IMG/VR virus record: IMGVR_UViG_3300030060_005267
Coordinates: 1 to 35,469 of that record
Length of the DNA stretch: 35,469 bases
Direction: 5' to 3' (one strand)
DNA from: a virus
Shown: one piece after another, positions 1 through 35,469 of the stretch
How the letters are laid out: each line of letters opens with the position of its first letter
How positions within the stretch are numbered: the first letter of the stretch is position 1
Made by a program: the position numbers and the translations under genes
The notes under the pieces: generated by a model
What the model saw: the letters and a program-made list of their open reading frames with translations, nothing else
Told to the model about the DNA's origin: nothing
The model's database searches: none

Positions 1-126
1 TTCTATGCTCTGAGCGATGTCACGATGTCGGATGAGATGACTACATATCGACAAGCCTTGAGAGACATAAGCTTGCATGAGTCGTTTCCAAACCTAGACA
101 AAGACGATTGGCCCACTAAGCCGTGA
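1..126 (+). CDS. Tail-fibre assembly chaperone, 3' end only
   Basis: This is the last 41 codons of a gene cut by the window start, ending at TGA 124-126. The peptide contains TYRQALRDISLHESFP and ends DDWPTKP, the usual C-terminus of phage tail-fibre assembly chaperones (Phage_tail_APC type). These small cytoplasmic proteins help receptor-binding fibres fold or trimerise. Bases 1-98 are identical to 33971-34068 inside the complete copy at 33611-34096, with mismatches only at positions 99 and 123 before the shared stop. The first mismatch changes Glu to Asp. The stop codon lies inside the Shine-Dalgarno sequence (tGAGG) of the next gene. Family call is confident; whether this is a second gene or an assembly edge is not settled. 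Confidence 0.75.
   Translation, partial: FYALSDVTMSDEMTTYRQALRDISLHESFPNLDKDDWPTKP
1..126. repeat. Left copy of 126-bp direct repeat
   Basis: This stretch matches 33971-34096 in direct orientation at 124 of 126 positions: exact for 1-98, mismatch at 99 (c/a), exact for 100-122, mismatch at 123 (g/c), then a shared TGA. DNA similarity stops at once after the stop codon, although the two following genes on each side remain homologous at protein level. The left boundary cannot be seen because the window begins inside the repeat. Confidence 0.95.
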
Positions 127-135
127 GGTTTTTTA

Positions 136-330
136 ATGCTTGTTTTTATATTGATGGTATCGATAGGAGGGCAAGTAGTATCACGCAATTGCGATGAGGC
201 ATTATGCTGGAAAGATATCGATAGGTGCCTTTACTTCGCGGAAAGATTGAACCAGCAGCCACAAGCGCCAGAGATTGCAGCGTATTGTATGCCATTAAAC
301 GCGAGTGATGACGCAAGGTGGTTTAAGTGA
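136..330 (+). CDS. Small Cys-rich secreted or membrane protein, 64 aa
   Basis: Function unknown. The first 15 residues (MLVFILMVSIGGQVV) are hydrophobic like a signal or anchor sequence. The rest has four cysteines in the pattern C-x4-C-x6-C-x19-C, suggesting two disulphides in the periplasm or envelope. GAGG at 125-128 sits seven bases before the ATG and supports the start. The stop overlaps the GTG of the next gene (GTGA), so the two are translationally coupled. A diverged homologue with the same cysteine spacing occurs at 34096-34287, between homologues of the same two neighbours. Its place beside lipase, lipoprotein and holin-like genes suggests an envelope or lysis role, but that is inference from position. 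Confidence 0.7.
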   Translation: MLVFILMVSIGGQVVSRNCDEALCWKDIDRCLYFAERLNQQPQAPEIAAYCMPLNASDDARWFK

Positions 331-821
331 TAGGGGAATTAGCGGTAGCTCTTAAATTGCTCGATTCCACATTCGTCGCTTGTCAGACAATGATTAGCAA
401 AAAAGCCGAAGTCGAGGATATGGCTGCGGAGGTAGGAAAATTTTTTACAGCAAAAGAAAAAGTCGAGGCCGAATTAGCGAAACAAAGGCGCACAAATCCT
501 AATGATTTATTGCAAGGCAGTGCGCTAGAAGAAGCAATTAAAATACAAGAAGCCGAAGACAGAATGACGGCTATGATGTCAAAATTGTCGGCCCACTATC
601 AGCGAAAAGGTGCCACTCATAAATGGGTCGCAATCAAAAAAAATGCAGCAGTTATTGAAGCAAAAAGAAAAAAGGAAGCAGCAAAAAGGTCGGCTTCCAG
701 AAATCAAGATGAAGTGTTTATGCACGATTTAATTTTTGTTTTAAAACTTTTAATGAGCGGCGTCTTGCTGACAGGCGGGATTCTCTACGCAGTATACTAT
801 TTTACTGCCAATGAAAATTAG
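327..821 (+). CDS. Tail-anchored coiled-coil membrane protein, 164 aa
   Basis: Function unknown. The first 130 residues are charged and helical (Lys/Glu/Ala-rich, probable coiled coil), with an amphipathic N-terminus. Residues about 136-158 (LIFVLKLLMSGVLLTGGILY) form one membrane segment near the C-terminus, leaving only a few residues beyond it. This is tail-anchored topology with a large cytoplasmic domain. It starts at GTG 327, overlapping the upstream stop. A homologue of 163 aa with the same layout lies at 34284-34775. An i-spanin would have its membrane segment at the N-terminus, so that label does not fit well; a holin accessory or virion-associated membrane protein remains possible. 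Confidence 0.65.
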   Translation: MIGELAVALKLLDSTFVACQTMISKKAEVEDMAAEVGKFFTAKEKVEAELAKQRRTNPNDLLQGSALEEAIKIQEAEDRMTAMMSKLSAHYQRKGATHKWVAIKKNAAVIEAKRKKEAAKRSASRNQDEVFMHDLIFVLKLLMSGVLLTGGILYAVYYFTANEN

Positions 822-831
822 CGAAACTAAA
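817..831. promoter_or_regulatory. Operator-like palindrome before lipase gene
   Basis: ATTAGCGAAACTAAA matches the recurring ATTAG-N5-YTAAT palindrome at every defined base but the last. Its 13-base core TTAGCGAAACTAA is identical to the one at 17123-17135 in front of a regulator gene. It overlaps the stop of the preceding gene and lies 13 bases before the lipase start. If it is a repressor site, lipase expression is tied to the lysogeny switch. Confidence 0.4.
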
Positions 832-844
832 GTACATTAATAAT

Positions 845-1576
845 ATGCAAGGTATAACAACAGAATTAACAGACGAAGAAATTAGAAAAGCCTGTGCTTT
901 GGCTGCGTCTGCTTATGATGAATCTATACCCGGAGCAACACGATTTGACAGCAAGCTGGGTACAACTGCGTTTTATCTTTTCAGCAATGATGTTCAGTAC
1001 ATTATTTTTCGCGGAACTAATGGCGATCCTGCCGACTGGCTCATGAATTTATCGGCGATACCTTGGCGTGTCCATGGCAAGTGGGCGCATGGTGGCTTCG
1101 TAGCAGCGCAGCAATCGGTTTGGAAGCGTATCAGAAAAAGACTAGACCCTACACGAAAGACTTATTGTATCGGTCATAGTCTCGGCGGCGCGGTCGCAAT
1201 TTTAACCGCACACAGGCTTGTGCATAAGCATGGCAGGTCTGTCGCTTTCCCTGTTGAGAACGTGCGGTGCATCACGTTTGGTCGTCCGAATGTATGGCTA
1301 AAAAGTGAAAAACAATTAAAAGATATAGTGAATGTCAGCGTTGTAGCGTCAAGCGATATCGTGTCTATGGTGCCAAGGCTGTTTTACTCAGCTGACTCGA
1401 ACCAAGACATAATATTTTTCGGACGTGACGGCAAAGACTATTTAAACCCTAGCAAAGAATTTAGAAATAACGACAGACGGCTTAAAGACAGTATCAGTTC
1501 TCACATGATGGATACTAGTTATCTACCTCGCGTAGACCAATGCAAAGTAGAGGATTTAATATGCGACAAGTCTTGA
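845..1576 (+). CDS. Class 3 lipase (alpha/beta hydrolase), 243 aa
   Basis: This is predicted to hydrolyse ester bonds of lipids. The Lipase_3 hallmarks are all present: FRGT at 55-58 (oxyanion region), the nucleophile elbow GHSLGGA with Ser112, Asp171 in SSDIVSMVPR, and His220 in SSHMMDTSY, which together complete the Ser-Asp-His triad. I see no signal peptide, so reaching membrane lipid would need cell lysis, a holin lesion, or packaging in the virion. It sits directly upstream of a lipoprotein and a holin-like gene, which suggests envelope disruption at the end of infection; entry through the host envelope is an alternative. The family call is confident and the role is inferred. Lipases are uncommon phage cargo. 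Confidence 0.88.
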   Translation: MQGITTELTDEEIRKACALAASAYDESIPGATRFDSKLGTTAFYLFSNDVQYIIFRGTNGDPADWLMNLSAIPWRVHGKWAHGGFVAAQQSVWKRIRKRLDPTRKTYCIGHSLGGAVAILTAHRLVHKHGRSVAFPVENVRCITFGRPNVWLKSEKQLKDIVNVSVVASSDIVSMVPRLFYSADSNQDIIFFGRDGKDYLNPSKEFRNNDRRLKDSISSHMMDTSYLPRVDQCKVEDLICDKS

Positions 1577-1797
1577 TGATAACAATGGCTTTATTAGCCA
1601 GCTGCACGACTGTAGAAGGCGTAATGGAAGCGGAATCTATTTATTGCAGCCAGATATACAAGGGCGTTCGTGCTGTCGGTCGTAGCGCATTATCGGCAAC
1701 TACTGGCGTTGTAGTGAGCGACGTATGTGACCAGATTGATTCAATTATAGCCGAAGAGGAGGAAGACGCGAGCAGCGTAAGCAAAAGCGATGAGTGA
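1561..1797 (+). CDS. Small outer-membrane-type lipoprotein, 78 aa
   Basis: A short charged N-terminus, a hydrophobic stretch and the lipobox LLASC at residues 11-15 (MRQVLMITMALLASC) predict signal peptidase II cleavage before Cys15 and lipidation. The mature part has two more cysteines and a very acidic tail (AEEEEDASS). I chose ATG 1561 because AGAGG lies at 1549-1553; the longer reading from 1540 would place polar residues before the signal. It overlaps the lipase 3' end. An o-spanin-like role is attractive because it lies between lipase and holin-like genes, but there is no proline-rich linker and no clear i-spanin partner. Confidence 0.65.
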   Translation: MRQVLMITMALLASCTTVEGVMEAESIYCSQIYKGVRAVGRSALSATTGVVVSDVCDQIDSIIAEEEEDASSVSKSDE

Positions 1798-1837
1798 TCT
1801 ACGTTTAATTATACAAGTTTGGTTGGCTCTGCAATGA
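1790..1837 (+). CDS. Possible 15-codon leader peptide
   Basis: ATG 1790 opens a tiny hydrophobic frame (MSDLRLIIQVWLALQ) that begins inside the lipoprotein gene and ends with TGA overlapping the ATG of the holin-like gene (ATGA at 1834). The junction could couple translation of the holin-like gene to the lipoprotein gene. There is no independent evidence of expression. Confidence 0.2.
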   Translation: MSDLRLIIQVWLALQ

Positions 1838-2298
1838 AAGGGTTATTAAAACTACTAGCGCCGACCGCTTTAAAGGCTATTTCGACCGCTAATCCCGTCG
1901 CAGGGATGGCAACTAATCTTATCGCAAAAAAATTAAACATACCTGTTTCGTCAACAGTAGAAGAAATAGAAACGCACTTAGAGCAACACCCTGAAAAGCA
2001 TGAAGAATTACAAAGCGTTGAGTTAGAGATAAAAAAACTGACGACAAACTTAGAGGGTTTCAAAGTTGAAACAGCAGATAGGCAGGACGCTCGCAAAATG
2101 CAAGTTGCAACGCGAGATTGGACGCCAAAGATTTTTGCAGTGATGGCGTTATCCGGCTTCTTAATTTACTGTTTTTTAATAACGGTTAGGCCGCCGTTAG
2201 ACGCTGCTATACCGAATCTAATAATCGGTGCACTCACCTCGTTGGTGTCTGGGGTAAGCGCATTTTATTTTGGCTCAACAAATCAGGGTGGTAAGTAA
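1834..2298 (+). CDS. Putative holin, two membrane segments, 154 aa
   Basis: The N-terminal half is amphipathic and charged. The motif ARKMQVATRDWTP then precedes two hydrophobic segments (about IFAVMALSGFLIYCFLITV and LIIGALTSLVSGVSAFYF), and the protein ends YFGSTNQGGK. That ending resembles a phage holin-type family with a YFGSS-like tail. Such proteins sit in the inner membrane and would release endolysin at lysis time. The start at ATG 1834 is coupled to a small upstream frame; a TTG at 1819 is also open. The phage lysozyme lies far away at 22573, so the lysis genes are split. A virion membrane protein is the main alternative. Confidence 0.6.
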   Translation: MKGLLKLLAPTALKAISTANPVAGMATNLIAKKLNIPVSSTVEEIETHLEQHPEKHEELQSVELEIKKLTTNLEGFKVETADRQDARKMQVATRDWTPKIFAVMALSGFLIYCFLITVRPPLDAAIPNLIIGALTSLVSGVSAFYFGSTNQGGK

Positions 2299-3438
2299 AT
2301 GGCTGATCCAGTTACAGCATCGATAGCGCAAGCCGCACTAAGTGGAGTCGGCAATTTTATAAAAAATGATTTAATTGATCGTATTTTTGGGTCACTTTTC
2401 GGCGGTGGAGGTTCAGACCTGCCGCCTTTAACGCCTGAACAACAAGCTGCTTTAGAGGTCAGTAACGCTTTAAATATGGCTCAAGGTGATTTGTATGGTG
2501 ACGGGCAAAATGAAGGGTTTTTAGAAATAGTTGGTCCGACGTTTGAACAGGCAGTTGCAAAGGTGCAGGCTCTTGACGACTCAAAAGAGAAAACTGACTT
2601 ATTAAGTGTGTTAGCAAATAATACACCTTATGATTTTACAGACCTAACACCAATGGATATTACTGGCGTTGATCCTTTGGCAGACCCTTCGTCTGATGAA
2701 GTTGTAAACGAAATTGAAGGCACTGCATCGATTGACTTGCTCGATGATGTTTCGGATGTCGTCGATGTCTATACATATAGGAAGTCTGACAATGTATTCG
2801 TTGGTGCTAATGGTTCAGTATATCCGGCGGGTGACACATCAGATGTGCCTATAGTTGATGGAGGCGCTTACACTGTTCGCGTTGATATGGAAGATGGCAA
2901 TGTTGTTGCTGAACATGTCGTGGGCGAAGATGGCAAAGATGTCGCAACCGTTGGCTATCGTGACGGCTCACCTTTTCTTTTGCCGATACCTTCACAAAAT
3001 GACACTGCGCAAAACAACAATCAGCAAAACAACAATCAGCAAAACAACAATCAGCAAAACAATACGACAACTGCGACTGTTGAGACTGTTAATCAAACAA
3101 AGCGCACGCCGCAGATAGCTGTTATACAGCCGCAAGAAAATCGCGATCCACCTAAAGGCCCAGCAGGCCCAGCAGGCCCAGCAGGTCCAGCAGGCCCAGC
3201 AGGTACGGCAGGTCCAGCAGGATCAGCGGGAGTAGAAGGACCGCAAGGTAGTCAGGGTATTGAGGGTATTCAAGGTATTCAAGGTATTCAAGGTATTCAG
3301 GGTATTGCGGGTCGTGACGGTACAAGCGCACCGCGCAACTTGACTGAAACATTTTTTAGAGATTTAAAACCTATAGAAATTGAAACTGACTTGCTGACAT
3401 CTCTGCGCCAGCAATCAGGTTGGAGGTCGCTGGTATGA
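2299..3438 (+). CDS. Collagen-like virion protein, 379 aa
   Basis: Probably a trimeric fibre or decoration protein. Layout: residues 1-230 are a folded acidic domain with a Gly patch at 35-38; 235-255 is a Gln/Asn linker of repeated QQNNN; 287-341 is an uninterrupted Gly-X-Y tract, first GPA triplets, then GIQ/GIE triplets ending GRDG; the rest is a short C-terminal domain. Gly-X-Y tracts in phage fibres form collagen-like triple helices. It lies directly before the connector gene, and its stop overlaps that gene's ATG, so it may attach near the tail or head vertex. The DNA under the linker and collagen tract is short tandem repeat, so length variation between phage relatives is likely. Confidence 0.75.
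   Translation: MADPVTASIAQAALSGVGNFIKNDLIDRIFGSLFGGGGSDLPPLTPEQQAALEVSNALNMAQGDLYGDGQNEGFLEIVGPTFEQAVAKVQALDDSKEKTDLLSVLANNTPYDFTDLTPMDITGVDPLADPSSDEVVNEIEGTASIDLLDDVSDVVDVYTYRKSDNVFVGANGSVYPAGDTSDVPIVDGGAYTVRVDMEDGNVVAEHVVGEDGKDVATVGYRDGSPFLLPIPSQNDTAQNNNQQNNNQQNNNQQNNTTTATVETVNQTKRTPQIAVIQPQENRDPPKGPAGPAGPAGPAGPAGTAGPAGSAGVEGPQGSQGIEGIQGIQGIQGIQGIAGRDGTSAPRNLTETFFRDLKPIEIETDLLTSLRQQSGWRSLV
3010..3062. repeat. 15-bp tandem repeat (Gln/Asn linker)
   Basis: Three full units and one partial unit of CAAAACAACAATCAG run from 3010 to 3062 in frame, coding for the QQNNN linker of the collagen-like protein. Unit length is a multiple of three, so slippage would change linker length without breaking the frame. 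Confidence 0.95.
3157..3309. repeat. 9-bp tandem repeats (collagen tract)
   Basis: Seven units of the GGCCCAGCA type (3157-3219) are followed by diverged units and then six units of the GGTATTCAA type (3256-3309). All are in frame and encode Gly-X-Y triplets. The two blocks have different base composition, so they probably expanded separately. Confidence 0.95.
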
Positions 3439-4082
3439 CTTTTTTGCAGTTAATAAATGAAATATTAAGACGGCTGCGAGAAACAACCGTAAGCACGTCT
3501 GATGAAAACGACTACAGTAAAATGATCGGTGATTTAATCAACGATGCGAAAACGACAGTTGAGTTATCGCACGAATGGACTGCGCTTCGAACAACAGTAA
3601 CTTTTCCAACTGTCGCATCGACAAAAACGTATGCGCTTTCAGGAACAACGCAGGGCGCAATACTAAAAGAAGCAATGAACGACACAAATAATTTGTTTCT
3701 ACAGCCTAAAACGAAGCATTACATTAATCAGGCAACTTACGTCAGTGCTCCGGTCAGCGGTGTGCCGGATTGCTACGCTTTTAATGGAACCGATGCGACC
3801 GGACAGTTACAAGTTGATTTGCACCCAACGCCTGACGCTATCTATCAGATGCGCTTTGATATGGTTGTGCCACAGGCAGAACTAGCAAGCGATTCAACTG
3901 TATTACAAGTGCCTCACTCTCCGGTGGTGCAGTTGGCTTACGGTTATGCGTTACGCGAAAAAGGTGAAACAGGTGGCATCAGCGCAGCAGAACAGTTTGG
4001 CGTCGCCTCTATCGCGTTAAGTGATGCAATACAAATCGATGCAAATCGATATCAAAATGAATTAACTTTTGTGGCGGTCTAA
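3435..4082 (+). CDS. Head-tail connector/adaptor protein, 215 aa
   Basis: Predicted adaptor that joins the portal to the tail nozzle, comparable in role to T7 gp11 and in N-terminus to the SU10-type adaptors of many phages. The opening TFLQLINEILRRLRETTVS, followed by DYSKMIGDLINDAKTTVE and a W in HEWTALRTTVTF, is the usual start of this family; the later part is beta-rich. ATG 3435 is chosen over the open TTG at 3420 because GGAGGT at 3422-3427 sits seven bases before it. It overlaps the collagen-like gene (ATGA) and the next gene (TAATG), consistent with a tightly coupled structural operon. Confidence 0.72.
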   Translation: MTFLQLINEILRRLRETTVSTSDENDYSKMIGDLINDAKTTVELSHEWTALRTTVTFPTVASTKTYALSGTTQGAILKEAMNDTNNLFLQPKTKHYINQATYVSAPVSGVPDCYAFNGTDATGQLQVDLHPTPDAIYQMRFDMVVPQAELASDSTVLQVPHSPVVQLAYGYALREKGETGGISAAEQFGVASIALSDAIQIDANRYQNELTFVAV

Positions 4083-5611
4083 TGGCTCAACAACTACAAA
4101 ATATAAGTATCGGAGCGCCGGGGTTTATGGGCTTAAACACCCAAGATGCGCCCCTACAACAAGACCCTAGCTTTGCAGCTATCGCCGATAATTGTGTCAT
4201 CGACAAAGAAGGTCGGATTGCGGCTCGCAAAGGTTATTCGTTGGTATCTAGCAACGGCGGCGCAGTTCTCGGTTCGAGTGCTGGTATTGAAAGTATAGGT
4301 GAGTTTATACAGTACGACGGTACGAAAGTCGTCTTTTCAGCTGGTAATAACAAGATTTTTACAGGCACTTCGACGCTTACTGACGCGACAGGTTCTTTAA
4401 CCATTACGGCAAACAACTGGTCGATGGCCTCTTTGGGTAACAAGTTTTATCTTTTTCAAATCGGACATGCGCCACTTGTTTACGATCCGGCTGGGCCAGC
4501 ATTAACAACTATCGCGGCACATGCTTCGGTAGCAGGCACGCCGCCGCAAGCGAATATTGTAATTGCGGCTTTCGGTCGATTATGGGCGGCAGATGTCACA
4601 GGCAATAAACAAACTATCTATTTCAGTGATTCGCTGAACGGTTTGGCGTGGACGGGTGGCAGCAGTGGCAGTTTAGATTTGACGACAGTTTGGCCCGGAG
4701 GCTTTGACGAAATAGTTGCTCTTGCTGCGCATAATAACTTTTTAGTCATTTTAGGTAAGCGTAATATTCTCGTGTACTCAGGTGCTACCGACCCGTCGTC
4801 AATGTCGTTAGCTGACACGATACACAATATCGGATGTGTCGGACGCGATGCAGTGCAATCTACGGGTAAAGATATCCTGTTTTTAGATTTTTCTGGCGTG
4901 CGATCTCTTTCGCGTACTATTCAAGAGAAGTCAGCACCAATTGGCGATATTTCGAAAAACGTAGCCAATGATATTAAGTCGCGTATACAAGCAGAAACCG
5001 GAAATATTAAAACAGTTTATGACAGTAATAATGCTTTTTACCTTGTCAATTTTCCAGCTGTCGGCGTCGTCTACTGCTTCGACACCCAATACCCCCTAAA
5101 CGACGGGAGTTATCGCACGACGACGTGGACAGCCATGGCACCTAAATGTTTCGTTGTGACAGACAATGACGAATTATATTTAGGGGTCGGCACAGGAATC
5201 GGTGAATACACAAGTTTTACAGATGATACAGCTGCCTACACATTAGAGTATTTCTCGCACCCGCTAAGTTTTGGCGACTCTGGCAGACTTAAATTTCTAA
5301 AAAGCGTGAATGTAACGACATTTAACGGCGCTGGTGCTACGGTAGTTCTAAACTGGGCTTACGATTATGAGGGTAACTACAGAAAGCGTGCGTATGACTT
5401 GGCTGCTTTCGCGGCAGGGCAGTACGGTATTGCTGAATACAACACTAGTGATGCAGAGTACGCATCGTCGATTCAATTAATAAATAAGCAAAAAGTTAGT
5501 ACATCAGGCTCCGGCAGTATTGTCGCTGTGGGTCTTACAACTGATGTGAATGGCAAAGAAATTGCTTTTCAAGAACTAAATATACACAGCCTTATTGGGA
5601 GGGTAATCTAA
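4082..5611 (+). CDS. Tail nozzle-type beta-propeller protein, 509 aa
   Basis: Probable tail nozzle, the counterpart of T7 gp12, placed directly after the adaptor. The N-terminus (GFMGLNTQDAPLQQDPSFAA, then NCVIDKEGRIAARKGYS) is typical of phage proteins that begin by binding the connector. The middle has repeated beta strands with FGRLWAAD, TIYFSDSLNGLAW and NNFLVILGKRNILVYSG, suggesting a propeller. Start ATG 4082 overlaps the adaptor stop (TAATG). The stop TAA at 5609-5611 overlaps the proposed ATT start of the next gene. A second, non-orthologous nozzle-like gene starts at 34855 near the right end. Confidence 0.65.
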   Translation: MAQQLQNISIGAPGFMGLNTQDAPLQQDPSFAAIADNCVIDKEGRIAARKGYSLVSSNGGAVLGSSAGIESIGEFIQYDGTKVVFSAGNNKIFTGTSTLTDATGSLTITANNWSMASLGNKFYLFQIGHAPLVYDPAGPALTTIAAHASVAGTPPQANIVIAAFGRLWAADVTGNKQTIYFSDSLNGLAWTGGSSGSLDLTTVWPGGFDEIVALAAHNNFLVILGKRNILVYSGATDPSSMSLADTIHNIGCVGRDAVQSTGKDILFLDFSGVRSLSRTIQEKSAPIGDISKNVANDIKSRIQAETGNIKTVYDSNNAFYLVNFPAVGVVYCFDTQYPLNDGSYRTTTWTAMAPKCFVVTDNDELYLGVGTGIGEYTSFTDDTAAYTLEYFSHPLSFGDSGRLKFLKSVNVTTFNGAGATVVLNWAYDYEGNYRKRAYDLAAFAAGQYGIAEYNTSDAEYASSIQLINKQKVSTSGSGSIVAVGLTTDVNGKEIAFQELNIHSLIGRVI

Positions 5612-5847
5612 TTAGCAATTATACGATAGTCACCAACTACGCCAGCAAAGATTCGCTCCCGTCAGGCTCGGCCAATAAGGTCTTGAAAGGTACGGAATTC
5701 ACTACGGAATTTACGGCGGTGCAAACAGCAGTTAATTCTAAACTCGACAGTGCATCGGGAACTGCAACTGGCACTCTAACGGCGGAAAACTTAACCGTAA
5801 GCGGCACTTTTTCCGGCTCTTTTACCATTGATGGAGGAACCTACTAA
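5611..5847 (+). CDS. Small virion protein with apparent ATT start, 78 aa
   Basis: An open frame of 78 codons runs from 5611 to TAA 5845-5847. After the first codon it reads SNYTIVTNYASKDSLPSG, then KVLKGTEFTTEFTAVQTAVNSK, a motif common to small marine phage structural proteins. No ATG, GTG or TTG lies near the 5' end. ATT at 5611 occupies the exact place of an ATG in the TAATG junctions used by its neighbours at 4080 and 5845, and GGGAGG at 5597-5602 is correctly spaced. Either ATT is the start or a single base differs from ATG. Ends in Thr/Ser/Gly-rich repeats like a fibre stub. The function is unknown. Confidence 0.65.
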   Translation: MSNYTIVTNYASKDSLPSGSANKVLKGTEFTTEFTAVQTAVNSKLDSASGTATGTLTAENLTVSGTFSGSFTIDGGTY

Positions 5848-7094
5848 TGCCACACGGCGGCCCCCATTGGTATGACAATATTGTCAATCCTATAAACACG
5901 TTTTTAAATGACGACAACTTATCTAATTTACGCAATGTACTAGGCACAGGCGGTCAAATTGCTGTTGCAGAAAAAGCAATTAGTGACCTGCAAGGTATGG
6001 GCGCTGATGCAAAACAGTTTTTAGGTTTTCCGCAAATCGACCCAGCAACAGGTCAAGAAATGTCGCTGTACGATACAGTCGCATCTGACACACGTTTTAA
6101 ACCGTTTTCTGTCTCTGCGCTGCCCGGAACAACGCAATTTAATGCGCAGGGCGGTACGACGTTCGCGCTATCACCTGAACAGAAGGCAATCGCAGACAAG
6201 TTTCGTACTGGCAGTTTAGATACATTGAATCTTGTGTTAGACCCAGAGGGCCGCGAGGGAAGTCGTGCAGCGTTACAAAACCTAATCGAAGTCGGCGACC
6301 TCGATGAAATGGGTAGAACTTTCCGCAATGCAATGGAACAAGATTACATTGGCACGAATCGCAGCTTTACAGACCCTTTCAGCGCCGACAATCTAGCTAC
6401 GGCTGAAACTGCACTATTTGATCGTTTGCAAGAAATGCGAGCGCCACAAATTGAGCGTGACCGCACACGGCTACGAGATCAACTTATTGCAGAAGGGCGT
6501 CAAGGTTTAAGAACGAGTCAGTATGGCGGCACACCAGAAGAACTCGCGTTAGAAAAAGCAATCCAAGAGCAGCAAAGCGCAGATGCACTCACCGCAGGTC
6601 AACAGGCAAGGGCAGACGCAGCAACTATATCAAGACTAAGACAGCAAGGTGTGTCACAAGCACGCATTGACGAGGAGTTGCGCAGCAGACAGAGGTTGCA
6701 AGCACAGCAGCAATTTGCGCGAGAGCAGGTGTTAGGGTCTGACATTGCTAGAGGATTCTTGGAATCTAGTTTTAGACCTCAAGAAGCACTGATTCAATCG
6801 ACGTTGCCGGGTCTTGACGCAGCTGGATTATCAAATGTCGCTGGTCGCCAATTAGGGCAATACGGTTCGCAGTTGGGTGCCGCAGCTTTGGATTACGACA
6901 TAAATGCGGAGCAACTTGCAACAGACTTAAGACGTGAGGCGCTTAATAGTCTTTTCGGTCTTTTAATATCTGAACAACAAGCACAAGGCAACCGTGACGA
7001 AGCATCAGATTCGCCGCTTGCTTCTATAAATATAGGCTCAGATGGTTTCAATCTTGGCGGTACATTAGGTGCTTTAATAAATAGGAGGGGATAA
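5847..7094 (+). CDS. Internal virion/ejection-type protein, 415 aa
   Basis: Probably one of three proteins ejected with DNA or lining the portal, judged from position after the nozzle and from composition. Residues about 190-300 are rich in Gln, Arg, Ala and Glu and include RDQLIAEGRQGLRTSQYGGT and repeated QQ/AR runs predicting long helices; marine podophages often have such a protein here. The C-terminus is Gly/Asn-rich. The start overlaps the previous stop (TAATG), and AGGAGGGG near its 3' end serves the next gene. No enzymatic motif is visible. A minor tail protein is an alternative. Confidence 0.5.
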   Translation: MPHGGPHWYDNIVNPINTFLNDDNLSNLRNVLGTGGQIAVAEKAISDLQGMGADAKQFLGFPQIDPATGQEMSLYDTVASDTRFKPFSVSALPGTTQFNAQGGTTFALSPEQKAIADKFRTGSLDTLNLVLDPEGREGSRAALQNLIEVGDLDEMGRTFRNAMEQDYIGTNRSFTDPFSADNLATAETALFDRLQEMRAPQIERDRTRLRDQLIAEGRQGLRTSQYGGTPEELALEKAIQEQQSADALTAGQQARADAATISRLRQQGVSQARIDEELRSRQRLQAQQQFAREQVLGSDIARGFLESSFRPQEALIQSTLPGLDAAGLSNVAGRQLGQYGSQLGAAALDYDINAEQLATDLRREALNSLFGLLISEQQAQGNRDEASDSPLASINIGSDGFNLGGTLGALINRRG

Positions 7095-7095
7095 G

Positions 7096-8271
7096 GTGGC
7101 TAGATTTGAAGATATAAGTTTGGCGTTCGATGACATCATCGATACCCCTTTATCGCGTCGACGTAAAGTAGAACAGGCATCGGCTGATGCGGAGCTGCGT
7201 ATGCTTAGAGCAGGTGGGCCTTTTGCTGCATTAGCTTCGGGTATAGCTGGCTCGTTGCCGGGAATCACAGAAAACATTAGAACAACGGCTAGGGATGCAG
7301 GTTTGTCGGCTTTTGAAACACCCGGAGAGCGGTTAGCAGGGCAGTTAGCACAACTTGATACCACTAATTATTCTGGTGAGTTAGCAGCGGCAGACTTGCT
7401 GCGATCCGCTGGTTATCCAATGCGAGGCAACATAGTTGAGACAGCAGCAGGGCAAAATCAACTTGCAAGACAACAGGCAGAACTAGCAAGGCAACAGGCT
7501 GCAATGCCGCAACCAATATCACCCTCAGAAATTTACCAAGGGCAATATATAACGCGAGATCCCCTTACACAGGAGATAACAAGCATTAACGTAACAGGCG
7601 ATGATTACATTGACCCAACTTTTAGAAATCAAGAATTGGGCAGAATTGGAGTGCAAGCGAGAAAATATAAAACAGAGGCAGAAGAAATTTCAGATGCGTA
7701 TAACAAGCTAAAAAAATTAGAATCGGGTATGCGAGAGGGTAATCGATCCGCTATAAACGCTGCTATCATGCAAACAGCCAGATTAATTTCTCCCGGCCAA
7801 GTGACTGAGGCTGATGCGGCGGCTTTTGCAGCCGCGCCAACAATAACCGAAGCGGTTAATAATTTAATACAGAATAAAAATATACCTTCGTTAAATCAAT
7901 TAACGCAAATACTTGACCCTACAAATCCAGATGTTTTTAACCCAGATCAATTACTCTTCACTGCGAATGCGGCAGTGACTTCTAAAGTACCTACTTTGCT
8001 CAACTCATTCAAAAACGAGCGAAAAGCGGCAGAGACATATAACGCACCGCAGGTTTTCATAACTGCAAATTTTGTAGATCAATCACAGATTGCAGAGTTA
8101 GAAAAAATAAGCAAAGAACTAGGTGCTTCGACACAAACACCCTTGAACGTAAATTTCCCGACGGTAAATAGCGAAGATGAAGCGACAAAAATGCTAGATG
8201 AAAATCCAGACGTATCTGGTGTTTATTTTACCGACGGTGACAAAACTATGTTATTGGAGCGGGAGCGATAG
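7096..8271 (+). CDS. Internal virion/ejection-type protein, 391 aa
   Basis: Starts at GTG 7096 behind GGAGGGG at 7084-7090, two bases after the previous stop. Rich in Ala, Gln, Glu and Asn, with the helical run QNQLARQQAELARQQAA near residues 118-134 and no cysteine-rich or catalytic motif. The position as second of three large genes between nozzle and attP matches internal core proteins of short-tailed phages, which form a DNA-translocating channel. Homology is not recognised by eye; the role is inferred from order and composition. Confidence 0.45.
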   Translation: MARFEDISLAFDDIIDTPLSRRRKVEQASADAELRMLRAGGPFAALASGIAGSLPGITENIRTTARDAGLSAFETPGERLAGQLAQLDTTNYSGELAAADLLRSAGYPMRGNIVETAAGQNQLARQQAELARQQAAMPQPISPSEIYQGQYITRDPLTQEITSINVTGDDYIDPTFRNQELGRIGVQARKYKTEAEEISDAYNKLKKLESGMREGNRSAINAAIMQTARLISPGQVTEADAAAFAAAPTITEAVNNLIQNKNIPSLNQLTQILDPTNPDVFNPDQLLFTANAAVTSKVPTLLNSFKNERKAAETYNAPQVFITANFVDQSQIAELEKISKELGASTQTPLNVNFPTVNSEDEATKMLDENPDVSGVYFTDGDKTMLLERER

Positions 8272-8273
8272 AA

Positions 8274-10487
8274 ATGGCGGAATCCACTTATAAAAAAACT
8301 GTTGTAGATTTATCGCCAGAAGATCGAGATGCGGCTTTTGCACAACAAGCAGCGCAAAGACGTGAGGCATTTGCGACGGCCCCTGAATTGAGTCCTTTCG
8401 GTTCTCCTATGCGCAGCATTATGCGTGATGACCCTAATAAGGAACCCGGCTTTATGCAGCAAATGAATGAAGCACGAATGTCATTACTTAACCTCGTGAC
8501 GACCGATCCTTTTGAAATGGGCATGATGTTAAGAAAAGCAGACCCTAACATTGGTGTTGTACAAGCGCCACCAGAAGACGGAGGCGAGTTTTTCGCGGTA
8601 AGACGTATTTTAGACGATGAAGGCAACCAAACAGGCGAACGCATAGTCAATCTTAATAGAAAAGGTTTATCGGGCGCTGATGCCATGCAGGTGCTAGGCA
8701 TTACGGCTCTATCAATGATACCCGGAGCGCCGAAGACTATGGCGGGACGGATGACAGCAGCAGGCGGTATGCAGGCAGGTATACAAGGCGCACAAGAGGC
8801 GAGTGGTGGAGAGTTTAGCGGTCAAGAAGTTATAACAGATACGCTCTTACAGGGCGGCTTAGATGCCGCAGGTAATATTTTTAAGGCTTTTACTAGACCG
8901 AAAACAAGCGGAACAATCGACCCAGCGTTAGCCGCAGAAGTAACCAAACTAGCAGAAGCATCAAGCCCCGGACAAGTCATCGATGCAGCAAAGACACTTG
9001 ATCTTGATCCGGTAGTGTTAGAGGCAGCGGAAGCGTTAGGTGTTCCAAATATACCGTTAAGTGCAGCAAGTAGAAACATACGCTATCGGCAAATAGATCA
9101 AGCACTTAGATCACAAATCGGCTCTAAAGGTGGCGAAGAGCAAATACTTGCCTTACAACAATTATCAGATAACGCACAGTCGATGATTGAAGTGTTGGGC
9201 GCTAGTGACAGGTTTGGAATAAGCCAAGATGTTGTGCGCTCAATAGAGAATCAAATCAACAGTTTTAAAAAATTAGGTGATGATATTTTCTATAACCCCA
9301 TTAAAGAAGTAATACCCAAAAGTACAGTTGTAGACACTGCCCCGCTTATGGACTATTTCGAGCGGCAAATTGCTGATTTTGGCGGGGTGGATATGCTGCC
9401 GTCACAAGAAAAACTTTTATACAACAAAATCAAAGATGGTGAGCCGTTGACCTATCACGCCTTAGACTCAACGCGAAAAAGAATCGGAACAGCACGACGA
9501 GCAGCCGAACAAGGTACCGATGGGACACCAGCATACGAGTTAAAACAATTCGAAGATGCTTTGTTAGATAATCAAGAAGCAGCGATTGCGGCACTCGACC
9601 CTACTTTAGTTAATCAAATGGGGCCAGCCGCAAATTTCTCCGATAGGTTTGCATTAGCTCGCAGTTTAACAGCCCAAAGGAAAAACTTGGAGAGTGCAGC
9701 ACAAAAGGTTTTTGGCAGAGATATGGCAAAAGACTTAATGGCAAAGTTTACGAGTAATCTAAAACGAGGTGTGCAAACAGGCGATCTTCATGGGTTCAGG
9801 CAAGCCATGAACGTGATACCTCAAGAGTTCCAAGCTGATGTAATACTAACAGCGGTAGATGACATACTGAGAGAAGGCGGCAGAGGTCAATCTGGCATGA
9901 ACATGCCAAAGTTTGCGGCTTGGTATAAGACACTCAAATCGAGTCCTGTTGGGTATAAAGAGATTACGGGTTACTTAAATAAAGAGCAGATCGACTTCCT
10001 AGATAATTTAGGGACAGTCACACAGGGCTGGTCGAACGCTATGCGCGATCAAGTCAATACAGGTCGCATAATTCCATTTCTACAACAATTCGATAAGCAA
10101 GGCAATTGGTTGCAAAATCTTGTCAATATCGCGCCAAGTCAATATGCAGGCATGGCGTCGAGCGTTACAACGGCGATGTCCAAGGCTGGCCCGACGGCGC
10201 TAGATAATGCCAGCGGATTATTAAACGACCCAATTTTTAGAACAATGGCTATTAAGTATATGCGTGGCGAGGCAACCGAGTCGCTTTTTGATCGGCTGTT
10301 AACACACAAAGCATTTAAGACTTGGTTAGGCGCATTACCTGCTGAAAGCAAAAAGAAAGTATTAAGCAAAGGCTTAATGTTTTATTTGACTGATGATGAA
10401 GCAGCCGCGAATTCTGTTGATGCCGTCCAAAGAGCGCAAGCAGAGTCAAGAGCAGTAGAGACAGGTATAAATCAAGGCATTAATTAG
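8274..10487 (+). CDS. Large internal virion protein, 737 aa
   Basis: Largest protein of the window and last gene of this structural operon. Residues about 138-185 form a Gly/Ala-rich apolar stretch (DAMQVLGITALSMIPGAPKT, then AAGGMQAGIQGAQEASGG) that could insert in a membrane, a feature of ejection proteins. The remainder is mostly predicted helix, with a Gln/Ala/Glu-rich C-terminus. I see no lytic transglycosylase motif. Start ATG 8274 lies two bases after the upstream stop; no strong terminator follows before attP at 10661. Confidence 0.5.
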   Translation: MAESTYKKTVVDLSPEDRDAAFAQQAAQRREAFATAPELSPFGSPMRSIMRDDPNKEPGFMQQMNEARMSLLNLVTTDPFEMGMMLRKADPNIGVVQAPPEDGGEFFAVRRILDDEGNQTGERIVNLNRKGLSGADAMQVLGITALSMIPGAPKTMAGRMTAAGGMQAGIQGAQEASGGEFSGQEVITDTLLQGGLDAAGNIFKAFTRPKTSGTIDPALAAEVTKLAEASSPGQVIDAAKTLDLDPVVLEAAEALGVPNIPLSAASRNIRYRQIDQALRSQIGSKGGEEQILALQQLSDNAQSMIEVLGASDRFGISQDVVRSIENQINSFKKLGDDIFYNPIKEVIPKSTVVDTAPLMDYFERQIADFGGVDMLPSQEKLLYNKIKDGEPLTYHALDSTRKRIGTARRAAEQGTDGTPAYELKQFEDALLDNQEAAIAALDPTLVNQMGPAANFSDRFALARSLTAQRKNLESAAQKVFGRDMAKDLMAKFTSNLKRGVQTGDLHGFRQAMNVIPQEFQADVILTAVDDILREGGRGQSGMNMPKFAAWYKTLKSSPVGYKEITGYLNKEQIDFLDNLGTVTQGWSNAMRDQVNTGRIIPFLQQFDKQGNWLQNLVNIAPSQYAGMASSVTTAMSKAGPTALDNASGLLNDPIFRTMAIKYMRGEATESLFDRLLTHKAFKTWLGALPAESKKKVLSKGLMFYLTDDEAAANSVDAVQRAQAESRAVETGINQGIN

Positions 10488-10660
10488 TTTGTCTTATCGT
10501 TATTATCCTATCGCAAACAGACTTAAACTTTTCCAATTAGCGCATCTAACCCTATGATTTCATTGATGCCGTACATAGCGTATTTAGCGCAAAAACTAAG
10601 CAACGAAAAATGTTAAAAGGCTAACAAAAACAGATAGATAGGATGTCTTAAAATCGCGCT
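10488..10660. other. Noncoding P-arm side of attP
   Basis: No gene is visible between the last structural gene and the att core. One TTTTCCAA at 10529-10536 matches the arm-type repeat found three times on the other side. GTTTG at 10487-10491 and CAAAC at 10514-10518 could pair over a long loop, too weak to call a terminator. The stretch is AT-rich. Confidence 0.5.
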
Positions 10661-10705
10661 CTGTCACGCCGGAGGTCGCGGGTTCGAATCCCGTCCGGTC
10701 CGCCA
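10661..10705 (+). other. attP core: 3' part of tRNA-Asp(GUC)
   Basis: CTGTCACGCCGGAGGTCGCG at 10661-10680 followed by GGTTCGAATCCCGTCCGGTC and CGCCA is the 3' part of a tRNA-Asp gene: anticodon loop with GTC, variable loop, T arm (GCGGG-TTCGAAT-CCCGT), acceptor strand CCGGTCC, discriminator G and CCA. The 5' half is absent upstream, so it is not a working tRNA gene. Phages that integrate into tRNA genes carry this part so that the host tRNA is restored after integration. It lies 95 bases from the 3' end of int, the usual arrangement. The matching host attB should have a 5' acceptor strand GGACCGG. Confidence 0.88.
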
Positions 10706-10759
10706 TTTTATTTAATTAATTCAGTGAGTTAGGGTGATTGAGCAAAAGCTGTAAATCTT

Positions 10760-10789
10760 TTTTCCAATACTTTTCCAATATTTTTCCAA
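10760..10789. promoter_or_regulatory. Arm-type integrase binding repeats
   Basis: TTTTCCAA occurs at 10760-10767, 10771-10778 and 10782-10789, with starts exactly 11 bases apart, so all three lie on one face of the helix; a fourth is at 10529-10536 on the other side of the core. Direct repeats at helical spacing flanking an att core are typical of arm sites bound by the small N-terminal domain of lambda-type integrases. Confidence 0.6.
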
Positions 10790-10800
10790 AACCATCCGGC

Positions 10801-12066
10801 TTAATTAACGATTTCAAGGTTAGAAATCATCGCCATTTGCAGGTCTGCAAAACCTTCTTGATACACAGGGTCATCACCTTGTAGATATAACTCTGTTTGT
10901 TTCGCAGTGGTGTGATTTGTCAAACTCTGTACGAATTCGAAACCATGTCGCTTGAAGTAGATACGACAACTTAAAGAACGTATTTCGTGGAACACATCGC
11001 CCCCAATGTTTTCCTTTAATTGTTGACTTATATAACGCATTTTTAAAGAAAGATAATCGGGTAAACACTGGCATCTGTGCTGTTTTAATTCCGTTTTAAC
11101 CAACCGACCAAATTTAGACATGCCGCCACGATCAACTGTAACGATAAACGGGCTGCCCATTCTCATTGCTCTTTCACGACAACGATGCAAAACCTTTTGT
11201 AGTTCTTCACCGACCTTAATTTTTTGCCAACTGCCGCCAGTCTTACCAGACGTTTTTTGACGTTCAAAAGTTAAGTAGGTTTCACCATCTTCTTTCACAA
11301 TATTGTTTTTAAAAGTCCATGAGACAACTTCAGCCCGACCTTGCGCGGTTAGCAAAGCCAATTCCATAGCGTCAGCAAGCCAATGAAAAGACATTTCATG
11401 TGCTTTGTCTCGCAACGTTGTAAACCCCTTCCAAGTCATTCGGGGTCTTTCTCGTTGCGTGTGTTTGTCACCTTTTGGCAGCGTGTAATCTAAAGCGACA
11501 TTTCTGTCAGCATAACCTTTATTAACTGCCCACTTAAAAATCCCAGACATTGTTTGTCGCATTTTACGTCGTCCAGAACCCGCACGATGATCGGTAATTA
11601 TCTCGCCCACCATCGACGCATCAAGGTCGCTGAATATTTCTTTTCCTTCTAATTCCTTTAAATCACGCAAATGACCTTTAACATCTTGCCAAGTCCCGGA
11701 CACAGATTTCCATTCTTTAAATTTGTCTGATTCTTGTTCAAATCGCTGCACAACTTCGAGCATTGTTGCGTTTCGTTTGGCTTGCTTTTGTGATGCTCTA
11801 CCGTTGCGCGGGGACTTGTTAAGTTGTGTTGTTGATTGTACTTTTGAAACCAGTGCGTCTATCTCGATGTGATAAGACGACAGCTTTGCATTTGCATCTC
11901 TAGCGAATTCGTTTGCTTTTTGCCAATCTTGCTTAAATCCGATTGGGGGTTCACCACTCTTACGCATTAAAGGGTGTTCATAATAAAAATATGACACGCC
12001 TTTTCTCTGTCTGTGATAAACATAGGTGACTAATTTGCGATTGATTGATCGACGGTGCCTTGACAT
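10801..12066 (-). CDS. int: Tyrosine-recombinase integrase, 421 aa
   Basis: Catalyses integration at the tRNA-Asp site and, with an excisionase, excision. The N-terminus (MSRHRRSINRK) is Arg/Lys-rich like an arm-binding region; the core-binding domain spans about 100-200. Catalytic residues in the C-terminal domain: Arg244 in TAQGRAEVV, Lys271 in RQKTSGK, His360 and Arg363 in HEIRSLS, His385 in LTNHT, and the nucleophile Tyr394 in TELYLQG. Length suits a P4/lambda-type enzyme. ATG 12066 follows GGGGA and overlaps the preceding stop closely; a TTG at 12078 would add four residues. It is the last gene of the leftward operon and points at attP. Confidence 0.9.
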   Translation of the reverse strand: MSRHRRSINRKLVTYVYHRQRKGVSYFYYEHPLMRKSGEPPIGFKQDWQKANEFARDANAKLSSYHIEIDALVSKVQSTTQLNKSPRNGRASQKQAKRNATMLEVVQRFEQESDKFKEWKSVSGTWQDVKGHLRDLKELEGKEIFSDLDASMVGEIITDHRAGSGRRKMRQTMSGIFKWAVNKGYADRNVALDYTLPKGDKHTQRERPRMTWKGFTTLRDKAHEMSFHWLADAMELALLTAQGRAEVVSWTFKNNIVKEDGETYLTFERQKTSGKTGGSWQKIKVGEELQKVLHRCRERAMRMGSPFIVTVDRGGMSKFGRLVKTELKQHRCQCLPDYLSLKMRYISQQLKENIGGDVFHEIRSLSCRIYFKRHGFEFVQSLTNHTTAKQTELYLQGDDPVYQEGFADLQMAMISNLEIVN

Positions 12067-12067
12067 C

Positions 12068-12262
12068 TTATTCCCCAAGAATCCTATTTACTAAACTATC
12101 GACATCATTTTGCTTTGTTTGAATCGGTCTTTCCAGATCGACATACCAATTCTTGCCAACCTTTACCATATAATACCGTTCTTCAAAATGCTTTTTCGCA
12201 GTTATGCGATGCGGTGGGTCTTCAAATGTTCTTTCAATGGCTGTTTTAAGTTTAATTAACAT
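12068..12262 (-). CDS. Excisionase-like protein, 64 aa
   Basis: A small basic protein directly upstream of int, its stop two bases from the int ATG (TAAGATG). The segment MVKVGKNWYVDLERPI resembles the wing strand of winged-helix excisionases, which read V-K-x-G-x-x-W-x-V. Such proteins bend attachment-site DNA and direct the integrase toward excision. RITAKKHFEERYY before it would supply the recognition helix. Position, size and motif agree; no catalytic function is expected. Confidence 0.6.
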   Translation of the reverse strand: MLIKLKTAIERTFEDPPHRITAKKHFEERYYMVKVGKNWYVDLERPIQTKQNDVDSLVNRILGE

Positions 12263-12269
12263 GCCTTAC

Positions 12270-12473
12270 CTATGCACAATAGTCGGCATGACACTTAGGG
12301 CATCCCGTTATCAGTTCTGTCAAAGCCTTGGGGTACATGTCATCCGCGAAGTCATAACCGCATCGATGGCATTTACAACTACTCGGCACGAATACCCAGC
12401 CCCCTGCAAATGTCGCCTGTGCGTTCATAATATCTTGTACCTTTGCTTCGCGTGCTTTTTCTTCATCGTTCAT
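12270..12473 (-). CDS. Zinc-ribbon small protein, 67 aa
   Basis: Function unknown. The second half has CKCHRCGYDF and, 18 residues on, CPKCHADYC, two CxxC knuckles that would bind one zinc ion. The first 30 residues are charged and helical (MNDEEKAREAKVQDIMNAQ). It is in the leftward operon between a ParB-like gene and the excisionase-like gene. A nucleic acid or protein adaptor role is plausible but unproved. Confidence 0.55.
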   Translation of the reverse strand: MNDEEKAREAKVQDIMNAQATFAGGWVFVPSSCKCHRCGYDFADDMYPKALTELITGCPKCHADYCA

Positions 12474-12504
12474 TGTTCATGTGCTACTGTTTGAACAATC
12501 TACT

Positions 12505-13239
12505 CTATGCGCCTACATCTAATCTAAATTGCTTAGTAACAGGAACTTTATGAAAATAGAACTCTTCAAGTTGTCGCGTGTAATCCTGTGTGCATTTCTT
12601 TGCTTCTAGCTTCCTTTTCGCTGCTTTCAATTTTCGTAACATTTTTCCTTGTGAATATTTTTCATTCCTGAAAGCTTTCATCAGCGCAATAATCGAACGT
12701 CTTCCTTTTGCGTGAACAATATCATCTTCTGCAAAATACTCTAGAATTTCGTTGATCTGTTGTGCGTAGACACCAGCTTGTTTGATCTCTACCTGACTCA
12801 AGACAAACTTACCTTTTCTAAATTCCTGTCTGGTACCTTCCCTATCTTCACCTTTGAGTAATACCCAGTTTGGCTCGTGACCAAAATTGTGTGTTTTCCA
12901 AAAAGCTTTGTAAGCAACGTAATTTGGGTTACCTAGATCAATGTAACTTTCCATGATGTCTTCAACCGACCATTTCTTATTATTGCTGTTAAGCCTCTGC
13001 ACATCTTCTAAATTTAACTTATCTATTTGAATGAAATGGAATGGGATACCTAGTTCTTTGCAAGCTTCCATCCGATGCTGTCCGTCGATTATGTAGTGCT
13101 TATCGTTAACAATAATGGGCACAGGAATATACTTTTCTGTCATTGACTCTCTTAATTTTTTTACATGTGACTTTTTTATAGTCCGATTACCATTGATAAT
13201 TTTGAACTTGTTGTAATCTTTACTTTCAACTACTTTCAT
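12505..13239 (-). CDS. ParB/Srx-fold domain protein, 244 aa
   Basis: Residues about 20-75 form a ParB N-terminal-type domain: a two-strand start, VPIIVNDKHYIIDGQHRMEA with the signature DGQHR, then CKELGIPFHFIQID. In true ParB proteins this fold binds CTP; in relatives it forms nucleases or modification enzymes. The rest is basic, with long Lys/Arg-rich helices near 205-225 that may bind DNA. There is no ParA gene nearby, so a plasmid-type partition role is unlikely. Its ATG overlaps the stop of the upstream gene (ATGA). Possible roles are regulation or DNA modification. Confidence 0.65.
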   Translation of the reverse strand: MKVVESKDYNKFKIINGNRTIKKSHVKKLRESMTEKYIPVPIIVNDKHYIIDGQHRMEACKELGIPFHFIQIDKLNLEDVQRLNSNNKKWSVEDIMESYIDLGNPNYVAYKAFWKTHNFGHEPNWVLLKGEDREGTRQEFRKGKFVLSQVEIKQAGVYAQQINEILEYFAEDDIVHAKGRRSIIALMKAFRNEKYSQGKMLRKLKAAKRKLEAKKCTQDYTRQLEEFYFHKVPVTKQFRLDVGA

Positions 13240-13568
13240 TTTTTCTGCCTCTTGGCTTCACTAAATTGTTTTTTTACGATTTGCTCATTAACATTTTTAA
13301 AAATTTCCTCTGCACCGCCCGTTTTTGGTTTTTTGCCCAGCACTTTATCTAAACTGTTTGCGCGACTATAAGTCTCGCGCATTGGGCCAAGATGAACGAT
13401 TTTATCTCTGACCTCTGCAACGTAAAAAAGGCAATAATCGACAATTTGATTGTCATTGAAATCGACAGCACATTGTTGTTTTAAATCATGCCTAATTTTT
13501 CGCGTAATTTGTTTTCTTTCGTCTTCTGTCATGGTTAAAACTCTTTGAATAATTTCTTCATAAGTCAT
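13236..13568 (-). CDS. Hypothetical protein, 110 aa
   Basis: Not recognised. It is a soluble, charged, mostly helical protein beginning MTYEEIIQRVLTMTEDERKQ, with a lysine-rich C-terminus (KKQFSEAKRQKK) and two cysteines in the middle. It is coupled by a four-base ATGA overlap to the ParB-like gene, so the two probably work together. It starts a subgroup of the leftward operon after a 135-base gap with no clear gene behind ssb. Confidence 0.5.
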   Translation of the reverse strand: MTYEEIIQRVLTMTEDERKQITRKIRHDLKQQCAVDFNDNQIVDYCLFYVAEVRDKIVHLGPMRETYSRANSLDKVLGKKPKTGGAEEIFKNVNEQIVKKQFSEAKRQKK

Positions 13569-13703
13569 GTAAAACGCCTCGGTTGACGCAATTTTTACAG
13601 TGAATCGTCTGCATCACGCCTATTTTTTTTTAACCCAACACAGTCGTAGTTACTGAGTAGGGCAAGGATGGGGCTGACGCCGAGGCTCGCCGACCTGAGT
13701 GGT

Positions 13704-14105
13704 TCATGCAATAGGTGATTCCATTTTCGGCATTCTGATTTTTGTGCCTTTCTGCTGCTCTGACTGACCTTTGCTGTCAAGCATCTGCATTTCACTCGCA
13801 ACAATTTCAGTCGAAAACTTTGTGACACCATCTTGCTCGTAACTTCTAGTTTGCAATCGCCCTTCAACAAATAGCTTGCTGCCCTTATCGACGAATTGAT
13901 CAACAATTTCCGCGAGGCGGTTAAAAAAGACTATGCGGTGCCACTCTGTGCGTTCTTGCTGCTCGCCAGAGTTCTTATCTTTCCAGCTGTCACTTGTTGC
14001 CAGTGATAAGTTCGCCACTGCGTTACCGTTCGGCATTTGCTTACATTCTGGGTCGGTGCCGACGTTGCCGACCAGAATTACTTTATTTACTCCACGACTA
14101 CTCAT
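13704..14105 (-). CDS. ssb: Single-stranded DNA-binding protein, 133 aa
   Basis: An OB-fold [19 protein letters not shown] at the N-terminus, then [26 protein letters not shown] and [18 protein letters not shown] are diagnostic. It coats single-stranded DNA in phage recombination and replication. It ends KMESPIA and lacks the acidic DDDIPF-type tip through which bacterial SSBs recruit partners; at 133 aa it is also shorter than host SSBs. It sits behind the exonuclease with a four-base overlap, forming a recombination cassette with the next two genes upstream. Confidence 0.92.
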
Positions 14106-14746
14106 TTATTTGCCTCAACTTTTAAAATTGCTTTTCTTAATTCCTTATCTAATAACAATACTTCTTCTTCTAATTTTTTAATCTTTGCTTTTGTGGGTTT
14201 AAATCTGACGAATTTAATCGGCGGGTTAAACTTTGGGTGGTAGGAAACAAACTCGCACTGAGTTGCGCCCAGATGGGCCAGACAGGAAATCTGAGCAGTC
14301 ATTTGGGTTTGGTATTCCTCGGGGATCTCAAGCGTGCGCAAAAACTTGAAATGCGCTGTTTGCGACGGGCATTTAAACTCAACTAAACAAGTCGGGTCAT
14401 CATCAATAATGCCATCAGGCGAGGCGACAAACCTTGCAATGGTTTCATGTGGAACAGGGGGGCTGTCGATTATTTTTTTGCCCGTAATGCGCTCATACGC
14501 CACCTTGCCCAGCGGTTCTTTAATGCGTCCATCGCGCATAAACTTACTTTCACCGCCGGCTTCAATTAAGCCTGTTTGTGACTCTGCGCCTTTCGTATCT
14601 ATCAACTTTGTACGCGCGACGACCCCTGTGTGTACGCCCTTTGCATTTCTTTTAATTGCTGGGTGTAATGCGCTTGCTGTAAACCGACCTATGCGCAGCG
14701 GATCGGTTGTCGGGTCTTCTTGATGCTCGTTAGGCTGCCGCGACAC
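14102..14746 (-). CDS. YqaJ/lambda-exonuclease-type recombinase, 214 aa
   Basis: A predicted 5'-3' double-strand DNA exonuclease that exposes single strands for annealing. The fold's motifs are visible: [10 protein letters not shown] near residue 20, the helix [17 protein letters not shown] with Glu77, SPDGIIDDD with Asp111, LVEFKCPS with Glu123 and Lys125, and Gln148 in QTQMTAQ. The order Glu...Asp...Glu-x-Lys...Gln is that of the PD-(D/E)XK viral recombinase family. It starts at GTG 14746 inside the annealing-protein gene and overlaps ssb at its end, consistent with a co-translated exonuclease/annealase/SSB system. Confidence 0.88.
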
Positions 14747-15338
14747 TCGATGCCCCTATTAACTGTTCTTTGATATCCGCAACATAGGGCATGACATCCT
14801 TAATAACGTCGGGGGTGCAATGCGCATTGAGCCATTCGATTGCCTGATCTGCTTCGATATAGGTGCCTGTTGCTATTTCAGTCCTACTGTCATAGCCAAC
14901 CATATTTAAACAATGCTGCAAGGCTTTATCAAAATCATTAGGGGCTTTTACTTCTTCTGAATGCTCTTGTGCGTCTAGTTCTGCTTCTGCTGCTTTTGCA
15001 CGCTCAATATCTTCTTCTGTGGCTATCTCTGTGCCAAGTAGACCTAAGAACGCGAGGGCCCGACCTACAGCCGACGTTTCACAAACTTCATAATGCGAGG
15101 TCTTATTTATTTTGTTGCTACCTATACGCTCTCTGGCGCAACCTGTGGCGACCGTAGCACCGCTCGGGTCTTTTATTTTAGCTTTAAAAAATACTTCATT
15201 CTCTGTGCGGTCAGTTTCTTTTGTGATGATTCGATAACCTGCGTATTTCTCGTCTTGCCTAAACATTTTTAGACGTAACGCGACTTTTTTGTAATCACTC
15301 CCATGGATATCAACAATACCTGTATCTGCTTCACTCAT
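14730..15338 (-). CDS. Putative single-strand annealing protein, 202 aa
   Basis: First gene of the leftward recombination operon. Residues 25-105 carry the pattern of a widespread phage family: AGYRIITKETDRTENEVFFK, ATVATGCARERIGS, INKTSHYEVCETSAVGRAL. The ETSAVGRALAFLG stretch is its most conserved part. Members usually lie beside exonuclease and SSB genes, as here, and are thought to anneal complementary strands in the manner of Erf or Rad52. The C-terminus is an acidic linker and a helical tail. The start ATG is preceded by AAGGTG and by an operator-bearing promoter region. Confidence 0.65.
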   Translation of the reverse strand: MSEADTGIVDIHGSDYKKVALRLKMFRQDEKYAGYRIITKETDRTENEVFFKAKIKDPSGATVATGCARERIGSNKINKTSHYEVCETSAVGRALAFLGLLGTEIATEEDIERAKAAEAELDAQEHSEEVKAPNDFDKALQHCLNMVGYDSRTEIATGTYIEADQAIEWLNAHCTPDVIKDVMPYVADIKEQLIGASSVAAA

Positions 15339-15347
15339 AATTTCACC

Positions 15348-15411
15348 TTAATTTTGCTAAAGTATAACATTAGTTTTACTAATATATCTGCATAAAACTA
15401 ATGTACGTTAG
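15348..15411 (-). promoter_or_regulatory. Leftward early promoter with operator cluster
   Basis: Reading leftward, TATACT (15361-15366) preceded by TG gives an extended -10. It is bracketed by TTAGCAAAATTAA at 15348-15360 (minus strand) and ATTAGTTTTACTAAT at 15369-15383, a perfect five-base-arm palindrome. CTAATGTACGTTAG at 15398-15411 is a further inverted repeat. The arrangement places repressor sites over and next to the promoter of the recombination operon. Confidence 0.6.
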
Positions 15412-15420
15412 CAAATTTTT

Positions 15421-16104
15421 TTAAGTCGTCACAAATTCCTTAAAACAGCCAATGACTACGCCAACTACACAGTCTTTGCCTCTGAGTTTAAAAACTGCGT
15501 CTGAAAACTTTTTGTTTTCATACTCATAAGTTTCTTCACCGATATATGTAGCAAAAACTACTTTGTCATCGCGCACCAAACAGACCGCATCGCCTGAAGA
15601 TACTTCGATCGTAGGGTCTACATAAGCATAGCTGCCTTGCTGCAACATAGGTTCCATAGCTTGACTGTCGATCTCAAAACCTCTGACTTCAACGGCACAC
15701 TGGCCGGGATAACTGATAAAATTTCTTGCCGCTCCAACAGCGGGTGTTTGTCCTTTGCACATTTGCCTTGCTACCTTCACGATTTGTTGGGTGGTTCCCT
15801 CAACAATGGGGACCTGATACACCGGAGTACCGCTAAGTAGTGCTGCTATGCGAGGGCTAAACTTGTCAACTGTGCAATCAAGTAGTCGTGCGAAAACTAA
15901 AGCGTTTTCAGGACTTATAGGGGAACTGTCTCGTCGAGTAGACATTATCTGACTAACTCGGCTTTGGTTTACCCCTAATACATGCGCTATCGATTCCTGA
16001 CTAATCGGTTTCTCATTGCGAGCGTTTTGATCTTCGCGTCTCGCTATGAACAAGGCGTGCAACTTCGCACACTCTTGCACCTGTTCGTCTGTAAGCTGAC
16101 TCAT
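15421..16104 (-). CDS. CI/LexA-like repressor, 227 aa
   Basis: Probable lysogeny repressor. Residues about 34-60 (ISQESIAHVLGVNQSRVSQI) form an XRE helix-turn-helix. From about 130 on is an S24/LexA-like peptidase domain with VRGFEIDSQAMEPMLQQG, YVDPTIEVSSGDAVCLVRDD and a C-terminal VVGVVIG. Aligning with G-D-S-M-x-P places Ala149 where the catalytic Ser should be, and Ala185 (VVFATYIG) where the catalytic Lys should be, so RecA-triggered self-cleavage looks lost; Ser147 is the only nearby alternative. It faces divergent early genes and has operator-like sites at both ends, fitting autoregulation. Confidence 0.8.
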   Translation of the reverse strand: MSQLTDEQVQECAKLHALFIARREDQNARNEKPISQESIAHVLGVNQSRVSQIMSTRRDSSPISPENALVFARLLDCTVDKFSPRIAALLSGTPVYQVPIVEGTTQQIVKVARQMCKGQTPAVGAARNFISYPGQCAVEVRGFEIDSQAMEPMLQQGSYAYVDPTIEVSSGDAVCLVRDDKVVFATYIGEETYEYENKKFSDAVFKLRGKDCVVGVVIGCFKEFVTT

Positions 16105-16376
16105 TGTTTACCTTTGATAATTTTAAAAATAATACCAATCGTATTAATATTAGCAAAATTAATAAAGATAAAGCAAATTTCGCATATAACTCATAAAACC
16201 GGATAAGCAGTCTGTCATTATTTTGACGCTCTCAACAGCCAAATATTACAGTTTTTTGCACAAATTTAGTGCCTTTTTTGAGAAACATTCTCATTTAGGT
16301 GTAAAATTTTAATGTTGCAAAAAATTGACAGATATGATTAGTATTAGAGATATTAATATAAAACAAGGGTGCGCAC
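16105..16376. promoter_or_regulatory. Divergent immunity control region
   Basis: A 272-base AT-rich gap between repressor and rightward early genes. It holds operator-like ATTAGCAAAATTAAT at 16149-16163 on the repressor side, a symmetric TGAGAAACATTCTCA at 16279-16293, and on the other side TTGACA (16325-16330) with operator-like ATTAGAGATATTAAT at 16343-16357 lying where the -10 should be. Binding there would block the rightward promoter, and binding at the first site would control the repressor's own transcription. The exact -10 hexamers are uncertain. Confidence 0.6.
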
Positions 16377-16583
16377 ATGAAGGTTCGTATCGATTATACG
16401 GTTGGAGTAGACGCCGCAACTATCAAAAAATTGTTGGCAGAGTATGACACTGATGAGACTGTTACTCAGTTTGTACGTTCTTTTTTGGGAGCTACGCACA
16501 ACCTATTAGATGAAACTATCGCCGGCGCAATCGGTATAACCCATACAACAGAAATTACTAAATCTAACTTTAGTATTGGTTAG
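16377..16583 (+). CDS. Hypothetical early protein, 68 aa
   Basis: First rightward gene after the immunity region, the place where Cro often lies, but no helix-turn-helix is evident. It begins MKVRIDYTVGVDAATIKKLL and continues as a charged strand-helix-helix protein; the start resembles ribbon-helix-helix regulators only vaguely. AAGGGTG near 16365 may be the ribosome site. Function not assigned. Confidence 0.45.
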   Translation: MKVRIDYTVGVDAATIKKLLAEYDTDETVTQFVRSFLGATHNLLDETIAGAIGITHTTEITKSNFSIG

Positions 16584-16591
16584 TCAACAGA

Positions 16592-16615
16592 AGTCGAAAA
16601 AGTCGAAAAAGTCCT
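16592..16615 (+). repeat. 9-bp tandem repeat in a short gap
   Basis: AAGTCGAAA occurs twice in tandem (16592-16609) and is followed by AAGTCC, in the 47-base gap before a regulator gene. No role is evident. Confidence 0.7.
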
Positions 16616-16630
16616 ATTGGTAGCTTATAG

Positions 16631-17098
16631 ATGACAAACCCAAAATTGAAAATTGAAAAGCAAGCAGTGACATTTGAAGCCGATAAAAACACTAGCGGTC
16701 ACTACGAAGCTAATTTTAGGTTGCGTGCAAATAAAGTTAAGAAAAAGATCGAAGTAAATATGGGTAAAAAATTAACCCATGCCGCTATCGCGGAGATCGC
16801 GGGGGCAGAGACAGAAACTATTGCACGTATTTTTAACGGGTCACAAAAAAATATTCGTTTGGGTGAAGCAATCGGAATCGCTAAAGCGTTGCACACTACT
16901 GTTAGTTACTTAGCAAACTCAGAAGACACGACTTATATGCTCGAAAATACTCGGCGGGTTTACGATTATCTGCGCTCTGATCACGAAAACAATGTGCAGG
17001 CACAAGGGTATTTAAAAGACAGAGAAAAAGAGATAACGAAAAACATTGATTATTTTGAAGCAATTTTACTTAGAGTAGACGCACTGGACGAGCATTGA
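16631..17098 (+). CDS. Helix-turn-helix regulator, 155 aa
   Basis: Residues about 45-100 form an XRE/Cro-type domain: GKKLTHAAIAEIAGAETETI, then ARIFNGSQKNIRLGEAIGIA and KALHTTVSYLAN, where the last part matches the usual end of such domains. The C-terminal 55 residues are charged helix and probably dimerise. Next to the repressor and downstream of the rightward promoter, it is the better Cro candidate than the 68-aa protein before it. The target is probably the same palindrome family, but this is inferred from position. Confidence 0.6.
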   Translation: MTNPKLKIEKQAVTFEADKNTSGHYEANFRLRANKVKKKIEVNMGKKLTHAAIAEIAGAETETIARIFNGSQKNIRLGEAIGIAKALHTTVSYLANSEDTTYMLENTRRVYDYLRSDHENNVQAQGYLKDREKEITKNIDYFEAILLRVDALDEH

Positions 17099-17121
17099 AA
17101 ATATTTTTTATGTTCGGTAAC

Positions 17122-17136
17122 ATTAGCGAAACTAAT
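17122..17136. promoter_or_regulatory. Operator-like palindrome
   Basis: ATTAGCGAAACTAAT has perfect five-base arms around CGAAA and lies 20 bases before the 17157 start codon, in the 58-base gap after the HTH regulator. Its 13-base core is repeated exactly at 818-830. Confidence 0.55.
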
Positions 17137-17156
17137 ACATAGTAAGATTAATAATT

Positions 17157-17402
17157 ATGGCAAGGGTTCCGCTAAAAGACTTTAGGCATGGCGAACTGTC
17201 GGGCGCGAAAATGACTCAAGAAGCCGTCGGCACAATGTTTAACGTTTCGCAAGGCACTATCTCAACTTATGAAAAAGACACCGAGAGCGGAAAAAGGCGC
17301 TATTCGGTTCAACGTCTGCCTAAAAGAAACGGTGACAGGCATTATATGTATGCGCTGATAGAAGAAGAAACAAAGGCGGTCGGTGTCCTACCGTGGGTCT
17401 GA
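17157..17402 (+). CDS. Small HTH DNA-binding protein, 81 aa
   Basis: Residues 19-40 (MTQEAVGTMFNVSQGTISTY) form a canonical helix-turn-helix, with the turn before NVSQGTIS. The remainder is basic (KRRYSVQRLPKRNGDRHYMY). Probably a transcription regulator acting on an early promoter. It has its own operator-like site just upstream and overlaps the start of the next gene by 20 bases. The exact regulon is unknown. Confidence 0.6.
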   Translation: MARVPLKDFRHGELSGAKMTQEAVGTMFNVSQGTISTYEKDTESGKRRYSVQRLPKRNGDRHYMYALIEEETKAVGVLPWV

Positions 17403-17871
17403 CATTGTTGCGCTATGCGAATCTGTAACTGGTAAGGCGCCGCGAAAAAACGATAGAGGGTGGATGGCAGTATGCCCCGCACATGAGGACGATTACCCGT
17501 CGCTCAGTATTTGTGACGGTGAAAGAGGCGTTTTGCTGAACTGCTTCCAAGGGTGCACCGCCAAAGAAATATGCAATGCGCTGAACATTGAACTTAAAGA
17601 TTTATTTTATGACAGCAAACAGCCCATCAAGCGACGCTCAAACTACAGCCGAGAACAATTCGAAATCGACACAATGCACTGCTTCATCCACTACTCCGAA
17701 AAAATGGATGGAATTGTTGCGTCGGAGGACGAATATAAGTCTTTCCGCAGGGCCGAAGAAAGGCTACGGGAGTATGTCAAAAGAGATCGTGCGGAAAAAG
17801 ATCGAATTAGACGTAGCAAAATATCTGGAGCAGGGCGGGACAATCACACAATGCCCAAGGGGAGAAAGTGA
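17383..17871 (+). CDS. CHC2-type primase zinc-finger protein, 162 aa
   Basis: Residues about 28-75 match the zinc-binding domain of DnaG-type primases: WMAVCPAHEDDYPSLSIC, then GVLLNCFQGCTAKEIC and LNIELKDLF, giving Cys-x2-His...Cys-x2-Cys. The catalytic TOPRIM core is absent; residues 80-162 are charged helix. A stand-alone zinc finger may help recognise priming sites for the host primase or phage helicase. It starts at GTG 17383 inside the upstream gene and its 3' end overlaps a small gene in another frame. Loss of the core from a longer primase-helicase is a plausible origin. Confidence 0.75.
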   Translation: MSYRGSDIVALCESVTGKAPRKNDRGWMAVCPAHEDDYPSLSICDGERGVLLNCFQGCTAKEICNALNIELKDLFYDSKQPIKRRSNYSREQFEIDTMHCFIHYSEKMDGIVASEDEYKSFRRAEERLREYVKRDRAEKDRIRRSKISGAGRDNHTMPKGRK

Positions 17872-17902
17872 GAGAGAAATTTACTTTCAAGATAAGAGCT
17901 GA
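17774..17902 (+). CDS. Small phage protein, 42 aa
   Basis: Begins at ATG 17774 in a different frame from the zinc-finger gene and ends with TGA that overlaps the next ATG (TGATG). The peptide MSKEIVRKKIELDVAKYLEQ followed by GGTITQCPRGE matches a pattern seen in many very small phage early proteins (helix, then GGxItxcPxG). Function unknown. GGGAG lies close before the start. Overlapping gene starts at both ends favour real translation. Confidence 0.55.
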   Translation: MSKEIVRKKIELDVAKYLEQGGTITQCPRGESEREIYFQDKS

Positions 17903-18519
17903 TGGCGGGTTTTATAACGATTCATCGCCAGCTAATGAAGCATTGGATTTTCCAAGAGCCAGAAGCATTAAAGTTTTGGTTAACGCTTTTGTTGGAAGCA
18001 AACTGGGAACAAAAGACGACAATGTTTAACGGATCTTTACTTACTGTTGAGCGGGGACAGCTAGTTTTCGGCCGAAAAAAATATTCAACAAAATTAAGCA
18101 TTTCAGAAAACAAGTTAAGGCGGTATCTAGCTTTGTTAGAAACAGAACAGATGATCCACCAGCAAAAAACGAATAAATTTACAGTGATTTCAATAACTAA
18201 CTACGACTCTTATCAGGAAATCACCAGCAAACAACCAGCAAATAACCATCCATCCACCACATCTAAACAATATAAACAAATACTAGGGGAAAAACGCAAA
18301 AACTTTGTGCCGCCGACAGTGGAGCAAGTCAGAGAGTATTGTGAAAAGCGGAACAACAACATTGACCCTGTGCGTTTTGTTGATAGTTATGCCGCGAAAG
18401 GGTGGTACATCGGAAAAAACAAAATGAAAGATTGGGAAGCGTGCGTTCGAACTTGGGAGCAAAGAGAAAAACGGGACAAATCTTCTTTCGCGTCGGATAA
18501 GCCGGAGCATTTTCTGTAA
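17902..18519 (+). CDS. Replication initiator/helicase-loader-like, 205 aa
   Basis: Residues 1-100 resemble the winged-helix N-terminal domain of phage replication proteins: HRQLMKHWIFQEPEALKFWL, then GSLLTVERGQLVFGRKKYST, SENKLRRYLALLETEQMI and FTVISITNYDSYQ. The C-terminal motif TVEQVREYCEKRNNNIDPVR and WYIGKNKMKDWEACVRTWEQ is also typical of these proteins. It should bind the phage origin and bring in the helicase encoded two genes downstream. It starts in TGATG and ends in TAATG junctions. Any origin might lie within or near this gene; I see no clear iteron array. Confidence 0.72.
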   Translation: MAGFITIHRQLMKHWIFQEPEALKFWLTLLLEANWEQKTTMFNGSLLTVERGQLVFGRKKYSTKLSISENKLRRYLALLETEQMIHQQKTNKFTVISITNYDSYQEITSKQPANNHPSTTSKQYKQILGEKRKNFVPPTVEQVREYCEKRNNNIDPVRFVDSYAAKGWYIGKNKMKDWEACVRTWEQREKRDKSSFASDKPEHFL

Positions 18520-18752
18520 TGAAAAAATATTACGCAGTTGTGTATTCGCACCCGTCGCAAAAGTCAAAACCAGCTAGTCGCGCACTTGGTTATTCTGAAT
18601 CTTTGGATGATGCAAGCCGGCGAGTCATCGAATCAACATATCCCGGCACCGTGGAAGTTGAAGAAAATGATGAATTGGTTGCAAAGTATTACGTTTCACC
18701 TTGCGTTGGCACACCACATCACAGACAAAAATTGAAAAAAGAAGAGTGGTAA
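18519..18752 (+). CDS. Hypothetical protein, 77 aa
   Basis: Not recognised. It is a small soluble protein (MKKYYAVVYSHPSQKSKP at the start, basic C-terminus RQKLKKEEW) between the initiator-like and helicase genes. Both ends are coupled by one-base TAATG overlaps, so it is made together with them and may be a replication accessory. No motif seen. Confidence 0.5.
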   Translation: MKKYYAVVYSHPSQKSKPASRALGYSESLDDASRRVIESTYPGTVEVEENDELVAKYYVSPCVGTPHHRQKLKKEEW

Positions 18753-19711
18753 TGGAACAAATAACAGTCAGCAACTTTAACGATAGAGACTTGCAGAAAT
18801 CAATGGCGCAGGCTCAAACAGATTACATTAAACATTTGGGTATGTATGCGCAGTCGACCATTGCAGAAATGCAAGATGGTTTCACGCTTGAGGGCATACG
18901 ATTGCCGTGGAGTAAGACGCACGAAGATATCAGACTGCCGACCAAGTATATTTCTATCCTCGCGGGGTCTTCGGGTCAGAAGAAAACCGCAATCTCTACA
19001 ATGCAGATTCTTCACACCTCACAGCATCACAAGGTTGGTTTTGCGAGTTTCGAAATGCGCGTGAATTATCTAATGCGCATGATGGCGGCAATGATAAACG
19101 GTGTGCAGACTGAAAACGTGACGCAAAAAGCTGTTGCTGACTTTGGCAGATATGCAACGGACAGAATTTACTGCTACGACCAAATCGGTGATATTCCTGT
19201 GATGCGGGTTTTAGGTGCCGTTGAAGCCATGGGGCAAATGGGTTGCAAACTGGTTGTTGTGGACTCTCTCATGTTCGTTGATCTCTTTGCCAAGAACGCA
19301 CAAGAAGAGTACGCGAAGCAGAGAGACTTTGTTTCTGCATTGTCAGGGCTGGCAGCGATCCACGACATGCACATCATGTTGGTCGCTCACTCTCGCAAGC
19401 CCGGAGATAACTACGAAGCCACACAAAAACATGCAGTGCGTGGATCTAGCTCAATTACTGATGTTGCCGCTGTGGTGATGATGTGCCAGCAAGATGAGAA
19501 AAAGCAGGCGCTTAAACAAAGCATCGAAAAGTACGGTTATGAGCTAACACCGGACGAACAGAAATACTGTGACACGACACCCTGCCAGCGGCTGATTGTG
19601 AGAAAGAACAGATTCAATGCGTTTCAAGGCTCAATAGGTCTGTATCAGCACAGCAGATCTCGACAGTTGTTAGGCGACCGATCAGACAAGGGGCTGCACT
19701 TTGAGTATTAG
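18752..19711 (+). CDS. DnaB-like replicative helicase (RecA fold), 319 aa
   Basis: A hexameric-type helicase core without the DnaB N-terminal domain. Motifs: P-loop ILAGSSGQKKTAIS (72-79), FASFEM with the catalytic-type Glu101, Walker B KLVVVDSLM with Asp171, IMLVAHSRK (209-216), and RGSSSITDVAAVVMM (230-244), the conserved motif before the arginine finger region. The P-loop reads GSSGQKKT, with Lys in place of the second conserved Gly of GxxxxGKT. ATG 18752 is chosen because it overlaps the previous stop (TAATG). Together with the zinc-finger and initiator-like proteins it makes a minimal replication set relying on host polymerase. Confidence 0.82.
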   Translation: MEQITVSNFNDRDLQKSMAQAQTDYIKHLGMYAQSTIAEMQDGFTLEGIRLPWSKTHEDIRLPTKYISILAGSSGQKKTAISTMQILHTSQHHKVGFASFEMRVNYLMRMMAAMINGVQTENVTQKAVADFGRYATDRIYCYDQIGDIPVMRVLGAVEAMGQMGCKLVVVDSLMFVDLFAKNAQEEYAKQRDFVSALSGLAAIHDMHIMLVAHSRKPGDNYEATQKHAVRGSSSITDVAAVVMMCQQDEKKQALKQSIEKYGYELTPDEQKYCDTTPCQRLIVRKNRFNAFQGSIGLYQHSRSRQLLGDRSDKGLHFEY

Positions 19712-20120
19712 CGGCGAGTTTACAATCATCACGAACGAGTACCAGCGTGATTTGGCAATCGCTGAACTACAAAGAAAGTTCAATGAGAACAATTATTTAC
19801 AAATACAAATGACAACGGTGAAGCGCAGAACATCGCGCCAAAACAACGCTATACATGTGTATTGTCGTGAGGCCGCAAAAGATCTGAATGAGGCAGGCTG
19901 CGACCAACGCAAGGTATTGAAACCGTCTCTGGCTATCCCGTGGACGATGGAGAGTTTTAAAGACAACTTGTTCAAACCAATTATGCAGGCAATGTTTGGT
20001 ATTGATTCAACAACGCAGTTAAAGACAGGGCAGGTGGGTGAGGTATATGAAACTCTCAATAGAGAATTGAGTGAAAAATTTGGTGTATCTACGGAATTTC
20101 CAGACAGAGGTGGCATGTGA
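19701..20120 (+). CDS. NinB-like recombination protein, 139 aa
   Basis: Residues 42-60 (RRTSRQNNAIHVYCREAAKD), IPWTMESFKDNLFKPIMQAM and the C-terminal VGEVYETLNRELSEKFGV form the pattern of NinB-like proteins of lambdoid and other phages, small single-strand DNA-binding recombination factors. It starts at TTG 19701 behind AAGGGG and overlaps the helicase stop. NinG follows two genes later, so the pair repeats the nin-region association of lambda. The match is by pattern and moderate. Confidence 0.65.
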   Translation: MSISGEFTIITNEYQRDLAIAELQRKFNENNYLQIQMTTVKRRTSRQNNAIHVYCREAAKDLNEAGCDQRKVLKPSLAIPWTMESFKDNLFKPIMQAMFGIDSTTQLKTGQVGEVYETLNRELSEKFGVSTEFPDRGGM

Positions 20121-20281
20121 ACGATGAATTTGAAATAAAAATGAAAGGCGATCTTGCGACAGAGGCGTGCGCAAAGATTATAGAAACAGCTGCAAACATT
20201 GAAATGCTGAATGACAATTTGATGGATTTGCGCACTGAACTCGAAGGCTTGATTGCAGAGGTCAAAAAGATCGGTGCGTAA
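20117..20281 (+). CDS. Small coiled-coil protein, 54 aa
   Basis: Starts at GTG 20117 overlapping the previous stop (GTGA) and overlaps the proposed NinG start at its end. The sequence is acidic helix throughout (IETAANIEMLNDNLMDLRTE), with heptad-like Leu/Ile spacing suggesting a dimer. Function unknown. Confidence 0.5.
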   Translation: MNDEFEIKMKGDLATEACAKIIETAANIEMLNDNLMDLRTELEGLIAEVKKIGA

Positions 20282-20852
20282 GTGTAAGTTTTGCGGTAAG
20301 CGCAACACCGTTAAAGAAACGCTCTTTGTAAATCTGAAGGCGTTCTGTAACTGGCACTGTGTCAGCGAGTACGGAAAGACAGATAAGGCAAAGGCGACAT
20401 ATTACAAGGTAATGCGCAAAGAGCATATGCGGCAAAAGGATTCGCTGAAATCGATTAACGACAGATTGGCCGAAGCGCAGGCAGTTTTTAACGCTTACAT
20501 TAGGATTCGAGACAAACATAAGCCGTGTGTCAGTTGTGGGAAGCCGGCGCCAGCAAATTTGAAGGGCAATCAGCGAGACGCCTCACACTATCTTGCCAGA
20601 GGTGCCGCGTACGGATCGATACGCAGATTTGACCCTCTAAATGTTTGGAGCAGTTGTAAGGCATGCAATAATTTTAAGGCAGGTAATCTCATTCCGTACC
20701 GTGTCGAGCTAATCAATCGAATAGGTGAAAAGAGGGTGCTGGAAATTGAAAGCGAGAATCGTATCAAGAAATGGAACCACGAAGACCTCAAAAGACTCAA
20801 AACTCTCTTCACCAGAAAGAAAAAACTGTACGAGAAGCTATTCAGAAAATGA
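20274..20852 (+). CDS. ninG: NinG (Rap)-type recombination endonuclease, 192 aa
   Basis: N-terminal CKFCGKR and FCNWHC form a zinc knuckle. The diagnostic NinG core follows: RLAEAQAVFNAYIRIRDKHK, CVSCGKP, then QRDASHYLARGAAYGSIRRF and NVWSSCKACNNFKAGNLIPY, an HNH-like nuclease arrangement. NinG/Rap cuts Holliday junctions and branched DNA in phage recombination. GTG 20274 gives MRKCKFCG, the expected family start; an open TTG at 20253 would add seven residues. It works naturally with the exonuclease/annealase/SSB genes of the leftward operon. Confidence 0.88.
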   Translation: MRKCKFCGKRNTVKETLFVNLKAFCNWHCVSEYGKTDKAKATYYKVMRKEHMRQKDSLKSINDRLAEAQAVFNAYIRIRDKHKPCVSCGKPAPANLKGNQRDASHYLARGAAYGSIRRFDPLNVWSSCKACNNFKAGNLIPYRVELINRIGEKRVLEIESENRIKKWNHEDLKRLKTLFTRKKKLYEKLFRK

Positions 20853-20860
20853 CGATGTAA

Positions 20861-20890
20861 TTGGTTTCAGAGCCGAAAATGTGCTAGTAT
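20861..20890 (+). promoter_or_regulatory. Possible internal promoter
   Basis: TTGGTT at 20861-20866 and, 18 bases on, TAGTAT at 20885-20890 preceded by TGC form a sigma-70-like promoter with an extended -10. It lies in the short gap after ninG and could drive the next two small genes. It is a sequence match only. Confidence 0.35.
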
Positions 20891-20928
20891 TATGTAATGA
20901 AATCAGTGTGTTAAGGGAAAATCGGACA

Positions 20929-20997
20929 ATGGCGGCTCGGGATATTTCGACCGCGATAAAGTGGCTAAAACTGATAAAGGCAGAACTTGAACACTAG
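20929..20997 (+). CDS. Possible 22-aa helical peptide
   Basis: ATG 20929 opens MAARDISTAIKWLKLIKAEL, a strongly amphipathic helix ending at TAG 20995-20997, overlapping the TTG start of the next gene. AAGGGA lies ten bases upstream. Size and lack of relatives leave this uncertain. Confidence 0.25.
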   Translation: MAARDISTAIKWLKLIKAELEH

Positions 20998-21451
20998 AAA
21001 GATATACGAAACGCCTTATGACAGAACCCGGCAGATTGCGATTGCAGATCGGTTGGCAGAGATGTGGGGTGCTGAGTTTGTAGAGCTGCCTCGTAAGTCT
21101 GTATTTGATTATGCGGCAATGGTCGGCAATGACTTGCAGGCTTGGGTTGAAGTGAAGTACCGAAACAACACTAAGACAAAGTTCAACGAGTACATGGTAT
21201 CTTTTGCCAAGGTTCAGGCAGGTAAACGGTTTAATGAAGATACGGATAAGCCAGCCTTACTTGTGTGTGAGTGGACTGATATGACACACATGGTTGATTT
21301 GGCTCACTGCGACTTTCGCGTCGGTTGGGGTGGAACACAGAAGAGAAACGATCCCGAAGATATGGAGCCCATGGCGTTTATTGATATTGATCAGTTCACA
21401 CCGATTCAATGGTTACGGTTCGGCAAGAAGAGGATTGTGATTAATGAATGA
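20987..21451 (+). CDS. PD-(D/E)XK-like nuclease, 154 aa
   Basis: Possible nuclease or Holliday-junction resolvase-like protein. The pattern VFDYAAMVGNDLQAWVEVKY contains Asp, then Glu-x-Lys in WVEVKYR, as in the PD-(D/E)XK fold; IADRLAEMWGAEFVELPRKS before it fits the first helix with strand. It starts at TTG 20987, with AAAGG seven bases upstream. The last gene group after ninB/ninG suggests a recombination or DNA-processing role. The nuclease call rests on a short motif only. Confidence 0.45.
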   Translation: MNTRKIYETPYDRTRQIAIADRLAEMWGAEFVELPRKSVFDYAAMVGNDLQAWVEVKYRNNTKTKFNEYMVSFAKVQAGKRFNEDTDKPALLVCEWTDMTHMVDLAHCDFRVGWGGTQKRNDPEDMEPMAFIDIDQFTPIQWLRFGKKRIVINE

Positions 21452-21740
21452 TGCAGAGAAAGAATTAGAACAGATTGAAAATGCTGAAAGACTCGCAAAG
21501 CTACAAGAAGAGGTGATGGCAGAGATCGGCAAAACTTTGCGGCGTTGCAATAAGAAAGTAAAGCCAGAAGATAGAATGATGGTATACACGTCTAGCTTGT
21601 CTTTCATCTTGGTCGAGCAATATCCGGCAGAAGATCAAGAGAACCTAAGTTTCCTACTAAGACAGATAAAGAGAGCCTATGAGTTTGTATGGCGAGAAAT
21701 ATCTGATACTCCAATAAAGAATAGTTTCAATATTCATTAA
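21444..21740 (+). CDS. Hypothetical protein, 98 aa
   Basis: Not recognised. Acidic helical N-terminus (MNDAEKELEQIENAERLAKL), then a mixed region ending NSFNIH. It overlaps the preceding gene by eight bases and is the last gene of the early rightward operon. A position just before the late region would suit a late regulator, but no DNA-binding motif is seen. Confidence 0.45.
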   Translation: MNDAEKELEQIENAERLAKLQEEVMAEIGKTLRRCNKKVKPEDRMMVYTSSLSFILVEQYPAEDQENLSFLLRQIKRAYEFVWREISDTPIKNSFNIH

Positions 21741-21849
21741 TGCACATATAGCGTTATAAGATAGCTAGAAGCATAAAGTAAGGCTATCTATCCTCTTTAG
21801 TTAAATCGTCGCTTATATCGCCTGAGAAGATGCGAGAAGGGCATTTAGC

Positions 21850-21864
21850 ATTAGTTAGATTAAT
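21850..21864. promoter_or_regulatory. Operator-like palindrome before late genes
   Basis: ATTAGTTAGATTAAT fits the recurring ATTAG-N5-YTAAT palindrome. It suggests that the repressor or Cro-like protein also controls the packaging/capsid operon directly. Confidence 0.5.
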
Positions 21865-22079
21865 GTCGAATAAGTCGGGTGAGGCACCTTGTATCACGCA
21901 CCTTTCCCAACCCCAAACCGTCCAGCTCGAAACCCTCAAATGCGAATGAGAATCATTTGCTATCGCCAGTAAGAAAAGTTACCGGAAATAGTAAATCAAT
22001 ATGTTGTGGTGTTCGTGCCGATTTGCACCTATTGGCTGTTCAATATTTGACCATGCACAATATCTAGTGTTTTTGGGCT

Positions 22080-22151
22080 TGGGGTGGGCAGCGAAATGGC
22101 CCCCGGGCACCCCCGGCCCTGCTTAATTATTAATTAGTACCCACCTCCCCA
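22080..22151. other. GC-rich nested inverted repeat; possible pac/cos region
   Basis: Outer arms TGGGGTGGG (22080-22088) and CCCACCTCCCCA (22140-22151), middle arms GCAG (22088-22091) and CTGC (22119-22122), and an inner hairpin CCGGG/CCCGG (22103-22107 and 22112-22116) nest within each other. The stretch is far richer in G and C than its surroundings and lies 40 bases before the terminase-small-like gene, where packaging sites of many phages sit. The function is inferred. Confidence 0.4.
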
Positions 22152-22190
22152 CAAAATAGCATTTCACATTAATTATGTTACGGTACATTA

Positions 22191-22586
22191 ATGACTGACA
22201 TAGACCCTGAGACACAGCGCCAAATGGATTCTTGGACGAAGCCGCAGCCGAAGAAGGGTATCAAGGCGGGTAGACCTGTAAAGGGTGAGAAGCGTCCTGT
22301 GAAGCGTACGGGTCGACCACCGAATCAACGTGCTGCCCAGTTAGAACTTCAGGAGTACATGTACAACCATCCTGATAAGAAAAGGGCGGTAGAGGTTTTG
22401 TTTGAATGTGCTTTAGACACTGAGCATAAGAATCAGGCGGCGTTTATGAAGATTTTGATGGATAGGGTTTTGCCTTCGTCTAATTTTGAGAAGATGCCGG
22501 GGCGTAACGCTATTGAAATAAATATTAACCGTTTGGAACCTGACAAAGCTGAATTAGTTGAGGGCGAGACTATTGAACAGGCTTAA
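22191..22586 (+). CDS. Terminase-small-subunit-like protein, 131 aa
   Basis: Probable DNA-recognition subunit of the packaging motor. The N-terminal 45 residues are basic with two AT-hook-like cores (KAGRPVKGEK and RTGRPPNQ). The helical part QLELQEYMYNHPDKKRAVEV followed by HKNQAAFMKILMDRVLP resembles small terminases of marine phages. It is the first gene of the packaging operon, next to the GC-rich inverted repeat, though the large terminase comes six genes later. An alternative is a late transcription regulator. Confidence 0.5.
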   Translation: MTDIDPETQRQMDSWTKPQPKKGIKAGRPVKGEKRPVKRTGRPPNQRAAQLELQEYMYNHPDKKRAVEVLFECALDTEHKNQAAFMKILMDRVLPSSNFEKMPGRNAIEININRLEPDKAELVEGETIEQA

Positions 22587-23019
22587 ACACATGCTGACGA
22601 TCCATGAGGGCAAGTCCAAGTATGCCTATGAACTTAATGGGGTGATACACGTGGGAATTGGACGCAACATCGACCGCAATGGGGGTTTGGGTTTGTCTGA
22701 TGATGAATGCTTGTATTTGCTGGAAAACGACATTCTGCTTTTTATGAAGGAACTGGCGCAGGCTTTTAGCTGGTTTGGTGATTTGGACGAGGTACGTCAG
22801 GAAGCCTTGATAATGATCTGCTTCACCATGGGCATTTCACGTTTGAAGAAATTTGTTAAGGCTTTGGGTCATCTTGAGCAAGGTCTTTACAAGGACAGTG
22901 CCCGAGAGTTTCTTGATTCTCGATGGTCTACGCAGATCGGTGAAAGGGCTATTGTCCTCGCGGGAATGATTGAGACGGGCAAATATCCTGATGGTTATGA
23001 GGTGTTTGTAAAAGAATGA
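22573..23019 (+). CDS. T4-type lysozyme (GH24 endolysin), 148 aa
   Basis: Cuts the glycan strands of peptidoglycan for lysis. Alignment with T4 lysozyme is clear: NRLKHMLTIHEG with catalytic-type Glu12 (T4 Glu11), VIHVGIGRNID at the active-site loop, EVRQEALIMICFTMGISRLK, and SRWSTQIGERAIVLAGMIET with GKYP at the C-terminus. At the loop, T4 Asp20 appears replaced by Glu20 and Thr26 by His26. TTG 22573 gives the T4-like length; ATG 22591 would truncate the first helix. No signal or anchor sequence is seen, so it needs a holin; the holin-like gene is at 1834. Confidence 0.85.
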   Translation: MNRLKHMLTIHEGKSKYAYELNGVIHVGIGRNIDRNGGLGLSDDECLYLLENDILLFMKELAQAFSWFGDLDEVRQEALIMICFTMGISRLKKFVKALGHLEQGLYKDSAREFLDSRWSTQIGERAIVLAGMIETGKYPDGYEVFVKE

Positions 23020-23261
23020 AACCGTCCAAGGGTAAGGCAAAAGTTAAGGTACTGAAAAGCGGCCGGCGTGTCTCATACGGGCAAGCTGGCAAGGCTTCTG
23101 ATGGTGGGCCGCGAGTGCGACCTAAGACTAAGAAGGCTGATGCGTATTGTGCCAGATCAGCCGGACAGATGAAAAAACACCCGAAGGCGGCAAGAAATCC
23201 AAACTCGCCACTTCGACTTTCTCGTAAACGCTGGAAATGTAAGGGGGCCAAAAGTGGCTAA
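23016..23261 (+). CDS. Small basic phage protein, 81 aa (DUF6321-like)
   Basis: Strongly basic. The C-terminal motif AYCARSAGQMKKHPKAARNP followed by SPLRLSRKRWKC is shared by many phages and cyanophages, placed near packaging genes; I recall it as DUF6321. Function unknown; binding DNA or acting in the head is plausible. It overlaps the lysozyme stop and the next gene's GTG. Confidence 0.65.
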   Translation: MKPSKGKAKVKVLKSGRRVSYGQAGKASDGGPRVRPKTKKADAYCARSAGQMKKHPKAARNPNSPLRLSRKRWKCKGAKSG

Positions 23262-23427
23262 AACTGGGCTTTATTCCAATATTCACCGAAAGAGGAAACG
23301 TATCGAGCGGCAGAAAAAGACGGGCGCGAAGAAGGTAGAACGCATGCGCTCACCGGGCTCGAAGGGAGCGCCAAGCAATGCTGCGTTTAAAAAAGCAGCA
23401 CGAACAGCAAAGGGTAGAAAGCGATAA
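23254..23427 (+). CDS. Small Lys/Arg-rich phage protein, 57 aa
   Basis: GTG 23254 follows AAGGGGG at 23241-23247. The peptide MAKTGLYSNIHRKRKRIERQ followed by PGSKGAPSNAAFKKAARTAK matches a short basic protein of many phages, usually beside capsid or packaging genes. Very high positive charge suggests nucleic-acid binding, possibly a packaged peptide. The stop overlaps the next ATG (TAATG). Confidence 0.65.
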   Translation: MAKTGLYSNIHRKRKRIERQKKTGAKKVERMRSPGSKGAPSNAAFKKAARTAKGRKR

Positions 23428-23609
23428 TGGCAAAGGGTGTGAAGCATTATAAAAAAGACGGCAGTGCATTTGCTGGCAAGTCTCACAAGATGCCAAACGG
23501 TGATATTCACTCTGGGGCAAGTCATACAGCGTCAAGTGTGAAGTTATTTCATTACGGCGATTTGTCGAAAAAAGCGCAGGGCAAAGCGCGAAAGTCTTGG
23601 GGCAAGTAA
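23427..23609 (+). CDS. Small basic phage protein, 60 aa
   Basis: MAKGVKHYKKDGSAFAGKSH followed by KMPNGDIHSGASHTASS is a pattern found in many phages near packaging genes; function unknown. Basic, glycine- and histidine-rich, no catalytic motif. Start and stop are coupled to its neighbours (TAATG before, the next GTG directly after the stop). Confidence 0.6.
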   Translation: MAKGVKHYKKDGSAFAGKSHKMPNGDIHSGASHTASSVKLFHYGDLSKKAQGKARKSWGK

Positions 23610-24029
23610 GTGCGTCCGGCAGATTTATATAAGTTTCGTGTTACTGAAATTAATAAGGTGATCGATGGCGATTCTATTCGATGTACTTGTAATTTGGGTT
23701 TTGGCGTTAATTACGACGATTGTGGTAATGGCATTAGTGTGCGCCTCTATGGGTGCGATACTGAGGAATCTCGCACTAGAGATATGGAGGCAAAAAAATA
23801 CGGATTACATGCGAAAAAATTTGTAATCGATTTTTTAGACGCAGAGAAAATTTATTTATGGTGCAAAGGTAAAGACAAGTACGGTCGCTGGTTAGGTGAT
23901 TTCAAGGTAGGCAGTCGTTGGCTTGTTGCTGAACTGTTAAAGCGTCGACTAGCGGTACCGTATCACGGTGAAAATAAAGCAAAAATTAAGAAGTTACATT
24001 TGGCAAATCGGAAGTTAGTGAAGCTATAA
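23610..24029 (+). CDS. Staphylococcal-nuclease-type (TNase) protein, 139 aa
   Basis: Predicted calcium-dependent nuclease of the SNase fold. Key residues correspond to the staphylococcal enzyme: Asp21 in VIDGDSIRC, Arg45 in VRLYGCDTEE, Asp50 and Glu53 in the same motif, and Arg93 in KYGRWLGDF. GLHAKKFV and RLAVPYHG complete the family pattern. No signal peptide, so it acts in the cytoplasm or virion, for example in host DNA breakdown. GTG 23610 starts directly after the previous stop. All catalytic residues are present. Confidence 0.82.
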   Translation: MRPADLYKFRVTEINKVIDGDSIRCTCNLGFGVNYDDCGNGISVRLYGCDTEESRTRDMEAKKYGLHAKKFVIDFLDAEKIYLWCKGKDKYGRWLGDFKVGSRWLVAELLKRRLAVPYHGENKAKIKKLHLANRKLVKL

Positions 24030-24092
24030 CAGGATCCGATTGTTTAATCAATTAAATCAATTACTTACAAAATAGTGGTGTAACTAACAAAG

Positions 24093-24108
24093 TGGTTTAG
24101 GTAAACCA
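24093..24108. promoter_or_regulatory. 16-bp palindrome
   Basis: TGGTTTAGGTAAACCA is symmetric except for its central GG, within the 157-base gap before the terminase operon. It could be a protein-binding site or a small hairpin. Confidence 0.4.
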
Positions 24109-24135
24109 GCTCTTAACATAGTTAGACTAATAAAA

Positions 24136-24170
24136 CACCGCAGAACGGTGAATTATTACCGCAGAACGGT
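24136..24170 (+). promoter_or_regulatory. Two tandem CCG-cagaa-CGG hairpins
   Basis: CACCGCAGAACGGTG (24136-24150) and ACCGCAGAACGGT (24158-24170) carry the same loop CAGAA between ACCG and CGGT arms, 22 bases apart, immediately before AGGAGG (24176-24181). The repeat of loop as well as stem suggests recognition by an RNA- or DNA-binding protein rather than a terminator; no T run follows. Confidence 0.5.
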
Positions 24171-24186
24171 GCAATAGGAGGCAAAC

Positions 24187-24279
24187 ATGCCCGGAAAACA
24201 TTACGGAAAAGGTAGCGGATACGTCAAAAGCAAAAAAGCCAAAAAAGGCAAGATGAAGAAAAAGGCGGTGCGTCGTTAG
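24187..24279 (+). CDS. Lysine-rich micropeptide, 30 aa
   Basis: ATG 24187 with an excellent AGGAGG at 24176-24181 opens MPGKHYGKGSGYVKSKKAKK followed by a further basic end; about half of the residues are Lys or Arg. The stop TAG shares a base with the terminase GTG. A similar-style micropeptide occurs at 34768-34854. The strong ribosome site argues that it is translated and couples terminase synthesis. A protamine-like or capsid-internal role is speculative. Confidence 0.6.
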   Translation: MPGKHYGKGSGYVKSKKAKKGKMKKKAVRR

Positions 24280-25532
24280 TGTCATTTGATCTTGATCTAC
24301 TGCCGTGGCAAGAAAAAGTGTGGGATGATCCGTCACGCTTCAAAGTTGTGGCGGCGGGTCGTCGAACTGGCAAATCTCGCTTGGCGGCTTATATGCTCTT
24401 GGTTGAAGGCTTACGAGCAACCGAGGGCGAAATCTTTTATGTCGCTCCGACGCAGGGGCAGGCAAGAGATATTATGTGGAATCTGCTTTTGGAGTTAGGA
24501 CATCAGTATATAGAAGCGTCACATATCAATAATTTACAAATCAAGTTAGTCAATGGCACACAAATATCACTAAAAGGAAGTGATCGGCCGGAAACCTTGC
24601 GAGGCAGCAAGGTCAAATTTTTAGCAATTGATGAGTACAGTGATCAACGCCCGGACGTGTGGGAATTAATATTGAGACCAGCGTTGACAGACTTGGCACC
24701 AGAGTCAAAGGCTTTGTTTATTGGTACGCCCACGGGCAGAAACCATTTTTACGATTTATATAAAGCAGCGCACGACTTAGAAGATCATGCGGCTTTCCAT
24801 TTTACCAGTTACGACAATCATAAATTAGATGAAAGAGAAATTGAAAAAGCTAAAAAGCAAATGTCTTCTTTCGCGTTTCGCCAAGAGTTCATGGCAAGTT
24901 TTGAAGCTCGCGGCAGCCAGATGTTTAAAGAAGATTGGATTCACTACCAAGAAAAAGAGCCCGCCTCTGGGGATTTCTATATCAGCTGCGACTTGGCTGG
25001 CTTCGCAGACGTCGGGCAATCAAGACGCAAAAAGAAATCAAACCTTGACGACACAGCCATATCGGTCGTCAAAGTCAACGCCGAAGGGTGGTGGGTAAAG
25101 GACATCATTTGCGGCAGATGGGATTTGAACGAAACAGCAATGAAAATCTTTCAGGCTGTTCGAGACAACCAGCCTTTATCGGTTGGAATCGAGCGCGGTA
25201 TCGCTCGACAGGCAGTTATGTCACCGTTATCTGATTTGATGCGGCAGCATAATGTCTATTTTCATATAGAAGAGTTATCACACGGTAATCGAAATAAAAC
25301 AGACCGAATCATGTGGGCGCTTCAAGGGCGTTTTGAAAACGGCATGATCAAGTTGAACCGAGGTGCGTGGAATACGAAATTTGAAGATCAACTTTTTCAG
25401 TTTCCCGACGCACTCACGCATGATGATATGCCGGACTCGCTCGCATATATCGATGCACTCAGTAACGTGATTTATTTCGATGAAACAATACAAGACAATT
25501 TCGAGCCTTTGGACTCGGTGGCAGGGTACTAA
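24279..25532 (+). CDS. terL: Terminase large subunit, 417 aa
   Basis: ATP-driven DNA packaging motor with nuclease. Walker A GRRTGKS at 27-33, Walker B FLAIDE at 114-119 with catalytic Glu119, and the coupling motif IGTPTGR at 148-154. The RNase-H-like nuclease domain shows CDLAGFAD (Asp238), VGIERGIAR (Glu305) and HDDMPDSLAYID (Asp385). Length is typical. The GTG start at 24279 overlaps the micropeptide stop. Portal, scaffold and capsid follow in the usual order. Confidence 0.93.
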   Translation: MSFDLDLLPWQEKVWDDPSRFKVVAAGRRTGKSRLAAYMLLVEGLRATEGEIFYVAPTQGQARDIMWNLLLELGHQYIEASHINNLQIKLVNGTQISLKGSDRPETLRGSKVKFLAIDEYSDQRPDVWELILRPALTDLAPESKALFIGTPTGRNHFYDLYKAAHDLEDHAAFHFTSYDNHKLDEREIEKAKKQMSSFAFRQEFMASFEARGSQMFKEDWIHYQEKEPASGDFYISCDLAGFADVGQSRRKKKSNLDDTAISVVKVNAEGWWVKDIICGRWDLNETAMKIFQAVRDNQPLSVGIERGIARQAVMSPLSDLMRQHNVYFHIEELSHGNRNKTDRIMWALQGRFENGMIKLNRGAWNTKFEDQLFQFPDALTHDDMPDSLAYIDALSNVIYFDETIQDNFEPLDSVAGY

Positions 25533-25533
25533 A

Positions 25534-27621
25534 ATGGCAGACAGCGATATAGAAGTAAGAATGTTTGAACAAACACAGTTGCAATCTTGGGTAATGGGCA
25601 AGTGTGATAAGTGGCGTCAGTCTTATAAAGACAATTATGAAGATAATTTTGAGCATTATTATCGAATCTGGCGCGGGATCTTTAAAAGTGGCGATGAAAC
25701 TAGATCAAGCGAGCGCAGCAAGATTATTTCACCTGCTACAGCGCAAGCTATTGAGTCGAGCGTGGCAGAAATCGAAGAAGCGTGCTTTGGCAGGGGCAAT
25801 TTTTTCGATATCAAGGACGATATTGTCTTCGATGAGCCGCCGGCGGACATGACAGAAGAGCAAACAGCCGCTTTTCAGCAGTTACAAGCGCAAAAAGCCC
25901 AAGATAAGCAGCGTATCGAGTTTTTAAAGAACAAACTCGGTGAAGATTTCCAAAAAAACATGATTCGCAAGGACATGGGCGAGGTTTTGCTCAATGCGGC
26001 ACTTTTCGGTACCGGAATCGCTGAGATTGTGCTGGATTTAGAGACAGAAATCGTTCCAGAAACCAGAGCAATGGCAGGTATGTCGGCAAAAGGCGTAGCA
26101 GAACGCGAAAAAGCGGTCGTGAAGCTAAAACCCGTCTTACCTCAGAACTTTTTAATACAACCCGAAGCTACTAGTGTCGAAAATAGTCTTGGTGTTGCTA
26201 TTGACGAGGATGTTTCGCCTCATTCAATACAACTTTTACAAGAAAAAGGTATTTATGACGACGTAACGATTGAGTCGGGCACGCGAACCGATAGCGATCT
26301 AGAAGTTGACCCCACGCTGGTTGAGCAACCTGATGATGTGGTTAGGCTTACCAAATACTACGGACTTGTCCCAAGGCACATGCTTGCAGAGTATGAGGGC
26401 GCTACAGCTTTCGCGGTCGATGTAGAAGAATCGATAGCCGAGGTAGAAGGTGAAGAAGTTGAAACCGTTGAAGTTGAAGTAAGCGAGCCGACACCCACGC
26501 CCGGAACTGTTGGCGAGTCGTACTATGTCGAGGCGTGTGTAGTCATTGCGAACGGCACTACCATACTCAAAGCGATAGAAAATCCGTACATGATGGGGGA
26601 CAGACCTATTCTCGCGTTCTCTTGGGATGCGGTACCATCAAAGTTCTGGGGCAGAGGGATTGCAGAGAAGGCTTTTAACATTCAGTCGGCTTTAGATAGT
26701 GAACTGCGTGGTCGTGCTGATGCGATGGCATTAACCAACGTGCCGATGATTGCGATGGATGCAACCCGCAAACCGCGAGGTGAAGATGGGCAAGTGCGCC
26801 CCGGAAAGATGTTACTGACTAACGGCAACCCCTCAGAAGTGTTGCAGCCGTTTAATTTTGGGCAAGTTAATCAGATTACTTTCGCGCAAAGCCAAGCATT
26901 ACAAAACATGATAAGCCAAGCTACAGGCGCATTTGACTCCGCTGGCATGCCGGATTCGATCAATCGTACTTCATCAAGCACCCTTTCCATGGGTCTAAGT
27001 TCGATTATCAAGAGACAAAAACGCACTCTGGTTAATTTTCAGGAAAACTTTTTACTACCGTTCGTCAAAGCAGCAGCTTGTCGGTATATGCAATTTGATT
27101 CTGATAATTACCCTGTACAGGACTTTTTGTTTACGGTCAGTGGTAGTTTAGGGATTTTACAAAGGGAGTACGAAACAGGGCAGCTTGTACAGTTATTACA
27201 GACGATGCCACAAGACAACCCGCTGTACATGGTTATTATTCAAAGTGTCATAGAAAATATGTCGCTGGCAAATCGTGAGCAACTTAACGCGACTATCGAA
27301 CAAGCAATGCGACCAGACCCACAATCGCAGCAAGTGGCACAAGCGCAAGCACAGAATCAGTTTGAATTTGTTCAAGCGCAAACAGCAGCACTTATTGGGC
27401 AGGCGACTGAATCACAAGCAAGAGCCGAGAAGACGAAGGCTGAAACCATTGCTGTGCCGATTAAGCTGGAATCTGAACGCATTGGCAAGATTGCAGATAT
27501 TACAAAAGCCGATAATGATTTAGATGCCAACGATAAATTAAAACTGGACGTGGCAAAGACGGCGATAGAAGAGCGGAGGATGGACTTAGAAGAAGCGCGA
27601 TTTAATCGTTCGGCTGAGTAA
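25534..27621 (+). CDS. Portal protein, 695 aa
   Basis: Forms the dodecameric ring through which DNA enters and leaves the head. Supporting features: position directly after terL, length, the N-terminal region with SSERSKIISPATAQAIESS and EEACFGRGNFFDIKDD, the central ENPYMMGDRPILAFSWDAVP segment, and the Gln-rich helical C-terminus (QQVAQAQAQNQFEFVQAQTA) forming the barrel. ATG 25534 is one base after the terminase stop and is preferred to an upstream ATG at 25480 that lies inside terL. Overall type resembles portals of marine podophages. Confidence 0.85.
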   Translation: MADSDIEVRMFEQTQLQSWVMGKCDKWRQSYKDNYEDNFEHYYRIWRGIFKSGDETRSSERSKIISPATAQAIESSVAEIEEACFGRGNFFDIKDDIVFDEPPADMTEEQTAAFQQLQAQKAQDKQRIEFLKNKLGEDFQKNMIRKDMGEVLLNAALFGTGIAEIVLDLETEIVPETRAMAGMSAKGVAEREKAVVKLKPVLPQNFLIQPEATSVENSLGVAIDEDVSPHSIQLLQEKGIYDDVTIESGTRTDSDLEVDPTLVEQPDDVVRLTKYYGLVPRHMLAEYEGATAFAVDVEESIAEVEGEEVETVEVEVSEPTPTPGTVGESYYVEACVVIANGTTILKAIENPYMMGDRPILAFSWDAVPSKFWGRGIAEKAFNIQSALDSELRGRADAMALTNVPMIAMDATRKPRGEDGQVRPGKMLLTNGNPSEVLQPFNFGQVNQITFAQSQALQNMISQATGAFDSAGMPDSINRTSSSTLSMGLSSIIKRQKRTLVNFQENFLLPFVKAAACRYMQFDSDNYPVQDFLFTVSGSLGILQREYETGQLVQLLQTMPQDNPLYMVIIQSVIENMSLANREQLNATIEQAMRPDPQSQQVAQAQAQNQFEFVQAQTAALIGQATESQARAEKTKAETIAVPIKLESERIGKIADITKADNDLDANDKLKLDVAKTAIEERRMDLEEARFNRSAE

Positions 27622-27660
27622 ATTAGTGAAAATAATGTATTTTACAATTACTAATATGAC

Positions 27661-27670
27661 TGTTACGGTA
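27661..27670. repeat. TGTTACGGTA ten-mer, second copy
   Basis: TGTTACGGTA occurs here, nine bases before the 27679 start, and at 22176-22185, six bases before the 22191 start. Both follow an AT-rich TAATATG/TAATTATG run, so they may be parts of two similar late promoters. Confidence 0.4.
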
Positions 27671-27678
27671 TTTTTTAC

Positions 27679-27915
27679 ATGAGTCTGTCAAAAGAAGATG
27701 AAGAGTATTGCGAGGCGATGTTCGACATGTTCAGGACAGACGGTTTTAAACTTCTCGAAGAAGAATTTGAGAAGAATAAAACAAATATAAATTCAGTGGA
27801 ATTTGCAAAGGATAACGATGATTTATTTTTCCGAAAGGGACAATTAGAAGTCATTGCCTTTGTTCTGACACTGCGGGATCGGACTAAAGATTTGTATGCA
27901 AAGAAGGATTTATGA
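27679..27915 (+). CDS. Hypothetical protein between portal and scaffold, 78 aa
   Basis: Acidic small protein beginning MSLSKEDEEYCEAMFDMFRT; the pattern of an acidic N-terminus, GFKLLEEEFEKN, then FFRKGQLEVIAFV is seen in short proteins at the same place in many marine podophages. Function unknown; a head-assembly accessory is likely from position. A short gap with the TGTTACGGTA motif precedes it. The 3' end overlaps the zinc-ribbon gene by 20 bases. Confidence 0.55.
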   Translation: MSLSKEDEEYCEAMFDMFRTDGFKLLEEEFEKNKTNINSVEFAKDNDDLFFRKGQLEVIAFVLTLRDRTKDLYAKKDL

Positions 27916-28159
27916 TTTTCGATGCTCTAACGGGCATGTAAGCGAAAAATTAGTACGTTCTTCGGTGAAACAAATTGATTGCCCCATCTGTCGGCAATCA
28001 GCAATCCGATTAGTTTCGGCTCCCCGCGCCGCGCTTGACGTGATTAGTGGTGACTTCCCCGGAGCAACACTGAAGTGGGCAAGGCAAAGGCAGCAGAAAA
28101 TAAAGGCAGAGCGACGATACGCTGAATCCCACGGCCCGTCGAACGATCAAGCCCAATGA
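27896..28159 (+). CDS. FmdB-like zinc-ribbon protein, 87 aa
   Basis: RIYDFRCSNGHVSEKLV and IDCPICRQSAIRLVSAPRAA form the FmdB/CxxC zinc ribbon (the first pair is Cys-x3-His here, the second Cys-x2-Cys). Frequently found between portal and capsid genes in marine phages; function unknown, perhaps a transcription or assembly factor. The C-terminal part is basic helix (KWARQRQQKIKAERRYAE). Starts at ATG 27896 inside the previous gene. Confidence 0.6.
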   Translation: MQRRIYDFRCSNGHVSEKLVRSSVKQIDCPICRQSAIRLVSAPRAALDVISGDFPGATLKWARQRQQKIKAERRYAESHGPSNDQAQ

Positions 28160-28189
28160 ATTTGGATAACTTGTTAGAGGGAAATGAAG

Positions 28190-28957
28190 ATGGCAGAGCA
28201 ACAACAAACGGATCAACCCGTAATTGACCCGCTGGACGCGCTTGACCCTGAATCTAAGGTAAACGAGGCGCCAGAAGCACCAAAAAGCGAATACGCTGGC
28301 AAGACGCCCGAAGAACTAGAGTCAATCATACTTGAGCAAAAAAATATGATCGGCAGACAGTCGAATGAAGTGGGCGAAGTCAGAGAAAAGATAGCTAGGT
28401 TGGAAGGTCAGTTAGCCGGACAAGTGAAACCAGAAGTTGAAGCAAAGCCAGTAGAGGTCGATTATTTTGGCGATCCGGCGAATGCTATTACTACGAGTAT
28501 TGAAAACTCGCCGCAATTGAAGGCAACGCAAACGGAACTGGCTGATTTAAAAGCGCAATTTAGGTTACAAAATCTTTATTCGCAGCATAATGACGCTGAA
28601 TCTGTTTTGAAGAACCAACAATTTCGGGAGTGGGTGAGTAAAGACCCCATTAAAACCGCTGCTTACAGCGGTGCGATACAAGTTTTAGATGCTTCTGTAC
28701 TAGGTCAGTTAATTACAGATTTTAAATCTGCATCAGCGAACCCAGAAGTAGAAGCGTTGCGAAACCAAGATCCGAAGCAGACTGTTAGAAAGGCTGCGAC
28801 GGGAAATGTATCGTCTACGGGTATTGCACCTCCTCAGAAAAAATTGAGCCGCGCTGATATACAAGACCTCATTAACCGTGATCCAGAAAAGTATCGACGT
28901 ATGAAGGCGTCTGGTAAAATACAAGAAGCCTATCGGTCGGGACGGATCACCAAGTAA
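28190..28957 (+). CDS. Capsid scaffolding protein, 255 aa
   Basis: Acts as an internal template for capsid assembly and is later removed. Its place directly before the capsid gene, acidic/Pro-rich N-terminus, coiled coil at about 45-75 (LESIILEQKNMIGRQSNEVG) and basic C-terminal helix (DPEKYRRMKASGKIQEAYRS) are the usual scaffold pattern. ATG 28190 is preferred to ATG 28184 because AGAGGG at 28176-28181 is eight bases before it. No protease gene is seen, so removal without cleavage is likely. Confidence 0.75.
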   Translation: MAEQQQTDQPVIDPLDALDPESKVNEAPEAPKSEYAGKTPEELESIILEQKNMIGRQSNEVGEVREKIARLEGQLAGQVKPEVEAKPVEVDYFGDPANAITTSIENSPQLKATQTELADLKAQFRLQNLYSQHNDAESVLKNQQFREWVSKDPIKTAAYSGAIQVLDASVLGQLITDFKSASANPEVEALRNQDPKQTVRKAATGNVSSTGIAPPQKKLSRADIQDLINRDPEKYRRMKASGKIQEAYRSGRITK

Positions 28958-28980
28958 ATTTCTTTTTAATGAGGTGATAC

Positions 28981-29934
28981 ATGGCTACTTCGACTTATCC
29001 CGCCCAAGGTGGCGTGAGTAACGTCACAACGCAAGCGAATTTTATACCAGAAATTTTTAGCGATGAGGTTTCTGCGGCATTTCGCGCCAAGATTGTAATG
29101 GCTAATATTATTAAGCAAATGCCAATGACAGGTGTCAAGGGTGACGTTATTAATATCCCAAACCCCGCTAGGGGAGCAGCTTCTGCTAAAAGTTCTGGAA
29201 CGGCAGTTACAATACAGAATGACACAGCGGCTAACATTGCACTTACTATCAATCAGCACTTCGAATATTCGCGGTTGCTTGAAGACATTGCAGCTTTGCA
29301 GCAATTAAATAGTGCGCAGGAATTTTACACCGACGATGCTGGCTTTCAGCTTGCAAAAACTGTAGATACCAACCTGCACAACTTAGGTAAGTCTCTCGGC
29401 GACGGTGACGGTACAAGCTGGGTAAACTCAGCATCTTATTACGTTGACGCTTCAAGTGGTCTAACAACTTATAGTGTGGATACCGTTACGAGCACCGACA
29501 TCATAACAGATGCGGGTTTCAGAGCCTTAATCGTTAAAATGGATGATGCGAATGTGCCTTTCGATAACAGGTACTTTGTAATTCCACCTAGCTGTCGCTC
29601 AAACATGATGGGCATCGACCGTTATGTGTCTAGTGACTTCGTTGACGCTCGCGGCGTTGATAACGGCAAGATAGGTAATATCTACGGTATCGACATCATG
29701 GTATCAACTAACACGGTCACTACCGAAACAGCATCTGAAAATAGTGCAGGTGGCGCTTTGAAAGCAGCTATGCTTCTACATGAAAGCTCTTTGGTGCTTG
29801 CTATGCAGCAAGACATTAGAGTGCAGACGCAGTACAAGCAAGAGTGGCTCGCTGATCTATTAACAGCCGATGTCATTTTTGGATCGGTCGTGTTCCGCAG
29901 CGATAGTGCGTTCAATCTTATCGTAAACGCATAA
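28981..29934 (+). CDS. Major capsid protein (HK97 fold), 317 aa
   Basis: Main shell protein. Length and position after the scaffold fit, as do an N-terminal arm with FIPEIFSDEVSAAFRAKIVM, the GDVINIPNPARG segment (E-loop region), VDTNLHNLGKSLGDGDGTSW, and the C-terminal ITDAGFRALIVKMDDANVPF, RYFVIPPS, GNIYGIDIMVSTN and DVIFGSVVFRSD strands typical of this capsid lineage. Strong ribosome site (GAGG) and a strong terminator downstream indicate high, separately bounded expression. Confidence 0.88.
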   Translation: MATSTYPAQGGVSNVTTQANFIPEIFSDEVSAAFRAKIVMANIIKQMPMTGVKGDVINIPNPARGAASAKSSGTAVTIQNDTAANIALTINQHFEYSRLLEDIAALQQLNSAQEFYTDDAGFQLAKTVDTNLHNLGKSLGDGDGTSWVNSASYYVDASSGLTTYSVDTVTSTDIITDAGFRALIVKMDDANVPFDNRYFVIPPSCRSNMMGIDRYVSSDFVDARGVDNGKIGNIYGIDIMVSTNTVTTETASENSAGGALKAAMLLHESSLVLAMQQDIRVQTQYKQEWLADLLTADVIFGSVVFRSDSAFNLIVNA

Positions 29935-29947
29935 AAACTCTCTCACT

Positions 29948-29968
29948 GGGGGCTTCGGCCCCCTTTTT
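29948..29968 (+). terminator. Rho-independent terminator after capsid gene
   Basis: GGGGGC-TTCG-GCCCCC followed by TTTTT: a six-base all-GC stem closed by the very stable UUCG tetraloop, then a U run, 14 bases after the capsid stop. It should end most transcripts of the packaging/capsid operon before the tail-fibre genes. Confidence 0.93.
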
Positions 29969-29985
29969 AAATAAAGGGGTTTTTT

Positions 29986-30708
29986 ATGGCAACGATAGTT
30001 ATTAAAAACAGCACTACGGCGTCAGCTGTCCCCACTTCGTCCGATCTTGTTCAGGGCGAACTCGCAATCAATTTGTCTGATAAAAGACTGTTCAGCGAAG
30101 ACAATTCAGCTACAGTTTTTGAGATAGGCACGAACCCCTCGTCGATCACTACTTCAGCTATAACCGCGACAGGCACCGTGACCGCTAATAGTAGCCTTGT
30201 GTCGAGTAATGCGACACTCACTGGCGGCAGTATCGACGGCATGATAATCGGCGCTTCTTCGCCGGCAGCAATCACAGGCACAACGGTGACAGGTACCTCT
30301 TTTGTTGGCCCCTTAACCGGAGACAGCACAGGAGCGCACACCGGAGCAGTAACCGGAGATGTAAGCGGAAATATAACTGGTTCGGGTTCTTCGTCTTTAA
30401 CGACTCTCGCGGTAACGAACTTAACAGCTGGTGGATTAACTTACCCAACGAGCGATGGCTCGGCCAACAATGTGCTTGCCACAAATGGTTCGGGCGCACT
30501 CAGTTTTATTTCAGTCAGTGGCGCTTATGCGCTGGCTAGTCAGAGCGAAGCCGAAGCGGGTACAGAAACAGGCGGTCGCATATTTTCACCATTAAGAGTA
30601 AAGCAGGCGATTGATGCTTTAGCAGGTGCGGCAAGTGTCGATGGCGGCACTGCGACATCAAATTATACAGGTATACCATTAATCGACGGAGGGTCGGCAA
30701 GTGGCTAG
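29986..30708 (+). CDS. Tail-fibre-like protein, 240 aa
   Basis: The N-terminus (VIKNSTTASAVPTSSDLVQG followed by ELAINLSDKRLFSED) is the recurring attachment-type module of many phage tail proteins (as in GELALN-type domains). Residues 50-170 are Thr/Ser/Gly/Val-rich repeats of short strands (TGTTVTGTSFVGPLTGDSTG), suggesting a beta-helical shaft. The C-terminus has GRIFSPLRVKQAIDALA, another common fibre motif. Ribosome site AAAGGGG lies just after the terminator. Probably one of several receptor-binding components. GTG of the next gene overlaps the end. Confidence 0.7.
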   Translation: MATIVIKNSTTASAVPTSSDLVQGELAINLSDKRLFSEDNSATVFEIGTNPSSITTSAITATGTVTANSSLVSSNATLTGGSIDGMIIGASSPAAITGTTVTGTSFVGPLTGDSTGAHTGAVTGDVSGNITGSGSSSLTTLAVTNLTAGGLTYPTSDGSANNVLATNGSGALSFISVSGAYALASQSEAEAGTETGGRIFSPLRVKQAIDALAGAASVDGGTATSNYTGIPLIDGGSASG

Positions 30709-31648
30709 TAAAATACAAATACGAAGAGACACCGCAAGTAACTGGACGAGTGCCGATCCTACCCTGAGCAATGGCGAACTGGGTTTAGAAACGGACACTA
30801 AGAGGTTAAAGGCCGGAGATGGCTCAACAGCTTGGAGTTCGCTGGCCTACTACACGCTCGGCGTGGCTGGTTACATCACAGCAACCAGCACAGATACTTT
30901 AACCAATAAAACACTAACAGCACCTAAAATAGTTGATGCTGGTTTTATTGCCGATGCCAACGGAGCGGAACAAATTATCTTTCAAACGACCGCGAGTGCG
31001 GTAAACCAGTTTGATGTGACTAATGCGGCGACAGGTAATCCACCTAAACTGTCTGCAACTGGCGATGACAGTAATATCGATCTTGATCTCGAGGCGAAGG
31101 GAACAGGACACGTCACTATTCGCGGGAATACAAATTCCGGTGCGATACAGTTTAACTGTGAAAACAACTCTCACGGTGTGACTTTAGCTGGTCCAGCTCA
31201 CTCAGCAGCAGCAACATACTCTATTGCGCTACCTAATACTCTTGGCACATCACAAGCATCAGCAGTCGTTTCAACGGACGCGAGTGGCGATGTTTCATTA
31301 GCGGCTGAATTGACAGCGGTGAGTTATAACGACACGTTCGTTACGCTTTCGAGTTCCAGTAATGCGGTCAGCTTAGATTGTGAAGCGGGTAATTCGTTTA
31401 CGCATACCCTCACCGAGAACACGACATTCACTTTTGCGAATCCTCCAAGCGGCAAATCGTTTACGTTCATTTTAAAAGTTGTACAGGACGCGAGTGCGAG
31501 TGGATTCACGTTAACGTGGCCGACAGTCAAGTGGAATGCGGCAACAGCGCCCACACTTACAGCCACAGCATCAGCAATTGATTACTTTGTTTTTTCATAT
31601 GACGGAACTGCGTGGTACGGATTCACGGCAGCTCAAGCGATGGGCTAA
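30701..31648 (+). CDS. Tail-fibre/spike-like protein, 315 aa
   Basis: Begins with IQIRRDTASNWTSADPTLSN and GELGLETDTKRLKAGDGSTA, the same type of N-terminal module as the previous gene, specialised with RRDTASNW and KAGDGSTAWSSL. The middle is beta-rich with SIDLDLEAKGTGHVTIRG-like strands, and the C-terminus PSGKSFTFILKVVQDASASG, FTLTWP and FVFSYDGTAWYG is a tail-protein tip domain. It starts at GTG 30701 behind GGAGGG. Its own neighbour and the chaperone downstream support a fibre role. Confidence 0.7.
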   Translation: MASKIQIRRDTASNWTSADPTLSNGELGLETDTKRLKAGDGSTAWSSLAYYTLGVAGYITATSTDTLTNKTLTAPKIVDAGFIADANGAEQIIFQTTASAVNQFDVTNAATGNPPKLSATGDDSNIDLDLEAKGTGHVTIRGNTNSGAIQFNCENNSHGVTLAGPAHSAAATYSIALPNTLGTSQASAVVSTDASGDVSLAAELTAVSYNDTFVTLSSSSNAVSLDCEAGNSFTHTLTENTTFTFANPPSGKSFTFILKVVQDASASGFTLTWPTVKWNAATAPTLTATASAIDYFVFSYDGTAWYGFTAAQAMG

Positions 31649-33601
31649 ATGACAACAAAAAAATTGATGCAAGGTGCCGCTGGCAATGCTAGCGGTGATC
31701 CAGTATATGTAGAAGATGTTTTCGCTACCCATCTTTATAATGGAACAAGCGGGACTTCTTTAGCAATTAACAATGGTATTGATTTAGCTGGCGAAGGTGG
31801 TCTTGTTTGGATAAAAGAAAGGTCAAGTGGCGGTGGTGGTCATATACTTTTTTCAACCGATTCCAGTGGTAATCATAGTGGTCTTTTAGTTTCTAGTAGC
31901 TCAGCAGCAGCCGGAACAGGCTATCAACCTACTTATTTCACTCAAAATAATAATGGATTCACAACAACAAACACAGTCGGAGATTCAAAGACTGATGGAA
32001 ATGAATATGCTTCTTTCAGTTTTCGGGAAAAAGCAGGATTTTTTTCAATTGTTTCTTGGACAGGTGACGGAAGTGGAGATCAAACCATATCTCACAATTT
32101 AGCCAGTACACCGGGTTTTATCGCAGTTAAAGCTCTTAACGCTGATAGTTCTTGGCGTGTTTTTCATACATCAACAGGTAATACTAAATTTGGTTATTTA
32201 AATTCTACTAGCGATATAAGTGCTATGGCAGATTTAAATTGGAATGCAACTAGCACAACTTTTGTTGCTGATAGTCAGATATCTCTCAATACTAATGGTA
32301 GAACTTATGTAGCATATCTTTGGGCAAGTGGCACTGATTCAGCCTCTCAAATTTTTGGTGATGACGGTGATGAATCGATAGTTCGTTGTGGTTCTTATAC
32401 TGGTGACGGCGGAGCAGGAACTACAGAAGTGAATCTTGGTTTTGAACCGCAATGGATACTTGTCAAAGCAACAAGTGCCGCAGACAACTGGTTTATTATC
32501 GACAATATGCGTGGCTGGGCGACTGACAACAATGCAAACAATGACGCATATCTAATGCCAAACGCATCCAATGCAGAATCTACCGGAGGATTTTTAGACA
32601 TAACCTCTACTGGCTTTAAGACGACTTTATACTCAAACGTGAATGTTAGCGGAAGAACGTATGCTTATCTAGCAATACGTCGCGGCCCAATGAAAGAGCC
32701 TTCTGCGGGTACTGATGTTCTTGACATTCGGACATCGACATCTTCTGGCTCACCTGAATTTTTGTGGAATTCTTTACCATTTCCTCCCGATTGGGCAGGC
32801 TATCGCGCACCAGTTGATAATGGGTATGCGTTTCAAAACAGTGCTCGATTGATACAAGGCAAATCTCTTGCTACTCGAAATACCGATTCGGCAAGCACTT
32901 CTTCAAATATGTATTTTGATTCGCAAGATGCTTGGTTCGCTTGGGGTAGTTCAGGATTAACCGGCTACTTCAGTTTTGCTTGGAGACGATACCCAAAAGT
33001 ATTCGATATGCTTGTGATGACAGGGACAGGATCAGCGCAAGTCGTAAATCACAATCTAACGGTAGTTCCAGAACTGATGATCTCGAAGACACTTGCTGCA
33101 ACCGGTTACACTGCTGGGGGTACTCTTCTTGATAATTGGTTTGTTTGGAGTAGTCATGTACACGCAACAAACTCATTTGGGTTTCTCAATACAGATGGTA
33201 CGGATGCCTACAGCATGATGAATCAAACGCCAACGGCAACACAGCTCACGCTGCAAAGTAATGTCGCTTATAGTGGTGACAAATCAGTGAAATTCCTTTT
33301 TGCGACACTCGCAGGTGTGAGCAAAGTGGGGACAGTAGTTCATTCTGGTACGACAAATGTAGATTGCGGATTCAGCAGCGGAGCGAGATTTGTGATGATA
33401 AAACGTACTGATGCTTCATCGGATTGGTTTGTGTTCGATAGTGTTATGGGTGGAATTGTTGCTGGAAATGATCAATATTTTCGCATGAATGTTGGTGCTG
33501 CTCCAGTGACCGGCACAGATTACATTGACCCGCTTGCGGCAGGATTTACTTTGACATCCAGTTTTACCGCTGGAACCTATTTCTTCTTAGCGTTTGCATA
33601 G
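31649..33601 (+). CDS. Large repetitive tail-fibre protein, 650 aa
   Basis: Five similar beta-sandwich-like units can be traced, about residues 20-125, 131-226, 246-345, 452-555 and 557-650. Units 2-4 share the frame GTG-or-GDG, then HNL or NLG, then a P, then a hydrophobic V-K-type strand, DNWF or SSW, and a closing SGRTYAYLAI-type strand, resembling DUF7483-type fibre repeats. Residues 346-451 form a different insert (WNSLPFPPDWAGY). It is likely the host-range-determining fibre, placed before the chaperone. The first half of the gene is visibly more AT-rich and uses TTT, AAT and TCT codons more than its neighbours, hinting at separate ancestry. Confidence 0.7.
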   Translation: MTTKKLMQGAAGNASGDPVYVEDVFATHLYNGTSGTSLAINNGIDLAGEGGLVWIKERSSGGGGHILFSTDSSGNHSGLLVSSSSAAAGTGYQPTYFTQNNNGFTTTNTVGDSKTDGNEYASFSFREKAGFFSIVSWTGDGSGDQTISHNLASTPGFIAVKALNADSSWRVFHTSTGNTKFGYLNSTSDISAMADLNWNATSTTFVADSQISLNTNGRTYVAYLWASGTDSASQIFGDDGDESIVRCGSYTGDGGAGTTEVNLGFEPQWILVKATSAADNWFIIDNMRGWATDNNANNDAYLMPNASNAESTGGFLDITSTGFKTTLYSNVNVSGRTYAYLAIRRGPMKEPSAGTDVLDIRTSTSSGSPEFLWNSLPFPPDWAGYRAPVDNGYAFQNSARLIQGKSLATRNTDSASTSSNMYFDSQDAWFAWGSSGLTGYFSFAWRRYPKVFDMLVMTGTGSAQVVNHNLTVVPELMISKTLAATGYTAGGTLLDNWFVWSSHVHATNSFGFLNTDGTDAYSMMNQTPTATQLTLQSNVAYSGDKSVKFLFATLAGVSKVGTVVHSGTTNVDCGFSSGARFVMIKRTDASSDWFVFDSVMGGIVAGNDQYFRMNVGAAPVTGTDYIDPLAAGFTLTSSFTAGTYFFLAFA

Positions 33602-33610
33602 GACTGAACA

Positions 33611-34096
33611 ATGAGCAATTACAGAATTTCTGACGGCACAGAAAAAACAAAAGCCGAAATCATCGCATTAAACCCCAACGTATCTCTCCCGAAAGTCTGG
33701 ACAGAAAACACAAGAGAGGCGCTCGGCATTGATGTAATTTTTGAGACAGCACAACCAACGCCAAGTGGACCGTATAAGATAGTAATCAGAGATGGCATAG
33801 AGCAAGACGCAAACGACAACTGGGTTCAGAAGTGGACGGAAACGGATATGTTTGCCGACACCGAGGACAAAACCAAAGCCGAGCAAGAAACTGAATATCA
33901 GGCTGGTCTTGATGCTGATGCAGCAAAGGCTGTTAGATCGCAGCGTGATGGCTTGTTGGCCGAAACAGACTTCTATGCTCTGAGCGATGTCACGATGTCG
34001 GATGAGATGACTACATATCGACAAGCCTTGAGAGACATAAGCTTGCATGAGTCGTTTCCAAACCTAGAAAAAGACGATTGGCCCACTAAGCCCTGA
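33611..34096 (+). CDS. Tail-fibre assembly chaperone, 161 aa
   Basis: Complete copy of the gene whose 3' end opens the window. N-terminus YRISDGTEKTKAEIIALNPN; middle YKIVIRDGIEQDANDNWVQK, a strand pair common to the family; C-terminus LLAETDFYALSDVTMSDEMT followed by YRQALRDI and DDWPTKP, the Phage_tail_APC-type signature. It should assist folding of the fibre encoded just upstream. The stop TGA shares its last base with the ATA proposed as start of the next gene. Confidence 0.78.
   Translation: MSNYRISDGTEKTKAEIIALNPNVSLPKVWTENTREALGIDVIFETAQPTPSGPYKIVIRDGIEQDANDNWVQKWTETDMFADTEDKTKAEQETEYQAGLDADAAKAVRSQRDGLLAETDFYALSDVTMSDEMTTYRQALRDISLHESFPNLEKDDWPTKP
33971..34096. repeat. Right copy of 126-bp direct repeat
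   Basis: Matches window positions 1-126 with two mismatches (34069 and 34093). Similarity on the DNA level stops immediately after the stop codon. In this copy the sequence upstream continues into the full chaperone gene. Confidence 0.95.
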
Positions 34097-34287
34097 TAAA
34101 AGTTTTCATCCTCCTCATCGCTATTCACGGTGAGGTGCAGCACACAACGTGCAATTTTTCTCTTTGCTTTAACACCTATAACCGATGTTGGTATTTCTCC
34201 CAACGAATCAACAACAATGCAGACAAAAATGTTACCGCGAATTGTCAACCAATTTTCATACAGCCAGATAAGAGGTTTTTTCAATGA
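34096..34287 (+). CDS. Small Cys-rich protein with apparent ATA start, 63 aa
   Basis: From 34096, in a frame with no ATG, GTG or TTG near the 5' end, the sequence reads (after ATA) KVFILLIAIHGEVQHTTCNF, continues SLCFNTYNRCWYFSQRINNN and ends in DKRFFQ at TGA 34285-34287. It is homologous to the 136-330 protein: VFIL at the start, Cys-x4-Cys-x6-Cys-WYFSQRIN versus Cys-x4-Cys-x6-Cys-LYFAERLN, and a final Cys 18-19 residues later. ATA occupies the ATG position of a TGATG-type junction. Either ATA serves as start or one base is changed. It fills an otherwise empty 187-base gap. Confidence 0.6.
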   Translation: MKVFILLIAIHGEVQHTTCNFSLCFNTYNRCWYFSQRINNNADKNVTANCQPIFIQPDKRFFQ

Positions 34288-34775
34288 TCGAGATTGGAAT
34301 AGCTTTGGCTGCGGCAACAAAAAGTGTTGAGTTAATTAGGCAGGGTGTAAAGCTAGGTCAAGACACAAAGTCCCTTTCTAGTGAATTCGCAAAGTTTTGT
34401 GATTTTAAAGACGATATCGCACAAGCTCAGAAAGAACGTCAGCGCGATGATTACTTGGAAAAATACAACGAGAAGCAGATTCGCAAACATGCGATGGATC
34501 TCGCTATGGCTGAAGACAAGGCCAGAGAAATGGAAGACGCGATTCGCAGAGCTTTTTTTTCAGTGAACAAAATGGATGTTTACTTTCGGATGATAGAAAT
34601 CCAAAAGCAAGAAACAAAGCGATGGAAACTTGCGAAAAGTAGACAACTAGCAAAACGTAAAGACGATTTACTTACTGGGAAAGACGTTACATACATCATG
34701 TTGTTTTTTCTTTTTTCTGTCGCTGTGATTGGCGGCGTAATTTTTATGATAATTGCAGGAGAAGCAAATGCCTAG
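34284..34775 (+). CDS. Tail-anchored coiled-coil membrane protein, second copy, 163 aa
   Basis: Homologue of the 327-821 gene by length, layout and place. The N-terminus is MIEIGIALAAATKSVELIRQ, then charged helix with FCDFKDDIAQAQKERQRDDY, and residues about 136-158 (YIMLFFLFSVAVIGGVIFMI) form a single membrane segment near the C-terminus. AAGAGG precedes the start. Function unknown; the conserved pairing with a Cys-rich secreted protein suggests that the two work together at the inner membrane. Confidence 0.65.
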   Translation: MIEIGIALAAATKSVELIRQGVKLGQDTKSLSSEFAKFCDFKDDIAQAQKERQRDDYLEKYNEKQIRKHAMDLAMAEDKAREMEDAIRRAFFSVNKMDVYFRMIEIQKQETKRWKLAKSRQLAKRKDDLLTGKDVTYIMLFFLFSVAVIGGVIFMIIAGEANA

Positions 34776-34854
34776 AGGACCCGGAACATACGGATCAAAA
34801 GTCGGAAGACCCCCAAAAAAGAAAAGTAAAAAGGGCGGCAAGAAGAAAAAATAA
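34768..34854 (+). CDS. Lysine-rich micropeptide, 28 aa
   Basis: ATG 34768 overlaps the previous stop region; TAA 34852-34854 touches the next ATG. The peptide starts MPRGPGTYGSKVGRPP and ends in a run of Lys and Gly. The style resembles the 30-aa peptide before terL (MPGKHYG start, Lys-rich end). GCAGGAG upstream at about 34756 is a good ribosome site. Function unknown. Confidence 0.5.
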   Translation: MPRGPGTYGSKVGRPPKKKSKKGGKKKK

Positions 34855-35469
34855 ATGGCTTTAGTGAAATTAGAAATACCGCCGGGTCTCTCGGCCAATG
34901 GAACAATCTACCAAAACAGCGGTCGTTGGTTCGACGGCAACTTGGTGCGTTGGTTTCAGAATACGATGAGACCCGTAGGCGGTTGGACCACTATGTCCTC
35001 GACTCAGTTCGCTGATGTCTCCCGAGGTATGCTTGCGTACTACGACAACTCGAATGCTCGACGAGTGATAGTTGGAACGCCCTCTAATCTTTATGTTTAT
35101 GTAGAAGGCAAAAACCAATCTGACATAACCCCGGTAGGCATAGCTACGGGATCTGTCGATGCTATTCAGAATACAGGATACGGAAGCCAATTCTACAATG
35201 AAGGGACATATGGCACCCCTAGAAGTGATAATCAAACCTACACGCCTTGTACCACTGTTACGATTGATAACTTTGGTGAAAACGTAGTCGCTTGTTTTAC
35301 TGGCGGCGGCGCGGATGGCAAGATTTACTACTGGCAGAATGACCCGGCAACAATAGCGGCTGTGCTCACCAATGCCCCAACGAACAACAAAGCTGTTTTA
35401 GTGACTGATGAAAGATTTGTGATGGCATTAGGTGCAGATTCTAACGCCAGAAAAGTCCAATTTTCGGAC
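34855..35469 (+). CDS. Virion/nozzle-like protein, 5' part
   Basis: The first 205 codons of a gene that runs off the window. IPPGLSANGTIYQNSGRWFD followed by NLVRWFQNTMRPVGGW is a widespread opening of marine phage structural proteins; the later DERFVMALGADSNARKVQFS is typical of propeller-type tail proteins. It could be the counterpart of the 4082-5611 nozzle but is not closely similar. A complete phage would not be expected to need both, so this copy may belong to a variant genome. Confidence 0.6.
   Translation, partial: MALVKLEIPPGLSANGTIYQNSGRWFDGNLVRWFQNTMRPVGGWTTMSSTQFADVSRGMLAYYDNSNARRVIVGTPSNLYVYVEGKNQSDITPVGIATGSVDAIQNTGYGSQFYNEGTYGTPRSDNQTYTPCTTVTIDNFGENVVACFTGGGADGKIYYWQNDPATIAAVLTNAPTNNKAVLVTDERFVMALGADSNARKVQFSD

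Follow-up and report, generated by a model that had tools for sequence, protein, structure and literature searches.

We propose, with a probability of about 0.9, that the contig analysed here represents a circular phage genome of about 33,970 bp from one lineage (L), opened inside its tail-fibre chaperone gene, followed by a 1,373-base extension into a second temperate phage of another lineage (R). The window, that is, the whole stretch of DNA analysed, is the complete marine phage IMG/VR record IMGVR_UViG_3300030060_005267 of 35,469 bases; its fibre, chaperone, four-cysteine, coiled-coil, lipase, adaptor, nozzle, terminase and capsid genes described below lie on its + strand, and numbers such as L083 or G004 are handles for related loci and records that do not denote lineage. 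The DNA repeated at the two ends is most likely not a real duplication but the trace of phages having naturally exchanged host-recognition genes. For curation, we would treat the record as a ~33,970 bp circle of lineage L to which 1.4 kb of foreign DNA is attached; it should not be taken for a phage that has two tail modules.

The end repeat and its flanking genes

Comparison of the window with itself aligned positions 1-126 with 33971-34096 at 124/126 identical bases and a spacing of 33,970, reproducing both the coordinates and the identity given in the original prediction. The two mismatches were at repeat positions 99 (C/A) and 123 (G/C), leaving the first 98 nt exact, and comparison of the ends of the window revealed no second comparable repeat. 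The repeat covers the 3′ end of a gene for a tail-fibre assembly chaperone. The complete copy occupies 33611-34096 and matched Phage_tail_APC (PF16778, E 2e-13, 50.4 bits, above the curated cut-off of 26.6) and phrog_4912 (E 6e-16); the contig opens within the second, left copy at 1-126. Directly upstream of the complete copy are tail-fibre genes spanning 30701-33601 (30701-31648 and 31649-33601), which matched tail-fibre PHROGs and showed mosaic similarity to both the L and R lineages. From the PF16778 match and the gene order, the chaperone is predicted to cap the neighbouring fibre or to be required for it.

DNA similarity between the two copies was lost at the chaperone stop codon, beyond which, as predicted, the order of chaperone end, four-cysteine protein and tail-anchored coiled coil occurred at both ends of the window. 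On the left (L) path, a small secreted-type four-cysteine protein is encoded at 136-330, with homologues of 67-69% identity after the chaperone in L005, L007 and L012; it is followed by a coiled coil with a C-terminal membrane anchor at 327-821 (L005-L009 and L012 have homologues of 45-50% identity at this position) and a class-3 lipase at 845-1576 (PF01764, E 4e-16), which holds the same position in L005-L009, L012 and L014-L018. The right (R) path contains a four-cysteine protein at 34093-34287, with homologues in L083/L084 and L003/L004, a coiled coil with a C-terminal membrane anchor at 34284-34775, for which a 99% identical protein is present in L083, and the N-terminal part of a nozzle-like virion protein at 34855-35469 (phrog_3287, E 3e-23), which runs off the contig. 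The four-cysteine proteins of the two paths were 35% identical over 62 aa (E 4e-16) and the coiled coils 19% identical over 140 aa (E 4e-5) with no DNA similarity, in agreement with the claim that these genes are homologous at the protein level only. The further claim, that the genes beyond them differ entirely, was correct for the immediate neighbours, the lipase on the left and the start of a phrog_3287 protein on the right, but the left path also leads to a nozzle-like virion protein at 4082-5611 (phrog_3287, E 5e-14; phrog_5107), which was 61-82% identical to its counterparts in L-lineage relatives.

The R-path four-cysteine gene has no ATG, GTG or TTG start; it appears to begin at the CTG at 34093, and its overlap with the chaperone stop reads CTGA. 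Its homologues in the same place begin with CTG in L083 (7849) and L084 (6621) and with TTG in L003 (2615) and L004 (2332). The CTGA overlap suggests coupled translation from a rare start codon.

A contig probably opened at an assembly fork

The first base of the repeat is contig base 1, the exact run is 98 nt long and the first variant base is base 99. A contig starting with the first 99-mer past a fork in a de Bruijn graph shows exactly this pattern. Both marks of such a fork, a contig end at the start of the repeat and an exact run of k-1 before the variant, were thus present; the 98-nt run would equal k-1 for k=99, a value that we infer from the lengths. In our proposed mechanism, the k-mer graph would fork because L and R phages share near-identical DNA at least over the chaperone 3′ end (98 nt exact, 124/126 overall). 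The fork would fall at the last shared 98-mer, with the C99 edge opening the contig and the A99 edge taken at its right end. The mechanism implies that L and R phages probably co-occurred in the sample and that the exchange of fibre and chaperone genes between them was probably recent.

A related record, G014 (IMGVR 3300030104_001233; 60,643 bases), showed the same arrangement: its bases 1-98 recur exactly at 60545-60642, after which the first base is different (T/C). When contig ends in related samples were compared with other loci for overlaps of fixed k, no clean cases were found beyond G014 and the circles with 127-nt and 119-nt overlaps described below. An exact search of IMG/VR with a 33-nt pattern from the chaperone end found no other contig, and therefore neither path is backed by an independent, near-identical contig.

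The proposed closure agrees well with the relatives of the L backbone. The large terminase subunit of the window (24279-25532; phrog_2, E 7e-36) was 63-69% identical to that of 13 related records. Where the ends of these records were compared, the self-overlap was exactly 127 bases long in G004, G006 and G011, which close as circles of 32,768, 37,430 and 34,592 bp, and 119 nt long in G003, which closes at 36,959 bp. The end overlaps of G001 (97.1% over 242 bp, unit 33,225) and G005 (91% over 467 bp) were imperfect; G001 was considered as support for k=99 and dropped, as its first end mismatch, at base 80, does not fit. The related records open at differing points of one shared map. Closed from 33,970 to 1, the window gives a circle of 33,970 bp, within the 32.8-37.4 kb range of the relatives, with a map comprising terminase, portal, capsid, fibres, chaperone, lipase, adaptor, nozzle, large structural proteins and integrase. 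On this map the major capsid protein is encoded at 28981-29934 (phrog_267, E 2e-36; 50-63% in 12 L-lineage records) and the head-tail adaptor at 3420-4082 (PF24175 SU10_adaptor, E 1e-9).

The right branch belongs to a different backbone

The DNA of 34093-35469 was 88.4% identical to L083, and the match began at 34093, at the chaperone stop. L084 matched at 90%, also from 34093, in two pieces only because its coiled-coil gene differs. The R-path nozzle was 94%, 92% and 86% identical to those of L083, L084 and L003, respectively, and L103, which starts 211 bases before the right end of the window, overlapped it at 96.7% identity and continued the R lineage. Upstream of the match, L083 and L084 have unrelated fibre genes, and a different gene of 120-121 aa replaces the chaperone of the window. 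L083 carries its own integrase and replication genes, and searches of its record (a 25 kb fragment) for the terminase, capsid and chaperone of the window gave no detectable match. Likewise, the R-lineage record G015 had no detectable homologue of the terminase or capsid of the window, and both proteins were absent from the records with a strong R-type nozzle. We conclude from these comparisons that the right branch is, by its gene content, another temperate lineage, which carries a different fibre cassette in L083 and L084. The suggestion that two phage variants share this junction was right about the sharing; "variants" understates the difference, since the branch leads to a different backbone, as the absence of terminase and capsid homologues in G015 indicates. 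A nucleotide search with the right end found nothing among named phages. GC content was tried as a separator of the right branch and rejected: its value of 0.433 did not stand apart from the 0.43-0.47 found elsewhere.

Either gene order was found in relatives, in separate contigs: the left order in L005-L008 and L012, and the right order in L003 and L004. Because L003 and L004 carry fibre, chaperone, four-cysteine protein, coiled coil and R nozzle in this natural order, the right junction of the window is a real gene order.

The chaperone stop codon as a cassette border

When the ends of DNA similarity within 3 kb were located across 95 representative chaperone loci, 105/449 lay within 30 nt of the chaperone stop, compared with ~4.6 expected if they were uniform; pairs of loci are not independent, and a conserved chaperone beside unrelated genes yields such clustering by itself. 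A second cluster of breakpoints was found near the chaperone start (about -540). The same border also occurred with different neighbours, as expected of an exchangeable cassette, both in this count and in L083/L084, where similarity to the window begins at 34093 and the fibre genes upstream of it are different. The sharp loss of identity at the stop codon had been read as a recombination boundary, and the recurrence of this border in many relatives bears that out. From the pattern of shared and unshared DNA, we regard the stop codon of the chaperone as a natural cassette border that recurs. As the cause of the fork, we propose that tail-fibre and chaperone genes would swap as a unit between backbones, with the border at this codon, and that downstream of it each backbone would retain its own four-cysteine protein, coiled coil and nozzle. 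Apparently, the two lineages shared the cassette so recently that the DNA is still 98% identical.

Two further stretches of similarity were observed. A 53-base stretch in the fibre gene (32670-32722) was 90-94% identical in the otherwise diverged L003, L004, L011, L017 and L018, and might possibly serve as an anchor for exchange inside the fibre gene. Positions 234-6149 of L005 and 9689-15613 of L006, from two different samples, were 93% identical in DNA, in a stretch that begins in the 3′ part of the fibre gene and extends across the lipase module. Here the lipase module precedes an R-family nozzle; therefore, the lysis module moves between backbones too.

Alternative explanations

We considered whether one phage truly carries both modules, with two chaperone ends, two pairs of four-cysteine and coiled-coil genes and two nozzles, as alternative tail/lysis modules. 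Both modules do stand in one contig, and tandem fibre-chaperone pairs do exist in L011 and L014-L018; nevertheless, we regard this as very improbable, and give no more weight to the related idea of a single population with both tail/lysis modules and nozzles in which the 126-bp chaperone repeat is a switching recombination site. None of 18 related records, many of them fragments, had two chaperone matches or two phrog_3287 nozzle matches, and the R-type nozzle occurred in 60 of the fetched loci and the L-type in 82, with no locus carrying both. No relative was found with both downstream modules in one molecule, and R-type nozzles sit in records without the terminase and capsid of the window. 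Moreover, if the duplication were true, it would be by chance that the repeat starts exactly at contig base 1 and that its exact run is 98 nt long. The natural tandem arrangement is itself different: L011, L014-L018 and L078 have a pair of chaperones, each accompanied by a separate fibre gene, and a single shared downstream module. In L011 and L014-L018 the first chaperone is followed by a second fibre gene (MSRARDIADSA...), a shorter, diverged chaperone and then the four-cysteine gene. The tandem copies were 59-66% identical in DNA over the last 126 nt, not 98%, and therefore provide no explanation for the repeat in the window. Of the two readings originally offered, the first being a genuine pair of modules and the second a closing path plus an alternative branch, the second is favoured by the k-1 start, the circular relatives, the R lineage and the lack of any relative with two nozzles.

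The same tandem loci raise another question, whether positions 1-126 end a second chaperone that follows a missing second fibre gene, in which case the circle would exceed 33,970 bp and 34097-35469 would still be foreign. Six L-like relatives have just such a series of chaperone, extra fibre gene, second chaperone and four-cysteine gene. Their second chaperones, however, are shorter and diverged, and the last 126 nt of these share 57-66% DNA identity with the window; the left copy of the window, by contrast, is 98% identical to its first chaperone, and the extra fibre gene is absent from L005-L008 and L012; we consider this arrangement quite unlikely. Slightly less so, although still unlikely, is a second chimeric join, by which an R-lineage fibre cassette (~31.2-34.1 kb) was assembled onto the L backbone with its own L fibres missing. 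For the chaperone and for aa 61-315 of the 30701 gene, scores were better with R-lineage or unassigned loci than with loci of lineage L, and the chaperone is nearer to its R-lineage homologues (L003, L004) than to L ones. On the other hand, the fibre gene at 31649-33601 contains a patch of 91% DNA identity to the L-lineage genome L012, the best segments of the fibre region alternate between lineages as natural mosaicism predicts, and the left chaperone copy, to which L genes are attached, shares 98% identity with the right one. A join near 31.2 kb could hold together with our explanation of the right end; it is possible and not needed. Least probable of all, to the point of being negligible, is that the repeat is the direct terminal repeat of a linear virion genome. 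A 126-nt repeat near both ends would suit it, but the repeat has two mismatches instead of being exact, 1,373 non-repeated bases extend past the right copy, and the relatives open at many map points, several closing as circles.

Relation to known phages

The sharing of a fibre-chaperone cassette, and the chimeric contig that we favour, have parallels in earlier work. In Alteromonas phages A5, V22 and P24, a host-recognition module of fibre and chaperone is common to otherwise unrelated genomes (PMC10579305). The likeness lies in a tail fibre and its cognate chaperone shared as a unit; those are other phages and hosts, known from isolates, with modules that diverged anciently (PMC10579305), whereas here the identity is 98% in DNA over a short stretch of a metagenomic contig. 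Roseobacter phage CRP-1 (MK613343) has a 58% identical chaperone, gp40, right after a protein of ~640 aa; however, its record is 54 kb long with other downstream genes. The closest named relative of the R-branch nozzle was gp13 (48%) of Octadecabacter Antarctic DB virus 2 (MW805364), which directly follows a gene annotated as tail fibre; this virus was absent among the listed matches to the chaperone of the window and has its own backbone. Virome assembly benchmarks have shown that chimeric contigs arise when viruses that share similar regions co-exist (PMC5610896). Those benchmarks were simulated, whereas here the partner lineages and the fork were identified. The fork is an ordinary but clear case of fibre-chaperone cassette exchange among marine phages, and the chaperone stop is a repeatedly used border of fibre-chaperone cassettes that are interchangeable among marine phages whose backbones are unrelated.

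Other features of the L backbone

Between the 1819-2298 gene and the adaptor gene, positions 2299-3438 encode a protein with collagen-like repeats (PF01391) and an NNQQN repeat. A palindrome-like word, ATTAGCGAAACTAAT, had 10 matches at <=3 mismatches, with 1.8 expected; its sites include 817-831, 15369-15383, 16149-16163, 16343-16357, 17122-17136 and 27622-27636. Several of them lie near the gene at 15421-16104, which has weak HTH and S24-peptidase matches, and the word may possibly be a repressor operator.
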